Origin: Anaerolineae bacterium
GTDB taxonomy: Bacteria; Chloroflexota; Anaerolineae; Aggregatilineales; Aggregatilineaceae
Assembly (NCBI GenBank): GCA_018432315.1
Contig: JAHDLB010000001.1
Coordinates: 186,001 to 250,000 of the forward strand
DNA: 64,000 nt
Direction of reading: 5' to 3'
The translations under genes were made by a program, and so were the position numbers. Of the stretch, positions 1 through 64,000 are shown piece after piece (within the stretch, counting starts at the first letter, position 1; the number at the start of each line of letters is the position of its first letter). The notes beneath the pieces were generated by a model. It was not told the DNA's origin, made no database searches, and worked only from the letters and a program-made list of their open reading frames with translations.

Positions 1-292
1 CCGGGGTCACCGGCAGCAGGTGCACCCGGTCGCGCAGGTGGCGCGGCGGGCGGACGGCGTCCCGGTCTTCGGCGACGATGATGCACGGGGGATGGGCTTC
101 CATCGCGTCGCGCATCAGGATGCGGAAGATCGTCGAGCGCCCGCTGGACAGGAAGCCGCCCGGCCCGCTCGTCAGGGCATTCGAGCGCAGGTCCAGCCCG
201 GCTACCACGATCAGGCCGGACCGCGCTGCGACGAGCTGTTCGACGGTGGTGTCGACCACCGGCAGGTGGAAGAAATCGGTGAGTTTGAGCAT
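1..292 (-). CDS. P-loop ATPase-like protein, 5' part only (runs off the window)
   Basis: The first 97 codons of a minus-strand gene that continues beyond base 1. The start is the ATG at 292, preceded by AGGAG seven bases upstream. The protein begins MLKLTDFFHLPVVDTTVEQL and contains a GLIVVAGLD strand followed by a Gly/Ser-rich loop ending SSGRSTIF. This recalls the nucleotide-binding region of GspE/PilT-like secretion ATPases, but the loop is not a clean Walker A (no GKT/GKS). The rest of the protein is outside the window, so the family call is tentative. It is divergently transcribed from the DinB-fold gene at 406. Confidence 0.5.
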   Translation of the reverse strand, partial: MLKLTDFFHLPVVDTTVEQLVAARSGLIVVAGLDLRSNALTSGPGGFLSSGRSTIFRILMRDAMEAHPPCIIVAEDRDAVRPPRHLRDRVHLLPVTP

Positions 293-308
293 AGCGCACT
301 CCTGATCC

Positions 309-345
309 AATAGTGTACTGAGGATCGCCCATCCGGTACACTATT
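309..345. promoter_or_regulatory. Symmetric divergent promoter/operator region
   Basis: AATAGTGTAC (309-318) and GTACACTATT (336-345) form a perfect 10-bp inverted repeat with a 17-bp spacer, midway between two divergent genes. Read outwards, each arm offers a TACACT -10-like hexamer, and the opposite arm supplies TGTAC(C/T) at the -35 distance. It could be two back-to-back promoters, an operator for an unknown dimeric regulator, or both. Confidence 0.45.
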
Positions 346-405
346 CAGTTGCACGTCGATCGTACAAACGCACGACCGGACACGCTCGAACACAAGGAGG
401 AACCC

Positions 406-894
406 ATGAGCGCCGATACCGTCTTACGCCAGCAACTGCTCGCGCTGCTGGATGGCCGCAACGCCCACGCGTCGCTGGATGACGTGGTGGCCGACTTTCC
501 GCCGGAGCACTTCAACACGCGCCCGCCGCACGTGCCCTACTCGCCCTGGCACCTGTTGGAGCACATCCGCATCGCCCAGTGGGATATCCTGGAATTCGTT
601 CGCAACCCGGCTTACCAGTCGCCGCCCTGGCCCGAAGGCTACTGGCCGGCGCCGGACGCGGAAGCCGACGAAGCCGCCTGGAACGCCACCCTGGCGGCCA
701 TCCGCGCGGACATGGCCGCGCTCAAGGCGATGGTGCAGGACCCGGCCACCGATCTCACCGCGGAGCTGCCCCACGCGCCGGGCTATACGCTGCTGCGCGA
801 GGTCCTGCTGGTGGCCGATCACAACGCCTATCACGTGGGCGAGTTCGGCATTCTGCGGCAGGTGATGGGCACCTGGCCGCCCGGCCACGAATAG
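406..894 (+). CDS. DinB-fold (YfiT/DinB superfamily) protein
   Basis: A 162-residue protein of the DinB four-helix-bundle superfamily. These are metal-binding proteins, some acting as thiol-dependent (bacillithiol/mycothiol-type) transferases. The expected metal-ligand pattern is visible: HLLEHIR in the second helix region and DHNAYHVGEF near the C-terminus. Length fits the family (150-170 residues). The ATG at 406 was chosen because AAGGAGG sits six bases upstream; the frame is open further 5' without a ribosome site. The substrate cannot be deduced. It appears monocistronic, between a divergent promoter region and a GC-rich hairpin. Confidence 0.8.
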   Translation: MSADTVLRQQLLALLDGRNAHASLDDVVADFPPEHFNTRPPHVPYSPWHLLEHIRIAQWDILEFVRNPAYQSPPWPEGYWPAPDAEADEAAWNATLAAIRADMAALKAMVQDPATDLTAELPHAPGYTLLREVLLVADHNAYHVGEFGILRQVMGTWPPGHE

Positions 895-924
895 ATTCCG
901 CTGGCTCGCTGGACCCCATCTGCG

Positions 925-962
925 CGGGGCCGCCCCGGTGAACGGTTGCCGGGGCGGCCCCG
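925..962 (+). terminator. Strong GC hairpin after the DinB-fold gene
   Basis: GGGGCCGCCCCGG (926-938) pairs perfectly with CCGGGGCGGCCCC (949-961), extended by a C-G pair, 30 bases after the stop codon. No T-run follows, so it is terminator-like rather than a classical intrinsic terminator. Confidence 0.55.
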
Positions 963-1030
963 TTCGTGATGGCGCCCAGGCAGCGGACCGCTCCCGGTTG
1001 ACGCACGCCGCCACTCACCCGCCTACCTGG

Positions 1031-1048
1031 CCCCCAAATTTTGGGGGG
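1031..1048. repeat. Dyad A, C5-AT-G6, upstream of the ABC/FtsX operon
   Basis: CCCCCAAATTTTGGGGGG is a near-perfect palindrome in the 371-base gap between the DinB-fold gene and the ABC ATPase gene. A second dyad of the same design lies at 1165-1183. The paired arrangement around a promoter suggests an operator for an unidentified regulator. Confidence 0.5.
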
Positions 1049-1073
1049 TTCGATGGGACTATACACGATTAAA

Positions 1074-1099
1074 ATAGTAGTTTATAATAGAACTACTAT
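1074..1099 (+). promoter_or_regulatory. Promoter with -10 TATAAT inside an inverted repeat
   Basis: ATAGTAGTT (1074-1082) and AACTACTAT (1091-1099) are perfect inverted arms. The 8-bp spacer holds TATAAT (1083-1088). TATACA at 1060-1065 matches TTGACA at four of six positions with a 17-bp spacer. A dyad wrapped round a -10 box is a typical repressor site. No regulator gene is adjacent. Confidence 0.55.
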
Positions 1100-1164
1100 A
1101 AGCTGTACGCGGCATGATTGAGGCGGCGCTTCTCTTTTGGGGGAGGCGAATTATTTTATGAGGA

Positions 1165-1211
1165 CCCCCTAAGAATTGGGGGGCCGGACGTAGTTGAGGG
1201 GCCCGTATAGT
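1165..1211. promoter_or_regulatory. Dyad B and a second candidate -10 box
   Basis: CCCCCTAAGAATTGGGGGG (1165-1183) repeats the design of the dyad at 1031. It ends at the place where the -35 would lie for a second -10-like box, TATAGT at 1206-1211. Between the two dyads the gap holds the promoter at 1074; nothing coding was seen in 1100-1265. Confidence 0.45.
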
Positions 1212-1265
1212 GTCTATAGCGACGACGCGAATTTGCATCTCCATACCTTCAATAAGGAGTGGCCT

Positions 1266-1970
1266 ATGATCCGGCTGGAACACGTAGCCAAGCGGTACAA
1301 GATGGGCGAGGTGGTTGTGACCGCGCTCGATGATGTCTCGCTCGAAGTGGACAAGGGCGAGTTCCTGGTGGTGCTCGGCCCTTCGGGCAGCGGCAAGACG
1401 ACGCTGCTCAACATCATCGGGGCGTTGGACGAGCCGACGTCCGGGGAGGTCCACATCAACGGCGGGACCGTGTCGCTCAACAGCACCGGCGACCGCTTCC
1501 GGTTCCGGCGCGAGACGGTCAGCTTCATCTTCCAGACGTTCAACCTGTTCCCCAGCCTGACCGCGCTGGAGAACGTGCAGTTCGTGCTCGACATGGCGAA
1601 TACGAGCGACAGCGCCGAGCGTGCGCGGGACGTGCTGGCGAGCGTGGGCCTGGGGGAGCGCGTGAACCACTTCCCGCACGAACTGAGCGGCGGCGAGCAG
1701 CAGCGCGTCGCCATCGCCCGCGCGCTGGCGACCGGCAACCCGATCCTGCTGGCCGACGAGCCGACCGGCGAGCTGGACTTCAAGACCGGCATCCAGATCC
1801 TGGACCTGCTGGCGCACCAGGCGGGCGACGGCAAGACCGTGCTGGTAGTGACGCACAACCGCGAGATCTCGCGCATCGCCGACCGCGTGGTCGAGTTGAG
1901 CAGCGGGCACATCATCAGCGACGGGCCGCCGCGCACCGGCAAAGCGGCCATCGCCGATTTGCAGTGGTGA
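1266..1970 (+). CDS. ABC transporter ATPase, LolD/MacB family
   Basis: A 234-residue ATPase that powers the FtsX-type permease encoded 10 bases downstream. All nucleotide-binding motifs are present: Walker A GPSGSGKTT, Q-loop in FIFQTFNLF, signature LSGGEQQR, Walker B ILLADEPTG and the H-loop VVTHN. The short length and the LADEPTGELD stretch are typical of LolD/MacB/YknY ATPases, which act in mechanotransmission (peptide or lipoprotein export, cell-envelope work) rather than import. The ATG at 1266 is preceded by AAGGAG with a 6-base gap; an upstream in-frame start has no ribosome site. Its leader holds a dyad-wrapped promoter, so expression is probably repressible. Confidence 0.9.
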   Translation: MIRLEHVAKRYKMGEVVVTALDDVSLEVDKGEFLVVLGPSGSGKTTLLNIIGALDEPTSGEVHINGGTVSLNSTGDRFRFRRETVSFIFQTFNLFPSLTALENVQFVLDMANTSDSAERARDVLASVGLGERVNHFPHELSGGEQQRVAIARALATGNPILLADEPTGELDFKTGIQILDLLAHQAGDGKTVLVVTHNREISRIADRVVELSSGHIISDGPPRTGKAAIADLQW

Positions 1971-1980
1971 GGGGCGCGCC

Positions 1981-4443
1981 ATGACTAACATGACGTTATG
2001 GCTGCGCTGGTCCTGGCGCGACCTGCGGGCGCGCTGGCTGCAGGTCGTCGCGATCTCGATCATCATCGCCCTGGGCTCGGCCATGTTCGCCGGCCTGGGC
2101 GGGGTGGAGGACTGGCGCATCCGCGCCAACGACCTGAACTACGCGCGCCTGAACATGTACGATCTGCGCATGGCGCTGTCCGATGGCAGTTACCTGGACC
2201 AGGATGAACTGGCGGCGGCGCTGGCGGACATCCCCGGCGTCGCGCGGAGCGAGGCGCGGTTGGTCACGCCCACGCTGGTCGACGCGTCGGATGGCGGCGA
2301 GGCGCTCGTCGTGCGCGGCGAGATCGTCGGCGTCGACGTGTCGGATGGCGGCCCGCACGTCAGCAGCCTGTACGTGCGCGAGGGCGATGGCCGGACGCTG
2401 GTCGAGGGCGATTCCGGGCAGCCGGTGGCCGTGGTCGAGTACCATTTTGCCGCCTACTACGACCTGGAGCCCGGCGATCCGATCCGCATCAGCGGCGACG
2501 TGGCGCTCGACTACGTCGGCACGGGTTTCTCGCCGGAATACTTCATGATCATCCCGGAGACGGGCATGTTTTTCGGCGAGTCGTCCTTCGCGGTGATCTT
2601 CGTGCCGCTGGAAACGGCGCAGCAACTGGCCGGGCGCGAGGGGCTGGTCAACGACGTGGCTTTCATTCTGGACGAGGATGCCGACTCCGCCAGCGTGCAG
2701 GCCGCCATCGAGGCGCGCATGGAGGGCGCGTTCCCTTCAACCGGCTATGCGATCAATGCGCGCGAGGATACGCAGGTCTACACCACCCTGTACAAAGACG
2801 CCGAGAGCGACCAGTGGATGTTCAACGCCCTGGCGACGCTGTTCCTGTTCGGCGCGGCGATGGGCGCCTTCAACCTCGCCGGGCGGATGGTCGAGGCCCA
2901 GCGGCGCGAGATCGGGATCGGTATGGCGCTGGGGGTGCCCCGGCGCTGGCTGGCCTTCCGCCCCCTGCTGGTCGGCCTTCAGATCGCCGTGTTGGGCACG
3001 GCCCTGGGGCTGCTGGCGGGTCTGGGTGTGGGCAAGCTGTTCCAGGGGATGCTCGAGGACATGATGCCCTTGCCCTACTGGGAATTTTCGTTCCAGTTCG
3101 GCGGCTTTCTGCGCGCGGCGGTGTTCGGCATCCTGCTGCCTGTGGTGGCGACGCTGATCCCCGTGTGGCGCGCGGTGCGCGTGGCGCCGGTGGATGCGAT
3201 CACGACCGGCTACCTCGTCGCCAAGGGCGGCGGGCTGGCCCGCTTCGTGCAGCGCCTGCCGCTGCCGGGCAAGAGCTTCGTGCACATGCCGGTCAAGAAC
3301 GTGCTGCGCTCGCCGTGGCGCAGCGGGCTGACCGTGCTCGCCATCGCCATCGCGGTCCTGATCATGACGACCGTCGTCGGGGCGCTCGACACCTTCCTGG
3401 CGACTATGCAGCAGGCCGAGGACGCGACCCTGAACCGGGCCGCCGACCGCTTCCTGGTCAATCTCGATTTCTTCTACGCGGCGAACTACAGCGGCGTGAC
3501 CGGCATCGAGTCCCTGGCGGGCGCAGATGGCGAGCCGTTGTTCACCGGCTTCGAGACGGCGATGATCGTCGGCGGCTGGCTGATTCACGGCGACGAGAAG
3601 ATCGAGATTGCGCTGGAGCTGCACGACATGGACGCGGCGCTGTGGACCCCGACGGCGACCGAGGGCGCGCTGACCGCGGACGAGCCGGGCCTGGTCATCT
3701 CCGATAAGGCGGCGCGCGACCTGGGTGTGGGCGTGGGCGACCGGATCACGCTGGAACATCCCCACCGCGAGGGGCTGCTGTCGTTCCGGCTGGTGCAGAC
3801 CGAGGTCCCGGTGATCGGCATCCACGACAATCCCCTGCGCGCGTATACCTACATGGACATGAACGGCGCGGCCCTGATGGGCCTGGAGGGGCAGACCAAC
3901 TACCTGATCCTCAATCCCGCGCCGGGCGTCGAACCGGACGAGGTCAGGCTGGCGCTGCTCACCCAGCCGGGCGTGACGTCGTCGCAGGCGGTCACGGAGT
4001 TTTCGGATGCCGTGGATGAACTGCTCGAGATGATGACGGAGATCCTGGCCGTGGCGCAGGGGATGGTCGTCGTCATGGCCTTCCTGATCGCGTTCAACAC
4101 GACGAGCATCAGCGTCGATGAGCGCGTGCGCGAGATCGCGACGATGTTCGCCTTCGGGCTGCGCATCCGGACGGTGATGCGCATGCAGATGCTGGAGAAT
4201 CTCGTGATCGGCACGCTGGGGACGATCGTCGGCGTGGCGCTGGGATGGATCGTGCTCAACGACCTGTTCGTCACGGTCGGCGAAAACGAGATACCCGACA
4301 TCGGTTTCGCCGTCACGATCTCGGCGGAGACGGTCCTGCTGGCCGCGCTGCTGGGCGTGGTGGTGGTGGCCCTGACGCCGCTGCTGAGCGTCCGCCGGAT
4401 GCGCAATATGGACATCCCCTCGACTCTCCGCGTGATGGAGTGA
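1981..4443 (+). CDS. ABC transporter permease, double FtsX-domain type
   Basis: An 820-residue membrane protein with duplicated FtsX-like architecture. An N-terminal membrane helix (about residues 15-35, ending near SAMFAGLGG) is followed by a long extracytoplasmic region and then a three-helix FtsX domain (about 275-400). A second N-terminal-type helix near residue 450 precedes another extracytoplasmic part and a final three-helix FtsX domain (about 695-815). It partners the ATPase at 1266 in one operon. The family includes MacB-like and lipoprotein-translocating systems as well as antimicrobial-peptide detoxification modules; the substrate cannot be read from sequence. A second Met three codons in is an alternative start. 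Confidence 0.85.
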   Translation: MTNMTLWLRWSWRDLRARWLQVVAISIIIALGSAMFAGLGGVEDWRIRANDLNYARLNMYDLRMALSDGSYLDQDELAAALADIPGVARSEARLVTPTLVDASDGGEALVVRGEIVGVDVSDGGPHVSSLYVREGDGRTLVEGDSGQPVAVVEYHFAAYYDLEPGDPIRISGDVALDYVGTGFSPEYFMIIPETGMFFGESSFAVIFVPLETAQQLAGREGLVNDVAFILDEDADSASVQAAIEARMEGAFPSTGYAINAREDTQVYTTLYKDAESDQWMFNALATLFLFGAAMGAFNLAGRMVEAQRREIGIGMALGVPRRWLAFRPLLVGLQIAVLGTALGLLAGLGVGKLFQGMLEDMMPLPYWEFSFQFGGFLRAAVFGILLPVVATLIPVWRAVRVAPVDAITTGYLVAKGGGLARFVQRLPLPGKSFVHMPVKNVLRSPWRSGLTVLAIAIAVLIMTTVVGALDTFLATMQQAEDATLNRAADRFLVNLDFFYAANYSGVTGIESLAGADGEPLFTGFETAMIVGGWLIHGDEKIEIALELHDMDAALWTPTATEGALTADEPGLVISDKAARDLGVGVGDRITLEHPHREGLLSFRLVQTEVPVIGIHDNPLRAYTYMDMNGAALMGLEGQTNYLILNPAPGVEPDEVRLALLTQPGVTSSQAVTEFSDAVDELLEMMTEILAVAQGMVVVMAFLIAFNTTSISVDERVREIATMFAFGLRIRTVMRMQMLENLVIGTLGTIVGVALGWIVLNDLFVTVGENEIPDIGFAVTISAETVLLAALLGVVVVALTPLLSVRRMRNMDIPSTLRVME

Positions 4444-4456
4444 TTCTCACGATGCG

Positions 4457-4488
4457 AGCGGCTCCCCGGCCCGAACCGGGGAGCCGCT
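4457..4488 (+). terminator. GC-rich hairpin after the FtsX permease gene
   Basis: AGCGGCTCCCCGG (4457-4469) pairs perfectly with CCGGGGAGCCGCT (4476-4488) 13 bases after the stop. No T-run follows. It probably ends or stabilises the ABC/FtsX transcript. Confidence 0.55.
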
Positions 4489-4562
4489 GCCGCTGGCCCG
4501 ACTGGACGCCCGCGTGAGGATTGGGTATGAATCGGGCCGGTTGGCTTGCCTTTGGCGCAATT

Positions 4563-4605
4563 CTGGTATAGTATGGCATATAGTGGTCCATACCATACTG
4601 ACCAG
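4563..4605 (+). promoter_or_regulatory. GntR (HutC-type) operator over the promoter of the GntR gene
   Basis: TGGTCCATACCA (4584-4595) closely matches the TGGTCTAxACCA core bound by HutC/DasR-type GntR proteins. It lies inside a larger imperfect dyad with arms CTGGTATAGTATGG (4563-4576) and CCATACTGACCAG (4593-4605). The -10-like TATAGT (4567-4572) is in the left arm. The site is 10 bases before the GTG start of the GntR gene, so negative autoregulation of the whole downstream operon is likely. Confidence 0.65.
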
Positions 4606-4614
4606 GATGTACCC

Positions 4615-5355
4615 GTGACCCTGCACCACGACTCGCCCGTGCCGCTCTACGTCCAGATCAAAGACCTGCTCCAGAAGCAGATCGAGACCGGGGCGTATGC
4701 CATCGGCCAGCGCCTGCCGTCCGAGCGCGAGCTTGCCCAGCGCTTCAACGTCAGCCGCATGACCGCCCGCCAGGCGCTGCAAGGTCTGGCCCAGGAAGGG
4801 CTGACCAGCTCGCGGGTAGGGAAGGGTACGTTCGTCAGCCCGCCGCGCATCAACCAGGAACTCCGCACGCTGACCAGCTTCAGCGAAGACATGCGCGAGC
4901 GGGGCATGGCGCCCAACAGCCGCGTCGTCCGGGCCGAGGTGGTCCAGGCCGACCGCGAGACTGCCGGGCGGCTGCACGTCCCGCCGAAGAGCGAGATCGT
5001 CCTGCTCAGCCGCGTGCGCCTCGCCGACGACCAGCCCCTCGCGCTCGAAACGACGCACATCCCGACCGCGCTGTGTCCGGGGCTGCTCGATCACCACGAC
5101 TTTAGCCGCGAGTCCCTCTACGACGTGCTGCAGGCCGATTACGGGTGCCACCTGGTCTGGGCGGACCAGATGATCCAGGCGTGCATGCCCAGCGAGGCCG
5201 AGCGCGAGGCGCTCAACCTGGACGCGCGAACGCCCGTGCTCCGGCTGGCGCGCGTGACGTACAACCAGTACGACCAGCCCGTCGAATTCGTGCGATCCGT
5301 GTATCGCGGCGACCAGTACCAACTGCGCGCCGTGCTGCGCCATTCGAACAGGTGA
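4615..5355 (+). CDS. GntR-family transcriptional regulator with UTRA domain
   Basis: A 246-residue HutC-subfamily repressor. The N-terminal winged helix (about residues 10-75) contains the hallmark PLYVQIKD, GQRLPSERELAQRF and VSRMTARQAL segments. The C-terminal UTRA ligand-binding domain (about 95-240) ends with a typical FVRSVYRGDQY stretch. The GTG at 4615 was chosen because a longer frame would start upstream of the promoter and operator. It heads an operon with a GNAT gene and a family-5 importer, so its effector is probably the imported compound or a breakdown product. Confidence 0.88.
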   Translation: MTLHHDSPVPLYVQIKDLLQKQIETGAYAIGQRLPSERELAQRFNVSRMTARQALQGLAQEGLTSSRVGKGTFVSPPRINQELRTLTSFSEDMRERGMAPNSRVVRAEVVQADRETAGRLHVPPKSEIVLLSRVRLADDQPLALETTHIPTALCPGLLDHHDFSRESLYDVLQADYGCHLVWADQMIQACMPSEAEREALNLDARTPVLRLARVTYNQYDQPVEFVRSVYRGDQYQLRAVLRHSNR

Positions 5356-5360
5356 CGCTG

Positions 5361-5873
5361 ATGATCGTTCGCCCGATGGAGCCAGCCGATATCCCCGTCG
5401 TCGTCGATTGGATGCTGGCGACCCCGCTCTGGCAGCGCTACCGGCTCACCGGGGCGGCGACGCGGGCCGGTTTCGAGCGTGCGCTGGCCGGCGGCGATCT
5501 GCTGCTGGTGGCGGACCTGGACGAACCGGCGGGCCGCGCCTGTGGGCTGGCGTGGTGCCTGCGGCAGGGCATGTTCGGGCGCAGCGCGTATTTGCGCATT
5601 CTGGGCGTGCGCGGCGAGTTTGCCGGGCGCGGGCTGGGCGCCGTGCTGCTGGATCGCGCCGAAGCGAGCCTCGATGAGGCCACCGATGCCCTGTTCTTGC
5701 TGGTGTCGGACTTCAACGCGGATGCCCGGCGCTTTTACGAGCGCCAGGGCTACGTTCGGGTCGGGGCGCTGCCGGCTTATGTGCTGCCGGACGTAACCGA
5801 GTTACTCTATTGGAAACGACTGGGCGGATCGCACCATACAGAAGGAGGTGAGGCATCCGGGGACATCCGCTAG
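5361..5873 (+). CDS. GNAT-family N-acetyltransferase
   Basis: A 170-residue acetyl-CoA-dependent acetyltransferase. The acetyl-CoA pyrophosphate-binding motif A is clear in VRGEFAGRGLGAVLLDRAE, followed by a DFNADARRFYERQGY stretch typical of the GNAT C-terminal part. The ATG at 5361 begins MIVRPMEPADI, a standard GNAT N-terminus. A GTG nine bases earlier overlaps the GntR stop codon and is an equally possible, coupled start. It sits between the regulator and the importer genes and may acetylate the imported substrate; this is inference only. Confidence 0.85.
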   Translation: MIVRPMEPADIPVVVDWMLATPLWQRYRLTGAATRAGFERALAGGDLLLVADLDEPAGRACGLAWCLRQGMFGRSAYLRILGVRGEFAGRGLGAVLLDRAEASLDEATDALFLLVSDFNADARRFYERQGYVRVGALPAYVLPDVTELLYWKRLGGSHHTEGGEASGDIR

Positions 5874-5916
5874 TGGTTGTTGGTTTTCGTTTTTTGGATG
5901 AACACAGGAGAGGAAA

Positions 5917-7446
5917 ATGCTCCCAGCAAAAGGTATTCGCTTAATCGTAATCGTGGCTGTGTTGGTGATGACTATCGGCATAACGGCCCCGGCCATGGCC
6001 CAGGACGGCAGCAACATGCTCATCATGGCCCGCGCCGTCGACTCGACCGGCCTGGACCCGCACACCCAGACCGCTTTCGCCTCGCTGCGCATGCTCGAAC
6101 TCGTCTACGAGACGCTGGTCCGCACCGATGAAAACCTGGTTCTCGAGCCCGCGCTGGCCGAAAGCTGGGCCTTCTCGGACGACGGCATGCAGCTCACCTT
6201 CAACCTGCGCCAGGGCGTGACCTTCCACGATGGCTCGCCTTTCACGTCCGAAGATGTGATCGTCTCGATCGAGCGCATCCTGGACGAGGAAACCGGCTCG
6301 GCGACGCGCTCCAACCTGCTCAGCATCGAGTCGATGGACGCGCCCGATGACTACACCGTCGTCATGAACCTGACCCTGCCGGACGTGCCGCTGGTGGCCG
6401 CGCTGTCGAGCATCAACACCGCCATTCTGCCGTCCGAGCTGATCGCCGAGGGCGATCCGTCGGCCACGGTGAATGGCACCGGCCCGTTCATGCTCGAAAG
6501 CTGGCAGCCCGAAGAGCGGACGATCCTGATGGCGTTCGCGGACTACTGGGGCGATGGCCCGTACGTGGACGGCATCGAAATCCGGATCGTCCCCGACGAG
6601 TCGACCATCATGGCCGCGCTGCGGGCGGGCGAGATCGACTTTGCCATGCTCAACGACCCGCTGATTGCCACGCTGCCGATGGGCGGCTCCGAAGCGATCA
6701 TCAATCGCGCGCCGGACATCTCCTACCACGTGCTCCAGCTTCGTGCCGCGGTCGAGCCGCTGGACAAGCTCGAAGTGCGGCAGGCGATTTCGTGCGCCAT
6801 CGACCGCCAGCAGGTGGTGGACGTGGCGGCCCTCGGTGAGGGGATGGTCACCGGCCCGCTGACGATGCCCGCGTGGCAGGTCCCGCTCGACGAGCTGTTC
6901 TGCTACGAGCAAGACCTGGCGCGGGCCCAGGAACTGATGGCCGAGGCCGGGCTGGAAGAAGGCTTCGAGCTGCCGGTGATCGTGGCCGTGGCCGAGCCGC
7001 CGACCGCGCTGTCCGAGGCGCAGGTGATCCAGGAACAGCTCCGCGCGATCAACATCGAAGTGACCATCGAATCGCTGGAGTTTGGCGTGTACGTGGACCG
7101 CTGGCTGGCGGCGGACTTCACGGCGGCGATCGCGCTGAATGGTGGCCGGTCGGACCCGTACCCGATGTACTCGCGCTACTTCCAGTACGACGCGAACTTC
7201 AACGAGGTGGCTGGCTACATCGACGATACGCTCGACTCGCTGATGAAGCAGGGCCAGGTCGAGACCGATCCCGAGGCGCGTTGGGAGATCTTCGCCGAGT
7301 TCCAGCGCCATCTGGCCGAAACCGCGCCGTGGATCTGGCTGTACAACGGCTATACCTACACCGGGCAGCAGCCGTGGGTGACCGACTTCACGCCGACGCC
7401 GACCGGCTCGATCTTCTACTTGAGCGAAGCCAGGCTCGACCGGTAA
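5917..7446 (+). CDS. ABC transporter substrate-binding protein, family 5 (DppA/OppA type)
   Basis: A 509-residue extracytoplasmic binding protein for a peptide-, opine- or oligosaccharide-type importer. A Sec signal with a hydrophobic core and cleavage after AMA (around residue 28) is followed by a mature start Q-D-G. The family-5 landmarks are present: LVRTDENLVLEPALAESW, the LRQGVTFHDGSPFTSEDV segment, and GTGPFMLESWQP. GGAGAGG precedes the ATG. It is the third gene of the GntR operon and is followed by a hairpin and two permease genes. Confidence 0.9.
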   Translation: MLPAKGIRLIVIVAVLVMTIGITAPAMAQDGSNMLIMARAVDSTGLDPHTQTAFASLRMLELVYETLVRTDENLVLEPALAESWAFSDDGMQLTFNLRQGVTFHDGSPFTSEDVIVSIERILDEETGSATRSNLLSIESMDAPDDYTVVMNLTLPDVPLVAALSSINTAILPSELIAEGDPSATVNGTGPFMLESWQPEERTILMAFADYWGDGPYVDGIEIRIVPDESTIMAALRAGEIDFAMLNDPLIATLPMGGSEAIINRAPDISYHVLQLRAAVEPLDKLEVRQAISCAIDRQQVVDVAALGEGMVTGPLTMPAWQVPLDELFCYEQDLARAQELMAEAGLEEGFELPVIVAVAEPPTALSEAQVIQEQLRAINIEVTIESLEFGVYVDRWLAADFTAAIALNGGRSDPYPMYSRYFQYDANFNEVAGYIDDTLDSLMKQGQVETDPEARWEIFAEFQRHLAETAPWIWLYNGYTYTGQQPWVTDFTPTPTGSIFYLSEARLDR

Positions 7447-7475
7447 GATAGTGGTTCGTTCGTAGCTGTACCCAG

Positions 7476-7507
7476 GCGGAGCGCACCCGGTCCGGCGTGC
7501 GCTCCGC
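7476..7507 (+). repeat. Intercistronic hairpin between binding-protein and permease genes
   Basis: GCGGAGCGCAC (7476-7486) pairs perfectly with GTGCGCTCCGC (7497-7507) around a 10-base loop. There is no T-run, and the DppB-type gene starts 24 bases further on. Such hairpins protect upstream binding-protein mRNA and lower permease expression. Confidence 0.6.
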
Positions 7508-7531
7508 ATACCCTGAAGGGTGGGCGTTTTC

Positions 7532-8497
7532 ATGCTTCGTTATATCGCGCAGCGCCTGATCGCTGTGATCCCCACGCTGATCGGCGTGTCGCTGCTGGTG
7601 TTCATCGCCATCCGGCTGGTGCCGGGCGACGCCATCGTGACCATGCTGGGGACCGAGGCCGGTATGCTGACCGCCAACCAGCGCGCCGCGCTGGAATCGT
7701 ACTTTGGCCTGGACAAACCGGCGACCGTGCAGTACGTGACGTGGATGGGGGACGTGCTGCAGGGGGATCTCGGCTTTTCGATCCGGCATGGCAAGCCCGT
7801 GCTGGACCTGATCCTCGAGCGGTTCCCGGTGACGATGGAACTGGCGTTTGTGTCGCTGGTGACCGCGCTGGTGGTCGGCACGACGCTCGGGACGCTCTCC
7901 GCGGTGCTGCACAACTCGTTCATCGACCTGTTCGGGCGGTTGTTTGCGCTGTTGGGATTGGCCGCGCCCAATTTCCTGATCGGCACGCTGTTGATCTACG
8001 TGCTCTCGGTGTATTTCGGCATCCTGCCGAACGCCGGTAATTACGTCGAGCTGACCGAAGACCCGGTTAAGAATTTCGAGCAGATCATCTTCCCCGCGAT
8101 GACGCTGGGGTTTTCGTTCTCGGCGTCGGTGATGCGCACGACTCGCTCGGCCATGCTCGAAGTGCTGGGCGAGGATTACATTCGCACGGCCCGCAGCAAG
8201 GGCTTGCGCAGCCGGACGGTCATCACGCGCCACGCGCTGCGCAACGCCATGATCCCGGTCGTGACGCTGGCCGGCGTCGAGCTGGGGTACCTGCTGGGCG
8301 GCGCGGTGATCGTCGAGCAGATTTTCGCCCTGCCGGGGTTGGGGCGCCTGACTCTCAACGCCATCTCGCAGCGCGACTACGCGCTGATCCAGGGGGCGAC
8401 GTTGTTCATTGCGATCAATTTCGTGGTGATCAATCTCGTGGTTGATTTGATTTACGCGGTGGTGGACCCACGGATTTCTTATGGCAGCCATAAATAG
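7532..8497 (+). CDS. ABC transporter permease, DppB/OppB type
   Basis: A 321-residue inner-membrane permease, six predicted helices, beginning MLRYIAQRLIAVIPTLIGV as is standard for DppB. The EAA loop that contacts the ATPase is visible around EDYIRTARSKGLRSRTVITR. The ATG at 7532 was preferred over a GTG four codons upstream because it gives the family-typical N-terminus. It pairs with the DppC-type protein encoded next. No ATPase gene is present in this operon. Confidence 0.92.
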   Translation: MLRYIAQRLIAVIPTLIGVSLLVFIAIRLVPGDAIVTMLGTEAGMLTANQRAALESYFGLDKPATVQYVTWMGDVLQGDLGFSIRHGKPVLDLILERFPVTMELAFVSLVTALVVGTTLGTLSAVLHNSFIDLFGRLFALLGLAAPNFLIGTLLIYVLSVYFGILPNAGNYVELTEDPVKNFEQIIFPAMTLGFSFSASVMRTTRSAMLEVLGEDYIRTARSKGLRSRTVITRHALRNAMIPVVTLAGVELGYLLGGAVIVEQIFALPGLGRLTLNAISQRDYALIQGATLFIAINFVVINLVVDLIYAVVDPRISYGSHK

Positions 8498-9359
8498 CGA
8501 ACTCGGCCAGATGACCAAGGAACCTAGCCTGCTGCGCCGCCTGGTGCGCAGCCGCAGCGGACTGCTGGGCCTGGTGATTGTTGTGACCTACGTCACGGTG
8601 GCGATCCTCGGCGCGGTGGGGATCACGCCCTACTCGCCGACCGAACAGCACCCGCCCGACCGGCTGCAAGGCCCCAGCGCCCAGTACCGGCTGGGCACGG
8701 ACCTGTTCGGGCGCGATATGCTGAGCCGGCTGATCAAGGGCGCCACCAATTCGCTGTACGTGGCCCTGGTGGCCGTCGCCATATCCAGCACCGCCGGCAC
8801 GCTGATCGGCACCGTCTCGGCGTATATCGGCGGGCGCTTCGACGAGATCATGATGCGCGTCATGGACATCTTCTTCGCGTTCCCGGCGATCCTGCTGGCG
8901 CTGCTGGTGGTGACCATCCTGGGGCGCGGCCTCAACAAGACGATCATCGCCATCGCCGTCGTCTACACGCCGATTTTCGCGCGGGTGGCGCGCGGGCCGG
9001 TGCTGTCCGTCAAGCAGATGGAATTCGTCACGGCGGCGCGCAGCATCGGCATGAAGCACGACCGCATCGTGCTGCGGCACGTGCTGCCCAACACGCTCGC
9101 CCCGCTGATTGTGCAGGTGAGCCTCGCCCTGTCGTGGGCGCTGCTGACCGAGGCCGGGCTGAGCTTCCTGGGGCTGGGCACCCAGCCGCCGGAGCCCTCG
9201 TGGGGCGTGATGCTCAGCGACAGCCAGGGCATTTCCGAGATCGCGCCGTGGCTGATGATCTATCCCGGCCTGGCGATCATGCTCGGCGTGCTGGGCTTCA
9301 ACCTGCTCGGCGATGGCCTGCGCGACACGCTCGACCCGCGCCTGAAACGCCTGCGGTGA
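8481..9359 (+). CDS. ABC transporter permease, DppC/OppC type
   Basis: A 292-residue inner-membrane permease. The family signature LGTDLFGRDMLSRLI follows the first helix and short periplasmic segment. The EAA loop FVTAARSIGMKHDRIVLRHV lies in the C-terminal half, and ETALSFLGLG is represented by EAGLSFLGLG. The start overlaps the end of the DppB-type gene by 17 bases, implying translational coupling. It is the last gene of the operon; DppD/DppF ATPases must come from elsewhere. Confidence 0.92.
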   Translation: MAAINSELGQMTKEPSLLRRLVRSRSGLLGLVIVVTYVTVAILGAVGITPYSPTEQHPPDRLQGPSAQYRLGTDLFGRDMLSRLIKGATNSLYVALVAVAISSTAGTLIGTVSAYIGGRFDEIMMRVMDIFFAFPAILLALLVVTILGRGLNKTIIAIAVVYTPIFARVARGPVLSVKQMEFVTAARSIGMKHDRIVLRHVLPNTLAPLIVQVSLALSWALLTEAGLSFLGLGTQPPEPSWGVMLSDSQGISEIAPWLMIYPGLAIMLGVLGFNLLGDGLRDTLDPRLKRLR

Positions 9360-9395
9360 GTCCGGGGCGCGCCGGACCACACCAACGCGACCCCG

Positions 9396-9428
9396 TGAGG
9401 CGGCGCATCCCCGTGACGCGCTGCCTCA
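9396..9428. terminator. Bidirectional hairpin between convergent transporter operons
   Basis: TGAGGCGGCGC (9396-9406) pairs with GCGCTGCCTCA (9418-9428) with a single G-U pair. One arm covers the stop codon of the minus-strand MalG-type gene. It lies between two convergent genes and probably serves both; no T-run is present. Confidence 0.45.
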
Positions 9429-10268
9429 TTCCTTGAGCGCGCCGGACACCATCCCGCGGATGAAGTGCCGCTGGAAGATGAAGTACATCACGATGACGGG
9501 CAGGCTGACGATCGTTGCCGCGGCAGCCATCACCGGCACGTCGGCGGCGTAGCGCCCGCGCAGCAGGGCCAGCCCTACCGGCAGCGTGCGCAGGTCCCCG
9601 GTGACCATGACCAGCACCAGGAAGAACTCGTTCCACGTCCACATGAACAGCAGCACGATCAGCGACAGCAGCGCGGGCCGCGACAGGGGGAACAACACCC
9701 GCCAGAGCACGTTCCAGGCGTTGCAGCCGTCCACCACCGCCGCGTCGACCAGCTCGGTCGGCATGCTCTTGAAGTGCGCCCGCATCCAGAAGGTGCCGAA
9801 GGCGAAGCTCAGCCCCACCTGGGGCAAAATCAGCGCCCAATACGTGTTGCGCAGGCCGAGCGTGCCCATCAGCTTCCACAGGGGGATGATCACCGCTTCC
9901 GACGGGACCATCAGCCCCAGCACGATCAACAGCAGCAGCAGGTTGTCGCCCCAGAAGCGGATCATCCCGAAGGCGTAGCCGGACATCGTCGAGAGGATCG
10001 TGGCGATGACCACGACCGGCACGACCACGATCACGCTGCTGCGGAAGTAGGTGCCGAAGCGGGCGCCGTCCCAGGCTTTTTGGAAGTTGTCGAACTGCCA
10101 CGTTTCGGGCAGCGCGAAGGGGCCCTGCGCCAGCTCGGACGAGGACTTGAACGCGGTGAGGAAGATGCCGGCGAACGGCAGCAGCGCGCCGATCAGGAAG
10201 ATGATCAGCATCAGGTAGGTCAGGCCGGTGCGCGCTTGCTTGCGCCGGTAATCGCGGTCGCGGATCAT
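9426..10268 (-). CDS. Carbohydrate ABC transporter permease, MalG type (CUT1)
   Basis: A 280-residue inner-membrane permease of a sugar or oligosaccharide importer. The N-terminus is followed by a long first helix (LTYLMLIIFLIGALLPFAGI) and the EAA motif appears as ELVDAAVVDGCNAWNVLWRV, the ATPase contact in CUT1 proteins. The start overlaps the MalF-type stop as ATGA, so translation is coupled. It forms a binding protein-MalF-MalG set without an ATPase gene. Confidence 0.92.
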   Translation of the reverse strand: MIRDRDYRRKQARTGLTYLMLIIFLIGALLPFAGIFLTAFKSSSELAQGPFALPETWQFDNFQKAWDGARFGTYFRSSVIVVVPVVVIATILSTMSGYAFGMIRFWGDNLLLLLIVLGLMVPSEAVIIPLWKLMGTLGLRNTYWALILPQVGLSFAFGTFWMRAHFKSMPTELVDAAVVDGCNAWNVLWRVLFPLSRPALLSLIVLLFMWTWNEFFLVLVMVTGDLRTLPVGLALLRGRYAADVPVMAAAATIVSLPVIVMYFIFQRHFIRGMVSGALKE

Positions 10269-11179
10269 TGCGCGTCCTCCTCGCTCGCTTGCAGGCGCAT
10301 CACCAGCGCCGACACCGTCACGATGATCACGGTCAGCACCAGCGCCATCGCCGCGCCGTAGCCCGCCCGGTTATACTGGAACGCCTCCCGGTAGATCAGC
10401 AGGCTGGTGACGATCGTCTCCTTGCCGGGGCCGCCGCCGCGCGTCAGCACGAACACCAGGTCGAACACGCGCAGCGCCGCGATGAACGTCAGCACGAACG
10501 CGACCAGGATTTGCTGGCGCAGGCCGGGCAGCGTCACGTGCCGGAACTCCTGCCACGCGTTGGCCCCGGCCACGGCTGCGGCGTCGTACAGGTCAGTGTT
10601 GATCGACTGCGCCCCGGCGATGAACAGCACCATGCACAGCCCGTACTGCACCCACACGCCCACGCCGCCGACCGCATAACGCGCCCAGGTGAAATCGCCC
10701 AGCCAGGGCCGGACCCAGCCATCCAGGCCGAGCGCCAGCAGCAGCTCGTTAATCGGCCCGTCGTAGGCGAACAGCCAGCGCCAGATGATGCCCACCACGA
10801 CCGGGCTCATCACTTGGGGGATGAACAGCCCCGTGCGGAACAGGGTCATGCCGCGCAGGGTGCGCCGCGTCATGAGCGCGGTCAGGAACAGGCCGAGCAT
10901 GATCGGCAGGATGCTGTAGAAGATCACGAAAAACGCGTTGTGCTGCAGCGCCAGCCAGAAATCGTCATCGTTCCACAGCTCGGCGTAGTTGTCCAGGCCG
11001 ATGTACACCGGGTCGCTGAAGCCGGTCCAGTCGTAGAGGCTGTAGCGCGCCGTGTTGAGGATCGGCCACAGCACGAACACCGCGTAAATGATCAGTCCGG
11101 GGAGGATAAACAGGTAGGCTTGGTAGGGATGGATGTAGGGTGGATTGTCCAGGCGCGAGCTGAAAAACCGCGTTTTCAT
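10265..11179 (-). CDS. Carbohydrate ABC transporter permease, MalF type (CUT1)
   Basis: A 304-residue permease with six predicted helices. It has the usual YLFILPGLIIYAVFVLWPIL first helix, a periplasmic VYIGLDNYAELW segment and the EAA loop DLYDAAAVAGANAWQEFRHV. AAGGA stands seven bases before the ATG. It follows the binding-protein gene after a hairpin-bearing gap and overlaps the MalG-type gene by four bases. Confidence 0.92.
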   Translation of the reverse strand: MKTRFFSSRLDNPPYIHPYQAYLFILPGLIIYAVFVLWPILNTARYSLYDWTGFSDPVYIGLDNYAELWNDDDFWLALQHNAFFVIFYSILPIMLGLFLTALMTRRTLRGMTLFRTGLFIPQVMSPVVVGIIWRWLFAYDGPINELLLALGLDGWVRPWLGDFTWARYAVGGVGVWVQYGLCMVLFIAGAQSINTDLYDAAAVAGANAWQEFRHVTLPGLRQQILVAFVLTFIAALRVFDLVFVLTRGGGPGKETIVTSLLIYREAFQYNRAGYGAAMALVLTVIIVTVSALVMRLQASEEDAQ

Positions 11180-11200
11180 CGGTGCGTCCTTGATTGAAAG

Positions 11201-11229
11201 GGGGTGCTGACTGCACCAGCCAGCACCCC
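11201..11229 (-). repeat. Intercistronic hairpin after the CUT1 binding-protein gene
   Basis: GGGGTGCTG (11201-11209) and CAGCACCCC (11221-11229) form a perfect 9-bp stem in the 84-base gap between the binding-protein gene and the MalF-type gene. This is the same position as in the other importer operons of the window. Confidence 0.6.
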
Positions 11230-11263
11230 GGCATGACTCACAATCACGGTCACGCGGCAGAGA

Positions 11264-12547
11264 CTACATGCCGCCCGCCTGGTAATCGGACTCGACGTCC
11301 TGGATGAACCCCTCCGGGCTGACCTGTCCGGCCATCAGCTCCTGGATGTTGGCGGCGATGTCCGGCACGGTCCAGTCCAGGTAGTGGCCGACCGCGTTCT
11401 GCGAGCTGATGGTGTTCCACGCCTCGACCACGTCGGCGGTCAGCGTGCCCTCGACCAGCAGCGCCGGGTCGACGGTGGCGGCGGGCAGGAAGCCCTGCTC
11501 GAACAGCAGTTCCGCGGCGCGCGGCCCGGTGACCAGGTCGATGTAAGCGGCTGCCAGGTCGGGGTGTTCGGTGGTGGCGCGGGCGCCATAGGCTAGCCCC
11601 ACGCCGCCAATCGACAGCGGCGGCGCCCCTTCGATGGCCGAGGGGATCACGAAGAAGCCGATCTCTTCCTCGCCCAGCTCCTCGATGATGCTGCCGGTCA
11701 TCCAGCTACCGGTGATCCACATCACGCCGTTGTGGTTGAGGAAGGCGCCGAACGTCTGGTTGTCGTAGTCCATGCCCTCGAAGCCCGGCGAGAAGTACCC
11801 GGCGTCGATCCACTCGACCATCTTCTGGGCGGAAACCAGGTTGGACTCGGTGTCGAACGTGCCGCCCTCGCGGCGGAACATGAACGCGTCCAGTTCGTCG
11901 AGTGTCGCGTAGGCGTGCTGGATGGCGCCCCAGGTGTGGATCGCGGGCCAGCCGTCCAGGCTGCCGAAGACGATCGGGGTCTTGTCCGCGTCTTTGATGG
12001 TCTGGAGCATGGCCTCGAACTCGGCGAACGTCTGCGGGATCGACAGTCCCAGTTCCTCGAAATCGGACTTCCAATAGTAGGCGGCGACGACCTCGGCAGT
12101 ATTCGACACGCCATAGAGGTTGCCTTCGCCGAACGTGGCGCCGTCTTCGGTGAAGCGGTTGCGGGCGTGCAGACCCTCGGCGTAGCGATCAGCCCAGCCG
12201 TACTGGGCGGCGTAGTCATCCAGCGGCAGCAGCAGCCCCGCCTCGACGAGCGCGCCCATGCCGGTGAAGCCCTGGTTGATCATGGCGACGTCCGGGCCGC
12301 CGCTCTCCGACAGGGCCAGCGGCAGGATGTCGGTCAGGTCGCTGGTGTCGTAGGCTTCGCGCTGGATGGTGACGCCGGGGTTGGCTTCCTCGAATTCGGC
12401 GTTGAGCTGCTCGATCATGGCCTGCTCGGCGTCGCGCGTCCAGTTGTCCCACACGACGAGGGTGACCTCGTCCTGGGCCGCGGCGGGCGCCAGCGCGACC
12501 AGCAGCGCGACAATCGTCAACAAAATCACACTGCGCTTCGATTTCAT
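11264..12547 (-). CDS. Sugar ABC transporter substrate-binding protein (family 1)
   Basis: A 427-residue extracytoplasmic binding protein. A Sec signal ends in APAAA-QDE, followed by the family-1 opening VTLVVWDNWTRDAEQAMIEQL. The region FLNHNGVMWITGSWM and the late LSIGGVGLAYGARATTEHPD segment are typical of CUT1 binding proteins. Several aromatic residues line the expected cleft. It is encoded between a PIG-L/CBM9 gene and its two permease genes, so a glycan-derived sugar or amino-sugar is a reasonable but unproven ligand. Confidence 0.9.
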   Translation of the reverse strand: MKSKRSVILLTIVALLVALAPAAAQDEVTLVVWDNWTRDAEQAMIEQLNAEFEEANPGVTIQREAYDTSDLTDILPLALSESGGPDVAMINQGFTGMGALVEAGLLLPLDDYAAQYGWADRYAEGLHARNRFTEDGATFGEGNLYGVSNTAEVVAAYYWKSDFEELGLSIPQTFAEFEAMLQTIKDADKTPIVFGSLDGWPAIHTWGAIQHAYATLDELDAFMFRREGGTFDTESNLVSAQKMVEWIDAGYFSPGFEGMDYDNQTFGAFLNHNGVMWITGSWMTGSIIEELGEEEIGFFVIPSAIEGAPPLSIGGVGLAYGARATTEHPDLAAAYIDLVTGPRAAELLFEQGFLPAATVDPALLVEGTLTADVVEAWNTISSQNAVGHYLDWTVPDIAANIQELMAGQVSPEGFIQDVESDYQAGGM

Positions 12548-12572
12548 TGTCCGTAATATCCTTTCGTTGGTT

Positions 12573-12620
12573 AAAGAACGAACCTTGGGAGTATGACAAT
12601 GGTACCATACCCCCAGGGTT
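12573..12620 (-). terminator. Terminator after the PIG-L/CBM9 gene
   Basis: In minus-strand reading AACCCTGGGGGTATG (12620-12606) pairs with CATACTCCCAAGGTT (12595-12581) at 13 of 15 positions (G-U allowed at the others), then CGTTCTTT follows. It lies just after the stop of the PIG-L gene and before the CUT1 binding-protein gene, so it may act as a partial terminator between them. Confidence 0.55.
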
Positions 12621-12631
12621 CTGTCAGATGA

Positions 12632-14890
12632 TCACTGCTCGAGAGTGGCGTGGCCCCACAGCCGCGGTGTCCCCTGGATCGAACCCCAGGCGCTCCAGCC
12701 GGTGCGGGCTTCGTTGCAGTTCTCGCCAACGGCTGCGTCAGCCTTGTCGCAGTCGTACGGCAAGATGTTGAAGCCGATGGCGTCCCCTGGCGCCACCTCG
12801 CCGGGGACGGCGTTCCAGGGAATCGCCACTTCGAGGATGTACCCGGTATCCGTGTGCGCGGACGCGACCTGCATGTCCGGGGCGGTTTCGCTGATGATGC
12901 CCTGGTTGGCGTCGGCGTCGCGCTCAGCCTGCACGTTGCCCTCGGTGTCGAACGGGAAGATGCCGGTCTTGAAGGTGGTCAGTGTGTTTTCGCTCGCGCC
13001 TGGGCCGTGCGGGTCAACCGTGATCTCGACCGAGTCGCTGCGCCAGTGGCCTTTGATGTCGTTGGGGGCGATGTTCGAAACGACGACGTCGTCGATCACC
13101 TCGATCGCGACGTAAAGGAAAGCGTCGTCATAGCCGACCTTGAACGTCGCGGTGAGGTCGCCTTCATCCGTCGTTTCACCTTCCCACAGGCGGTCGAAGG
13201 GGATGTCGTGGGCGGGCAGATCGGCGTATTCGCTCAGATCGCCGTCGATGGTCGGGGCCTCGGCCAGGGCAGGCACGGAGAGCGTCGGCACGATTTGCAG
13301 CGTGCCGGCATCGCTCAGCGCATAGCCTTCGTATGTGGCATCCACGGCAATCTCGAAGCTGCCCTGCGCCATGTCGGCGGGCACGGTCGCCATGAAGTCG
13401 GCCACGACGGTCTCGCCCGCCGGAACGCTCACCGTCTGTTCCGCCGCGTCGAGCGTGACGGCGTCGCTGTCCACCGAGAGCGCGACCGTTACCTCGGTTT
13501 CGGCATCGGAGCGGTTGTTGAGGATCACGGGGATCGCGCCCGTCTCGCCGGCGCCGATGGCGATCTCGGCGGGCACCAGGCGGATCAGGTGCTCGACGTT
13601 ATTGCGTTGGGTCCACTCGCGGTAGATCTGCACGGCCTCGATCGGCTGGAGTTCGACCGATACGGGGGGCGTGACCTGCAGCAGCGTGCGCGTGCTGGCA
13701 TAGCGCGGCACCGCGTCGCCGTCGACCGCATCGAAGCGGCCCACCAGCGTCTGGAAATCGGTCACGTCCGCGTCCTGCGGCACGGAGACGGTGAACGAAG
13801 CGCTCAACGACTCGCCGACGGGGACATCCGCCGGCGCGCTGGCTTCGCTGACCGTCCAGCCATCAGGCGCGCTCAGGCTGAGGCTCAGGTCCATCAGGTC
13901 GATCTCGCTGAAGTTGCGGAAGACGACATCGACCATGACTTCGCCGCCCTGGCTGACGTAGAAATCGGATGGGCGAACTTCCAGCTCGACATTGGCCGGC
14001 GCGTGATCCACGCCCTCGAAGATGCCGGCCAACAGGCTGGTCTCGGTCTCCGGCATGGGCAGCACGCTGGCGGCCAGCGTGAAGGTTTCCGGATTCAGCC
14101 CGCGGCCCGACGGGGGCAGTGATGCGCTCCAGCCCTGGCTGCGATACTGGCCCAACGCGATGGATTCGAGCTCGGCGTAGGTCATGAACTGCGACGGCGA
14201 GAACTCATTGGTGGGCACTTCGACGCTCACCGCCAGCCCCGCGCTGCCATAGGCCAGGGCATAATAGAGCTTCTTGGGCTGCCAGGGCTCGATGAACTCC
14301 TGCTCGATTTGCTCCGGGAAGGCGTTCGGATCGCCGGCCAGGAAAAATGCCTCTGTCGCCAGCTTGGCGATGTACTGGTGGTGACCATGACCGCGCGGTG
14401 AGGGGTTCATGGTGATGACCACGTCGGGCTTGAGCACGCGGTACAGGCGCACGATGTTGCCGAGCGGCTCTTCGTACCCCCAGGCCAGTTCGGTGGCCGA
14501 GGCGCTGGTGGTATAGGCCCAGTCTTCCTCGCCCAGCGGATACAACTGGTTGATCCCCAGCATACCCAGCGACATGCGCTCTTCGTAATCGCGAATGATG
14601 CCCAGCGAGGGGCCCAGTTCGCGCCCGACCGCGTTGCCGCCGCCCTCGCCGCGCGTGGCAGTGGCTACTGCGGCTTTGGCTCCTCCATCGAGCACGTAGC
14701 GGGCCAGGGTCGCCGTCGCGCCGGATTCATCGTCCGGATGCGCGCCGACGAAGAGCAGGTTGACCTTGACGGCATCTTCGCTCGTCGCCTTTGCTGGCGG
14801 CGTGTCGTCCTGGGCGAGGGTGGTTGCGGGGATGACCAGCGAGACGAGCAGTACAATCACGATAAGGCGTGCAAGTGGTGACGTTTGCAT
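12632..14890 (-). CDS. Secreted PIG-L (LmbE) deacetylase with NEW3-like and CBM9-like domains
   Basis: A 752-residue secreted protein. A Sec signal (cleavage near TLA-QDD) is followed by a PIG-L/LmbE zinc-dependent N-acetylglucosaminyl-deacetylase domain (about residues 43-270), with the zinc motif HPDDE at 51-55 and a downstream GHGHH. The middle (about 300-540) holds Ig-like segments with NPxD-type and PSDFYVSQGGEV features that resemble NEW3/alpha-galactosidase-associated domains. The last 190 residues (SVPALAEAPTIDGDLSEYAD onward, with SDSVEITVDP) match a CBM9/DOMON-type sugar-binding fold. It could deacetylate an extracellular amino-sugar polymer whose fragments enter through the downstream CUT1 importer; this is inference. 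Confidence 0.82.
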   Translation of the reverse strand: MQTSPLARLIVIVLLVSLVIPATTLAQDDTPPAKATSEDAVKVNLLFVGAHPDDESGATATLARYVLDGGAKAAVATATRGEGGGNAVGRELGPSLGIIRDYEERMSLGMLGINQLYPLGEEDWAYTTSASATELAWGYEEPLGNIVRLYRVLKPDVVITMNPSPRGHGHHQYIAKLATEAFFLAGDPNAFPEQIEQEFIEPWQPKKLYYALAYGSAGLAVSVEVPTNEFSPSQFMTYAELESIALGQYRSQGWSASLPPSGRGLNPETFTLAASVLPMPETETSLLAGIFEGVDHAPANVELEVRPSDFYVSQGGEVMVDVVFRNFSEIDLMDLSLSLSAPDGWTVSEASAPADVPVGESLSASFTVSVPQDADVTDFQTLVGRFDAVDGDAVPRYASTRTLLQVTPPVSVELQPIEAVQIYREWTQRNNVEHLIRLVPAEIAIGAGETGAIPVILNNRSDAETEVTVALSVDSDAVTLDAAEQTVSVPAGETVVADFMATVPADMAQGSFEIAVDATYEGYALSDAGTLQIVPTLSVPALAEAPTIDGDLSEYADLPAHDIPFDRLWEGETTDEGDLTATFKVGYDDAFLYVAIEVIDDVVVSNIAPNDIKGHWRSDSVEITVDPHGPGASENTLTTFKTGIFPFDTEGNVQAERDADANQGIISETAPDMQVASAHTDTGYILEVAIPWNAVPGEVAPGDAIGFNILPYDCDKADAAVGENCNEARTGWSAWGSIQGTPRLWGHATLEQ

Positions 14891-15069
14891 GATCGGGAAA
14901 CCCTTTCAGCATACTATTCATAAACGATACACAAGAGATCAGCGGAGATCGTTCACGGGGGGGCGCCACTCCTTCCTCCTGGTTTGACGATGGTGTTGGT
15001 GTGGAAAGCTGTGGGAAGCGCCTGGGGAACCAGACGTCTCACTATTTATTTTTATATATATCCATATCT

Positions 15070-15097
15070 AATATATTGCAAATCGCACGTGTGTCAA
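15070..15097 (-). promoter_or_regulatory. Promoter for the PIG-L/CUT1 operon in an AT-rich island
   Basis: Read on the minus strand, TTGACA (15097-15092) is followed after 16 bases by TATATT (15075-15070). It lies in a roughly 50-base AT-rich island (15045-15095), unusual for this GC-rich window. The implied 5' leader is about 170 bases. Apart from this promoter and the hairpin at 15183, the 330-base gap 14891-15220 shows nothing coding. Confidence 0.65.
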
Positions 15098-15182
15098 TTT
15101 TTCGCTGTCGCGCTGTCGCGGACCTGGGCAGCGACCCGGAGCGTCTCGCATGCGCGCGCCTGGGCACAAAGGGGAAATGGGC

Positions 15183-15215
15183 GGCGGGACGGCGAGGGCG
15201 GCTCACCATCCCGCC
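15183..15215 (-). terminator. Hairpin downstream of panD
   Basis: GGCGGGA (15183-15189) pairs with TCCCGCC (15209-15215) shortly after the panD stop. Only a weak T-rich stretch follows in minus-strand reading. It probably marks the end of the pan operon. Confidence 0.4.
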
Positions 15216-15220
15216 GGATG

Positions 15221-15595
15221 TCACACGTAGCGACCTTCGGAGAGGATCGACTCGATGGCGTTGTCGCGGCCCAGCACGACCACCTGCGGCGTCCACGCGG
15301 CGGGCGGGGGGAACTCGACCAGCCCAAAGGCCAGGACGATGAGCCGGTCGCCCCGGCTGACGAGGTGCGCCGCCGCGCCGTTGACCTGGATCGTCCCGCT
15401 GCCCGGCTCGCCGGGGATGATGTACGTTTCGAACCGCGCGCCGTTGTCGACGTCCACGACGAGCACCTGCTCGTAGGGGACCATTCTGGCCGCGTCCAAC
15501 AGGTCGGTGTCGATGGTGATGCTGCCCACGTACTCGATATTGGCGTCGGTCACTCGCGCGTGGTGCAGTTTGGAACGGACCATAGAAACCAGCAT
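15221..15595 (-). CDS. panD: Aspartate 1-decarboxylase precursor
   Basis: A 124-residue pyruvoyl enzyme making beta-alanine from L-aspartate for pantothenate synthesis. The self-cleavage site is visible as Y-V-G-S at G24-S25, exactly the position used in the E. coli enzyme, which supports the first ATG as the start. The GSITID context, the catalytic K9 in MVRSKLHHA and the NGAAAHLVSRGDRLIV segment are all conserved. It is the last gene of panB-panE-panC-panD, 22 bases after panC. Confidence 0.95.
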   Translation of the reverse strand: MLVSMVRSKLHHARVTDANIEYVGSITIDTDLLDAARMVPYEQVLVVDVDNGARFETYIIPGEPGSGTIQVNGAAAHLVSRGDRLIVLAFGLVEFPPPAAWTPQVVVLGRDNAIESILSEGRYV

Positions 15596-15617
15596 AGCAA
15601 CCGTTCTCCTGTGGGTG

Positions 15618-16469
15618 TCATTCCGGCTGGGCGGCGCCGAGCAGCGTGTTGTCGATCAGGCGCACATCGCCGACGAACACGGCCATGCTCAACAGCGCCG
15701 CGTTCGCCTCGCCGTCGATCTCGGCCAGCGTGACGGGGTCCGCCGCGCTGGCGTAGTCCAGGCGGGCCAGCGGCTCGGCGGCGATCACGTCGCGCATGAT
15801 GGCGCGCAGGCGCTCGCCGTCGCGCTCGCCGCTTTCCCACGCCGCGCTTGCTGCATCCAACGCCCGCTTGAGCACCAGCGCCGCCGGGCGCTCGCCGGGC
15901 TTGAGCAGCAGGTTGCGGCTGCTCATCGCCAGCCCGTCCGGCTCGCGGACGATCGGGCAGACGACGATCGCCAGGTTGAAGGCCAGGTCGCGGGCCATCT
16001 GGCGGATGACCGCCGCCTGCTGGGCGTCTTTCTGGCCGAAGTAGGCGCGCGTGGGCTGAAACACGTTGAACAGCTTGGCGACGACGGTCGTCACGCCGCG
16101 AAAGTGGCCGGGCCGCGCCGCGCCTTCGAGCACCTTCGTCACGTCCTCGACCGTCACGTAGGTCTGGAAGCCGGGCGGGTACACGGTGGTTTCGTCCGGC
16201 GCCCAGACGAGATCGACGCCCTCGGCTTCGAGCAGGGCGCAGTCGCGCTCGAGCTGGCGGGGATAGGCGTCCAGATCGGCGCGGCGGTCGAACTGGATCG
16301 GGTTGACGAAAATGCTGACGCCCACGCGGTCGTTTTCGGCCCGCGCCCGGCGCACCAGCGAGAGATGCCCTTCGTGCAGCGTGCCCATCGTCGGCACCAG
16401 ACCCCAGCTCTGGCCGGGGTTGGCCCAGCGGCGCGCGCGCACGTCTTCGATGGTCTTGGTGACGAACAT
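15618..16469 (-). CDS. panC: Pantothenate synthetase (pantoate-beta-alanine ligase)
   Basis: A 283-residue ATP-dependent ligase joining pantoate and beta-alanine. The HIGH-like motif is at residues 28-35 (MGTLHEGH). FVNPIQF for pantoate binding, FGQKDAQQ and the KMSKS-like AMSSRN are also present. Length matches the family. It starts three bases after the panE stop, with GAGGA inside the panE end as ribosome site. Together with panD it completes the pathway to vitamin B5 in this operon. Confidence 0.96.
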   Translation of the reverse strand: MFVTKTIEDVRARRWANPGQSWGLVPTMGTLHEGHLSLVRRARAENDRVGVSIFVNPIQFDRRADLDAYPRQLERDCALLEAEGVDLVWAPDETTVYPPGFQTYVTVEDVTKVLEGAARPGHFRGVTTVVAKLFNVFQPTRAYFGQKDAQQAAVIRQMARDLAFNLAIVVCPIVREPDGLAMSSRNLLLKPGERPAALVLKRALDAASAAWESGERDGERLRAIMRDVIAAEPLARLDYASAADPVTLAEIDGEANAALLSMAVFVGDVRLIDNTLLGAAQPE

Positions 16470-16472
16470 GGT

Positions 16473-17402
16473 TCACAGTCCTCGATTGGCGTACAGGTCT
16501 TCGAGCGCTTTGACCAGCGCGTGTAAGGTCCGGTTGACCGGCGTGGCGACGCCGTGCATCTCGCCCGCGCGCACCACCGCGCCGCAGATCGCGTCGATCT
16601 CGGTCGGGACGCCGCGCCGCACGTCGCCCAGCATCGAGGACACGTTGGCGGCGGTCCGCCGGGCGACCGTTTCGGCTGCGGCGGCGGGATCGTCGAACGG
16701 CAGCGCGATCCCCTGGGCAGCGGCGACGGCAGCGACCTCGCGCGCGGCGGCGGCCATCATCCGGCGCGCCCAGCCCGACTCGAGCAGCGCGCCGTTGCGC
16801 ACGCCGAGCAGGGCGGTCAGCGGGTTGATCGCGGCGTTGATCGCCAGCTTGCCCCAGATCGCGCCCGAGGCGTCCTCGACCACGCGCACCTCGAGCCCGG
16901 CGCGCCGGAACAGGTCCGCGAGCGCCGCCACTGCCGGGTCGCCGGGGAAGCGCGCCGCCAGGGTGGTGGGGCCCGTCCCGCCGGCGATCACAAGTCCCGG
17001 CTGGCCTTCCGTCGTCGCGCCGAGCGTGGTCACGCCCACCGCCGCGCGCTCGTCGCCAACGATCCCGGCCAGGACCTCGCGGTTGCCCGCGCCGTTTTGC
17101 AGCGAGATCGCCAGCCCGCCCGGTTTGAGGATGCGGGCCGCACCGCGCGCGGCGGCGGCGGTCTTGGGCGTCTTGGTGACGATCAGCGCGACTTCGACCG
17201 GGGCGACGGCGTCCAGGTCGCCGGTGGCGCGCACCGGGACGCGGCGCTCGGCGCCGTCCGGCTCGACCACGCGCAGCGGCCCGGCGGCCAGGGCGCGAAG
17301 CTGGTCCGGCCACGTGCCGACGAGCGTCACGTCAGCGTGAGGGCTCAGGCGCGCGCCCAGCAGGCAGCCCATCGCGCCGATCCCGAAAATGGCGAGGCGA
17401 AT
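16473..17402 (-). CDS. panE: 2-dehydropantoate 2-reductase with an apparent ATT start
   Basis: A 309-residue NADPH-dependent ketopantoate reductase. The Rossmann motif IFGIGAMG is at the very N-terminus. The C-terminal domain has the family KLAINAAINPLTAL and NGALLESG segments. The first ATG (17372) lies inside the Rossmann motif and would destroy it. Upstream of it the frame is closed by TGA at 17424-17426 and contains no ATG, GTG, TTG or CTG codon. GGAGG sits six bases before ATT at 17402, two bases after the panB stop, so ATT is the best supported start. It is expressed with panB and panC. Confidence 0.9.
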   Translation of the reverse strand: MRLAIFGIGAMGCLLGARLSPHADVTLVGTWPDQLRALAAGPLRVVEPDGAERRVPVRATGDLDAVAPVEVALIVTKTPKTAAAARGAARILKPGGLAISLQNGAGNREVLAGIVGDERAAVGVTTLGATTEGQPGLVIAGGTGPTTLAARFPGDPAVAALADLFRRAGLEVRVVEDASGAIWGKLAINAAINPLTALLGVRNGALLESGWARRMMAAAAREVAAVAAAQGIALPFDDPAAAAETVARRTAANVSSMLGDVRRGVPTEIDAICGAVVRAGEMHGVATPVNRTLHALVKALEDLYANRGL

Positions 17403-17404
17403 GG

Positions 17405-18259
17405 CTAACCTCCGTTGTCGCTGTCACTGGCGGCGATCGCGTCCCAGACGTCGTCCGGCAGCGTGAATTCGTGCTCCGGGGCGGGGAAGGCCCGCGCCTG
17501 GACGTCCGCGCGGAAGGCGTCGAACGCGGCGCGCATCGCGCCGGCGAGGTCCGCGTACTGTTTGGCGAACTTGGGCGTGAAGCGGTCGAACAGGCCCAGC
17601 AGGTCGTGCGTGACCAGTACCTGCCCATCACATGCCGCCCCGGCGCCGATCCCGATCGTGGGGATGCTCACCGAGCGCGTGATCAGGCCCGCCAGCCGCG
17701 CGGGGATGCCCTCCAGCACCAGGCTGAACGCCCCGGCGCGCTCCAGAGCGCGCGCGTCGTCGATCAGCTTGCGCGCGGCGGCGACCGACTTGCCCTGCAC
17801 CTTGAAGCCGCCCATCTGGCTGACGCTCTGCGGCGTCAGGCCGATGTGCCCCTGCACCGCGATCCCGATCTCGACCAGGGCGCGCACGGTGGGCGCCATG
17901 TGCGCGCCGCCTTCCAGCTTGACGGCATCCGCGCCCCCCTCGACCAGCAGGCGGGCCGCGTTGCGTTTGGCGTCATCGATGCCCAACTGGTAGCTCATGA
18001 ACGGCATATCGCCGATCACCAGCGCGCGCGCTGCGCCCCGCCGCACGGCGCGGCAGTGCAGCACCATCATGTCCATCGTCACCGGGAGCGTGCTCTCCAG
18101 GCCATGCACGACCATGCCGACCGAATCGCCGACCAGGATCACGTCGATGCCGCTCTGCTCGAGCAGCAGGGCGGTGGGGTAGTCGTAAGCGGTCAGCATT
18201 GTAATCGGCTCGCCGCGCGTTTTCTTCGCCTGGATATCGTGGATCGTGATCTTGTCCAT
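17405..18259 (-). CDS. panB: 3-methyl-2-oxobutanoate hydroxymethyltransferase
   Basis: A 284-residue enzyme making ketopantoate from 2-oxoisovalerate and methylene-tetrahydrofolate, the first step of pantothenate synthesis. The start MDKITIHDIQAKK is family-typical. LTAYDYPTA, ILVGDSVGMVVHG, DMPFMSY, VKLEGG and HIGLTPQSV carry the metal- and substrate-binding residues. An in-frame ATG 33 bases upstream has no better ribosome site. It is the first gene of the pan operon; a TAAAAT -10-like box lies about 50 bases upstream. Confidence 0.95.
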   Translation of the reverse strand: MDKITIHDIQAKKTRGEPITMLTAYDYPTALLLEQSGIDVILVGDSVGMVVHGLESTLPVTMDMMVLHCRAVRRGAARALVIGDMPFMSYQLGIDDAKRNAARLLVEGGADAVKLEGGAHMAPTVRALVEIGIAVQGHIGLTPQSVSQMGGFKVQGKSVAAARKLIDDARALERAGAFSLVLEGIPARLAGLITRSVSIPTIGIGAGAACDGQVLVTHDLLGLFDRFTPKFAKQYADLAGAMRAAFDAFRADVQARAFPAPEHEFTLPDDVWDAIAASDSDNGG

Positions 18260-18306
18260 GTCACATTCTCGCCTTCCAGATGAACGAGGCATCCGCCATC
18301 ACGCGG

Positions 18307-18312
18307 ATTTTA
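18307..18312 (-). promoter_or_regulatory. -10-like box upstream of panB
   Basis: Minus-strand TGTTAAAAT contains TAAAAT at 18312-18307, about 48 bases before the panB start. No good -35 is seen 17 bases upstream, where the sequence is C/G only. Tentative. Confidence 0.35.
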
Positions 18313-18345
18313 ACAGATTTGCGGCCCCCGGGGGTGGCGAATCGC

Positions 18346-18378
18346 AAAGAAAACGGCCCGCCTGTGCTGGACGGGCCG
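18346..18378 (-). terminator. Intrinsic terminator of the ribose-type importer operon
   Basis: In minus-strand reading CGGCCCG, an 11-base loop and CGGGCCG are followed by TTTTCTTT. It lies 26 bases after the stop of the 18404 permease gene and insulates the pan operon. Confidence 0.8.
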
Positions 18379-18403
18379 CGCGCCTCCGCGAGCCGGGAAC
18401 GGC

Positions 18404-19390
18404 TCAGCGCCGTTCGAGCCGCTTGGTGTACATATCGACGGTGACGGCCACCACCAGCACGATGCCCTGAATCATCTGCTGCTGGTACGACGCCACGCGC
18501 AGCAGGTTCATGCCGTTGCCCAGCACGCCGATCAGCAGGCCGCCGATGACCGCGCCGGGGACGTTGCCCACGCCGCCGAACAGGCTCACGCCGCCCAGCA
18601 CCGACGAGGCGATGGCGTCCAGTTCCAGGCCGACGCCCATCTGCGGTTGGGCGGAATACAGCCGGGCGGCGAGCAGCATCCCGGCCAGCGCGGCCAACAT
18701 CCCGCTGATGCCGTAGGTCAGCAGTTGGACGCGGCTCACCGGCACGCCGGCCAGCCGGGACGTTTCCTGGTGGCCGCCCACGGCGTAAATGTGCAGCCCG
18801 AAGCGCGTCCGGGTGAGCAGCAGCAGCGCCAGCAGCACCACGGCCAGCGCCACGATCACCGGCAGGGGCACATCGCCCACGACGGGCACGCTCAGCCGGT
18901 CGCGGCCCCAGCGGGTGTAGGCTTCGCCCATGCCGGAGATCGGCTTGCCGTTGGTGTAGAGCAGTGTCAGCCCGCGCGCGACGCCCATCATCGACAGCGT
19001 GGCGACGAAGGGCGGCAGCTTGCCGAAGACGACCAGTGCGCCGTTGGTCAACCCGATGCCGAAGCCCATCGCCAGCGTGAGGATCACGGCGGCCTCGATG
19101 GGCAGCCCCTCGCGCACGATCAGGCCCGCCGACACGGCGCCGCCCAACGCCGCGACCGACCCGACCGACAGGTCGATCCCGCCGACGAGCATGGTGAGCG
19201 TCATGCCGATGGTGACGATGATCACGTGCGCGTTTTGCTGGGCGATGTTGGTCAGGTTGCGCTCGGTGAGAAACTGCTCGGATTCGGATGAGAAATAAAG
19301 CCCCAGCGCGATGAGGAACAAGAGCACGGCGGTGCGCCGCAGCACGTTGCCGAGCGTCACCTGCCAGGAAAGCGTGGTCGACGGGGTCAT
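18404..19390 (-). CDS. ABC transporter permease, RbsC type (CUT2), second permease of the operon
   Basis: A 328-residue permease with about ten helices. It carries the CUT2 signatures MLVGGIDLSVGSVAALGG, LPPFVATLSMMGVARG and the C-terminal GGVSLFGGVGNVPGAVIGG. It overlaps the ATPase gene stop by four bases and is the last gene of the operon. It is clearly different from the other permease of the same operon at 22809 (about 35-40% similar by eye), so the transporter may be a permease heterodimer. Confidence 0.9.
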   Translation of the reverse strand: MTPSTTLSWQVTLGNVLRRTAVLLFLIALGLYFSSESEQFLTERNLTNIAQQNAHVIIVTIGMTLTMLVGGIDLSVGSVAALGGAVSAGLIVREGLPIEAAVILTLAMGFGIGLTNGALVVFGKLPPFVATLSMMGVARGLTLLYTNGKPISGMGEAYTRWGRDRLSVPVVGDVPLPVIVALAVVLLALLLLTRTRFGLHIYAVGGHQETSRLAGVPVSRVQLLTYGISGMLAALAGMLLAARLYSAQPQMGVGLELDAIASSVLGGVSLFGGVGNVPGAVIGGLLIGVLGNGMNLLRVASYQQQMIQGIVLVVAVTVDMYTKRLERR

Positions 19391-20910
19391 GCCGGGTTCA
19401 TCCCCTTGTTCAATGTGGTGCCGGTCGCCGCGTTCATCAGGTCGTTTTGCGTGGCGGTCCGGGCGTCGAACTCACCGGCCAGGCGGCCCTCGTGCATCAC
19501 CAGGATGCGGTCGCTCACGCCCAGCACTTCGGGCAGCTCGGACGAGATCATGATGATGCCCACGCCGCGCTCGGCGAGCTGGTGCATCAGCCGGTAGATC
19601 TCGGCCTTGGCCCCGACGTCGATGCCGCGCGTCGGCTCGTCGAGGATCAGCACCCTGGGATCGAGCGTCAGCCACTTGGCGATGACGACCTTCTGCTGGT
19701 TGCCGCCGCTCAGGTTGCGCACCCGCTGCGCCTGGGACGGCGTGCGGATGTCCAGCCGCTGAATCGACTCGCGGGTGATCGCCTCGACGCGCGGCCAGCG
19801 AATCAGCACCGGGCGCGTCAGCCGGCGCAGGATCGCCATGACCACGTTGGCCGCGACCGACATGCCCAGGAACAGGCCCTGCCGCTTGCGATCCTCCGGC
19901 ACGAAGCCGATCCCGCTGCGGATGGCCTGCTGCGGGCGGCGAATGTGGACCGGCTCGCCCTCCAGCAGGATCTCGCCGCCGGTGGCCGGGTGCGCGCCGA
20001 AGATCGTCTCGGCCAGCTCGGTTCGCCCCGCGCCGACCAGCCCGGCCACGCCCAGGATCTCGCCCCGGCGGAGCGCGAAGCTGACGTCGCGCACGCGGTC
20101 GCCCCGGCTGAGGTTGCGCACTTCGAGCACGACGCCGTCCGTCGCCGCGCGGTTGCGGCGCTCGTACATCTGGCCGACCTCGCGCCCGACCATCATGCGG
20201 ATGATGTCCTCGGTGGTGACCTCGGCGACCGGGTGTGTGCCGACCAGGATGCCGTCGCGCAGCACGGTCACGCGGTCGCAGATGGCTCGCACCTCTTCCA
20301 GCCGGTGCGAAATGAAGACGATCGACACGCCGCGCTCGCGCAGGCTCCGCATACGGCTGAACAGCGTGTCCACTTCGCGATCGGTCAGCGAGGAGGTCGG
20401 CTCGTCCATCACGATCAGCCGCGCGTCGATCGAGAGTGCCTTGGCGACCTCGATCATCTGCTGCTGGGCGATGGAGAAAAACCGAACCGGCGTGCGGACG
20501 TTCAGCTTGAGGTCGAGCTCGGCCAGGTCCGCCTGGGCCTGCTGGTAGAGCTTGCGCCAGTGAACGGTGCCCGGTATGGCGCCCTGCGGCTCGCGGCCCA
20601 GGTAGATGTTCTTGCCCGCGTCCAGGTACGGGATCAGCGCCAGTTCCTGGTGGATCATGCTGATGCCCAACGCCTGGGCGTCGTGCGGCGAGTGGATCGC
20701 CACCGGCTGCCCCTGCCAGGTGATCGCGCCCTCGTCGGCGGAATAGACGCCGTTGAGGATCTTCATGAGCGTGCTTTTGCCCGCGCCGTTCTCGCCGACC
20801 AGCGCCAGGATCTCGCCGGGATAGACGGTCAGATCGATATCCTTCAGCGCCTGAACGCCGGGGAACGACTTGCTGATGCCTTGCATCTGGAGGAGAGGTG
20901 TCTGGTCCAT
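19387..20910 (-). CDS. ABC transporter ATPase, RbsA type with two nucleotide-binding domains
   Basis: A 507-residue tandem ATPase for a CUT2 sugar importer. The first domain has Walker A GENGAGKST and Walker B LIVMDEPTSSL. The second has the degenerate GLVGAGRTE loop typical of RbsA/MglA, then LSGGNQQKV and LILDEPTRGIDVGAK. The ATG at 20910 (MDQTPLLQMQGISK) was chosen; longer starts would run into the terminator hairpin. It sits between the tandem binding-protein gene and the second permease gene. Confidence 0.92.
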   Translation of the reverse strand: MDQTPLLQMQGISKSFPGVQALKDIDLTVYPGEILALVGENGAGKSTLMKILNGVYSADEGAITWQGQPVAIHSPHDAQALGISMIHQELALIPYLDAGKNIYLGREPQGAIPGTVHWRKLYQQAQADLAELDLKLNVRTPVRFFSIAQQQMIEVAKALSIDARLIVMDEPTSSLTDREVDTLFSRMRSLRERGVSIVFISHRLEEVRAICDRVTVLRDGILVGTHPVAEVTTEDIIRMMVGREVGQMYERRNRAATDGVVLEVRNLSRGDRVRDVSFALRRGEILGVAGLVGAGRTELAETIFGAHPATGGEILLEGEPVHIRRPQQAIRSGIGFVPEDRKRQGLFLGMSVAANVVMAILRRLTRPVLIRWPRVEAITRESIQRLDIRTPSQAQRVRNLSGGNQQKVVIAKWLTLDPRVLILDEPTRGIDVGAKAEIYRLMHQLAERGVGIIMISSELPEVLGVSDRILVMHEGRLAGEFDARTATQNDLMNAATGTTLNKGMNPA

Positions 20911-20926
20911 ACGGCTCTTATACATG

Positions 20927-20963
20927 AAAAAGGCTGTGCAGGCGCCCACGCACCCGCACAGCC
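20927..20963 (-). terminator. Terminator/attenuator between binding-protein and ATPase genes
   Basis: In minus-strand reading GGCTGTGC (20963-20956), a 16-base loop and GCACAGCC (20939-20932) are followed by TTTTT (20931-20927). It lies just after the binding-protein stop and 17 bases before the ATPase start, so it should allow only partial read-through into the ATPase and second permease genes. Confidence 0.75.
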
Positions 20964-20976
20964 GCATTAGCTCAGG

Positions 20977-22698
20977 TTACTGCGTGACGAGCATGAGATC
21001 GACCGGGATGTACGCCTCGACACCCATGCCCGCCAGGAAGGCGGCGGTCGTCTCGACGCCCAACTGGCCCATCAGCGCGGGCTGCTGGGCGACGGTCGCG
21101 GCCAGCGTGCCGGCTTCCACCGCGGCCACCGCGTCATCGATCGCGTCGAAACCGACGAAGACGATGTCTTCGGCGCGGCCCGCCGCCGTGGCGGCCTCGA
21201 TCGCACCCAGGATCATCTCGTCGTTATGGGCGAAGACGCCGTCGATCTGGTCCTGCGCCTGCAGGATGTTCTCGAAGACGGTCAGGCCCTCGGCCCGGTT
21301 GAAGTTGGCCGTCTGGCGCGCCACGATCTCGACGCCGGGGCATTCCTCGCTCATGTAGGCGTTGAAGCCCTCGCCGCGGTCGCGCGCCGCCGACGTCCCG
21401 GCGATGCCTTCCAGCTCGACGACCATGCCTTCGCCGCCCAGCGCACCGCACAGGAACTCAGCCGCCATGCGGCCACCGGCCACGTTGTCGGACGCGATGT
21501 GGCTCACCACGTCGCCGCCCGCCGCGCCGCGATCGATCGTGAAGACGGGGATCCCGGCGTCATTCGCGGCCAGGATCGACGGCACGATCGCGTCGGCATC
21601 CGTTGGGTTGACCATGATCGCATCGACGCCCTGCGCGATCAGGTCTTCCATGTTGGCCGCCTCGGTCGCGGGATCGTCCTGCGAGTCGAGCACGATCAGC
21701 TCGGCGGTGCCCAGGCCATCGGCAGCCGCCTGCGCGCCGTCGCGCAGCGTGACGAAGAACGGGTTGTTCAACGTCGAGAGCGACAGGCCGAGCGTCAGCT
21801 TCTGCACGATGCGCAGGTCAACCGGGATCGACACAGCAACCTCTTCACCGTTCAGGTACGCCACGGACCGCTCGACGCCCAACCGGCCCATCAGCGCGGG
21901 CTGCTGGGCGACGGTCGCCGCCAGGCGGCCCTCGTTCACCGCGGTCACGGCATCGTTCACCGCGTCGAAACCGACGAAGACGATGTCCTCGGCGCGGCCC
22001 GCCGCCGTGGCGGCTTCGATGGCGCCCAGAACCATCTCGTCATTGTGCGCGAAGACGCCGTCGATCTGGTCCTGCGCCTGCAGGATGTTCTCGAAGACGG
22101 TCAGGCCCTCGGCGCGGTTGAAGTTCGCCGTCTGGCGGGCCACGACCTCGATATCGGGGCAGTTCTCGCTGGTGTAGGCGTTGAAGCCCTCGCCGCGGTC
22201 GCGCGCCGCCGACGATCCCGGAATGCCCTCCAGCTCGACGACCAGGCCTTCGCCGCCGATCGCGTTGCACAGGAACATGCCGGCCATGCGGCCACCGGCC
22301 ACGTTATCCGACGCGATGTGGCTCACGACCTGGCCGCCCGCCGCGCCGCGATCGATCGTGAAGACGGGGATCCCGGCGTCGTTCGCGGCCAGGATCGACG
22401 GCACGATCGCGTCGGTGTCGGTCGGGTTGACCAGGATCGCATCGACGCCCTGCGCGATCAGGTCTTCCATGTTAGCCGCTTCGGTGGCGGGATCGTCCTG
22501 CGAATCCAGCACGATCAGCTCGACACCAAGCTCGTCGGCGGCGGCTTGCGCGCCGTCGCGCAGCGTGACGAAGAACGGGTTGTTCAGCGTCGAGAGCGAC
22601 AGGCCGAGCGTGTAGCCATCGTCCTGCGCGTGGAGCGCGCCCAGCGGGAAAGCGGCCAGCAGTACGATCAGGACAAACAACATGCTTTTACGGAACAT
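20977..22698 (-). CDS. Periplasmic-type sugar-binding protein with two tandem binding modules
   Basis: A 573-residue secreted protein, about twice the usual RbsB length of 300. After a Sec signal (cleavage near LHA-QDD, residue 24) there are two near-identical Peripla_BP_4 modules, residues 30-301 and 302-573. Both begin TLGLSLSTLNNPFFVTLRDG and share NPTDxDAIVPSILAANDAG, the hinge IDRGAAGG, and GVFAHNDEM. The second module has one extra residue near GLGTAELIVLD. The ATG at 22698 gives the signal peptide and has AGGAGG upstream. It lies between two different RbsC permease genes. Confidence 0.93.
   Translation of the reverse strand: MFRKSMLFVLIVLLAAFPLGALHAQDDGYTLGLSLSTLNNPFFVTLRDGAQAAADELGVELIVLDSQDDPATEAANMEDLIAQGVDAILVNPTDTDAIVPSILAANDAGIPVFTIDRGAAGGQVVSHIASDNVAGGRMAGMFLCNAIGGEGLVVELEGIPGSSAARDRGEGFNAYTSENCPDIEVVARQTANFNRAEGLTVFENILQAQDQIDGVFAHNDEMVLGAIEAATAAGRAEDIVFVGFDAVNDAVTAVNEGRLAATVAQQPALMGRLGVERSVAYLNGEEVAVSIPVDLRIVQKLTLGLSLSTLNNPFFVTLRDGAQAAADGLGTAELIVLDSQDDPATEAANMEDLIAQGVDAIMVNPTDADAIVPSILAANDAGIPVFTIDRGAAGGDVVSHIASDNVAGGRMAAEFLCGALGGEGMVVELEGIAGTSAARDRGEGFNAYMSEECPGVEIVARQTANFNRAEGLTVFENILQAQDQIDGVFAHNDEMILGAIEAATAAGRAEDIVFVGFDAIDDAVAAVEAGTLAATVAQQPALMGQLGVETTAAFLAGMGVEAYIPVDLMLVTQ
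20980..21795 (-). repeat. Tandem repeat copy 2 (C-terminal binding module)
   Basis: 816 bases, 272 codons, in frame and very similar at DNA level to the copy at 21796-22611. Long identical stretches occur around the segment encoding AEGLTVFENILQAQDQIDGV, suggesting recent duplication or ongoing gene conversion. Confidence 0.9.
21796..22611 (-). repeat. Tandem repeat copy 1 (N-terminal binding module)
   Basis: 816 bases, exactly the same period as copy 2. The copies join directly at V-Q-K-L with no linker domain. Differences are mostly third-position changes plus scattered substitutions. Confidence 0.9.
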
Positions 22699-22808
22699 TC
22701 TTGTCTTTCCTCCTGTAAGAACACAATCTCCGGCCAGGGAAGTGTAGAGATGAAACGCGGCTTTGGACTCGGTCACCTCCTTGATACATTATACAGGCTA
22801 ATACAGGC

Positions 22809-23774
22809 TTATCGAATGGCGCGGTGCAGCAGCAGCGCCAGCGCGATCACCGCGCCCTTGGTGATGTCCTGGTAAAATGCCGACACGTCGAGCAGGTTCA
22901 GGCCGTTGTTGATGATCCCGATGATCAGCACGCCGATGAGGGTGCCCATGACGGTGCCTTCGCCGCCGTCGAAACTGGTGCCGCCCACGACGACCGCCGC
23001 GATCGCGTCGAATTCGTACATCTCGCCGGCGGTGGGCTGGGCGGAGTTGAGCCGCCCCACCAGGATGATCCCGGCCAGCGCCGAGAGCGTCCCGGCGGCC
23101 ATGTACACGAACAGCTTGATCCGGTTCACCGGCAGGCCGGAGAGATACGCCGCCTCTTCGTTGTTGCCCAGGCCGAAGATGAACCGGCCAAACGGCACGT
23201 GATTGAGCAGGACCGCGCCGCCCAGGAAGACCAGCCCGGCCACAATGATCGGCATCGGGATGGGGCCGACCTCCGCCGTGCCCAGGTAGCGGAACCCCTG
23301 GCCCAGGCTGTCCAGCCCGGTGATCGGCTGGCCGTCGGTGTAGAACTTGGCCGCGCCGCGGGCGAAGGTCATCATGCCCAGCGTGGCGATGAACGGCGGG
23401 ATATTCACCCAACTGACCAGGAAGCCGTTCACCGCGCCGGCAGCCGCGCCGACCAGCAGGCAGATCCCGATCGCCTGTAGGACCGGCATCCCCTCGTTTT
23501 TGAGCATATCCGCGCCGATGACCGCCGACAGCGCCAGGACCGAGCCCACCGACAGATCGATCCCGCGCGTCAAAATGACCATCATCATCCCGATCGAGAT
23601 GATGCCGTTGATCGACGATTGGCGCAGCACGTTGAGCAGGTTGTCGCTGGTCAGGAACCGGTCCGACGCCACGCTGAGCGCAAGGCACAGCAGCAGCAGC
23701 GACATCAGCAATCCGTACTTCTGGAAGAAGGGGCGCCAGTTGAACTGTCTGGGGAGAGTTTGCGTGCCGATCAC
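22809..23774 (-). CDS. ABC transporter permease, RbsC type (CUT2), first permease of the operon
   Basis: A 321-residue permease starting at GTG, with AGGAG ten bases upstream. It carries LTRGIDLSVGSVLALSAVIG, IPPFIATLGMMTFARGAAKF and the C-terminal GGTSFDGGEGTVMGTLIGVL. It is the first gene of the minus-strand importer operon, 110 bases before the double-module binding-protein gene. This gene order (permease, binding protein, ATPase, permease) differs from the usual rbsACB order. Confidence 0.9.
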   Translation of the reverse strand: MIGTQTLPRQFNWRPFFQKYGLLMSLLLLCLALSVASDRFLTSDNLLNVLRQSSINGIISIGMMMVILTRGIDLSVGSVLALSAVIGADMLKNEGMPVLQAIGICLLVGAAAGAVNGFLVSWVNIPPFIATLGMMTFARGAAKFYTDGQPITGLDSLGQGFRYLGTAEVGPIPMPIIVAGLVFLGGAVLLNHVPFGRFIFGLGNNEEAAYLSGLPVNRIKLFVYMAAGTLSALAGIILVGRLNSAQPTAGEMYEFDAIAAVVVGGTSFDGGEGTVMGTLIGVLIIGIINNGLNLLDVSAFYQDITKGAVIALALLLHRAIR

Positions 23775-23850
23775 GAGAGGTTCGCTCCTGTTGTCCGCAA
23801 TATCCGGCGATAGACGGCGCTGGGGCCAGCCGGCGATGGCGTTCTACTGG

Positions 23851-23864
23851 TGCTATTGTACCCG
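23851..23864 (-). promoter_or_regulatory. Promoter-like CGGGTACAATAGCA box upstream of the ribose-type operon
   Basis: Minus-strand CGGGTACAATAGCA holds a TACAAT -10 box (23860-23855), about 80 bases before the GTG start of the first permease gene. The identical 14-mer occurs at 29797-29810 upstream of another ABC operon. No strong -35 is visible. Confidence 0.45.
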
Positions 23865-23926
23865 AGATCGGCGCAGGCGGCTTTTATTTGGGGCGAGTCG
23901 AGCAGAACAGGGTTAGGTTGGCGGCG

Positions 23927-24874
23927 TCAGGCACGCCCGTGCCCCTGGCGATAGGGCAGTGTTACGTCGCGATAATAGGCCGCGCCATGCTCGTTCTGAG
24001 TGGTCCATGCGTTCAGGAAAGGCTCGGGCAGCTCAGGGATCCAGAACCGGTCCGGGATCGGCGGGCGGGGAGCATCCACACTGCTGGGCACGACGTCGGC
24101 CAGGACGAATCCCGCGCCATCTTCGCGCGCCATGCGGGCCAGGACGCTCCCGGTCGCATCCACGATCTGCGTTTCACCCATGTAAGGGCGCGTCTGGAGC
24201 AGGGTTTCCTCCGGCGGGCGGTAGGCGTCGAACGTGCCCGCATGTGAGGCGAAGACCAGCGGAACACCCAGCAGGCGCGCGAACGTTACCGGGGCCGCTT
24301 GCAGCAGTGCCAGATTCTGCGCGCGCAGCGGGTGATCGGGCGGCGCGCCCTCCGGAATTCCCCACCAGCAGGCTCCACTGACGACCATCCGCACACGCCC
24401 GACGAGACGGCGCGCCGTGCGCGTCCGGATCAGCTCCCAGCACAACGCCGCCCCGATCGGCCCGACCGGCGTCTCGATCAGGCCGTCGTCGCTGCCGCCC
24501 ACGTAGTAGCAGTTCTCCCACATGGTGGGCTGGTCCTTGTCGTGACAGCCGATGATGCCGTCCGGACCGGCGAGTACGAAGGTGTTGAAAATCTGCTCGC
24601 CGCGCTGGGCAAGGAACGATCCCCCAACCATGCCGCCGAACTCGCGGGCGAGGTCCAGCAGCAGGCGCGCGGGCGGCCCGTCGGCAGGCCGGGCCGCATC
24701 GAGCATGGACGGGTGGAATCCGATGCCGGAGGTGAAAAACTCGGGCAGGATCACCCAGTCGGCGCCTCCTTTGAAGGCACGACGCACGAGATGATCGACC
24801 TGTTCGAGGTTGGCGTCGACATCGCCAAACACGGCTTGCATCTGCACCGCAGCAGCACGAATCGTCTGGCTCAT
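23927..24874 (-). CDS. Carbon-nitrogen hydrolase (nitrilase superfamily)
   Basis: A 315-residue amidase/nitrilase-fold enzyme. The Glu-Lys-Cys catalytic triad is visible: E45 in VILPEFF, K113 in HDKDQP and C145 in GAALCWELIR. The start MSQTIRAAAVQMQ matches the first strand of the family, with GGAAAG upstream; the frame is open further 5' without a site. Substrate is unknown; no neighbour in the same operon points to one. It is divergent from msrA. Confidence 0.88.
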   Translation of the reverse strand: MSQTIRAAAVQMQAVFGDVDANLEQVDHLVRRAFKGGADWVILPEFFTSGIGFHPSMLDAARPADGPPARLLLDLAREFGGMVGGSFLAQRGEQIFNTFVLAGPDGIIGCHDKDQPTMWENCYYVGGSDDGLIETPVGPIGAALCWELIRTRTARRLVGRVRMVVSGACWWGIPEGAPPDHPLRAQNLALLQAAPVTFARLLGVPLVFASHAGTFDAYRPPEETLLQTRPYMGETQIVDATGSVLARMAREDGAGFVLADVVPSSVDAPRPPIPDRFWIPELPEPFLNAWTTQNEHGAAYYRDVTLPYRQGHGRA

Positions 24875-24998
24875 GGTCTTTCCATTCCGGCTCGTGGCCC
24901 TGGTTTTCGATCTGATCCCTATCTTAGCGCCGAACCGGGCGCAGTGCTTGACGTCCGGGCGATTCAGTTCGGCGCGACGCGGGGGCGTCACATCGCGC

Positions 24999-25028
24999 TT
25001 GGACTATCGCCCCGCGCCTTCGTATAAT
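24999..25028 (+). promoter_or_regulatory. Promoter of msrA
   Basis: TTGGAC (24999-25004), an 18-base spacer and TATAAT (25023-25028). The expected transcript start is only about 20-30 bases before the coding region. Confidence 0.7.
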
Positions 25029-25056
25029 CTCAGGGTCGACCCGTGTATGAGGAAGG

Positions 25057-25608
25057 ATGCAAGCCGTGGAAGTCGTGACGTTAGGCGGAGGGTGTTTCTG
25101 GTGTTTGGAGACGGTCTATGACCGGCTGAAGGGCGTGGAGGACGTCGTGTCCGGCTATGCCGGGGGGCACGTCCCGTCGCCGTCGTACCAGCAGGTGTGC
25201 ACCGGCACGACCGGGCACGCGGAGGTCGCGCAGATTACGTTCGACCCGGCGGTGATCACGTTCAGCGATATTCTGGACGTGTTCTTCACCATCCACGATC
25301 CGACCACGCTCAACCGCCAGGGCGCGGACGTGGGCACGCAGTACCGCTCGGCGATCTTCTACCACACCGGCGAGCAGCGCGTCATCGCCGAGGGGGCCAT
25401 CGCCGAACTCGACGCGGCGGGCGTGTGGGACGCGCCGATCGTCACCGAGGTGACGCCGCTGGACACGTTTTACCCGGCGGAGGACTATCACCAGGACTAC
25501 TACGTGCGCAACCCGGAACAGGGCTACTGCCGGATGGTGATCGCGCCCAAGGTCGCCAAGCTGCGCAAGCATTTTCTCGAACGGCTCAAAGACCCGGCCC
25601 AGGCTTGA
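25057..25608 (+). CDS. msrA: Peptide methionine sulfoxide reductase A
   Basis: A 183-residue cytoplasmic enzyme reducing methionine-S-sulfoxide in proteins. The catalytic Cys is C13 in GGGCFWCLE. YAGGHVPSPSYQQVCTGTTG, the HAEV segment and GTQYRSAIFYH are conserved substrate-site residues. GAGGAAGG lies immediately before the ATG at 25057. The GTG nine bases later (V-E-V-V-T-L) has better spacing and may be the real start. It is co-oriented with the flavin-barrel gene 39 bases downstream. Confidence 0.95.
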   Translation: MQAVEVVTLGGGCFWCLETVYDRLKGVEDVVSGYAGGHVPSPSYQQVCTGTTGHAEVAQITFDPAVITFSDILDVFFTIHDPTTLNRQGADVGTQYRSAIFYHTGEQRVIAEGAIAELDAAGVWDAPIVTEVTPLDTFYPAEDYHQDYYVRNPEQGYCRMVIAPKVAKLRKHFLERLKDPAQA

Positions 25609-25647
25609 GGATGTGAGAAGGGCTTGAGACTGCAAGGAGGTCGTACC

Positions 25648-26118
25648 ATGTCCACCGAACTGATTCGATCCCGCCCCGCGACGCAGAAGGACTACGGGAT
25701 CCCCGACGACGAGGCCGGCATGCTGACCTGGGACTGGGTGACGGACCGGCTGGCGGCGGCCCGGAATTACTGGGTGAGCTCGACCCGCCCGGACGGGCGC
25801 CCGCACGCGATGCCGACGTGGGCCGTGTGGGTGGATGGGACGCTGTATTTCGGCGGGGGACGCGAGACGCGCCGGGCGCGCAACATCGCGGCCAACCCGG
25901 CGGTTGTCGTCCACCTGGAGAGCGGCGACGAGGTCGTGATCCTCGAAGGCACGGTCGAGGAGGTCGCCGATCCGGCGCTGCAAGAGCGGATCGACGACGC
26001 GTACGAGGTCAAGTACGGGATCCGACACGGACCGACGGTGTGGGGCGTGCGCGTCGAGAAGGTCTTCGCCTGGAGCGAATTCCCCACCACGATGACGCGC
26101 TGGCACGTCGCGTCGTGA
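25648..26118 (+). CDS. FMN/F420-binding split-barrel (pyridoxamine 5'-phosphate oxidase-like) protein
   Basis: A 156-residue protein of the PNPOx-like split-barrel superfamily. WVSSTRPDGRPHAMPTWAVW and LYFGGGRETRRARNIAANP are the cofactor-binding strands, followed by VVVHLESGDEVVILEGTVE. Members reduce or oxidise small molecules with FMN or F420, but the exact reaction cannot be read here. AAGGAGG stands nine bases before the ATG at 25648. It may be co-transcribed with msrA. Confidence 0.82.
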   Translation: MSTELIRSRPATQKDYGIPDDEAGMLTWDWVTDRLAAARNYWVSSTRPDGRPHAMPTWAVWVDGTLYFGGGRETRRARNIAANPAVVVHLESGDEVVILEGTVEEVADPALQERIDDAYEVKYGIRHGPTVWGVRVEKVFAWSEFPTTMTRWHVAS

Positions 26119-26147
26119 CCGGCTGAGCGCTGTCGCCGGGGCGCGGC

Positions 26148-27017
26148 CTAGCTCGCCGCGCGCCGCTCGCGTTCGGACGTGAGCGCGGCCTCGGGCGGGC
26201 CGAATGGGTCGAGCGGCTCCGCCTGGTGGCCGTTACCGTTGGTCCGCCGGGGCAGGATGGCGCGCGCCGTGCGCCCGGCGTAGATCACGTCGATCGGCAT
26301 CTCGTAGGCGGCGGACAGGACGGGCTCGGTCAGGACGTGCTCCGGCGGCCCATCGGCCACGATGCGCCCGGCTTTCATCACGACGACCTGGCTGGCGTAC
26401 AACAGGGCGCTGTTCGGGTTGTGCGACGAGATCACGAAGGCGACGTTTTGCTCGGCCAGCGCGCACACCGTCTCCAGCACGTGATGCTGGTTGGCAGGGT
26501 CCAGGTGGGCGGTCGGCTCGTCGAGCAGCAGCACGTCCGTCTGTTGGGCCAGCCCGCGCGCGATCAGCGTGAGCTGGCGCTCGCCGCCGCTCAGCTCGGT
26601 GTACGACCGGTCGCGCAGCGCCGCCAGCCCGACCTGCTCGATGGCCGCGTCCACGATCTCGTAATCGCGGCGGCCCGGCGTGCCCAGGAAGCGCAGGTGC
26701 GGCGTGCGGCCCATCAGCACGACCTCGCGCACCGTATAGGCGAAGACCGGCGTGTGAATCTGCGGGACGAGGCCCAGCCGCTGGGCGCGCTTGTTGGCCG
26801 GGAAGCGGCTGATGTCGACGCCGTTGATCGCCACCGTGCCGCCGCCCGGCGGGCGAACGCCGCTCAGGATCTCGAGCAGGGTGGTCTTGCCACAGCCGTT
26901 ATGCCCCAGCAGGTACACCGTCGATCTGGGCGGCACCGCGAGGCTGACGTCGTGCAGCACAGGCTCGCCGGGCGTGTAGGCGTAGGAGATCGTCTCTGCG
27001 CGTAAAAGCGGGTTCAT
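26148..27017 (-). CDS. ABC transporter ATPase, FecE/BtuD/MolC type
   Basis: A 289-residue ATPase of a type II importer. Walker A is GHNGCGKTT, the signature LSGGERQ, Walker B VLLLDEPTAHLD and the H-loop SSHNPN. The C-terminal 40 residues form a low-complexity Pro/Glu-rich tail. The ATG at 27017 overlaps the permease stop as ATGA; another ATG six bases upstream is possible. It is the last gene of a three-gene operon with a BtuC-type permease and a binding protein under a riboswitch-like leader. The system is probably for molybdate/tungstate by that leader; iron chelates or cobalamin remain alternatives. Confidence 0.88.
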   Translation of the reverse strand: MNPLLRAETISYAYTPGEPVLHDVSLAVPPRSTVYLLGHNGCGKTTLLEILSGVRPPGGGTVAINGVDISRFPANKRAQRLGLVPQIHTPVFAYTVREVVLMGRTPHLRFLGTPGRRDYEIVDAAIEQVGLAALRDRSYTELSGGERQLTLIARGLAQQTDVLLLDEPTAHLDPANQHHVLETVCALAEQNVAFVISSHNPNSALLYASQVVVMKAGRIVADGPPEHVLTEPVLSAAYEMPIDVIYAGRTARAILPRRTNGNGHQAEPLDPFGPPEAALTSERERRAAS

Positions 27018-28075
27018 CGCCATCCTGTCTTGTTCACTCTCAGAATAACCAGCAGCAAGGGCACCCCGACCACGCCGGTGAACACGCCGAGCGGCACTTC
27101 CGCCGGGAGCAGGGTGCGCGACATGGTATCGATCAACAGCAGGAACACCGCGCCGAGCGCCATCGTCGACGGGACCAGCCGCTGGTGATCCGGCCCGACC
27201 AATGTCCGCGCGGCGTGGGGGATCACCAGCCCGACCCAGCCAATCACGCCCCCGACCGATACGGCCATCGCCGTCATCAGCGTGCTGCACACGATGATCA
27301 TCAGCTTGAGGCGGGTCGGGTTCAGGCCCAGGGCCAGCGCCTCGTTGTCGCCCATCGACAGCACGTTGAGCCGCCAGCGCACGCCCCACAGGAAGATCAT
27401 CCCCCCGAACGAGATCGCCGCCAGCATGGGGATGTCGCCGCGGGTGACGTCCGTCAGGCCGCCCATCAGCCAGTAGGTGATGGCGGGCAGCGTGTCCAGC
27501 GGGTCGGCCACGTACTTGAGCAGCGACGTCAGCGAGGCGAAGAACGACCCGACCAGGATGCCGACCAGCGTCAGCACCAGCAGCGGCGCGGTGTGGTACA
27601 GGCGGCTGGTGAAGTAGGACAGCATCACCGCCACCAGCCCGAAGACGAAGGCCAGCATCTGTACCTCGAACGACGAGCGGAGCAGCAGCAGTGCCAGCGC
27701 CGCGCCGAAGCCCGCGCCCGACGTCACGCCCAGGATGTTGGAATCGACCAGGGGATTGCGGAAAATCCCCTGGAAGGCAGTTCCCGTGACGGCCAGGTTA
27801 GCGCCGATCAACATCGCGGCGACGATGCGCGGCAGGCGAATGCGCGTCACGATGTTGTAGGCCAGGTCCGGCTGGGTACCGGTGTTCTCGCCGACGGTCG
27901 CGTAATCGACCAGGGCGCGCACGACGTCCTCGGTGGGGATCGCGTAGCGGCCCAGGCCGATGGTGTAGATCGCCAGCGGGACGGGCAGCAGCAAAATCAG
28001 CCAGAAGAGGGCCGACTGGCGGCGCTCGGCGGTCGCCCAGATGCCGGGCAGCCGGCGGTTCAGCGTACGGATCAC
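27014..28075 (-). CDS. ABC transporter permease, FecCD/BtuC/MolB type
   Basis: A 353-residue permease with about ten helices. Family landmarks are RLPRIVAAMLIGANLAVTGT, GIFRNPLVDSNILGVTSGAG, GALALGLNP-like EALALGLNPTR and GWVGLVIPHAAR. The GTG at 28075 overlaps the binding-protein stop (GTGA) and has AGGAA eight bases upstream; a TTG six bases earlier is too close to that site. It works with the ATPase at 26148. Confidence 0.9.
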   Translation of the reverse strand: MIRTLNRRLPGIWATAERRQSALFWLILLLPVPLAIYTIGLGRYAIPTEDVVRALVDYATVGENTGTQPDLAYNIVTRIRLPRIVAAMLIGANLAVTGTAFQGIFRNPLVDSNILGVTSGAGFGAALALLLLRSSFEVQMLAFVFGLVAVMLSYFTSRLYHTAPLLVLTLVGILVGSFFASLTSLLKYVADPLDTLPAITYWLMGGLTDVTRGDIPMLAAISFGGMIFLWGVRWRLNVLSMGDNEALALGLNPTRLKLMIIVCSTLMTAMAVSVGGVIGWVGLVIPHAARTLVGPDHQRLVPSTMALGAVFLLLIDTMSRTLLPAEVPLGVFTGVVGVPLLLVILRVNKTGWR

Positions 28076-29475
28076 TGGCAAAGTTCCTGAGCTTCGTCCT
28101 CGGACATCGCGTAATCGTAGAACAGGTTATAGAACGTGATCGCCTCAGACGCACAGTCGAGCGCGACCTGGTCCGGGTAGAGCGTTTCGGCCATCCAGAT
28201 AATGCCGAGAATCGAGTCCGGGACCGGCGTGTCCCACGGGGCGGCCAGCTTGGGCAGCCCGTACACCCGGCCCGCCTCCACCGCCGGAATGATGGCCCAC
28301 TCTGCCGATTCGGTGAAGGCTTCGCGGTTGGCGCCGCCGTAGGGCGGGTAGAAGATCGCGTCCGGATTCCAGATGGCGACCTGTTCCAGGTTGACGTCGT
28401 TCCAGAAACCGCTCAGCTCGGCGCTCACCGACTCGCCGCCCGCCGCCTCGACCATCGTCGTCTGGTACATCGCGCCGCTGGCCACGCGCAGCGGGTCGGT
28501 GCCGGTGAACAGCACGCGGGTGCGCGGCTCGATGGGCTGCGTCTGGGCCAGAATCTCGGCCAGCGTGTCGTCGTAATAGGCGTTGAACAGCGCCGCGCGG
28601 TGGGCTGCGTCCGGCCCCAGGGCCGCGCCGAGCAGCGTCATGGCGCCCTTCAGCAGCTCCGGCGATTCGCCCTCGAAGCGGATCACGGGCAGGCCCAGCT
28701 CGCCGGCGGCATTCAGCCAGTCGGTGCGCGCGCTCGTCAGCAGCAGATCGGGCTGGAGCGCGGCCAGTTCTTCGATGTTGGCTTCCTGCTGGTTGAGCGT
28801 CGAGACGGCATTCATCACCGTGTCGAAGTTGGGATCGAGGCGGCGCATGGCTTCCGCGCCAACCGGGTCGCGCGCCCCCAGGTAGCCGGCGGCGACCAGC
28901 CGGTCGCCCGCGCCGACGCTATAGACGTAGTACGTGGCGACGCTGTACGGCGAGGCGATGCGCCGCACCGGCTGCGGCACGCTGACCGTCGCGCCGGTCT
29001 GGTCCACCACCTCGACCATGGCGGGCAGCAGGCCCAGGTCGATCGCGATCTGCTGGCCGTCCGGCCCGGTCATGAAGGCTGCCAGCGCCCCGGCGGCCTC
29101 GTCGAGCGGATCCATCGCGCCGCCGCACGAATTGGAGGCGACGACCCGCGCGCCGAGATCGGGCAGCAGCATGTAAGCGCGGCTGACGAACCCGCACTCG
29201 AACGCGATCGCGGGCTCGGTTTTGACGTCATCCAGGATGAGGACGTTCGCTTCGGCGGCGCGGTCCAGCACGGCGTCGCTGGTGGGCGCGTATTCGACCG
29301 TCACGCTCACGCCGCCGGCTTCGGCGAACGCCGCCGCCCACGCCTCGACCGGCGCCTGGGCGGATTCCAGCGCCAGCACCCGCAGGCTCTCGCCGGATTG
29401 GGCATGGATCGCCGGGGCGGTCCCGCCCACCAACAGGATCACCAGGACAGCCCACACTCCGATACGTTTCAACAT
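28072..29475 (-). CDS. Chimeric substrate-binding protein: ModA-like segment fused to a BtuF/MolA-type domain
   Basis: A 467-residue secreted protein with a Sec signal cleaved near IHA-QSG (residue 25). Residues about 30-150 resemble a shortened ModA-type oxyanion-binding protein: LRVLALESAQAPVEAWAAAF at the start and AAFMTGPDGQQIAIDLGLLP at the end. Residues about 153-467 are a helical-backbone (BtuF/FecB/MolA) domain: VSVPQPVRRIASPYSVATYY, EELAALQPDLLL and NPDAIFYPP. The usual BtuF length is about 300. The ATG at 29475 gives the signal peptide. It is the first gene after the riboswitch-like leader. Confidence 0.82.
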   Translation of the reverse strand: MLKRIGVWAVLVILLVGGTAPAIHAQSGESLRVLALESAQAPVEAWAAAFAEAGGVSVTVEYAPTSDAVLDRAAEANVLILDDVKTEPAIAFECGFVSRAYMLLPDLGARVVASNSCGGAMDPLDEAAGALAAFMTGPDGQQIAIDLGLLPAMVEVVDQTGATVSVPQPVRRIASPYSVATYYVYSVGAGDRLVAAGYLGARDPVGAEAMRRLDPNFDTVMNAVSTLNQQEANIEELAALQPDLLLTSARTDWLNAAGELGLPVIRFEGESPELLKGAMTLLGAALGPDAAHRAALFNAYYDDTLAEILAQTQPIEPRTRVLFTGTDPLRVASGAMYQTTMVEAAGGESVSAELSGFWNDVNLEQVAIWNPDAIFYPPYGGANREAFTESAEWAIIPAVEAGRVYGLPKLAAPWDTPVPDSILGIIWMAETLYPDQVALDCASEAITFYNLFYDYAMSEDEAQELCQ

Positions 29476-29563
29476 TCGATCACATCCTTCCTCAGAGGAA
29501 CGCTCCGACCGGGTCGGAGGCAAGCGCACGATCTCGCCCGCGCCGGAAGCCCAATCCAGCCCA

Positions 29564-29597
29564 TAAAACAAATGTCGCCAGCGGAGAACTGGCGACA
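29564..29597 (-). terminator. Intrinsic terminator in the leader of the oxyanion-type importer
   Basis: Minus-strand TGTCGCCAG (29597-29589), loop TTCTCCG and CTGGCGACA (29581-29573), followed by TTTGTTTT. It lies about 90 bases before the first start codon, after the riboswitch-like region. The loop sequence TTCTCC (29588-29583) is complementary to GGAGAA in the leader (29633-29628), a ready antiterminator pairing. Confidence 0.8.
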
Positions 29598-29619
29598 CCA
29601 TACAGGCATAGTTGTGTCG

Positions 29620-29790
29620 GGCACAGGTTCTCCTTTCCAAGTCCACCCCGGCGGGCCGGGGTTTCGGGAGGCCGCGGCGTTTCCACGCGCGACCCTGTTC
29701 CTGCCTCGGCAGGAACTCCTCACCGCTGGGTGAGGCGGCGGCACGCCATGACCCTGTTGGGGTTTTAGGCCATACCGCTCGGAGAAAGAT
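29620..29790 (-). ncRNA. Structured leader resembling a molybdenum-cofactor (Moco) riboswitch
   Basis: A leader of about 170 bases rich in helices: CCTCACC/GGTGAGG, GTTCCTGC/GCAGGAAC, GCGT-GGAA-ACGC with a GNRA-type tetraloop, and CCCCGG/CCGGGG. It starts with CTCCGAGCGGTATGGCC and later has GGCCTCCCGAAACC, which resemble, from memory, conserved blocks of the Moco RNA motif. It precedes an intrinsic terminator and a MolBCA-like importer, which fits the known gene association. The assignment was not tested by covariance search; a different riboswitch class or an unrecognised one is possible. Confidence 0.55.
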
Positions 29791-29858
29791 TGATTATGCT
29801 ATTGTACCCGCTTTCGGGCCGGTCGCTAAGGGCTGCCGGTCCGGCGGCGTGACTGTGA

Positions 29859-29887
29859 ATTTTAGCACAACTCGCGCCCGACTTCAA
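29859..29887 (-). promoter_or_regulatory. Promoter of the riboswitch-importer operon
   Basis: Minus-strand TTGAAG (29887-29882), a 17-base spacer and TAAAAT (29864-29859). The transcript would start about 60 bases before the structured leader. A second candidate, the TACAAT box at 29806-29801, lies closer to the leader. Confidence 0.6.
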
Positions 29888-29908
29888 AAAGGACGCGGGG
29901 TGGGCGGG

Positions 29909-30406
29909 TTATTCCTCGTAATCGGCCCGGTCCCCGATCCACCAGCGCCACTTGCCGGGCACGCTCTTGTTCCGCGCCTTGATGAAGAGGTGGGCCTTGG
30001 CGTAGAAGATCAGCAGCGCCTCGCGGTAGACGTGGAAATTCTGGGCTGCGCTTGGGGCAAAGCCATAGCCCCGGTCGATGGTCTTCTGCAAGTCGTCCTC
30101 GGCCAGCCCTTCGAGCACGGCGTTAAGCTCCCGGTCGAGCGCCTCGTACCACGCGGACAGGCTCGCTACGCTGGTGGCGACCGACGGATCGGCGTGGCGG
30201 TACTGGTAGTCCTGCTTGAAGTGCTTGAACCCGTCGATGTAGGACTGCTGGAACTCGCCCATTTCCTGGCAGAGCGCGCCGAGGGTGACGTTGTTGCCGG
30301 GCAGCTTGTAGGCCAGATCGTCATCGGCCAGCACGGAGAGCATATCGCGCCGCAGCTCCTGGGTAGAGCGGAACAGGTCGCCGTGTTGTTGCATGAGGCT
30401 GTTCAT
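29909..30406 (-). CDS. DinB-superfamily-like helical protein
   Basis: A 165-residue protein that looks like a DinB-type helical bundle: MGEFQQSYIDGFKHFKQDY in the second helix region and FHVYREALLIFYAKAHLFIKA near the end. The first metal-ligand His of the classical family is not obvious, so metal binding is uncertain. GGAGG precedes the ATG at 30406 with good spacing. It is monocistronic, convergent with nothing, and divergent from the small membrane-protein gene. Function is unknown. Confidence 0.7.
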   Translation of the reverse strand: MNSLMQQHGDLFRSTQELRRDMLSVLADDDLAYKLPGNNVTLGALCQEMGEFQQSYIDGFKHFKQDYQYRHADPSVATSVASLSAWYEALDRELNAVLEGLAEDDLQKTIDRGYGFAPSAAQNFHVYREALLIFYAKAHLFIKARNKSVPGKWRWWIGDRADYEE

Positions 30407-30576
30407 CGGGTTTCCTCCTGGGACAGAGAACGAATGTTCGATTCCAAAGTATACCACCTTTTCGATGCGCGTCCAGCACCCCGTTGGCGACCGGACAGGC
30501 AGTGGCAAGCGGGCCGACCGGTTTTATGCTATCCTGTCTGGGTACGCGTCTGGAGGACAAGGGGGCACCGCCGGTG

Positions 30577-30912
30577 ATGTCGGAACGCAGGGACCGGATT
30601 CGATTGGCGACCAGGCCGATCATACGCGTGTTCGTGGTGGTGTTGGCGGTTTTTGGCCTGATCTCGTTCTTCTGGATCGGCCAGGGCCACGTGGAGAATT
30701 TCTTCCAGGGGCTCGGCTTTCAGTTGATCGGCGCGGGGATCATCTACGGCACCCTGGAGCTGTGGGTCAAGGCGGCGATCATCTCCATCGAGCGGCGCGA
30801 GGCGGTGCGCGAAGAGGAAGAGGGCATCGAGAGCTTTTCGTTCTCCGAGGCGCCGCTGTGGATGCGCCAGCTCGACGTCCGGCGCGAGGCCCGGCACGCC
30901 CGCCGGCGCTAG
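30577..30912 (+). CDS. Small membrane protein of unknown function
   Basis: A 111-residue protein with two predicted membrane helices (about VFVVVLAVFGLISFFWI and LGFQLIGAGIIYGTLELWV) and a charged, Arg/Glu-rich C-terminal cytoplasmic tail. No family was recognised. The ATG at 30577 is preceded by an AAGGGGG stretch. Its stop is 61 bases before the nuclease lipoprotein gene, so the two may share a transcript. Confidence 0.6.
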   Translation: MSERRDRIRLATRPIIRVFVVVLAVFGLISFFWIGQGHVENFFQGLGFQLIGAGIIYGTLELWVKAAIISIERREAVREEEEGIESFSFSEAPLWMRQLDVRREARHARRR

Positions 30913-30973
30913 CATGAGGCGAGCGCGGTTCGGCAGCCGGTGGACACAATCTCACACAATCTCAAGGAGCAGC

Positions 30974-31501
30974 ATGAAACGGTCTTGGTCGAAAATAGGC
31001 GCGCTGGCGCTGGCGTGGGGGCTGGCCCTGGTCGTGTTGGGCGGGTGCACCGAATGGTTTGAGGACGATCCGGGCCCCGAGCCAACCGCGATCCCCAGCC
31101 CGGCGGCGGGCGACGAAACCGGGCGCGTGACGCGCGTGATCGATGGCGACACGATCGACGTGCGCATCGGGACCGAGATTTACCGCGTGCGGTACGTAGG
31201 CGTCAACACGCCGGAGCGCGACGAGCCGTGCTACGACGACGCGACCGCGGCCAACGCCGCGCTGGTCGACGACCAGGTCGTGACGCTGGTCCGCGACGTG
31301 AGCAACACTGACCGCTACGGGCGCCTGCTGCGCTACGTCTACGTGGGCGAGGTGTTCGTGAATGCCGAGTTGGTGGCGGGCGGCTTTGCCGAGGCGGGTT
31401 ATTATCCCCCGGATACGGCTTTTACCCAGCTATTCGAGGACCTCGAAGCGGCGGCCCGGCGCGACCAGATCGGCTGTCACCCGACCGGCGTGTTCCGTTA
31501 G
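30974..31501 (+). CDS. Lipoprotein with staphylococcal-nuclease-like domain
   Basis: A 175-residue secreted lipoprotein. The lipobox LGGC places the lipidated Cys at residue 25. The SNase domain follows an acidic/Pro-rich linker: RVTRVIDGDTIDVRIG, VRYVGVNTPERDEP and DRYGRLLRYVYV hold the calcium ligands and the Arg/Glu catalytic residues. It probably degrades extracellular nucleic acid at the cell surface. AAGGAG stands four bases before the ATG at 30974; an upstream in-frame start would not give a signal peptide. Confidence 0.9.
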   Translation: MKRSWSKIGALALAWGLALVVLGGCTEWFEDDPGPEPTAIPSPAAGDETGRVTRVIDGDTIDVRIGTEIYRVRYVGVNTPERDEPCYDDATAANAALVDDQVVTLVRDVSNTDRYGRLLRYVYVGEVFVNAELVAGGFAEAGYYPPDTAFTQLFEDLEAAARRDQIGCHPTGVFR

Positions 31502-31524
31502 CCCGCGCTCCGGTTGGCTCCCGC

Positions 31525-32658
31525 ATGAATGACCGCCCAATGACCCCCATCCCCCTGGTCGATCTCAAAGCGCAGTACGCCGCCATCCAGCCGGACATCG
31601 ACGCCGCCATCGCGCGCGTCATCGCCAGCACGGCTTTCGTCGGCGGCCCGGCGGTGGCCGACTTCGAGGCGGCCTGGGCCGCGTTCCAGCGAGCGCCGCA
31701 CGCGATCGGCTGCGGCAGCGGCACGGCGGCGCTGGTGCTGGCGCTCAAAGCCCTGGAAATTGGGCCGGGCGACGAGGTGATCACGTCCGCGCACACGTTC
31801 GTCGCCACGGTCGAGGCGATCGAGCTGGCCGGCGCGACGCCCGTGCTGGTGGACATCGACCCGCTCAGCTACTGCCTTGACGCGGCCCAGGTAGAAGCGG
31901 TCATCACCCCGGCGACGCGCGCCATCGTGCCGGTGCACCTCTACGGGCAGATCGGCTCGATGGACGCGATCGCTGCCCTGGCGCGCCGCCACAACCTGGC
32001 GATCGTCGAGGACGCGGCCCAGGCCCACGCCGCCGAATACGGCGGGCACCGGGCCGGGCACTGGGGCGCCGCCGCGTGTTTCAGCTTCTACCCCGGCAAG
32101 AACCTGGGCGCATACGGCGAGGCGGGCGCCGTCGTCACGCGCGACCCGGCCCTGGCGCGGCGCGTGGCGCTGCTGCGCGATCACGGCAGCGCGGCGAAGA
32201 ACGTGCACGACGTGATCGGGTATAACGAGCGGCTGGACGCGATCCAGGCGGCAGTGCTCAGCGCCAAGCTGCCTTACCTCGAAGCGTGGACCGAAGCGCG
32301 CCGCCGCCATGCCGCCGCCTACACGGCGCGCCTGCGGGACGTGCCCGGCGTGACGGTGCCGGTCGAGCTGCCGGGCGCGCGCCACGTCTATCATATCTAC
32401 TGCATTCGCGTGCCGGGGGACCGCGACGCGATCCAGGCGGCGCTCAACGCGCGCGGCATCGGCGCGGGCGTCCACTATCCCATCCCGCTGCATCTCCAGC
32501 CGGCGCTGGCCCATCGCGGCTGGCAGCGCGGCCAGTTCCCGCACGCCGAAGCCGCCGCCGCGACGATCCTCAGCCTGCCGCTGTATCCCGAACTGGCCGA
32601 GGCGCAGATCGACACTGTGGTCGCGGCGCTGCGCGAGGCTCTGAGTGTGACGTCGTAG
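31525..32658 (+). CDS. DegT/DnrJ/EryC1 family PLP-dependent aminotransferase
   Basis: A 377-residue sugar aminotransferase-type enzyme. The PLP Schiff-base Lys is K192 in FSFYPGKNLGAYGEAG. The phosphate-binding GCGSGTAAL, the VEDAAQAHAA Asp and the C-terminal HVYHIYCIR segment are family features. It usually forms amino-sugar nucleotides for glycan synthesis, but no nucleotide-sugar genes are adjacent. An internal ATG at 31540 (MTPIPLVDLKAQY) is a possible alternative start. Confidence 0.9.
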   Translation: MNDRPMTPIPLVDLKAQYAAIQPDIDAAIARVIASTAFVGGPAVADFEAAWAAFQRAPHAIGCGSGTAALVLALKALEIGPGDEVITSAHTFVATVEAIELAGATPVLVDIDPLSYCLDAAQVEAVITPATRAIVPVHLYGQIGSMDAIAALARRHNLAIVEDAAQAHAAEYGGHRAGHWGAAACFSFYPGKNLGAYGEAGAVVTRDPALARRVALLRDHGSAAKNVHDVIGYNERLDAIQAAVLSAKLPYLEAWTEARRRHAAAYTARLRDVPGVTVPVELPGARHVYHIYCIRVPGDRDAIQAALNARGIGAGVHYPIPLHLQPALAHRGWQRGQFPHAEAAAATILSLPLYPELAEAQIDTVVAALREALSVTS

Positions 32659-32676
32659 ACCGGATCGGCCCGGCTG

Positions 32677-34239
<1,563 letters not shown>

Positions 34240-34268
34240 GATCAAAGTCCTTTGGCTCTGCAAACACG

Positions 34269-35543
34269 CTACACAACAGCGCCGTTCTTGATGACGCGCT
34301 CGACGACGTTCCCGCCCAACTGGTAGGCGAGGTGGCGGACGTCGGCGGTGTTCAGGATCAGCAGGTCGGCGGCTTTGCCCGCTTCGAGCGATCCGACCCG
34401 GTCGCCCAGGCCGATGGCGTGCGCCGCGTTGATCGTCGCCGCGTTGAGCGCCTCGGCGGGCAGCAGGCGCTGGTAGCGGCAGGCAATCGCCATGACCAGC
34501 GGCATCGACGGGCAGGGCGCCGAGCCGGGGTTGATGTCGGTCGCCAGCGCCAGCGCCGCCCCCGCGTCGATCAGGGCGCGCGCGTCGGCGTAGTGGTGGC
34601 TGCCCAGGTGGAAATTGACCGCCGGCAGGACGACGCCGACCGTGTCCGACGCGGCCAGCCGCGCCACGTCGGCGGGTGTGGTGGCGTCCAGGTGATCGAC
34701 CGAGGCCGCGCCCAGCGCCACCGCCAGCCCGACGCCGCCCAGCGCGGTGAACTCGTCGGCGTGGATCTTCAGACCCAGGCCCAGCGCCCGGCCCGCCTCC
34801 AGCACGCGCCGCGACTGGTCCAGCGTGAACGCGCCGCGCTCGCAGAACACATCGGCGAACAGCGGCACCCCGTCCGCTGCAAACGTCGAGTCCCGGTACC
34901 ACGCCGCCGCCTGGGGCAGCATCTCGTCCACGACCAGCGTCACGTAGGCGTCTTCGCGGCCCCGGTATTCGGGCGGGATGGCGTGCGCGCCCAGAAAGGT
35001 CGGGACCAGCGTGGCCGGGTGGGTTGCCGCCAACTGCGCGATCGCGCCCAGCATCGCCATCTCCGCCTCGACCGACAGGCCGTAGCCGGTCTTGATCTCG
35101 ACCGTGGTCGTGCCCAGCCGCAGCATCTCGTCCAGCCGGGCGGCGGCGTCGCGGGCCAGCGCCTCGACGGAAGCCGCCCGTGTGGCGCGCATCGTGCTCA
35201 CGATCCCGCCGCCCGCCTCCATGATCTCGAGGTAGGTCGCGCCCGCGATGCGCTGCTCGAACTCGCCGATGCGGTCCCCGGCGTAGACGACGTGGGTGTG
35301 CGCGTCCACCAGGCCGGGGCAGATCGCCCTGCCGCGCGCGTCGATGGCCTGGGGCGCGCTGAAGCGGGCGCGGATGTCCCGCGTTGGCCCCACGGCGGCG
35401 ATTCGCCCGGCACGAATGGCGAGCGCGCCGTCCTCGATCAGGCCCAGGTCGCGCATGGCCGCGCCGCGCTTGGGCCCGTCCGGGCTGGCGCAGGTGGCGA
35501 TCTGGGCGGCGCTGTGGACGATCAGATCGGCTGTTTCGGGCAT
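34269..35543 (-). CDS. hutI: Imidazolonepropionase
   Basis: A 424-residue amidohydrolase of histidine degradation, opening the imidazolone ring to N-formimino-L-glutamate. The metal site DAHTHVVYAGDR and RTTTVEIKTGYG-like LGTTTVEIKTGYGLS are conserved, as is the late HADEFTALGG with ATDINPGSAP. GAGGGAG precedes the ATG by four bases. It is the first gene of a hutI-hutH pair. Confidence 0.95.
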   Translation of the reverse strand: MPETADLIVHSAAQIATCASPDGPKRGAAMRDLGLIEDGALAIRAGRIAAVGPTRDIRARFSAPQAIDARGRAICPGLVDAHTHVVYAGDRIGEFEQRIAGATYLEIMEAGGGIVSTMRATRAASVEALARDAAARLDEMLRLGTTTVEIKTGYGLSVEAEMAMLGAIAQLAATHPATLVPTFLGAHAIPPEYRGREDAYVTLVVDEMLPQAAAWYRDSTFAADGVPLFADVFCERGAFTLDQSRRVLEAGRALGLGLKIHADEFTALGGVGLAVALGAASVDHLDATTPADVARLAASDTVGVVLPAVNFHLGSHHYADARALIDAGAALALATDINPGSAPCPSMPLVMAIACRYQRLLPAEALNAATINAAHAIGLGDRVGSLEAGKAADLLILNTADVRHLAYQLGGNVVERVIKNGAVV

Positions 35544-35623
35544 GGTGCTCCCTCGCTGGTGAATGGGATCGCACCAGAACTATAGGGCAGATTGGGCCGA
35601 TCTGCAACGCCTCGCCGGAGGGC

Positions 35624-35655
35624 AAAAACGGCGCCGGACGTGTGGCCCGGCGCCG
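35624..35655 (-). terminator. Intrinsic terminator of the LacI gene upstream of hutI
   Basis: Minus-strand CGGCGCCGG (35655-35647), a 9-base loop and CCGGCGCCG (35637-35629), followed by TTTTT (35628-35624). It separates the LacI gene (ending 35683) from hutI. Confidence 0.8.
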
Positions 35656-35682
35656 GGGGAAACCACGCTGCGCCCGCGCGCG

Positions 35683-36750
35683 TCAGGACGCCTTGCGGAC
35701 CTGGGCGCTGGCCGCGCCGCACGACGCGCGCACGACCAGCTCGGTGGGCAGCACGACGCGGCAGGCCGTGGTACAGCCGTGCTCGATGAAGTCGAGCAGG
35801 ATGCTCGCCGCCTGGGCGCCCTTCTCCTCGATCGGCTGGCGCACGGTCGTCAACTGGGGCGTGACCTGCGTGGCGGTGGGCAGGTCGTCGAATCCGATCA
35901 CCGCCACGTCGTCCGGCACGCGCCGCCCGGCGTCGTGCAGGGCTTGCAGCGCCCCGCGCGCGGTGATGTCGTTGGACGCGAAGACGGCATCGACGCGCCG
36001 CTCGATCAGGGCGCGCATGCCGTCGTAGCCGCTCCGGTAGCTGAAGTCGCCGGTGGCGATCAGGTTGTTGTCGGCGCCGATTCCGGCCTCGTCGAGCGTC
36101 TGCCGGTAGCCCTTCAGGCGATCCTGCGCGTCGGTGTTAGCGAGGTGGCCGGTAATCAGGCCGATGCGGCGGCGGCCCAGCGCGATCAGGTGCCGGACGA
36201 CGTGGCTGGCCGCCTCGACGTTGTCGATGGTGACGAAGCTGATGCGGTCGCTCTCCTGGCCGGGGCGCTCGACCAGGACGAACGGCATATCCGCCTCCAA
36301 CAGGCGCGGGATCAGGGGCGTGTCCGGCGCCGCCGAGGCGATGATCGCGCCGTCCAGCAGGCGGTTGGCGATGATCCGCCGGGCGAAGCGCGCCTCGTCC
36401 ATGTCGGAATCGCCGAGCGAGAGCACCAGCGCGAAGTCGTGCGCGTTGGCGATGCGCGAGATGCCCTGCAGCAGGGTGGGGAAGTAATACGGGTCTTCGA
36501 AGAGGACCAGCGGAACCTGGGGGATGACGAGGCCGATCGTGTTGTTGCGCTGGGTCGCCAGGGCGCGCGCCGCGGGGTTGGGCGCATACCCGACCTGTTC
36601 GATGACCGCCAGCACCTGCCGGCGGGTGTGCTCGCTGACGTACGTCTCGTTGTTGATCACGCGGGAAACCGTCGAGCGCGACACCCCGGCCCTGGCCGCG
36701 ATGTCTTCCAGGCTCATCGAGCGTTTGGGAGACGATGACTTGGGCACCAT
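35683..36750 (-). CDS. LacI-family transcriptional regulator (upstream of hut genes)
   Basis: A 355-residue repressor with the N-terminal helix-turn-helix SLEDIAARAGVSRSTVSRVI, a hinge ending in NPAARALATQR, and a Peripla_BP-type effector domain (NTIGLVIPQVPL to the end). GAGGA lies upstream of the ATG at 36750. Its own promoter has two AGAGCGCT boxes just downstream of the -10, so autorepression is expected. A terminator separates it from hutIH, so control of the hut genes is uncertain. Confidence 0.92.
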   Translation of the reverse strand: MVPKSSSPKRSMSLEDIAARAGVSRSTVSRVINNETYVSEHTRRQVLAVIEQVGYAPNPAARALATQRNNTIGLVIPQVPLVLFEDPYYFPTLLQGISRIANAHDFALVLSLGDSDMDEARFARRIIANRLLDGAIIASAAPDTPLIPRLLEADMPFVLVERPGQESDRISFVTIDNVEAASHVVRHLIALGRRRIGLITGHLANTDAQDRLKGYRQTLDEAGIGADNNLIATGDFSYRSGYDGMRALIERRVDAVFASNDITARGALQALHDAGRRVPDDVAVIGFDDLPTATQVTPQLTTVRQPIEEKGAQAASILLDFIEHGCTTACRVVLPTELVVRASCGAASAQVRKAS

Positions 36751-36780
36751 CAGTAAGGTCCTCAGTAAGTTTAATTTCTG

Positions 36781-36799
36781 AGAGCGCTCTTAGAGCGCT
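36781..36799. promoter_or_regulatory. Pair of AGAGCGCT LacI-type operators
   Basis: AGAGCGCTCT (36781-36790, palindromic with a central CG) and AGAGCGCT (36792-36799) are spaced 11 bp, one helical turn, directly after the -10 of the LacI promoter at 36806. Confidence 0.65.
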
Positions 36800-36805
36800 G
36801 ATTCC

Positions 36806-36835
36806 ATTGTAATAGATTCTTTGGTGCCGTGTCAA
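36806..36835 (-). promoter_or_regulatory. Promoter of the LacI gene at 35683
   Basis: Minus-strand TTGACA (36835-36830), 18-base spacer, TACAAT (36811-36806). The operators lie at about +1 to +20. Confidence 0.75.
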
Positions 36836-36853
36836 CCGGTGCCCGGCCCCCGC

Positions 36854-37855
36854 TCAGCCCGTGCTCGCGCGCCGGACCAGCGTCTCGTCGTACAGGTGCT
36901 CGTAGTAATTCGGGTCGCCGTCGATGCGCTTGAACAGGAGCTGGGCCGCGGTGGTGCCGATTTCGACCTTCGGCGAGCGAAACGTGGTGAGCGCCGGCGT
37001 GACCTGGCTCGCCATCAGGATATCGTCGCCGCCGACGACCGCCAGATCGTCCGGGATGCGCCGGCCCAACTCGATGGCCGCCCGCATCGCGCCCAGGGCG
37101 ACCAGGTCGTTGCCGCCGATGAGCGCGTCCAGCTCGGGGTGATTGGACAGCAGCGCCCGGCCTGCCTCGTACCCGGCGCGCCAGTTGGGCGCGCAGGTGA
37201 CGCACCATTCCGGCGACGAGGGGACGCCCCTGGCCTCGATGGCGCGCACGAATTCGTCCGCCTCGACCGCGATCGCGCTGCGGGCCAGCCGGATGTACCC
37301 GATCCGCTGCCGCCCCATCTCGATCAGAAGCTCGGCGGCGCGCAGGGCGCGGTGACCCTGGGCGTACCGGCTGCGGACCACGCTCGCCAGGTGGTGCGGC
37401 ACCTGGCGGTTGACGGCGACCACGTGCTGGTGGCGCTCGATGAGGGGCAGCAGCACGTCGTCCGGCAGGCGCGAGGCGCACACGACGATCCCGTCGACGG
37501 TCGTCTCCTCGATCTGGCTGAGGGCGGCTTGCTCGCGGGCGGTGTTCTCGTCGGTGTTGACCAGCAGCACGCTGTAGTCGCGCTGCCAGGCGACGTTCTC
37601 CACGCCCTGGACGATCTCGGCGAAATAGGGGTTCGTGATGTCCGGCAGGACCAGCCCGATCATGTAGGTTTTGCGGGTGACCAGGGTGCGCGCGGCGCGG
37701 CTGGGGCGGTAGTCGAGCTCGATGATAATCTCGCGCACGCGGTCGCGGGTGGCCTGGCTGATGCGGCCCGTGTTGTTGATCACGCGCGAGACGGTCATGG
37801 GCGAAACACCGGCTTCACGGGCGACGTCTTCGAGGGTGACGCGTTTGCGGGCCAT
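36854..37855 (-). CDS. LacI-family transcriptional regulator (divergent pair, minus member)
   Basis: A 333-residue repressor: RVTLEDVAREAGVSPMTVSRVINN helix-turn-helix, YRPSRAARTLVTRKT hinge, then an effector domain starting MIGLVLPDITNPYF. The ATG at 37855 (MARKRVTLEDV) was preferred over an upstream TTG. It shares a 280-base divergent region with the LacI gene at 38136; GTTAACGCTAAC sites lie on both sides. Its recognition helix is nearly the same as that of its partner (VSxMTVSRV), so the two may compete for the same operators. Target genes are not identified. Confidence 0.92.
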   Translation of the reverse strand: MARKRVTLEDVAREAGVSPMTVSRVINNTGRISQATRDRVREIIIELDYRPSRAARTLVTRKTYMIGLVLPDITNPYFAEIVQGVENVAWQRDYSVLLVNTDENTAREQAALSQIEETTVDGIVVCASRLPDDVLLPLIERHQHVVAVNRQVPHHLASVVRSRYAQGHRALRAAELLIEMGRQRIGYIRLARSAIAVEADEFVRAIEARGVPSSPEWCVTCAPNWRAGYEAGRALLSNHPELDALIGGNDLVALGAMRAAIELGRRIPDDLAVVGGDDILMASQVTPALTTFRSPKVEIGTTAAQLLFKRIDGDPNYYEHLYDETLVRRASTG

Positions 37856-37911
37856 GGGACGCGATCCTGTTGACAAAACGGAAAAGTGAGTCTACACTGT
37901 GCTCAAGTGGA

Positions 37912-37923
37912 GTTAACGCTAAC
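37912..37923. promoter_or_regulatory. LacI-type operator GTTAACGCTAAC (site 1)
   Basis: A 12-bp near-palindrome with a central CG, 57 bases upstream of the minus LacI start. In minus reading its right end provides TTAACT, which sits 16 bases from TAGACT, a possible promoter; binding would block it. Confidence 0.65.
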
Positions 37924-37962
37924 CCATCCATTCGAGGCTTCATTTGGCCCTGCTAGATTAGA

Positions 37963-37974
37963 GTTAACGCTAAC
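37963..37974. promoter_or_regulatory. LacI-type operator GTTAACGCTAAC (site 2)
   Basis: Identical 12-mer to site 1, 51 bp away centre to centre, suitable for looping with the sites at 38098-38121. Confidence 0.65.
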
Positions 37975-38063
37975 CCGCCCTTAGTATAACGGATTGTGCT
38001 CGATGACACAATATACCCCGGCCCTTTTCGACCGGCCAACTGACCGGCGGGCGGGGCACTTGC

Positions 38064-38094
38064 TTGACAGAACCGCGTAAATTAATGATATGAT
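38064..38094 (+). promoter_or_regulatory. Promoter of the LacI gene at 38136
   Basis: TTGACA at 38064-38069 is followed by an AT-rich region with TATGAT (38089-38094, spacer 19) or GATATG at spacer 17. Two operators begin four bases downstream. Confidence 0.55.
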
Positions 38095-38097
38095 GGT

Positions 38098-38121
38098 GTT
38101 AGCGCTCCCGTTAGCGTTAAC
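38098..38121. promoter_or_regulatory. Two abutting LacI-type operators (sites 3 and 4)
   Basis: GTTAGCGCTCCC (38098-38109) directly abuts GTTAGCGTTAAC (38110-38121). The second is the reverse complement of sites 1 and 2. They lie between the -10 and the start codon, a repressing position. Confidence 0.65.
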
Positions 38122-38135
38122 AGGACTTTTTAAAA

Positions 38136-39152
38136 ATGCCTCTTAAAGTTCCTCAACAGCGTATTACGATGGCCGATGTTGCGTCCGAGGCCGGCGTATC
38201 CCTCATGACCGTCTCGCGCGTGGTCAACAACAAAGGCGAGATCAGCGACAGCACCCGCCAGCGCGTCCAGACCGTGATCAACCGGCTCGGCTACCGGCCC
38301 AGCGACATCGCCCGCAGCCTCGTCACCAACCGCACCGGCACCATCGGCCTCGTCGTCCCCGACAACTCCAACCCCTTCTTCTCCGAGGTCGCGCGCGGGG
38401 TGGAGCAGGTCGCCTTTGAGGAAGGCTACAGCGTCTTCCTGTGCAACACCGAGGAAGACCCCCAGCGCGAGCTGGCCGTGCTGCAATCTCTGGAAGAAAA
38501 ACGGGTAGACGGCGTGATCCTGTGCAGCTCGCGGTTGGAAGAGAACGAGCTGCAAACCGTCCTGGCGCGCCATTCCGCCGTGGTGCTGGTCAACCGCCGC
38601 GACCCGGAAGCGCGCTTCGGCGCGGTCCTGATCGACGACGTGCGCGGCGGGCGGATGATCGTCGAGCACCTGATCAGCCGCGGGCACCGCGAGATCGGAT
38701 TCCTGTCCGGCCCGGCGCGATCCTTCAGCGGGCAGCAGCGGGCGGTCGGCTACCGCGCCGCGCTGGAGGCCGCCGGGATACCGCATCGCCCCGAGTGGGA
38801 GCGGCCCTGCCTGCCGATCGTCGAATCCGGGCGGGAGGTGGCGCACGATCTGCTGAGCCGCTATCCCGAAATCACGGCCCTGTTTTGTTACAACGATTTG
38901 AGTGCTATCGGAGCCCTGCACGCGTGCACCGACCTGGGGCGCCGGGTGCCGGACGACGTGGCGATCGCCGGCTTCGACGATACGCCTTTGGCGGCGCTGG
39001 TCACACCGGCGGTGACCACCTGCCGGATTCCCATGACCGAGCTGGGCGGGCAGGCGCTGCGGCTGCTGCTGGATCACATCCACAACTGCACGGGGCGCTG
39101 CCAGGACGTCATCATTCGCCCACAGCTCATCATTCGCGCGAGCGCGCCCTGA
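38136..39152 (+). CDS. LacI-family transcriptional regulator (divergent pair, plus member; likely pectin-operon regulator)
   Basis: A 338-residue repressor with RITMADVASEAGVSLMTVSRVVNN, YRPSDIARSLVTNRT hinge and an effector domain opening IGLVVPDNSNPFFSE. It is 116 bases upstream of, and co-oriented with, the pectin/oligogalacturonate operon. No terminator or clear new promoter is visible in that gap, so read-through from the LacI promoter is plausible. That would place the catabolic genes under the shared GTTAACGCTAAC sites. The ligand is probably a uronate intermediate, by position only. Confidence 0.92.
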   Translation: MPLKVPQQRITMADVASEAGVSLMTVSRVVNNKGEISDSTRQRVQTVINRLGYRPSDIARSLVTNRTGTIGLVVPDNSNPFFSEVARGVEQVAFEEGYSVFLCNTEEDPQRELAVLQSLEEKRVDGVILCSSRLEENELQTVLARHSAVVLVNRRDPEARFGAVLIDDVRGGRMIVEHLISRGHREIGFLSGPARSFSGQQRAVGYRAALEAAGIPHRPEWERPCLPIVESGREVAHDLLSRYPEITALFCYNDLSAIGALHACTDLGRRVPDDVAIAGFDDTPLAALVTPAVTTCRIPMTELGGQALRLLLDHIHNCTGRCQDVIIRPQLIIRASAP

Positions 39153-39268
39153 GCGGGCGCGGTGGGCCTGGGGCTCGCCAACCAGCAGAGAGGAGGCTAC
39201 CCAACGCGATATCCTGACAGACGTACCATCTCGGAAAGAAAGACTTAAGCCTTAGGTGAGGAGAAAAA

Positions 39269-41179
39269 ATGTCTCATAAGCGTTTGCTCATTACCGTGCT
39301 CTCCATTGCCCTGGTTGCGGCGATGGCCCTGCCCGCGCTGGGCAACACGTCCCCGGCGCGCGCGCAGGATGGCGGTTACCAAGAAGCTCCGATGCTGGCC
39401 GAGAAGGTCGCGGCGGGTGAGCTGCCTCCGGTCGAGGAGCGCCTGCCGGAGAATCCGCGCGTCGTCGAACCGTTCGAGAGCGTCGGCGAATACGGCGGCA
39501 TCTGGCATCGCGCGTGGCGCGGTGTGAACGACTTCCACTGCTTTGGCCGCGTGAACTACGATCCGGCCCTGCGCTGGCCGCGCAATCCGTCCGACCCGGT
39601 AGAGCCGGGCCTGGCCGAGCGCTGGGAATGGAACGAAGACGGCACCGAGCTGACCCTGTTCTTCCGTAAGGGACTCAAGTGGTCGGATGGCGAGCCGTGG
39701 ACCGTCGATGACGTGATCTTCTGGTGGGAAGCCATCGAGAACGACACGAATATCACGGCGGCCATTCACTCCGAATGGATCGTGGGCGGCGAGCCGATGG
39801 AGCTCGAGAAGATCGACGACTCGACCATCAAGCTGAAATTCGCGGCGCCCAACGGTCTGGCCGAGACGGTGGGCCTGGCCTTCCACGGCAACCAGTGGCC
39901 GCTCGGTTTCGAGCGCTTTGGGTTCTATGCGCCCAAGCACTACCTGGAGCAGTTCCACCCCGCATACAGCGACACCGGCACCTACGAGCTGTTCGAGGAA
40001 AAATCGTTCGACTACAACGTCGATCGCCCGGTCATGACGGCCTGGAAGATCACCGAATACGAGGCCGGCACGACCCTGATGATCGCCGAGCGCAACCCGT
40101 ACTACTACGCGGTTGACACCGAGGGCAACCAGCTCCCCTACATCGACTACCAGTACTATCACTTCGTCGATGGCGTCGAGGGCATCAATATCATGGGCGT
40201 TGCGGGCGACCTGACCATGCAGGCGCGCGGCATCGACCTGGCCCAGTACCCGGTGTACCTCGAGAACGCCGAGGCCAACGACTATCACATGCTGATGTGG
40301 CCCCAGGCCCAGGCTTCTGCGGCGACCCTGTTCTTCAACATGAGCTACCCGGAGGATAACTACCGGGAACTGTTCCAGGACCTGCGCTTCCGCCAGGCGA
40401 CGTCCGTCGCCATCGATCGCGACGTGATCAACGAGATCGCGTTCCTGGGCCAGGGCACCCCGCAGACGATCACGGTTGTGCCCGACTCGCCGTACTTCAT
40501 CCCCGAGCTGCAAGACTACTACGCCCAGTACGATCCGGAGCTGGCGACCTCGCTGCTGGACGAGATCGGGCTGGTGAAGGGCAACGACGGGTACTACAAC
40601 TTCCCCGATGGGTCGGACCTGCTGCTGGTCATCGAGACGTCGGCCACGGCCACCGGCATGGCGGACACGCTCGAGCTGATCTCGCAGTACTGGGATGAGA
40701 TCGGCCTGAAGAACGAATTCGAGATCCTGACGCGCGAAGTCTTCTGGCCGCGCGCGGGCGGCAACGAGGTCATGATCTCGACCTGGTCGACCGACCGCGG
40801 TCTGGTCCCGATGGTGGACCCGATCTACCAGTTCCCGTTCGACGAGCGCTCGTGGATGGCTCCTGCCTACGGCATCTGGTACAAGACGGGCGGCGCGGAT
40901 GGCCTGGAGCCCACCGACGAGTTCAAGGCCGCGATGGCGCTGTACGACGAATATCGCGCCACGGTCGATCCCGAAGCCCAGGTCGAACTGGGCAAGGAAA
41001 TCGTCCGCCTGTCGACCGAGAACCTGTGGACGCTGGGCACGGCGGGCATGGTCCCGAACCCGGTGGTTGTGAAGAACAACATCATGAACGTGGACCCGGT
41101 CCACACTGCGGACTGGATCATCATGACCCCCGGCACGCTGGAACCGGCGACCTTCTACTTCGAGGGTGGCGGCGAGTAA
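39269..41179 (+). CDS. ABC transporter substrate-binding protein, family 5, of the pectin operon
   Basis: A 636-residue extracytoplasmic binding protein with a Sec signal (cleavage near ARA-QDG). It has VGEYGGIWHRAW near the N-terminus, a motif common in large family-5 proteins of glycan-utilisation loci, then PGLAERWEWNEDGTELTLFF and KWSDGEPWTVDDVIFWWEAI. GGTGAGGAG precedes the ATG. It heads a complete importer (two permeases, two ATPases) and a set of uronate-degrading enzymes, so unsaturated oligogalacturonides are the likely ligand. Confidence 0.9.
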   Translation: MSHKRLLITVLSIALVAAMALPALGNTSPARAQDGGYQEAPMLAEKVAAGELPPVEERLPENPRVVEPFESVGEYGGIWHRAWRGVNDFHCFGRVNYDPALRWPRNPSDPVEPGLAERWEWNEDGTELTLFFRKGLKWSDGEPWTVDDVIFWWEAIENDTNITAAIHSEWIVGGEPMELEKIDDSTIKLKFAAPNGLAETVGLAFHGNQWPLGFERFGFYAPKHYLEQFHPAYSDTGTYELFEEKSFDYNVDRPVMTAWKITEYEAGTTLMIAERNPYYYAVDTEGNQLPYIDYQYYHFVDGVEGINIMGVAGDLTMQARGIDLAQYPVYLENAEANDYHMLMWPQAQASAATLFFNMSYPEDNYRELFQDLRFRQATSVAIDRDVINEIAFLGQGTPQTITVVPDSPYFIPELQDYYAQYDPELATSLLDEIGLVKGNDGYYNFPDGSDLLLVIETSATATGMADTLELISQYWDEIGLKNEFEILTREVFWPRAGGNEVMISTWSTDRGLVPMVDPIYQFPFDERSWMAPAYGIWYKTGGADGLEPTDEFKAAMALYDEYRATVDPEAQVELGKEIVRLSTENLWTLGTAGMVPNPVVVKNNIMNVDPVHTADWIIMTPGTLEPATFYFEGGGE

Positions 41180-41197
41180 TCCGCCTGGAGATTCTCT

Positions 41198-41225
41198 GGC
41201 CGGGTGCGGGGATCAGCACCCGGCC
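41198..41225 (+). repeat. Intercistronic hairpin after the family-5 binding-protein gene
   Basis: GGCCGGGTGC (41198-41207) pairs perfectly with GCACCCGGCC (41216-41225) around an 8-base loop, 19 bases after the stop and 40 bases before the next start. No T-run. Confidence 0.6.
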
Positions 41226-41264
41226 CCTCTCCCCTTCCGACAGGTTACTCCCGGAGTTGAGTGT

Positions 41265-42248
41265 ATGGTCCATTTTATCATTCGACGGTTGTTAGCGATG
41301 GTGCCGATGCTGATCGCCATCTCGTTCATCTCGTTCGTTATCATTCAGCTTCCGCCCGGCGACTACCTCACGACGCTGCAAGCCGTCCAGGGAACCAGCG
41401 GCGGGGGCATGTCGAACGAGCAGGCGCAGCTTCTGCGGGAAAAATACGGGTTGGACGAGCCGTTCCTGGTGCAGTACTGGACGTGGGTCAAGGGCTTTCC
41501 GAAGGGCGATTTCGGCTACTCGTACGAGTGGTCCAGCCCGGTGTGGCCGCTGATCTCGGGGCGGATCTGGTACACCATTCTGCTGGGGTTCTGCTCGATC
41601 CTGGTGATGATCACGCTCTCCGTCCCCATCGGCATCTACTCGGCCACCCACCAGTATTCGCTCGGCGACGCGGGCTTGTCGCTGGTGGCGTTTTTGGGGC
41701 TGTCGGTGCCGGGGTTTCTGCTCGCGCTAATCTGGATGTACATCGGCGGGATCAAGCTGGGCCTGGACGTTATGGGCGACCAGTCGCCGGAGTTCATCAA
41801 CCAGCCGATGACCCTGGCGAAAGCGTGGGATTACTTCCTGCATTTGTGGCCGCCGGCGATCATCCTGGGGCTGGCGAGCACGGCGCAGTTGATGCGCATC
41901 ATGCGCAACGGCATGCTCGATGAGATGAACAAGCAGTACATCACCACGGCGCGCGCCAAGGGCCTCAAAGAGAAAAAAGTGATCAACAAATATGCGGTGC
42001 GGTCGGCGCTGAACCCCGTGGTGAGCGTGCTGGCGATGGAGGTGCCCAAGATCATTTCCTCGTCGATCCTGATCGGCGTGGTGATGTCCGTGCCCACGAC
42101 CGGGCCGCTGTTCCTGCGCTCGCTGCAAAGCCAGGATATGTTCGTGGCCGGGACGTTCCTGATGATCATGTCGCTGATGCTGCTGGTATCGAACCTCATC
42201 GCCGATCTGGTTCTGGCCTGGTTAGATCCGAGGATTGTGTATACATGA
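41265..42248 (+). CDS. ABC transporter permease, DppB type, of the pectin operon
   Basis: A 327-residue permease beginning MVHFIIRRLLAMVPMLIAIS. LPPGDYLTTLQ and LREKYGLDEPFLVQYWTWV are family features, and the EAA loop is KQYITTARAKGLKEKKVINK. The ATG at 41265 has GGAG nine bases upstream; a longer frame starts inside the binding-protein gene and is unlikely. Its stop overlaps the next start as ATGA. Confidence 0.92.
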   Translation: MVHFIIRRLLAMVPMLIAISFISFVIIQLPPGDYLTTLQAVQGTSGGGMSNEQAQLLREKYGLDEPFLVQYWTWVKGFPKGDFGYSYEWSSPVWPLISGRIWYTILLGFCSILVMITLSVPIGIYSATHQYSLGDAGLSLVAFLGLSVPGFLLALIWMYIGGIKLGLDVMGDQSPEFINQPMTLAKAWDYFLHLWPPAIILGLASTAQLMRIMRNGMLDEMNKQYITTARAKGLKEKKVINKYAVRSALNPVVSVLAMEVPKIISSSILIGVVMSVPTTGPLFLRSLQSQDMFVAGTFLMIMSLMLLVSNLIADLVLAWLDPRIVYT

Positions 42249-43450
42249 TCGAGACACCCAACTCCACCCCCCAACGCCCGATCGATCAGCAGTCCGCAAC
42301 GCTGCGCGAGCTGTATCGCCGGTTGGCCGAAGACGAGGCCGCGCGCGAGGCCAACGCCGAGCTGATGCAGCTTTCCAAAGAGGAAGCCCGCTATGCGGCG
42401 TCGCAGTGGACGATGATCTGGCGGCGCTTCCGGCGCAACCGGGCGGCGATCATCGGCATGGTCATCGTCGTGTTCTATTACCTCGTCGCGGCGTTTGGCA
42501 ATTTCATCGCGCCCTATTCGCTGACGACACGTTTCACCAAGCAGCTTTACCTGCCGCCGCAGCGCATCCACCTGTTCGACGAAGGCAAGCTGCGCCCGTT
42601 CGTCTACGGCATCGAGTCCGGCTACGACGAGAGCCTGCGGCGCGTCCACCAGACGACCGACGAAAAAATCTATCTCAAATTCTTTGCTAAAGGCAGTTCG
42701 TACAAATTGCTGGGCCTTTTCGAAACCGACGTTCATCTCTTCCAGGCGCCGGGCGGGCTCGTCAGCCTGTTGGGGACCGACCGGCAGGGGCGTGACATGT
42801 TCTCGCGCATCATCCTGGGCAGCCAGGTGTCGCTGACGATCGGGCTGGTCGGCGTCTTGATGAGCCTGGTCTTCGGCACGACGCTCGGCATCATCTCCGG
42901 CTATTACGGCGGGCTGGTGGACGAAGCCATGCAGCGCCTGATCGAGCTGGTGCGCGCCTTCCCGGATATCCCGTTGTGGATGGCGCTGTCCGCGGCGCTG
43001 CCGGCGGGCTGGTCGCAGACGAAGACGTATTTCGCGGTGACGCTGATCCTGTCGCTGATCGGGTGGACGTGGCTGGCGCGCCAACTGCGCGGCCAGGTGC
43101 TGGCGCTGCGCCAGAGCGATTACGTCATCGCGGCCAAGCTGGCCGGGGCCAGCGACGCGCGGATCATCTTCAAGCACCTGATCCCGGCGACGTTCGGCCA
43201 GATCATCGTGGTGGCGACGCTGGCGATGCCGGCCATGATCATCGCGGAGACGGCGCTCAGCTTTCTGGGCCTGGGCCTGAGGCCGCCCACGACCAGTTGG
43301 GGCGTGCTGCTCCAGGAAGCGCAGAACCTGCAATCGCTGGCGCTCTACCCGTGGGTGTTCACGCCGGCCATCGTCATCGTCATCGTGATCCTGGCCTTCA
43401 GCTTCATGGGCGACGGCCTTCGCGATGCAGCCGACCCTTACACCATTTAG
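42245..43450 (+). CDS. ABC transporter permease, DppC type with extended N-terminus and loop
   Basis: A 401-residue permease, about 100 longer than usual. Residues 1-60 form a charged cytoplasmic extension (LYRRLAEDEAAREANAELMQ). An insertion of about 60 residues follows the first helix (LPPQRIHLFDEGKLRPFVYG onward) before the LLGTDRQGRDMFSRI signature. The EAA loop is VIAAKLAGASDARIIFKHLI. The insert includes an AT-richer patch near 42655-42745. Long forms like this occur with large family-5 binding proteins. Confidence 0.9.
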   Translation: MIETPNSTPQRPIDQQSATLRELYRRLAEDEAAREANAELMQLSKEEARYAASQWTMIWRRFRRNRAAIIGMVIVVFYYLVAAFGNFIAPYSLTTRFTKQLYLPPQRIHLFDEGKLRPFVYGIESGYDESLRRVHQTTDEKIYLKFFAKGSSYKLLGLFETDVHLFQAPGGLVSLLGTDRQGRDMFSRIILGSQVSLTIGLVGVLMSLVFGTTLGIISGYYGGLVDEAMQRLIELVRAFPDIPLWMALSAALPAGWSQTKTYFAVTLILSLIGWTWLARQLRGQVLALRQSDYVIAAKLAGASDARIIFKHLIPATFGQIIVVATLAMPAMIIAETALSFLGLGLRPPTTSWGVLLQEAQNLQSLALYPWVFTPAIVIVIVILAFSFMGDGLRDAADPYTI

Positions 43451-43458
43451 AGGCCGCC

Positions 43459-44463
43459 ATGAACCCAGACAACATCCTGGAAATTTCCGACCTCGAAGTC
43501 CACTTTCGCACGCTGGACGGCACCGTGCGGGGGGTGGATGGCGTCACTTTCAACGTGCGCAACGGCGAGACGCTGGGGCTGGTGGGGGAGTCCGGCTGTG
43601 GCAAGAGCGTCACGGCGCACAGCATCATGCGCCTGCTGCCCAAGCGCTCGGCGCGCATCGCCAACGGCAGCATCTGGTTTCGCAGGCGCAGCGGCGACGA
43701 AGTCGACATGACGCAGATCGACCCTGAGGGCGAGTTGATCCGGTCGATCCGGGGCAACGAAATCGCCATGATCTTTCAGGAGCCGATGACCTCGCTCTCG
43801 CCGATGCACACCATCGGCGACCAGATCATGGAATCGATCATCCTGCACCAGAACGTCGACCGGCAGGAGGCCGAAGAACGCGCGATCACCATGCTGGAAG
43901 CGGTGAGCATCGGCAACGCGCGCGAGTTCATCCGGTCGTACCCGCACCAGTATTCGGGCGGGATGCGCCAGCGCGCCATGATCGCCATGGCGCTGTCGTG
44001 CAACCCCTCGGTGCTGATCGCCGACGAGCCGACGACCGCCCTCGACGTGACCATCCAGGCGCAGATCCTCGACCTGATGCGGCATCTCCAGCACGAGTTC
44101 GAGTCGGCCATCATCATGATCACCCACAACCTGGGCGTGATCAACGAGATGGCCGACCGCATCGCCGTGATGTACCTGGGCAAGATCGTCGAGGTCGCGG
44201 ACCGGAAGACGCTGTTCAAGCGCCCGGCCCACCCGTACACCGTCGGCCTGATGCAGTCGGTGCCGGAGATGGGCCGCAGGGAGCGCAGCCGCCTGCACCC
44301 GATTCCCGGCATGATTCCCGACCCGTTCTACGTGCCCCAGGGATGCGCCTTCCATCCGCGCTGCCCCGCGGCCAAGAACGCGGCCTGCACCGACCCGGCG
44401 GGCGTCCCGCTGGTCGAAGTCGAGCCGGGGCATTACGTGCGCTGCACGCTGTATACAGGGTGA
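43459..44463 (+). CDS. ABC transporter ATPase, DppD/OppD type
   Basis: A 334-residue ATPase: Walker A GESGCGKS, signature YSGGMRQR, Walker [14 protein letters not shown]-loop ITHN. The C-terminal oligopeptide-transporter domain carries the Cys-rich iron-sulfur-type motif [21 protein letters not shown] lies before the ATG at 43459. It works with the DppF-type ATPase encoded seven bases downstream. Confidence 0.94.
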
Positions 44464-44470
44464 GCTGACC

Positions 44471-45505
44471 ATGGCTGACAAGACTAAACTGCTCGACATC
44501 AACGGCCTGAAGATGTACTTCCCGATCAAGCGCGGCCTGCTCAAGCACGTGGTCGGGCACGTTCGCGCCGTCGATGGTGTGTCGTTCGGCATCTGGCGCG
44601 GCGAAACGCTGGGGCTGGTGGGCGAGAGCGGGTGCGGCAAGACGACGCTGGGCCGCTGCACGGTCCGCGCCTACAAGCCGACCGCCGGCGAGATCCTGTA
44701 CTATGGCGAGGCGGCGCCCACCGCGACCGGCGCCAACGGCGCGATCGATTTCGCCGCGCTGAGCCCCCGCGAGCTGCGCGCCTATCGCCGCGAGATTCAG
44801 ATGATCTTTCAGGACCCGTACTCGTCGCTCAACCCGCGCATGACCGTGCTGGACATCGTCAGCGAGCCGCTGGTGATCCACACCCGCAAGCGCGGCAGCG
44901 ACCTCAAGGCCGAGGTCGGCGACCTGCTGCGGCGGGTGGGGCTGCGCCCGGAATACATGAACCGCTACCCGAACGCGTTCAGCGGCGGCCAGCGCCAGCG
45001 GATCGGGATCGCGCGCGCGCTGGCGCTGCGCCCCAAGCTGATCGTGTGCGACGAGCCGGTGTCCGCGCTGGACGTGTCGGTGCAGGCCCAGGTGGTGAAC
45101 CTGCTGCAAGACCTGCAGAACGATCTCGGCCTGACGTACCTGTTCATCGCGCACGATCTGTCGGTCGTGCAGCACATCAGCAACCGGATCGCGGTCATGT
45201 ACCTGGGCAAGGTCGTCGAGCTGGCGAATTCGGACGAGCTGTACGTCAACCCGCTGCACCCGTACACCGAAGCGCTGCTGTCGGCAGTGCCCTCGACGAA
45301 CCCGGACATCAGCCGCGAGCGCATCATCCTCAAGGGCGACGTGCCGAACCCGGCCAACCCGCCGCCGGGCTGCGCGTTCCATCCACGCTGCCGCTACGCC
45401 CAGGCGATCTGCAAAGAGCAGGTGCCCGAATGGCGCGAGTTCGAGAACGAGCACGGCGTGGCGTGCCATTTTGCGGAAGAACTGTCACTGACAGGAGTTC
45501 ATTGA
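44471..45505 (+). CDS. ABC transporter ATPase, DppF/OppF type
   Basis: A 344-residue ATPase: Walker [10 protein letters not shown], signature FSGGQRQR, Walker [16 protein letters not shown]-loop IAHD. It has the DppF hallmark [15 protein letters not shown] and the C-terminal [15 protein letters not shown] Cys cluster. It completes the importer of the pectin operon. Because other importers in the window lack ATPases, this pair could also serve the operon at 5917-9359; that is only a suggestion. Confidence 0.94.
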
Positions 45506-45506
45506 C

Positions 45507-47417
45507 GTGTATCGACCTTCGAAAGACCAGATCAAGGCGTGGCTGGCCGCACCGGGCCCGGTCGCCGATCTGCGCGAGGAAGTGCGCCGGTCGCCCACCA
45601 CGCCCCGGCTGTTGGACAGCATCCGGCGCGAAATCCCGGACCGGGATGCGATCCCGCCGCTCACCTACAACCTCTACCGCCAGTTCGAGCACACCGGCGT
45701 GCGCCGTCACTACGAGGAGCCGTATTTCCTGAAGCGGGCCACCCTGACGCGCGCCGTGCTGGAGTTCGTCACCGGCGACGCGCCGGCGTTGGACGCGATT
45801 CACGACGTGGCCTGGAGCATCTGCGAGGAGACGACGTGGGTGCTGCCCGCGCACGAGGAGCAGGGGCCGGATTATTGGGAGCTGGACCCGCCGCGCGTCC
45901 GGACGGCGCCGCTGGGCGCGCACACCATGCTCACCCGCGAGCCGGACTCGATCGACCTGTTCGCCGCCGAGACGGGCGCGGCCCTGGCCGAGACGGTGTA
46001 CCTGGTGGGTGACGCGCTGGTGCCCGAAGTGCGGCAGCGCATCCGCCACGAGGTGGAGCGCCACATCTTCAAGCCGTACCTGGCCTACGCGCGCGATCAC
46101 TGGTGGTTCAAGGGCGCGCTGAACTGGAACGGCGTGTGCAACGGCTCGATCGGGCTGGCGTTCCTGCGGCTGGAGAACGACCGCGAAACGCTGGCCGAGG
46201 CGCTCGAACTGGTGCTGGAAGGGTTCGAGGCGTACCTCGCCACCGGGTTCGAGGCCGACGGCGGCTCGATCGAGGGCATCGGCTATTGGAATTACGGCAT
46301 GATGTACGTGATCACCGTGGCCGAGCTGCTGCGCGAGATCTCGAATGGCGAGCTGGACCTGCTGGCCCAGCCCCGCCTGCGCGACATCGCCGCCTATCCG
46401 CCGGGCGTGGCGCTGGTGCCGCCCAACCGGTTCGTGAACTTCGGCGACGCGACCGAGACGCTCACCCTGTCGGCGGGCGTGGTCAACCGGCTGGCGGAGC
46501 GCACCGGCGTGGCCGAGCTGCGCGCGCTGTTCGGCGAGCTGGACGGCGGCGCGGTCGCGTCCGAGGCCGGGGCGCAGATGGACCGCGCGGCGGCGCGCAA
46601 GTTCGGCTACAATTTCTACTCCAAGCTGCCGATCGTCCACCGCTACGCGGCCTGGTGGGACTGCACGCAGCCCGCCCCGCCGCTGGAGCCGCGCGATTTC
46701 TTCCTGCCGGACACGGGCCTGATCAAGTTCGTGGGCCGGACCGGGGACGGCGAGCCGGTCGTCTTCGTGACGAAGGCCGGCCACAACGACGGGCACCACA
46801 GCCACGCCGACATCGCCACGTTCATCCTCAACGTCGCGGGCGACAGTCTGATCCCCGATCCGGGGCGCGGCCTGTACAGCAAAGAATATTTCCGCCAGCC
46901 GCGCTACGAGAACGTGTTCAACAATTCCTACAGCCACAGCGTCCCGCGCATCGGCGGCCAGCTTCAGGCGCCGGGGCCAGAGTTCGGCGGGCATCGCCAG
47001 TTCCACGGCGAGATCGTGGAACACGGGCAGCGCGATGCGGTAAAATACGCCGTGGTGGCGTTCCACAAGGCGTACGACATCCCGGCGCTGGTGGATGCCC
47101 GGCGGGCGTTCGAGTTCGACGCGGCGACCGGCGCGCTCACCCTCACCGACGAATTCACGTTCAGCGGCTCGCCGCTCGCGATCGAGGAAGCCTTCACCAC
47201 GTGGCACCCGGTCGAGGCGGACGGCGCGACCGCGCGCATCACCGGCGAGCACGCGGCGCTGGAGCTGCGCATCGTGGAGCCCGCCGGGGCGGCCTTCACC
47301 GTCGAGCGGCTGGAGGAAGCCTGTCGCGAGAACATGCTCGACGGCGTGCTGGCGCGGCTGGCGGCCACGCTGCCCGCCGGGGCGACGCGCTTCGTGTTAC
47401 GTGTTGTGCCTGTTTGA
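45507..47417 (+). CDS. Heparinase II/III-like polysaccharide lyase
   Basis: A 636-residue, apparently cytoplasmic protein (no signal peptide). The N-terminal alpha-toroid part has WWFKGALNWNGVCNGSIGLA and GGSIEGIGYWNYGMMYV. The C-terminal beta-sheet part has KAGHNDGHHSHADIATFIL, the conserved His/Asp region of Hepar_II_III proteins. Related families act on uronate-containing chains (heparin, alginate, oligo-alginate). Next to an oligogalacturonate lyase it may act on oligouronides. The GTG start one base after the DppF-type stop has ACAGGAG upstream. Confidence 0.85.
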   Translation: MYRPSKDQIKAWLAAPGPVADLREEVRRSPTTPRLLDSIRREIPDRDAIPPLTYNLYRQFEHTGVRRHYEEPYFLKRATLTRAVLEFVTGDAPALDAIHDVAWSICEETTWVLPAHEEQGPDYWELDPPRVRTAPLGAHTMLTREPDSIDLFAAETGAALAETVYLVGDALVPEVRQRIRHEVERHIFKPYLAYARDHWWFKGALNWNGVCNGSIGLAFLRLENDRETLAEALELVLEGFEAYLATGFEADGGSIEGIGYWNYGMMYVITVAELLREISNGELDLLAQPRLRDIAAYPPGVALVPPNRFVNFGDATETLTLSAGVVNRLAERTGVAELRALFGELDGGAVASEAGAQMDRAAARKFGYNFYSKLPIVHRYAAWWDCTQPAPPLEPRDFFLPDTGLIKFVGRTGDGEPVVFVTKAGHNDGHHSHADIATFILNVAGDSLIPDPGRGLYSKEYFRQPRYENVFNNSYSHSVPRIGGQLQAPGPEFGGHRQFHGEIVEHGQRDAVKYAVVAFHKAYDIPALVDARRAFEFDAATGALTLTDEFTFSGSPLAIEEAFTTWHPVEADGATARITGEHAALELRIVEPAGAAFTVERLEEACRENMLDGVLARLAATLPAGATRFVLRVVPV

Positions 47418-47442
47418 CGCAATCGAAAAGGTTCGAGTACCG

Positions 47443-48621
47443 ATGACTGACACCTGGCAATCGGAAATCCGCGAGTTCAAGGACGAGAAGACGGGCCGGA
47501 CGATCAAACAACTGACCTCGACCGGCAACAACGTCCACATGTATTTCACCGAAAACTCGTTCGACCGGAACAGGAACGAGATCATCTTCGTGTCCGATCG
47601 CGCGTCCGGCGAGGACCGCGCCCCGCACGAATCGCCCAAACTCAGCCCGTACCGGATGAACCTCGACACCGGCGCGATCGAGCGGCTGTCGGGCGACGTG
47701 CTCCAGGGCCCTCACACCATCACCAAGACGCCGGACAGCACGCTGCTGGCCTACACCACCGCCGAGCACAACGTCAGGGTGATGAACCTGGAAACGGGCG
47801 ACGCGGTCACCGTCTACGAGGAAGACCCGGCTTACGCCATTTCGAGCGTGCCGTCGATCGCGCCCAACCGGCAGTACGTGGCCTTCTGCCGCAACGAAAA
47901 GCCGCCGACCTACGTCGAGCACGGCGCCAACTACGCCGGGTTCAAAGAGCGCTTCTACCGGATCAAGGATGGGCGCGTCACGCTGGCGTACCTGGACGGC
48001 TCCGGCTGGTTCGACGTGTTCAAGGACACGCACCAGCTCGGCCATTTCCAGTTCTCGCCGGACGACTCCACGCTGGGGATGTTCTGCCACGAGGGACCGT
48101 GGAACCTGGTGACACAGCGCATCTGGTTCCTCGACTTCATCCGGCGCGAGGCGCGGCCTTGCTTCCGCCAGGATGAGCAGGACGCCATCGGCCACGAGTT
48201 CTGGACGCAGGACGGCTACGTGTTCTTCGACGATCGCGGCCCCGGCCACGACGGCACGATCACCTCGCACCGCACCCAGGCCGTGGTGACCGACGTGGCG
48301 GTCAACGAGAACACGATGATCCCCTTCGTGGGGCTGATGGACCGTTCGGGCGAGCTGGTCCGGCGCATCGACATGCCGTTCTACTGCAACCACTACCATG
48401 CCAACCCGGACAACACCGTGCTGGTCGGCGACGACGTGGACGACCTGGTGCTGATCGATATCGCGGGCGAGGAAGCGACGCTGCAAACCCTCGCCAACCA
48501 CAAGACGTCGTGGCACACCCAGGCGAGCCACTGCCACCCCACGTGGAGCTGGGACGGCAGCCGGATTCTCTACGCCTCCGATCACGGGGGCCGCGTGCAG
48601 TTGTATTTGATCGAGCTATAA
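47443..48621 (+). CDS. ogl: Oligogalacturonate lyase (PL22)
   Basis: A 392-residue cytoplasmic seven-bladed beta-propeller lyase cutting digalacturonate to 5-keto-4-deoxyuronate. The metal/catalytic His residues are visible in LGHFQFSPDD, FCHEGPWNLV, GHEFWTQDG and FYCNHYHANPDN, in the order known for PL22 enzymes. The ATG at 47443 (MTDTWQSEIREF) is the natural start. Neighbours kduI and kduD carry the next two steps. Confidence 0.9.
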   Translation: MTDTWQSEIREFKDEKTGRTIKQLTSTGNNVHMYFTENSFDRNRNEIIFVSDRASGEDRAPHESPKLSPYRMNLDTGAIERLSGDVLQGPHTITKTPDSTLLAYTTAEHNVRVMNLETGDAVTVYEEDPAYAISSVPSIAPNRQYVAFCRNEKPPTYVEHGANYAGFKERFYRIKDGRVTLAYLDGSGWFDVFKDTHQLGHFQFSPDDSTLGMFCHEGPWNLVTQRIWFLDFIRREARPCFRQDEQDAIGHEFWTQDGYVFFDDRGPGHDGTITSHRTQAVVTDVAVNENTMIPFVGLMDRSGELVRRIDMPFYCNHYHANPDNTVLVGDDVDDLVLIDIAGEEATLQTLANHKTSWHTQASHCHPTWSWDGSRILYASDHGGRVQLYLIEL

Positions 48622-48639
48622 CGAGGAGCAAGCTTTACT

Positions 48640-49473
48640 ATGGAAATGCGTTATCCCTCGCACCCCGACCGGGTGAAGACCTACACGACCGACGAGCTTC
48701 GCCGCGAGTTCTTGATCGAGAAGCTGTTCGTCGAAAACGACCTGACGCTGGTCTACAGCCACATCGACCGCATCATCACCGGCGGGGCGTATCCCGCTGG
48801 CGGGAAGGTGGCGCTCAAGGGCGACCCGAAAGAGCTGGGCGCGGAGTTCTTCCTCCAGCGGCGCGAGCTGGGCGTGGTGAACGTCGGCGGCCCCGGCACC
48901 ATCACCGCCGACGGGACCGAGTACGCCATGAACCGGCTGGATGGGCTGTACGTCGGCATGGGCACGCGCGACGTCGTCTTTGCCAGCAAGGACCCGGCCA
49001 ACCCGGCCCGCTTCTACCTGAGCAGCACGCCGGCCCACCATGCCTACCCGACCACGCACATCCCGCTCGACGCGGCGGAACCGGCGCACCTGGGCAGCAT
49101 CGCCAACTCCAACGAGCGCACGATCTACAAGTACATCCATCCCGACGGGGCGAAAAGCTGCCAGTTGGTGATGGGCGTGACGCTGCTGGAGCCCAACAAC
49201 ATGTGGAACACCATGCCGGCCCACACCCACGCGCGCCGCATGGAGGTCTACTTCTACTTCGACATCCAGGGCGAAAACGTGGTCTTTCACCTGATGGGCG
49301 CGCCGGACGAAACGCGCCACCTCGTGATCCGTAACGAGCAGGCCGTGATCTCGCCGAGCTGGTCGATCCACGCGGGGATGGGCACCGGCAACTACGCGTT
49401 CATCTGGGCGATGGCCGGCGAGAACCAGACGTTCAGCGACATGGACGCCGTCGCCATGCCCGATCTGCGCTAG
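48640..49473 (+). CDS. kduI: 4-deoxy-L-threo-5-hexosulose-uronate ketol-isomerase
   Basis: A 277-residue cupin-fold isomerase converting 5-keto-4-deoxyuronate to 2,5-diketo-3-deoxygluconate. The start MEMRYPSHPDRVKTYTT matches the family. The zinc site is in MWNTMPAHTHARRMEVYFYF (His-x-His and Glu). VGGPGTITADG and FYLSSTPAHHAYPTT are also conserved. AGGAG lies upstream. It lies between ogl and kduD. Confidence 0.95.
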   Translation: MEMRYPSHPDRVKTYTTDELRREFLIEKLFVENDLTLVYSHIDRIITGGAYPAGGKVALKGDPKELGAEFFLQRRELGVVNVGGPGTITADGTEYAMNRLDGLYVGMGTRDVVFASKDPANPARFYLSSTPAHHAYPTTHIPLDAAEPAHLGSIANSNERTIYKYIHPDGAKSCQLVMGVTLLEPNNMWNTMPAHTHARRMEVYFYFDIQGENVVFHLMGAPDETRHLVIRNEQAVISPSWSIHAGMGTGNYAFIWAMAGENQTFSDMDAVAMPDLR

Positions 49474-49490
49474 CGGGATAGGAGCGCGGC

Positions 49491-50261
49491 ATGGGCATTC
49501 TCGAACAATTCAGTCTCAAGGGGAAGGTGGCGCTGGTCACCGGGGCCAGCCAGGGACTCGGCCAGGGGATGGCCGTCGGGCTGGCCGAGGCCGGGGCAGA
49601 CATCGCCGGGCTGGACCGCACGCCGGACTGTAACGAGACGTGCGCCCAGGTCGAGGCGCTGGGGCGCCGCTTCATCAACCTGGAATGTGACCTGCTCGAC
49701 GCATCGGTGAGCGATCTCGGCGCGCAGGTGGCGCGGGTGGTCGCGGAGCTGGGGCGGCTCGATATTCTGGTGAACAACGCCGGGATCATCCGGCGCGCGC
49801 CCGCCATCGACTACACCGAGCAGGACTGGGACGACGTGCTGCACATCAACCTGCGGGCGGTGTTCTTCCTGTCCCAGGCGGCGGCGCGTGCCATGCACGA
49901 GGGGGGCGGCGGCAAGATCATCAACATCGCGTCGATGCTGTCCTTCCAGGGCGGGATCCTGGTGCCCAGTTACACGGCGGCCAAGAGCGCCGTGGCGGGC
50001 GTCACCCGCGCGCTGGCGAACGAGTGGGCGTCGCTGGGCATCAACGTCAACGCCATCGCGCCCGGCTACATGGCGACGGCCAACACCGCGCCGCTGCGGG
50101 CCGACCCGGCGCGCAGCCAGTCGATCCTGGATCGCATCCCGGCGGGGCGCTGGGGCACGCCCGACGACCTGAAGGGCGCGGTCGTCTTCCTGGCGTCGGA
50201 TGCCGCCGCGTATGTCACCGGCGCGATCCTGCCGGTCGATGGCGCGTGGTTGACGCGCTGA
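49491..50261 (+). CDS. kduD: 2-deoxy-D-gluconate 3-dehydrogenase (2-dehydro-3-deoxygluconate-forming)
   Basis: A 256-residue short-chain dehydrogenase. NAD(P)-binding TGASQGLGQG, NNAGI and the catalytic Ser/Tyr/Lys (IASMLSF, then SYTAAKSAVAG) are present. KduD forms 2-keto-3-deoxygluconate, the end of the pathway visible here. The kinase and aldolase (KdgK, Eda) that finish the route are not in the window. AGGAG precedes the ATG. Confidence 0.93.
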   Translation: MGILEQFSLKGKVALVTGASQGLGQGMAVGLAEAGADIAGLDRTPDCNETCAQVEALGRRFINLECDLLDASVSDLGAQVARVVAELGRLDILVNNAGIIRRAPAIDYTEQDWDDVLHINLRAVFFLSQAAARAMHEGGGGKIINIASMLSFQGGILVPSYTAAKSAVAGVTRALANEWASLGINVNAIAPGYMATANTAPLRADPARSQSILDRIPAGRWGTPDDLKGAVVFLASDAAAYVTGAILPVDGAWLTR

Positions 50262-50286
50262 GCCGGTTTCGTGTAGTGAAACAGCA

Positions 50287-50316
50287 GGCCCCGGCAGGAG
50301 CGACTCCACCGGGGCC
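50287..50316 (+). terminator. Hairpin ending the pectin operon
   Basis: GGCCCCGG (50287-50294) pairs with CCGGGGCC (50309-50316) between the convergent kduD and PAC2 genes. No strong T-run. Confidence 0.5.
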
Positions 50317-50344
50317 CATTCGTTGATGTGAGGGCGCGGCGCGG

Positions 50345-51280
50345 CTAGGCGTCTTCCTCTTCTTCGTCCTCGTCGTCGAACAGCCGCTTGAGTTCTTCTT
50401 CCCACACGTCGTCCAGCGGATCGAACGTCATTTCGGTGAAGTCCTCGGCCAGTTGGGCGAAGTACTCGCGCACGTTCAGTTCCGGGGCGGCGCGCTCGAT
50501 CTCGTCGACGCGCGCATCGACCACCTCGATCAGCCGGGCGCTTTTGTCCTCCAGGTCGGACAGGTCGAACCGCGTTTTGAGCATGTGGTTGATCCGGCGC
50601 ATGACGCCCAGCCAGGCCATGTAGTCGTTTTCGAGGCGGATGGTGTGGCCCGCCTTGCCCAGTTGCGAGAAGTCGAAGGTGGGCACGAACGCGTAAAACC
50701 CGACGTGCTCCTGGTTGGCGTCCGCCGCGCGGCGGCAGAGCACCGAGTCGATGGCCGCGCCGCCGTGGTAGTCCGAGAACTGGACCGCCAGCTTGCTCAG
50801 CCCGTCCTTGAGCGCGGGCAGGCTGAACACGCACGAGACGGTGCGCTCCTTGTTGTACGGCAGCTCGCCATACACGCCGCCCAGGCTGACGATGCGCTTG
50901 ACGCCGAGTTTCTGGGCCGCTTCGAGCAGGGTGGCGACGTACCGCTCGACGTCGAGGTGCGGCTCGTCGCCCAGGAAGATCACGGTGCCGTGGCGCTCGT
51001 CGCCGGTGTAATAGAACGCGTTGCTCGGCACGCTGAGCTCCTCGGGATACCCGTCGTCGAACCTGATCACCGGCCTGACCAGGTCGTGCGTGCCGGGGAT
51101 CTGGAACAGGTAGAACCCGTCGGGGCGGATCGACCCGATGCGGCGGGCGCTGGTCTGCTGGACCAGGTACTCGGGCAGGCCGGACGAGATCGAGCCGGCG
51201 TCGGCCCACTGGCGCCAGCCGGCGATCATGTCGATGCGGGCCGCGGTGGGCTGTTCGAGCAGTTCAAGTGTGTCGGGCAT
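50345..51280 (-). CDS. PAC2 (proteasome assembly chaperone-like) family protein
   Basis: A 311-residue protein of the PAC2 family. ARIDMIAGWRQWADAGSISSGL at the N-terminus, IFLGDEPHLD, IVSLGGVYGELPYN and HGGAAIDSVLCRRA are typical. The C-terminus is a highly acidic tail (DDEDEEEEDA). Bacterial members occur with proteasome-like or ATP-grasp genes in some phyla; none is nearby. Function in this organism is unknown. Confidence 0.85.
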   Translation of the reverse strand: MPDTLELLEQPTAARIDMIAGWRQWADAGSISSGLPEYLVQQTSARRIGSIRPDGFYLFQIPGTHDLVRPVIRFDDGYPEELSVPSNAFYYTGDERHGTVIFLGDEPHLDVERYVATLLEAAQKLGVKRIVSLGGVYGELPYNKERTVSCVFSLPALKDGLSKLAVQFSDYHGGAAIDSVLCRRAADANQEHVGFYAFVPTFDFSQLGKAGHTIRLENDYMAWLGVMRRINHMLKTRFDLSDLEDKSARLIEVVDARVDEIERAAPELNVREYFAQLAEDFTEMTFDPLDDVWEEELKRLFDDEDEEEEDA

Positions 51281-51342
51281 ACTGGCGGTTTCCCCTTAGC
51301 TGCTGCATGGCGAAAGCGGCCCTAGTCTACCCAAAACGCTGT

Positions 51343-52323
51343 TCAAATACTAGGCTGGGCTGGCGCCGCCAGCGGCCCGCTGCCCACCCGCACCGTCACC
51401 GTCCACGCCTGGATCGCGCCCGGCGCCAGCAGCGGGCTGCGGCCCTTGCCCCACGCCGTTTCGAGGCTGTCGTGGAAGCCGGTGGTGATCTCCAGGGCGG
51501 CGGTCGCCACGCTGTTGACCGCGCCCTCGTCCACCCAGATGCCCAGGTAGGGGACCTCGTCCGGCGACCACGCCATGCACAGCCAATGATCGCCCGGCTC
51601 CTCGACCAGGGCCGCCCAGCCGACCGGGATCTCCGGCGGCGTGTACAGCTTGCGGCAGTTGCGCGCGCCGGGCGGCGCGACGCGGTCCAGCGCGAAGGGC
51701 GCGCCGTGCTGCGTGGTGGCTTGCGGCCAGCGGTAGCGCAGCCCGATCGCGCCGAAGTCGTGCGTCAGGCGGACGTTGACCAGCTCGGTGACGTGCTCCG
51801 GCAGGCGAATGCGCGTGTGGGGTGTCGCGGTGAACTGTGGGTGCGCGGCCCACAGCGCCGTGATCGGGCCATCGCCAGTGTTGGTCAGCGTATAGCCCAG
51901 GCGCAGCGTGGCCGGATCGGCCAGGGACAGGCTCCGCGTGAAGCGGTAGGGCAGGGCGCGCCCCTCGACGGCCAGGGTCAGCGCGCCATCCGCCGCCGCC
52001 TCGACGTCCCAGGCGAGCGCCCACACTTCGCCATGATCGGGCAGCGGCGCGCCCAGGTACGGGCCGGGCGCGGGGTAGCGGCAGGGCTTGATGGTGGGGA
52101 GCATCTCGTCCCAGCCGCTCATGTCCTGCACGATGAATTCCGCGCCGTATGCGACCGGCTGGAAGGGCCGGTCCGCGGGCGCGACCAGCCACTCGTGCCC
52201 GGTTTTCTTGTCGAGAATCGACGTGATTTTCGCGCCGGGGTCCGGCGTCGTGACGACGCGCAGCCGGTCGCTCTCCAGCGTCCAGGCGGGCACCCCCCGC
52301 CAGCTCGATTGGGTGAGGGCCAT
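51343..52323 (-). CDS. Galactose-mutarotase-like / aldose epimerase-family protein
   Basis: A 326-residue beta-sandwich protein resembling galactose mutarotases (DUF4432/DUF5107-type). VVTTPDPGAKITSILDKKTG is the usual opening, GWDEMLPTIKPC and AHPQFTA hold the likely substrate His/Asp/Glu positions. It is the last gene of the LacI-CUT1 operon and probably processes the imported sugar anomer or a sugar acid. Exact substrate is unknown. Confidence 0.78.
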   Translation of the reverse strand: MALTQSSWRGVPAWTLESDRLRVVTTPDPGAKITSILDKKTGHEWLVAPADRPFQPVAYGAEFIVQDMSGWDEMLPTIKPCRYPAPGPYLGAPLPDHGEVWALAWDVEAAADGALTLAVEGRALPYRFTRSLSLADPATLRLGYTLTNTGDGPITALWAAHPQFTATPHTRIRLPEHVTELVNVRLTHDFGAIGLRYRWPQATTQHGAPFALDRVAPPGARNCRKLYTPPEIPVGWAALVEEPGDHWLCMAWSPDEVPYLGIWVDEGAVNSVATAALEITTGFHDSLETAWGKGRSPLLAPGAIQAWTVTVRVGSGPLAAPAQPSI

Positions 52324-52331
52324 GCGCCGCC

Positions 52332-53159
52332 CTAGCCTTTCAGCGCGCCCAGGGTCATGCCCTTGACGATGTGTTTCTGGGCGATGAACACCAGGATCAG
52401 GGCGGGGATGGTGGCGAAGAACGCCGCCGCGGCCATCTCGCCGTAGCGGATGTTGTATTCCTGGGCGAACCCGGCGATGCCGACCGGGATGGTCATGGCG
52501 GCGGGCGTGCTGCTGAGCGTGAGCGCGAACAGGAATTCCTTCCAGCTAAAGACGAACACCAGCACCGCCGTCGCCGCGATGCCGGGCCGGGCGATGGGCA
52601 GCACGATGCGCAGGAAGGTTTGCAGGCGGCTGCACCCGTCGATGGCGGCGGCCTCTTCCAGCTCGACGGGCACATCGGCGAAGAAGCTGTGCAGCATCCA
52701 GAACGCCAGCGGCAGGTTGAGGATCGAATGGGCCATCACGATGGCGAGCGGCGTGTCGTAAATGTCGAGGGTGCGCGCGATGAGGTAGAACGGCCCGACG
52801 AAGATGATCGGCGGCAGCATGTTCACGAACAGCAGCCAGGCCATCACCAGCCCGCTGATCGCCCGCCGCCACCTGAACCGGCTGAGGCTGTAGGCGCCCA
52901 GCGCGGCCACGGCGATGACCACAGCCAGCGTCAGCCCGCCGACGACCAGGCTGTTGCGCGTCAGGTCGATGAAGCTGTTGCGGTTGCTCATGAACAACTG
53001 CTCGTAGTTGCGCCACGTGGGGTCGAACGCCCACGAGCCGGAGATGATGTCGCGGAACAGCTTGAGCGAGGTGAGGAACGTATAGACCACTGGCGCCAGG
53101 ATGATCAGGGCGAACAGCATCAGCACGCCGTGCAAGAGCCAAGTTCCGGGTTTTTTCAT
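52332..53159 (-). CDS. Carbohydrate ABC transporter permease, MalG type (CUT1)
   Basis: A 275-residue permease, six helices, with the EAA loop VELEEAAAIDGCSRLQTFLRI and the C-terminal IAQKHIVKGMTLGALKG typical of MalG. GAGGTG precedes the ATG. It stands between the MalF-type and mutarotase-like genes. Confidence 0.92.
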   Translation of the reverse strand: MKKPGTWLLHGVLMLFALIILAPVVYTFLTSLKLFRDIISGSWAFDPTWRNYEQLFMSNRNSFIDLTRNSLVVGGLTLAVVIAVAALGAYSLSRFRWRRAISGLVMAWLLFVNMLPPIIFVGPFYLIARTLDIYDTPLAIVMAHSILNLPLAFWMLHSFFADVPVELEEAAAIDGCSRLQTFLRIVLPIARPGIAATAVLVFVFSWKEFLFALTLSSTPAAMTIPVGIAGFAQEYNIRYGEMAAAAFFATIPALILVFIAQKHIVKGMTLGALKG

Positions 53160-53172
53160 GGGAGCACCTCGC

Positions 53173-54102
53173 CTAGCGCTGCCGGTTCACGTAATTGTTG
53201 AGCCACTGGTAGAACACGACGAACACCGACATGATCACCGCCGTCAGCAAGGCCAGCAGCGCGCCATAGCCCAGCCGCGTCTGCACGAAATAGACCTTGT
53301 AGATGTACAGGCTGATCACCTCGCTGGACGTACCGGGCCCGCCGCCGGTGAGCAGGAAGATCTGGTCGAAGACCTTGAAGGCCAGGATGGTGCGCAGCAT
53401 CAGCGCGACGATGATCGTGGGCCGCAGCAGCGGGAAGAAGATGTGGCGGTAGACCTGCACCTCGTTGGCGCCATCGACGCGCGCCGCCTCGCTCAGCTCG
53501 TAGGGCAGCGACTCGACCCCCGCCAGCATGATCAGGAACAGGAAGCTCGTCCAGTGCCACACGTCGACGATCATGACCGACACCAGCGCCAGGTCCGGAT
53601 TGGCGGTCCACAGCGGCCCAGTCAGCCCCAGCTCGAACAGGACCTGGTTGATGATCCCGTAGTTATAGTCGTACATCAGGCGCCAGATGGTCCCGATGGC
53701 AATCGGGGGAATCAGCAGCGGGATCATGTACACGCTGCGGTAGAACCAGGCGAACCGCCGCGCCCGGCTCACCAGGATCGCCAGCAGCAGCCCCAGCACC
53801 GCCTCGACGCACACCACGACGACCACGAACAGCAGCGTGTTCTTCAGCGCGTCGGGCACGACCGGGTCGTTGCGCAGCGTCTGGAAGTGGTCCAGGCCGA
53901 CGTACGTCCATTCGAGCTTGCCCTTGACGAACGCCATGTCCGACACGCTCATGCGCAGCAGTTGGCCGACCGGGTAGAGCGTCAGCACGGCCAGGAAGAT
54001 CAGGATCGGTGCCAGCGCCCAATACTGGAAGTTCGCATCGAGAAACGTGCTCAATCGCCATCGTTGCTGGCGGGTCATGTCCACTGCCGAAGTTGCCATC
54101 AT
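53173..54102 (-). CDS. Carbohydrate ABC transporter permease, MalF type (CUT1)
   Basis: A 309-residue permease: YWALAPILIFLAVLTLYPVG helix, periplasmic TYVGLDHFQTL, and EAA loop ELSEAARVDGANEVQVYRHI. Two adjacent ATGs (54102 and 54099) are possible starts with GGGCAGGGA upstream. It follows the binding-protein gene after a hairpin. Confidence 0.92.
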   Translation of the reverse strand: MMATSAVDMTRQQRWRLSTFLDANFQYWALAPILIFLAVLTLYPVGQLLRMSVSDMAFVKGKLEWTYVGLDHFQTLRNDPVVPDALKNTLLFVVVVVCVEAVLGLLLAILVSRARRFAWFYRSVYMIPLLIPPIAIGTIWRLMYDYNYGIINQVLFELGLTGPLWTANPDLALVSVMIVDVWHWTSFLFLIMLAGVESLPYELSEAARVDGANEVQVYRHIFFPLLRPTIIVALMLRTILAFKVFDQIFLLTGGGPGTSSEVISLYIYKVYFVQTRLGYGALLALLTAVIMSVFVVFYQWLNNYVNRQR

Positions 54103-54142
54103 TCCCTGCCCCTGGGCTAGCGAGTGCGCGAATGGTGTTCGG

Positions 54143-54172
54143 GGTAGGGGCGCACCCCCGCGCGCCCCTACC
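54143..54172 (-). repeat. REP-like intercistronic palindrome
   Basis: GGTAGGGGCGC (54143-54153) and GCGCCCCTACC (54162-54172) form a perfect 11-bp stem between the binding-protein and MalF-type genes. GTAGGGGCG/CGCCCCTAC palindromes occur as dispersed repeats in several bacterial groups, so this could be a mobile REP-type element reused as an mRNA stabiliser. Confidence 0.6.
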
Positions 54173-54189
54173 AAACGCGGTTGGTCAGG

Positions 54190-55560
54190 CTATTCGAGCG
54201 GCGTGACGTTGTAGCCGCCGCCTTCCAGGATCGCCTGGATTTCCTCGGCGGCCTCTTGCAGCGCTTCCTCCGGCGACAGCTCGTCGATGATCGCCTGGCT
54301 CATGCGGCGGTCGACGACCTCGACGATCTGCGGCGTTTCGGCCAGGCGCGGCTGGGCCTTGATGTACGGCGTGCTGTCGCCCATGGCCTTCATCCACCAG
54401 CCGAGCTTCTCGTCGCCCGCCAGTTCTTCGTAGACGTCCTGGCGCACGGGGATCGCGCCCGCGAGCGCGTAGTCGAGCTGGGCTTCCTTGCTGAGCGCCC
54501 ACTCCAGGAAGGTGAGCGCCGCCACCTGGCGCGCCTCTGGCAGGTTGTGCGGGATGCCCATCACCCAGATGCCCGACATGGTGGCCCGGCCCGCCGGGCC
54601 GCCCGGCACCACGTCCGCGCCGACGTTGCCCACCACGACCGACTGGTCTTCGTTGTCGAAGTTGGGCGCCGCCGCGCCGACCATGTGCGCCATCGCCAGC
54701 CGCCCGCTCGCCATCAACGCCAGGTTTTCGGCCTGGCCCATGTCGGCGTAGTTGGCCGGGCCATAGTTGCGGCCCAGGTTGAGCCACACGTTGGTGGCTT
54801 CGAGCGCTTCGGGGGCGGTCAGCCCCACCGACCATTCGCCGGTTTCGACGTCCAGCCGGATCACGCTGGTGCCGTAGCTCTCCAGGTACGCCTGATATTC
54901 CCAGTTCGGCGGCTTGGAGCGGATGGTGAAGCCGTGCATCTGCGGCGGATCGTGGAAGACCTGCGCGGCGGCCTCGACTTCGTCCCAGGTGGTCGGGACG
55001 GCGACACCTTCCGCTTCGAACAGGTCGCGGCGGTAGAAGAACAACTGGATGTTGCCGTTGATCGGCAGGCCGTAGATCTCGCCGTCGGGCGTCGAATAGC
55101 GCACGTTCGGGTCCCAGCGCGTGGACGAGTCGTACTCGATCACGTTCGGGTCGAGCTCGAAATCGGGCTTGATCTCCTTGATCGGCTTGACCAGCCCGCC
55201 CGCGTAGAACTGCATGTACCATTGCTCGTTCAGGTTGAGGATGTCGAACTCGCTCTCGTTGCCCTGGACCGCGTTGCGCGACTTTTCGAGCATCCCGGCG
55301 AAGGGCGTCACGTTGAGATTGACGTCGTTGCCGGTCGCGTCGACGTAGTTGTTGACCAGGACCTCGAAGCCGGGGAACCACGGGGAGTCGTTGATCAGGA
55401 TGGTAATCGGCTCGACCTGGGCGCGGTGGCGCAGGAAGTTGATGGTGCTCGCTTTTTGAGCAAACGAAACGCCGGGCGCGCTCGCCAGCAGCGCGCCGGT
55501 CGCTGCCGCGGCCCCTTTCAGCAGGTGGCGGCGGGTCAGTTTCGGGTTAGAACGGCTCAT
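54190..55560 (-). CDS. Sugar ABC transporter substrate-binding protein (family 1) with twin-arginine-like signal
   Basis: A 456-residue binding protein. The N-terminus has TRRHLLKGAAAATGALLAS (Arg pair at residues 10-11), a Tat-type signal, ending near SFA-QKA. The body has family-1 features: LINDSPWFPGFEVLVNNYV, IYGLPINGNIQLFFYRRDLF, and GIWVMGIPHNL. It follows the LacI gene by 35 bases and belongs to the same operon. Ligand is unknown; the divergent sulfatase suggests a desulfated glycan fragment. Confidence 0.9.
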   Translation of the reverse strand: MSRSNPKLTRRHLLKGAAAATGALLASAPGVSFAQKASTINFLRHRAQVEPITILINDSPWFPGFEVLVNNYVDATGNDVNLNVTPFAGMLEKSRNAVQGNESEFDILNLNEQWYMQFYAGGLVKPIKEIKPDFELDPNVIEYDSSTRWDPNVRYSTPDGEIYGLPINGNIQLFFYRRDLFEAEGVAVPTTWDEVEAAAQVFHDPPQMHGFTIRSKPPNWEYQAYLESYGTSVIRLDVETGEWSVGLTAPEALEATNVWLNLGRNYGPANYADMGQAENLALMASGRLAMAHMVGAAAPNFDNEDQSVVVGNVGADVVPGGPAGRATMSGIWVMGIPHNLPEARQVAALTFLEWALSKEAQLDYALAGAIPVRQDVYEELAGDEKLGWWMKAMGDSTPYIKAQPRLAETPQIVEVVDRRMSQAIIDELSPEEALQEAAEEIQAILEGGGYNVTPLE

Positions 55561-55595
55561 CAGAAACTCCTTTTATAACCACAATATTCGTCGGG

Positions 55596-56669
55596 TCATG
55601 GGCGAGATTGACGCAGTGGGCGTTCAGATTGGTTGGCAGTCCTCCTTTCGCCGGCGGGCCGCGCGGGGCCGGTCGTTCCACGGACGGTCAAATGAGTCGG
55701 CAGTAGCTGCTGCTCCGGCTGGCCGGGAATGGCCTCGCCGTGGAGCTGCCGTAGCAGAATTTCGGCGGCCATCGAGCCTTTGCGCAGCGCGTCCTGCCGG
55801 ATGGTCGTCAGCGGCGGGGTGAAGAACTGCGCCAGCAGCGCGTCGTCGGACCCGATCACGGAGATGTCGCCCGGCACGTCGTAGCCCACCCGCTGCAAAA
55901 GCTGGATCAGGCGGATCGCCATCAGGTCGTCGCTGCACGCGAAGGCCGTCGGCGGATCGGGCTGGGCGAGCAGGGCGGCGATGCGGTCCGGGTCGGGGCC
56001 GGTGTAGGCCGGCGTGTGCAGGACGAACGCATCCGGGATCGCCAACCCGTGGCGCTCGTAGGCGGTGCGATAGCCGCGCAGCAGCAGGTAGGCGTAAATC
56101 TTGTTGGGGGGGCTGGTGACCAGTCCGATGCGGCGGTGTCCCAGCTCGAAGAGGTGGTCCAGGGCTGCGATCGCGCCGCCTTCGAAATCGACATCGACCC
56201 ACGCGACGGGCGTCCCGTTGTCGGCGATGCGCTGGGTGAAGACGCACGGCGCGCCGCTGGCGATCAGCGCTTCGAGCTGCGGGTCGTTCATCGGCATGCT
56301 CATCAGGATGAAGCCATCGACCCGCCGCTGGCGGTACAGGTCGGTGTAGGGCACGGCGTCGCGCGTGAAGTGCACGAGCATATCGATGTTGTGGGCGCTC
56401 AGCACGCGCGAGATGCCGCGCAGGTTGTCGCTGTAGAGCGGGTAGCTGAACACTTCCTCGGCGCTCTGGTCGATGATCACACCCATCGAGTTGGCCTTGC
56501 CCTGGGCCAGCCCGCGCGCCAGCATGCTCGGCTGGTAGCCCAATTCGGCGATGACCTGCTGGACGTGGCGGCGGGTGGACTCGGCCACGTCGGGGTGATC
56601 GTTGATCACGCGCGAGACGGTTTTTTTCGAGACGTTGGCCGCTTTCGCGACGTCGGTAATCGTGGTCAT
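55596..56669 (-). CDS. LacI-family transcriptional regulator of the CUT1/sulfatase locus
   Basis: A 357-residue repressor: TTITDVAKAANVSKKTVSRVIN helix-turn-helix, YQPSMLARGLAQGKA hinge, effector domain starting MGVIIDQSAEEVF. The C-terminus has an extra, Arg/Pro-rich tail. The ATG at 56669 (MTTITDV) was chosen. Its divergent region with the sulfatase gene contains two abutting ACACCGGTGTC-type operators, so it probably controls itself, the importer and the sulfatase. Confidence 0.92.
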   Translation of the reverse strand: MTTITDVAKAANVSKKTVSRVINDHPDVAESTRRHVQQVIAELGYQPSMLARGLAQGKANSMGVIIDQSAEEVFSYPLYSDNLRGISRVLSAHNIDMLVHFTRDAVPYTDLYRQRRVDGFILMSMPMNDPQLEALIASGAPCVFTQRIADNGTPVAWVDVDFEGGAIAALDHLFELGHRRIGLVTSPPNKIYAYLLLRGYRTAYERHGLAIPDAFVLHTPAYTGPDPDRIAALLAQPDPPTAFACSDDLMAIRLIQLLQRVGYDVPGDISVIGSDDALLAQFFTPPLTTIRQDALRKGSMAAEILLRQLHGEAIPGQPEQQLLPTHLTVRGTTGPARPAGERRTANQSERPLRQSRP

Positions 56670-56717
56670 GGGCTTGAACGGGCGTCGTTTCCGCAGTATG
56701 ATAAAACCATCTGTGCT

Positions 56718-56741
56718 GACACCGGTGTCGGCACCGGTGTC
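56718..56741. promoter_or_regulatory. Two abutting LacI-type operators between LacI and sulfatase genes
   Basis: GACACCGGTGTC (56718-56729, perfect palindrome) directly abuts GGCACCGGTGTC (56730-56741). Central CG is the LacI-family hallmark. The same abutting 12+12 layout appears at 38098-38121. No clear promoter hexamers could be assigned. Confidence 0.65.
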
Positions 56742-56798
56742 AATATCATAAACTGGTTTTTGAGGCCCAGTCAAGCGGGTCGTTCAAGGAGTTCGGTT

Positions 56799-58304
56799 AT
56801 GAAGGCGATTATGCTGATGTTTGATTCGCTCAACCGCCACATGCTGCCGCCCTACGGCGCGCAGGGTGTGCACGCGCCCAACTTCACGCGGCTGGCCGAG
56901 CGCTGCGTCACGTTCGACAACTGCTACGTGGGCAGCATGCCCTGCATTCCCGCCCGCCGCGAGCTGCACACGGGCCGCTACAACTTCCTGCACCGGAGCT
57001 GGGGCCCGCTGGAACCGTTCGACGATTCGATGCCCGCCATCCTGGGCCGGGCCGGGATCTACACCCACCTCACGACCGATCACCAGCACTATTTCGAGGA
57101 TGGCGGCGCGACCTATCACAGCCGGTACCACACCTGGGAGTTCTCGCGCGGGCAGGAGGGCGACCAGTGGAAAGGCCACGTAGAAGACCCGGACATCCCC
57201 CCGGTGCGCGGCTCGCGGACGATCGATGGCTGGCACGGCGACTTCGAGGCGCGCAAGTACCGCCAGGATTGGGTCAACCGCCTGTACATGACCGACGAGG
57301 CAGACCATCCCCAGACGGTGACGGTCGATCACGGGATCGAGTTCATCCGCACCAACCGGGACGAGGACCGGTGGTTCGTGCAGATCGAGTGTTTCGACCC
57401 GCACGAGCCGTTCTTCAGCTACCAGAAGTACAAGGACCACTACCCGCACGAGTACGACGGGCCGCATTTCGACTGGCCGGACTACGCCCGCGTGACCGAA
57501 GACCCGCTCACCGCGCAGCACCTGAAGATGGAATACGCCGCGCTGGTGAGCATGTGCGACGCGTCGCTGGGCCGCGTGCTGGACGTGATGGACGAGTTGA
57601 ACCTGTGGGACGACACCCTGCTGATCGTCAACACCGATCACGGCTTCCTGCTGGGCGAGCACGATTGGTGGGCCAAGAACAAACAGCCCTGGTATAACGA
57701 GCTGGCGCACATTCCGCTGTCCATCTGGGACCCGCGCAGCCGCCGCCAGGGCGTCCGCTGTGACAGCCTGGTCCAGATGATCGACCTGCCCGCCACGCTG
57801 CTCGAGTATTTCGGCGTCGAGCGCCCGCCCGATATGCAGGGCGTCCCCCTGCGCGACGCGCTGGCGACCGGTGCGCCCACCCGCGAGGCGTGCCTCTTCG
57901 GCGTGATGGGGGCGCACGTCAACGTGACCGATGGGCGCTACGTCTACATGCGCGGCCCGGCCACGCCGGACAACGCGCCCCTCTACGAGTACACGCTGAT
58001 GCCCACCCACCTGCAAGGCATGTTCGCCGTCGAGGAGCTTCAGGACATCCAGCTCGCCGAGCCGTTCGCGTTCACCAAGGGCTGCCGCACGATGAAGATC
58101 GCCGCGCGGGCCTGGTCCACCCCGGCGCCGTTCGAAACCCTGCTGTTCGATCTCGCAGCCGATCCGCGCCAGGAGCATCCCATCCGGGATCGCGCCGTCG
58201 AGGAGCGGATGATCGCGCACATGATGCGCCTGATGCACGAGAACGACGCCCCGCCCGAACAATACGAGCGGCTGGGGCTGCCCGAGCCGGTGCTGGCCGG
58301 GTGA
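56799..58304 (+). CDS. Sulfatase (formylglycine-dependent)
   Basis: A 501-residue type I sulfatase. The CxPxR activation motif is C49-I-P-A-R53, the Cys that becomes formylglycine, followed by ELHTGRYN. Metal ligands are expected at the N-terminal IMLMFDSLNRH (Asp, Asn) and in LLIVNTDHGFLLGEHDWW. No signal peptide is seen, so it is probably cytoplasmic and acts on imported sulfated saccharides. AAGGAG precedes the ATG. Its maturation enzyme is not in the window. The substrate cannot be assigned. Confidence 0.92.
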   Translation: MKAIMLMFDSLNRHMLPPYGAQGVHAPNFTRLAERCVTFDNCYVGSMPCIPARRELHTGRYNFLHRSWGPLEPFDDSMPAILGRAGIYTHLTTDHQHYFEDGGATYHSRYHTWEFSRGQEGDQWKGHVEDPDIPPVRGSRTIDGWHGDFEARKYRQDWVNRLYMTDEADHPQTVTVDHGIEFIRTNRDEDRWFVQIECFDPHEPFFSYQKYKDHYPHEYDGPHFDWPDYARVTEDPLTAQHLKMEYAALVSMCDASLGRVLDVMDELNLWDDTLLIVNTDHGFLLGEHDWWAKNKQPWYNELAHIPLSIWDPRSRRQGVRCDSLVQMIDLPATLLEYFGVERPPDMQGVPLRDALATGAPTREACLFGVMGAHVNVTDGRYVYMRGPATPDNAPLYEYTLMPTHLQGMFAVEELQDIQLAEPFAFTKGCRTMKIAARAWSTPAPFETLLFDLAADPRQEHPIRDRAVEERMIAHMMRLMHENDAPPEQYERLGLPEPVLAG

Positions 58305-58311
58305 CGTTCCG

Positions 58312-58338
58312 GGGCCGCTGCGCGCGGCCCTGTTTTTT
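58312..58338 (+). terminator. Intrinsic terminator of the sulfatase gene
   Basis: GGGCCG (58312-58317), a 7-base loop and CGGCCC (58325-58330), followed by TGTTTTTT. Confidence 0.78.
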
Positions 58339-58393
58339 GGGCCCCGGTGGCAGGAGTGGCAGAGGGTCATTACAATCGCCGGGTGAGCGGCTG

Positions 58394-58422
58394 TTGGCCT
58401 GGGGCGCGGTTGGCCCTATCAT
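58394..58422 (+). promoter_or_regulatory. Candidate promoter of kdpDE
   Basis: TTGGCC (58394-58399), 17-base spacer, TATCAT (58417-58422), about 67 bases before the kdpD GTG. Confidence 0.55.
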
Positions 58423-58488
58423 GAGAGTAAGCGCGCCGGGCAGCAATTCGGCGCGGCGTGACCGGCCCGGTGGAGGCGAGCGGCAGAA

Positions 58489-61146
58489 GTGAGCATCAAC
58501 GGGATCCTGATGGGCGTGCGGACGCCGCCGCCGCGCGGCAAGCTCAAGGTCTTCCTCGGCTACGCGGCGGGCGTGGGCAAGACTCACGCCATGCTCGAGG
58601 CGGCGCACCAGCGGCGGGATGAAGGCGTGGACGTGGTGGTCGGCCACGTTGATACCCACGGGCGCGCCGAGATGCAGCCCCTGGTCGACGGCCTGGAGGT
58701 GATCCCCCCCTGCCGGTTCGAGGCCGGCGAGGTCGCCCGATCCGAGATGGACATCGACGCCATCCTGGCGCGCAAGCCGCAGTTGGTGCTTGTGGACGAG
58801 CTGGCCCACACGAACGCGCCCGGCGCGCGCCATGCTCGCCGCTACCAGGACGTCGAGGAACTGCTGTCGGCGGGCATCGACGTCTACGCCACGCTCAACA
58901 TTCAGAACCTCGAAAGCCTCAAGGACGTGGTCGTCCAGATCACCGGCGTGACGGTCCGCGACACCGTGCCCGACCGGATCATGGACGGGATCGACAGCCT
59001 GGAGCTAATCGACCTGCCGCCGGAGGAGTTGATCCGGCGCCTGCACGAGGGCAAAGTGTCCGTGCCGGACCAGACGGCGCGCGCCATTCAGAAGTTCTTC
59101 CGGCCCGGCAACCTGACCGCCCTGCGCGAGATGGCGCTCCGGCACACGGCGGCGCAGGTCGACGACGAGATGCGCGCCTACAAGAAGGCGCACGCCATCT
59201 TCAACCCGTGGGCGGCGACCGATCGCCTGCTGGTCTGCATCAGCGCCAACCCGCTCAGCGAGCGGCTGGTGCGCACCGGGCGGCGGCTGGCCGGCCAGCT
59301 AGACGTCGAGTGGTTCGTGCTGTACGTCGAAACGCCCGGCGCGGGCACGCTGCCCGAGGAGGCCCGCGACCGCGTGGCGCGCACGCTGCACCTGGCCGAG
59401 GACCTGGGGGGCCGCAGCGTCACCATCCCCGGCCAGGACGTCGCCGGGGCCATCCTCGACTACGCCCGCGCCCACAACATCACCAAGATCATCGTCGGTA
59501 AGTCGCTCGGGCTGCGCTGGCAGGACCTGTTTCGCGGTTCGATCGTCGACCGCATCATCCACGACAGCGACGCGATCGACGTCTACGTGATCAGCGCGCG
59601 GTCGTCGCGGGTATCGCCCGTGCCGCGGATGGTGCCGCGCGCCGCCCAGCCCTGGCAGCACTACGCCTACAGCGCGGCCCTGGTGGTCGCCGTGACGCTG
59701 GCGGGCCAGTTGTTCCGCTCCGTGATCGCGCCGACGAACCTGGTGATGCTCTACCTGCTGGCTGTCGTGATCGCCGCCACGCGCTGGGGGCGCGGGCCCT
59801 CCGTGCTGAGCGCCGTGCTCGGCGTGCTGTTGTTCGACTTCTTCCTGGTGTCGCCGCAGCTCACCTTTCGCGTGTCGGATGCGCAGTACATCCTGACGTT
59901 CATCGGTCTGCTGGCGGTGGGGCTGGTGATCAGCACGCTGGCCGCCCGCGAGCGCGAGCAGGCCGAAACGGTCCGGCGGCGCGAAACGTATACCGGGGCG
60001 CTCTACGGGCTGAGCCGCGACCTGGCGACCACCGTGGACCTGGGCGCGATCATCCAGGCGGCGATCAAGCACGTCGGCGAGCTGTTCCACTGCGACTCGG
60101 CGATCTTTCTGCCCCAGGGCGACACGCTGGCGCTGCGCGCGTGCAGCCCCGGCTTTCCCATCGACGACGACGGCTACGCGGCGGCCAATTGGGTCTACCA
60201 GCAGGGGCGGATGGCCGGGCAGGGGACCGGCACGCTGGCCGGGACGGATGCGCGATACCTGCCGCTCAAAACCGCCCAGAGCGTGATCGGCGTGGTGGGC
60301 GTCAAGCTGGTCGACGAGTTTCAGGTGCTCAACCCGGACCAGGAGCGGCTGCTCGAAGCGCTGCTGCGGCAGGTGGCCCTGGCCGTCGAAGCGACGCAGC
60401 TCGCCGAGAAAGCGGGCCAGGCGCACCTGCTGCGCGAAACGGAGAAGCTCCAGACCGCGCTGCTCAACTCGATCTCGCACGACCTGCGCACGCCGCTGTC
60501 GTCGATCACCGGGGCGCTGAGCAGCCTGCGCGACGACGCGGGCTACCTGGACGAGGCCGCTCGCCAGGACCTGATCGATACGGCGTGGGAAGAGGCGGGC
60601 CGCCTGAACAACCTGGTGTCGAACCTGCTTAGCATGACCCGGCTGGAGGCGGGCGCGATGCGGCTCTCGCCGGACATCTGCGACGTGCAGGACCTGATCG
60701 GCGTGGCGCTCAGCCAGATGACGATCCGGCTCCGCAGCCGGACGGTGACCGTCGACGCGCCGCAGAGCCTGCCGCCCGTCTCGGTCGATCTCGTGCTGGC
60801 GGCGCAGGCGCTGGTCAACGTGATCGACAACGCCGTGAAGTATTCCCCGCCGGACACGCCGGTCGGCATCCGCGCCTACCACGAGCGGGACGAGGTCGTG
60901 ATCGAGGTGACGGACAGCGGGCCCGGCATTCCCCAGGATGGGTTACAATCTATCTTCGACAAGTTCTACCGGCTCCAGCGGGTCAGCGACACGACCGGAA
61001 TCGGGCTGGGCCTGTCGATCACCAGGGGGATTATCGAGCTGCACGGGGGCCGCGCCTGGGCCGAAAACCGGGCCGGGGGTGGGGCGGCTGTGTCGATTGC
61101 CCTGCCCGCGCAGCACACCGTACCGCAGGATGGGGCGCATGGCTGA
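58489..61146 (+). CDS. kdpD: Sensor histidine kinase KdpD
   Basis: An 885-residue membrane sensor of the KdpD family. Order of domains: N-terminal KdpD domain with Walker A GYAAGVGKT (24-32) and a DELAHTNAPG segment; USP-like domain (about 240-375); four-helix DUF4118 membrane part (about 395-495); GAF-like domain; HisKA with H664 in SISHDLRTPLSSI; HATPase with DNAVKYSP, DSGPGIP and GIGLGLSI. Start is GTG with GGAGG upstream. It overlaps kdpE by eight bases. KdpFABC genes are absent here; a KimA-like transporter takes their place. Confidence 0.95.
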   Translation: MSINGILMGVRTPPPRGKLKVFLGYAAGVGKTHAMLEAAHQRRDEGVDVVVGHVDTHGRAEMQPLVDGLEVIPPCRFEAGEVARSEMDIDAILARKPQLVLVDELAHTNAPGARHARRYQDVEELLSAGIDVYATLNIQNLESLKDVVVQITGVTVRDTVPDRIMDGIDSLELIDLPPEELIRRLHEGKVSVPDQTARAIQKFFRPGNLTALREMALRHTAAQVDDEMRAYKKAHAIFNPWAATDRLLVCISANPLSERLVRTGRRLAGQLDVEWFVLYVETPGAGTLPEEARDRVARTLHLAEDLGGRSVTIPGQDVAGAILDYARAHNITKIIVGKSLGLRWQDLFRGSIVDRIIHDSDAIDVYVISARSSRVSPVPRMVPRAAQPWQHYAYSAALVVAVTLAGQLFRSVIAPTNLVMLYLLAVVIAATRWGRGPSVLSAVLGVLLFDFFLVSPQLTFRVSDAQYILTFIGLLAVGLVISTLAAREREQAETVRRRETYTGALYGLSRDLATTVDLGAIIQAAIKHVGELFHCDSAIFLPQGDTLALRACSPGFPIDDDGYAAANWVYQQGRMAGQGTGTLAGTDARYLPLKTAQSVIGVVGVKLVDEFQVLNPDQERLLEALLRQVALAVEATQLAEKAGQAHLLRETEKLQTALLNSISHDLRTPLSSITGALSSLRDDAGYLDEAARQDLIDTAWEEAGRLNNLVSNLLSMTRLEAGAMRLSPDICDVQDLIGVALSQMTIRLRSRTVTVDAPQSLPPVSVDLVLAAQALVNVIDNAVKYSPPDTPVGIRAYHERDEVVIEVTDSGPGIPQDGLQSIFDKFYRLQRVSDTTGIGLGLSITRGIIELHGGRAWAENRAGGGAAVSIALPAQHTVPQDGAHG

Positions 61147-61834
61147 ACAAACGATTCGGGTGTTGGTGGTCGACGACGACCGGGCGATCCGCCGCCTGCT
61201 GCGCACCTCGCTGGGTGCGCACGGCTACCAGGTGATCGAGGCGGCGAGCGGGCACGAAGCCCTGGAAGCCGTGATCGCGCATCACCCGGACCTGATCATC
61301 CTCGACCTGGGCTTGCCCGACCTCGACGGCGTGGACGTGACGCGCCAGCTCCGCGAGTGGAGCCAGATCCCGATCATCGTGCTGTCGGTGCGCGAGCACG
61401 AGCACGACAAGATCACCGCGCTGGATGCCGGGGCGGACGACTACCTGACCAAGCCTTTCGGCGCGGGCGAGCTGTTGGCCCGGCTGCGCGTCGCGCTCCG
61501 CCACACGCAGGCCCAGCCCGGCGAGGAGGCCGTTTTCGCCCTGGGCAGCCTCAGCGTGGACCTGGCGCGGCGCGTGGTGCGGGTGCGCGGCGAGGAGGTC
61601 CAACTGACGCCCAACGAGTACGCGCTGCTGCGGATGTTCATCCAGCACGCGGGCAAGGTCCTGACCCATCACCAACTGCTGCGCGAGGTGTGGGGGCCGG
61701 GCTACGAGCACGAAAAGCACCTGCTGCGGGTGAACATCAGCAACCTGCGCGGCAAGCTCGAAGACGAGCCGGCCCGCCCGCAGATCATCCTCACCGAGCC
61801 GGGCGTCGGGTACCGGCTGCGCGCGGCAGGCTGA
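61139..61834 (+). CDS. kdpE: Response regulator KdpE (OmpR family)
   Basis: A 231-residue OmpR-type regulator. The receiver has the acidic pocket VDDD near residues 11-14 and phospho-acceptor D56 in IILDLGLPDLDG; Lys is in YLTKPFG. The C-terminal winged helix includes LTPNEYALLRMFIQHAGKVL and GYEHEKHLLRVNISNLRGKL. The ATG at 61139 overlaps kdpD, another ATG nine bases upstream is possible. Its likely target is the adjacent transporter gene, whose upstream region has direct repeats at OmpR-type spacing. Confidence 0.94.
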   Translation: MAEQTIRVLVVDDDRAIRRLLRTSLGAHGYQVIEAASGHEALEAVIAHHPDLIILDLGLPDLDGVDVTRQLREWSQIPIIVLSVREHEHDKITALDAGADDYLTKPFGAGELLARLRVALRHTQAQPGEEAVFALGSLSVDLARRVVRVRGEEVQLTPNEYALLRMFIQHAGKVLTHHQLLREVWGPGYEHEKHLLRVNISNLRGKLEDEPARPQIILTEPGVGYRLRAAG

Positions 61835-61841
61835 GCGGCAC

Positions 61842-61921
61842 CTTGATGTTTTCTTGACCCTTTCCCGGCCCGTCTTGATATTTTCTTGATACCCCTCATG
61901 GTATCCTTCTCTCGGTAGATA
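61842..61921 (+). promoter_or_regulatory. CTTGA direct repeats and -10 box upstream of the potassium transporter gene
   Basis: CTTGAtgttttCTTGA (61842-61857) and CTTGAtattttCTTGA (61874-61889) give four CTTGA units at spacings 11, 21 and 11. TAGATA at 61916-61921 could be the -10; the -35 region is poor. The repeats would lie at about -86 to -39, the usual place for an OmpR-family activator. Confidence 0.6.
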
Positions 61922-61929
61922 GTCTTTGG

Positions 61930-61965
61930 AAGACACTCAGGCGATTGCCGGTGGGTGTCTTTTTC
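61930..61965 (+). terminator. Hairpin with T-run between kdpE and the transporter gene
   Basis: AAGACAC (61930-61936) and GTGTCTT (61955-61961) with an inner GGC-GATT-GCC hairpin, followed by TTTT. It ends kdpDE transcription. If the -10 at 61916 is used, it would lie at the very start of the transporter leader and act as an attenuator. Confidence 0.65.
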
Positions 61966-62022
61966 GTATCGGACCGCGGCGCCGTGTGGGCGCGCGGGTT
62001 GGGGTGAACGGAGCCCTGGAGT

Positions 62023-63939
62023 ATGGATATCACGAACGTCAAGCGGGTCCTGATCGGCCAGCCTTTCCCGAACAGCCGCGAAATCCACGAACGGCTGGAC
62101 CGGGTGCGCGGGCTGGCCGTCTTCGCGTCGGACCCGATCAGCAGTAACGCCTATGCCACCGAAGCGATCATGAGCGTGCTGGTCGTGTTGGGCAGCGGCG
62201 CGCTGCGGCTCACGCTGCCGCTGGCGATGGCCGTCGCCACCCTGGTGCTGCTGGTGGTGTTCAGCTACATCCAGACGATCCTGCACTATCCTGATGGGGG
62301 TGGTGCTTATACGGTTGCCAAGGATAATCTTGGCCGTTACCCGTCTCTTTTGGCGGGAGCAGCGCTGTTGACCGACTATGTGCTCACCGTGTCGGTGTCG
62401 GTGTCGGCGGGCGTGCGCGCCGTGACGTCCGCCGTGCCGGAGGCGTTCGACTATCGTGTGATCATCGCCCTGGGTGCGATTGGGTTCATCACGTGGATGA
62501 ACCTGCGCGGCGTGCGCGAGAGCGGCACGGTGTTCGCCGTCCCAACCTATGCATTTGTCGCCGGCGTGCTGCTGGTGATCGGTATTGGGATCGTGCGCAA
62601 GCTGGAGCTGTTCGGCGTGGCCCCGCTGCCCGACCTGCACGGCACCATCGAGGCGGAGAAAAACCTGGTTGGCCTGGCATACATCTGGCTGCTGCTGCGC
62701 GCGTTTGCCGGGGGCTGTACGGCGCTGACCGGGATCGAGGCCATCAGCAACGGCATCCAGGCGTTCAAGCCGCCGGAGTCCAAGAACGCGGCGGCGACGA
62801 TGGTGGCGATGGGCATCATCGCCATGACGCTGTTCATCGGCATCTCGTTCCTGGCGACGACGATGCACCTCATCCCCGATGAGCATGGTGAGAGCATCCT
62901 CTCGCAGATCACGCGCCAGATCACCGGCGGCGGCCTGCTGTATTACTGGGTGCAGATCTTCACCGCGCTGATCCTGTTCCTGGCGGCTAACACCGGCTTT
63001 CAGGACTTCCCGCGCCTCAGCTCGTTCCTGGCGCGCGACGGCTTCCTGCCGCGCTGGATGCAGAACCGGGGCGACCGGTTGGTATACAGTTCGGGAATTT
63101 TGGTGCTGGCAGTGATTGCGTCGCTGATCGTGATCGTGTTCAGCGCCAACGAGATCGCCATGCTGCCGCTGTACGCGTTGGGCGTGATGCTGAGTTTCAC
63201 GCTGTCGCAGGCGGGCATGTCGCGCCTGATGGGCAAGGTCGGCACGCTCCAGCCGGGCGAGAGCATGGATACGGACGTCACCCACATCCACTACGAGCCG
63301 AACTGGCGCACCAAACGGTACATCAACATCGTCGGCGCGACGACGACCGGCATCGTGTTCGTGATCCTGACGGCGACCAAGTTCGTCGATGGGGCGTGGA
63401 TCGTCGCGGCGGCGATCCCGCTGCTGGTCTTCATGTTCCACCGCATCCACCGCCACTATGACGACGTGGCCGAGGCGCTGACGACGGAGCGCTTCAACGA
63501 AAGCGACCTGGACGAGATCGCGAACGTGGCGATCGTGCCGATCGGTGACATTCACCGGGGCACGCTGCTGGCGCTCCAGTATGCCAAGCGGATTTCGTCC
63601 GACGTGCGCGCGGTGTGCGTCTCGACCCAGCCCAAAACGCGCAAGCGGGTCGAGGAGCGGTGGGCGCGTTTCCCCGACCTGACGCAGGGCGTGGAACTGG
63701 TGATCATCGACTACGACTACCGCGACATCATGACGCCGCTGGTAGACTATATCCAGTGGGTGAACAACGAGGAGTTCGCCGACAAATTCATCACGATCGT
63801 CATTCCGGAATTCGTGCCGATGGACCAGCTCTCGCAGCTTCTGCACAACCAGACGGCCAACATCCTGCGCCGCCAACTGCGCTCGCAGCCGGACATCGTG
63901 ATCATCGACGTGCCCTATCACATCGCGGCGGCGTCCTGA
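62023..63939 (+). CDS. kimA: APC-superfamily potassium transporter, KimA-like
   Basis: A 638-residue membrane protein, about 12 helices plus a 160-residue cytoplasmic C-terminal domain. FASDPISSNAYATEAIM after the N-terminus and YPDGGGAYTVAKDNLG are the APC/KimA signatures; ALTGIEAISNG and NTGFQDFPRLSSFLARDGFLPR are also conserved. The C-terminal domain (NVAIVPIGDIHRGTLLALQY onward) resembles the USP-like part of KimA. Proximity to kdpDE supports potassium uptake. GGAG lies upstream of the ATG. A codon-usage shift occurs at 62289-62355. Confidence 0.85.
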   Translation: MDITNVKRVLIGQPFPNSREIHERLDRVRGLAVFASDPISSNAYATEAIMSVLVVLGSGALRLTLPLAMAVATLVLLVVFSYIQTILHYPDGGGAYTVAKDNLGRYPSLLAGAALLTDYVLTVSVSVSAGVRAVTSAVPEAFDYRVIIALGAIGFITWMNLRGVRESGTVFAVPTYAFVAGVLLVIGIGIVRKLELFGVAPLPDLHGTIEAEKNLVGLAYIWLLLRAFAGGCTALTGIEAISNGIQAFKPPESKNAAATMVAMGIIAMTLFIGISFLATTMHLIPDEHGESILSQITRQITGGGLLYYWVQIFTALILFLAANTGFQDFPRLSSFLARDGFLPRWMQNRGDRLVYSSGILVLAVIASLIVIVFSANEIAMLPLYALGVMLSFTLSQAGMSRLMGKVGTLQPGESMDTDVTHIHYEPNWRTKRYINIVGATTTGIVFVILTATKFVDGAWIVAAAIPLLVFMFHRIHRHYDDVAEALTTERFNESDLDEIANVAIVPIGDIHRGTLLALQYAKRISSDVRAVCVSTQPKTRKRVEERWARFPDLTQGVELVIIDYDYRDIMTPLVDYIQWVNNEEFADKFITIVIPEFVPMDQLSQLLHNQTANILRRQLRSQPDIVIIDVPYHIAAAS

Positions 63940-63966
63940 CGCCCCGCCAGCCCGGCGCACGACACG

Positions 63967-64000
63967 GCGCGCGGCCCGACCGGACCGCGCGCTTTTGTTT
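63967..64000 (+). terminator. Intrinsic terminator of the KimA-like gene
   Basis: GCGCGCGG (63967-63974), a 10-base loop and CCGCGCGC (63985-63992), followed by TTTTGTTT to the window end. Confidence 0.8.

Follow-up and report, generated by a model that had tools for sequence, protein, structure and literature searches.

The Moco RNA motif, Rfam family RF01055, is the aptamer of the molybdenum/tungsten riboswitch. In its founding study, direct binding of the molybdenum cofactor (Moco), an unstable compound, was not demonstrated (PMC2408646). The same 2008 survey noted that RNAs of the type associated with the tungsten cofactor (Tuco) are devoid of the P3 stem, whereas P3-bearing RNAs go with Moco, a correlation rather than a proven rule. 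Moco riboswitches have since been reported, in a 2026 paper, from Dehalogenimonas, which belongs to the same phylum, Chloroflexota, as the genome studied here. Among transporters, the points of reference are MolBCA of Haemophilus influenzae (HI1470-1472) and the ModA/WtpA-type receptors of molybdate or tungstate. We analysed a 64-kb stretch of an Anaerolineae genome (hereafter, the window), in which a leader precedes an importer operon on the minus strand. The leader belongs to the Moco class and contains P1, a terminator, and an antiterminator that has co-varied with P1; it is followed by three genes, including a receptor whose domains are related to molybdate-binding proteins. It is very probably a P3-bearing Moco riboswitch serving as a transcriptional OFF switch of a molybdate/tungstate importer operon: it would bind its ligand, terminate transcription in the cell, and control the import of one or both oxyanions.

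Class and structure of the leader

The leader (29796-29614) matches RF01055 over the full length of the model (positions 1-135) with 61.1 bits (cmscan, E 3.1e-12), the curated gathering score being 36 bits. RF01055 is the sole Rfam family matched in the window, where neither a cobalamin riboswitch model nor any other family reached its gathering score; a cobalamin or other riboswitch at the leader is thereby ruled out. Membership in the molybdenum-cofactor riboswitch family is confirmed. The first-pass annotation had named this class on the basis of a structured leader with characteristic blocks, and the score, far above chance, bears it out; its leader of 170 bases is indeed structured, but the aptamer core closed by P1 measures 159 nt (29786-29628) and exceeds the Rfam consensus by one hairpin. 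GC-rich sequences fold readily, so a chance match of a structured leader devoid of riboswitch function has to be weighed; yet an E-value of 3e-12 on a curated model, the exact core blocks, their conservation in relatives, and the covariation of the switch make it extremely improbable.

The minimum-energy fold and the Rfam alignment recover the P1-P5 layout of the family with its conserved junction and the GAAA tetraloop in P4; read from 5' to 3', the helices of the fold are P1, P2, P3 as a pair of hairpins, P4, and an extended P5 (Table 1). Upstream, the consensus scan found one promoter-like site, against 0.0 +/- 0.1 in shuffled sequences. The gene context is also that of RF01055, with an importer operon at this locus and an fmdE-like gene at a second copy of the RNA. 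The identification is correct and ordinary; the variant details are the doubled P3, the hybrid receptor, and a regulon that includes the fmdE-like gene.

Table 1. Features of the leader and of the importer operon, with window coordinates.
Feature	Position	Strand	Evidence
Promoter-like site TTGAAG-17-TAAAAT, TG before the -10	29859-29887	-	consensus match only
Moco riboswitch aptamer, full-length RF01055 match	29614-29796	-	cmscan
P1 5' strand TTCTCC	29781-29786	-	MFE fold and Rfam alignment
Block CTCCGAGC	29777-29784	-	sequence
P2 hairpin region; in the consensus, its bulge is the site of the tetraloop receptor	29738-29778	-	Rfam alignment, fold
P3a hairpin CCTCACC-CAGC-GGTGAGG	29718-29735	-	fold, shuffle test, pair counts
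P3b hairpin GTTCCTGC-CGAG-GCAGGAAC	29697-29716	-	fold, shuffle test, pair counts
P4 with GAAA tetraloop and CCTCCCG block	29665-29696	-	Rfam alignment and fold
Block GGCCTCCCGAAACC	29660-29673	-	sequence
P5 region, lengthened by an additional GC-rich hairpin	29637-29668	-	Rfam alignment, fold
P1 3' strand GGAGAAC, also 5' half of predicted antiterminator	29627-29633	-	pairing analysis
GTTCTCC in terminator 5' arm/loop, 3' half of predicted antiterminator	29583-29589	-	pairing analysis
Intrinsic terminator hairpin, 12 pairs, then TGTTTT	29571-29599	-	consensus scan
Substrate-binding protein: ModA-like N-terminal half-domain (~29-152) and MolA-type TroA-like part (~153-467)	28072-29475	-	PF01497, PDB profiles including MolA 3psa, AlphaFold, Foldseek
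FecCD/BtuC-type permease (MolB position)	27014-28081	-	PF01032, E 1.2e-80
ABC ATPase (MolC position)	26148-27023	-	PF00005, E 2.2e-29

The doubled P3 is stable and recurrent. The P3 region of this leader has a z-score of -5.4 relative to dinucleotide shuffles, none of which (0/300) reached its energy, and the double-P3 relatives lie mostly between -1.7 and -7. We compared P3a and P3b hairpin by hairpin, the MAFFT alignment of ten long aptamers having misaligned P3b. At the five outer pairs, 60 of 60 are standard in P3a and 77 of 80 in P3b, and most positions show several types of pair; in a control with one strand slid, the share of standard pairs is roughly 35-67%. These counts are partly circular because the hairpins were picked from folds, a circularity from which the shuffle test is free. 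When 61 Anaerolineae aptamers were folded with P1 constrained, 19 had no P3 helix, 18 had one, 19 had two, and 5 were unclassable; long matches having been picked on purpose, these proportions are not representative.

With two hairpins at the P3 position, the RNA would fall in the P3-bearing class, that of Moco and not Tuco, insofar as the correlation of the 2008 survey holds. We thus consider it unlikely that this RNA senses the tungsten cofactor and controls a tungstate importer, even if AFOR_N, a family with tungsten enzymes among its members, has four matches in the genome, and tungstate is, like molybdate, a ligand of MolA: Tuco-type RNAs have no P3 in that survey, and MoCoBD_1 likewise gives four matches in this genome. 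Across the class, the counts of Mo or W gene families give no clean separation by P3 type. The highest-scoring match of the class (85.9 bits), itself devoid of P3, precedes a PBP_like_2 receptor (L046:591-1430). We take PBP_like_2 to be the family that includes the tungstate-type TupA, in which case this locus would fit the association of P3-less RNAs with tungsten. The P3 rule becomes testable with a P3-bearing RNA in a genome where Mo-hydroxylase-type genes coexist with AOR-type ones.

Terminator, antiterminator, and switching

The scan identified one terminator downstream of the aptamer, with the tail TGTTTTATGG, against 0.4 +/- 0.6 in shuffles, in agreement with the intrinsic terminator proposed at first reading. 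The 3' strand of P1 is the reverse complement of the seven bases spanning the arm and loop of this terminator, and the GGAGAA (29633-29628) and TTCTCC (29588-29583) of the proposed switching element lie exactly where the annotation had put them. We studied this pairing in the 39 leaders from Anaerolineae that have a terminator no more than 150 nt away, by computing the energy of each P1 3' strand with each terminator. Cognate pairs have a mean of -10.8 kcal/mol and non-cognate pairs -9.0 kcal/mol, and a mean as low as the cognate one did not occur in 20,000 permutations (p<5e-5). The preference persists once near-identical P1 strands are removed (n=23, p = 1.5e-4). The antiterminator has therefore co-varied with P1 in the relatives, which provides comparative support for a P1/terminator switch across the whole of the Anaerolineae.

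These elements suggest the following mechanism. When Moco is scarce, GGAGAAC in the 3' strand of P1 would pair with GTTCTCC in the 5' arm and loop of the terminator; this pairing would block the terminator, and the molybdate/tungstate importer operon would be transcribed. Moco bound to the aptamer would hold P1 closed, the terminator would form, and import would decrease. One point counts against this mechanism: at equilibrium in the absence of ligand, the terminator state is predicted at -134.2 kcal/mol and the forced antiterminator at -120.4 kcal/mol. Since the former is lower by ~14 kcal/mol, the ON state must be kinetic (co-transcriptional) or the switch leaky.

Control of translation, instead of transcription, was also considered. 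It fits two relatives (L017 and L023), in which GGAG of P1 is the apparent ribosome-binding site and the start codon comes directly after P1. Here, the start codon is ~150 nt beyond P1 and has its own ribosome-binding site, GAGGAAGG, with the terminator in between. Because of this terminator and separate site 3' of P1, we rejected translational control at this locus, where it is very unlikely.

The importer operon and its receptor

The three genes of the controlled operon (29475-26148), for a FecCD permease, an ABC ATPase, and a TroA-like receptor, specify an ABC importer of type II. The assignment to the BtuCD/MolBC class made from the sequence was sound, as PF01032, PF00005, and PF01497 occur together in one operon of MolBCA type. 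We set the start of the ATPase at MAMNPLL by comparison with relatives. The main domain of the receptor is PF01497 in all 17 relatives. Its best profile matches are 4hn9 and 4ovk, whose substrate is unproven, followed by MolA of H. influenzae (3psa, E 1.1e-28). The AlphaFold model of the full receptor has a mean pLDDT of 90.5.

Modelled alone, the N-terminal 124 residues of the receptor have a pLDDT of 90.7, and each of the first 24 structural matches found by Foldseek is a molybdate or tungstate receptor of the ModA/WtpA type, with a best E-value of 9.8e-4 and best matches that span only ~60 residues. The Pfam matches in this region are fragments (18.9 and 19.5 bits) below the cut-off, and the receptor is not the complete two-lobed class II protein expected of the ModA family. 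From its predicted structure, the half-domain appears to correspond to one of the lobes of a ModA-like protein. Since the second lobe is absent, it cannot by itself form the usual two-lobed oxyanion cleft. The modelled resemblance provides independent support, not proof, for an oxyanion substrate.

Annotation would call this importer an iron-siderophore or B12 system, and the best partial scores to NCBIfam equivalogs are indeed with BtuC, BtuF, haem, or F420-type families. We nevertheless regard as improbable an importer of cobalamin, haem, or iron siderophores with a Moco RNA nearby by accident: no NCBIfam equivalog reached its cut-off for the receptor or the permease, the window has no cobalamin riboswitch, the linkage of the importer with the Moco RNA recurs in seven genomes, and the half-domain of the receptor is ModA-like. 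The operon most likely encodes a molybdate/tungstate importer, a substrate suggested by the Moco RNA, and any preference for one of the two oxyanions is inferred.

The genome encodes no ModA, WtpA, or ModB above the cut-off, with ModB-like permeases found only below it, and has no match to TIGR01256; MoaA is over the cut-off. Elsewhere, the genome encodes another receptor of this two-domain layout (L100:4165-5529, contig 13; 59% identity), with no riboswitch, permease, or ATPase beside it. This second copy weakens the idea that the operon is the sole importer. A second RF01055 match (46.5 bits, G000 contig 52), also equipped with a terminator-like hairpin, precedes a gene that encodes an FmdE domain. 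This match lies between a multi-ferredoxin-domain gene and the FmdE-like gene, which has a zinc-finger tail (L002:278-1489, L014:13438-14040). Two other loci of the window were recorded: msrA and an F420/PPOX-type gene on the plus strand (25057-26118), which converge with the importer operon at its end, and a minus-strand ORF of 599 aa (20977-22776) with a tandem pair of sugar-type solute-binding domains that are nearly identical.

Distribution in the Anaerolineae and comparison with known systems

We searched 61 genomes of Anaerolineae assemblies (e.g., CHL4), the present one included. The Moco RNA was found in 12 and a receptor of this type in 23; in the seven genomes with both, the RNA is always directly upstream of the receptor (7/7), which puts it before orthologous importers in six genomes other than this one. 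Across the class, the motif is present in 142 of 346 genomes, and the sampled first genes behind it are mostly related to Mo or W (FmdE, MolA-type, ModA-like, MoeA, MoaA, and molybdopterin enzymes). Three of these RNAs are directly followed by ECF-type importers (L020:5721-8416, L022:4276-7541, L025:4280-6401) with a fused double ATPase and a PF09819 S component, accompanied by a CbiQ-like T component in L022 and by a small Oxidored_molyb-like lipoprotein in L020. PF09819 and Oxidored_molyb recur behind other Moco RNAs of the class. Judging from domain content, the PF09819 system is possibly an uncharacterised importer of Mo, W, or a cofactor precursor, on which we found no paper.

Many orthologous operons have no riboswitch, which counts against the preferred explanation. 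In some of them, a putative PadR regulator gene sits at the riboswitch position: Pfam confirmed a PadR-family gene directly upstream of the receptor in five cases (L033:3152-3679, L034:3143-3673, L035:3169-3699, L039:112-660, and L042:3384-3917), and there are further cases by sequence pattern only. Others have neither riboswitch nor PadR gene. We tentatively suggest, at slightly less than an even chance, that a Moco variant found repeatedly in the Anaerolineae, with its P3 doubled, controls a chimeric molybdenum receptor made of a ModA-type lobe and a MolA-type part, and that the Moco riboswitch and PadR are alternative ways, in different genomes, of controlling one and the same operon. Such a receptor architecture would be one not described in the literature searched.

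With the ModA/WtpA receptors, the protein shares the match of its half-domain to one lobe, and it differs by the short alignment, the Pfam scores below the cut-off, and the absence of the second lobe. The resemblance to MolBCA is broader. Both are type II importers with a FecCD-type permease, and the receptor matches the fold of MolA (3psa) with a TM-score of 0.81 by target length; it is, however, only ~20% identical to MolA, carries the extra ModA-like half-domain, and has a predicted substrate. The leader itself has the full-length covariance match of the Moco riboswitches, their core blocks, P1, P2, P4, and P5, the GAAA tetraloop in P4, Mo-related genes downstream, and an expression platform of the terminator type, also reported for the class. 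With it, the class is placed in a lineage that is known chiefly through metagenome assemblies and belongs to a phylum absent from the 2008 list. The leader departs from the consensus in structure: two hairpins, P3a and P3b, stand in place of the single stem at P3, and P5 carries an extra hairpin.
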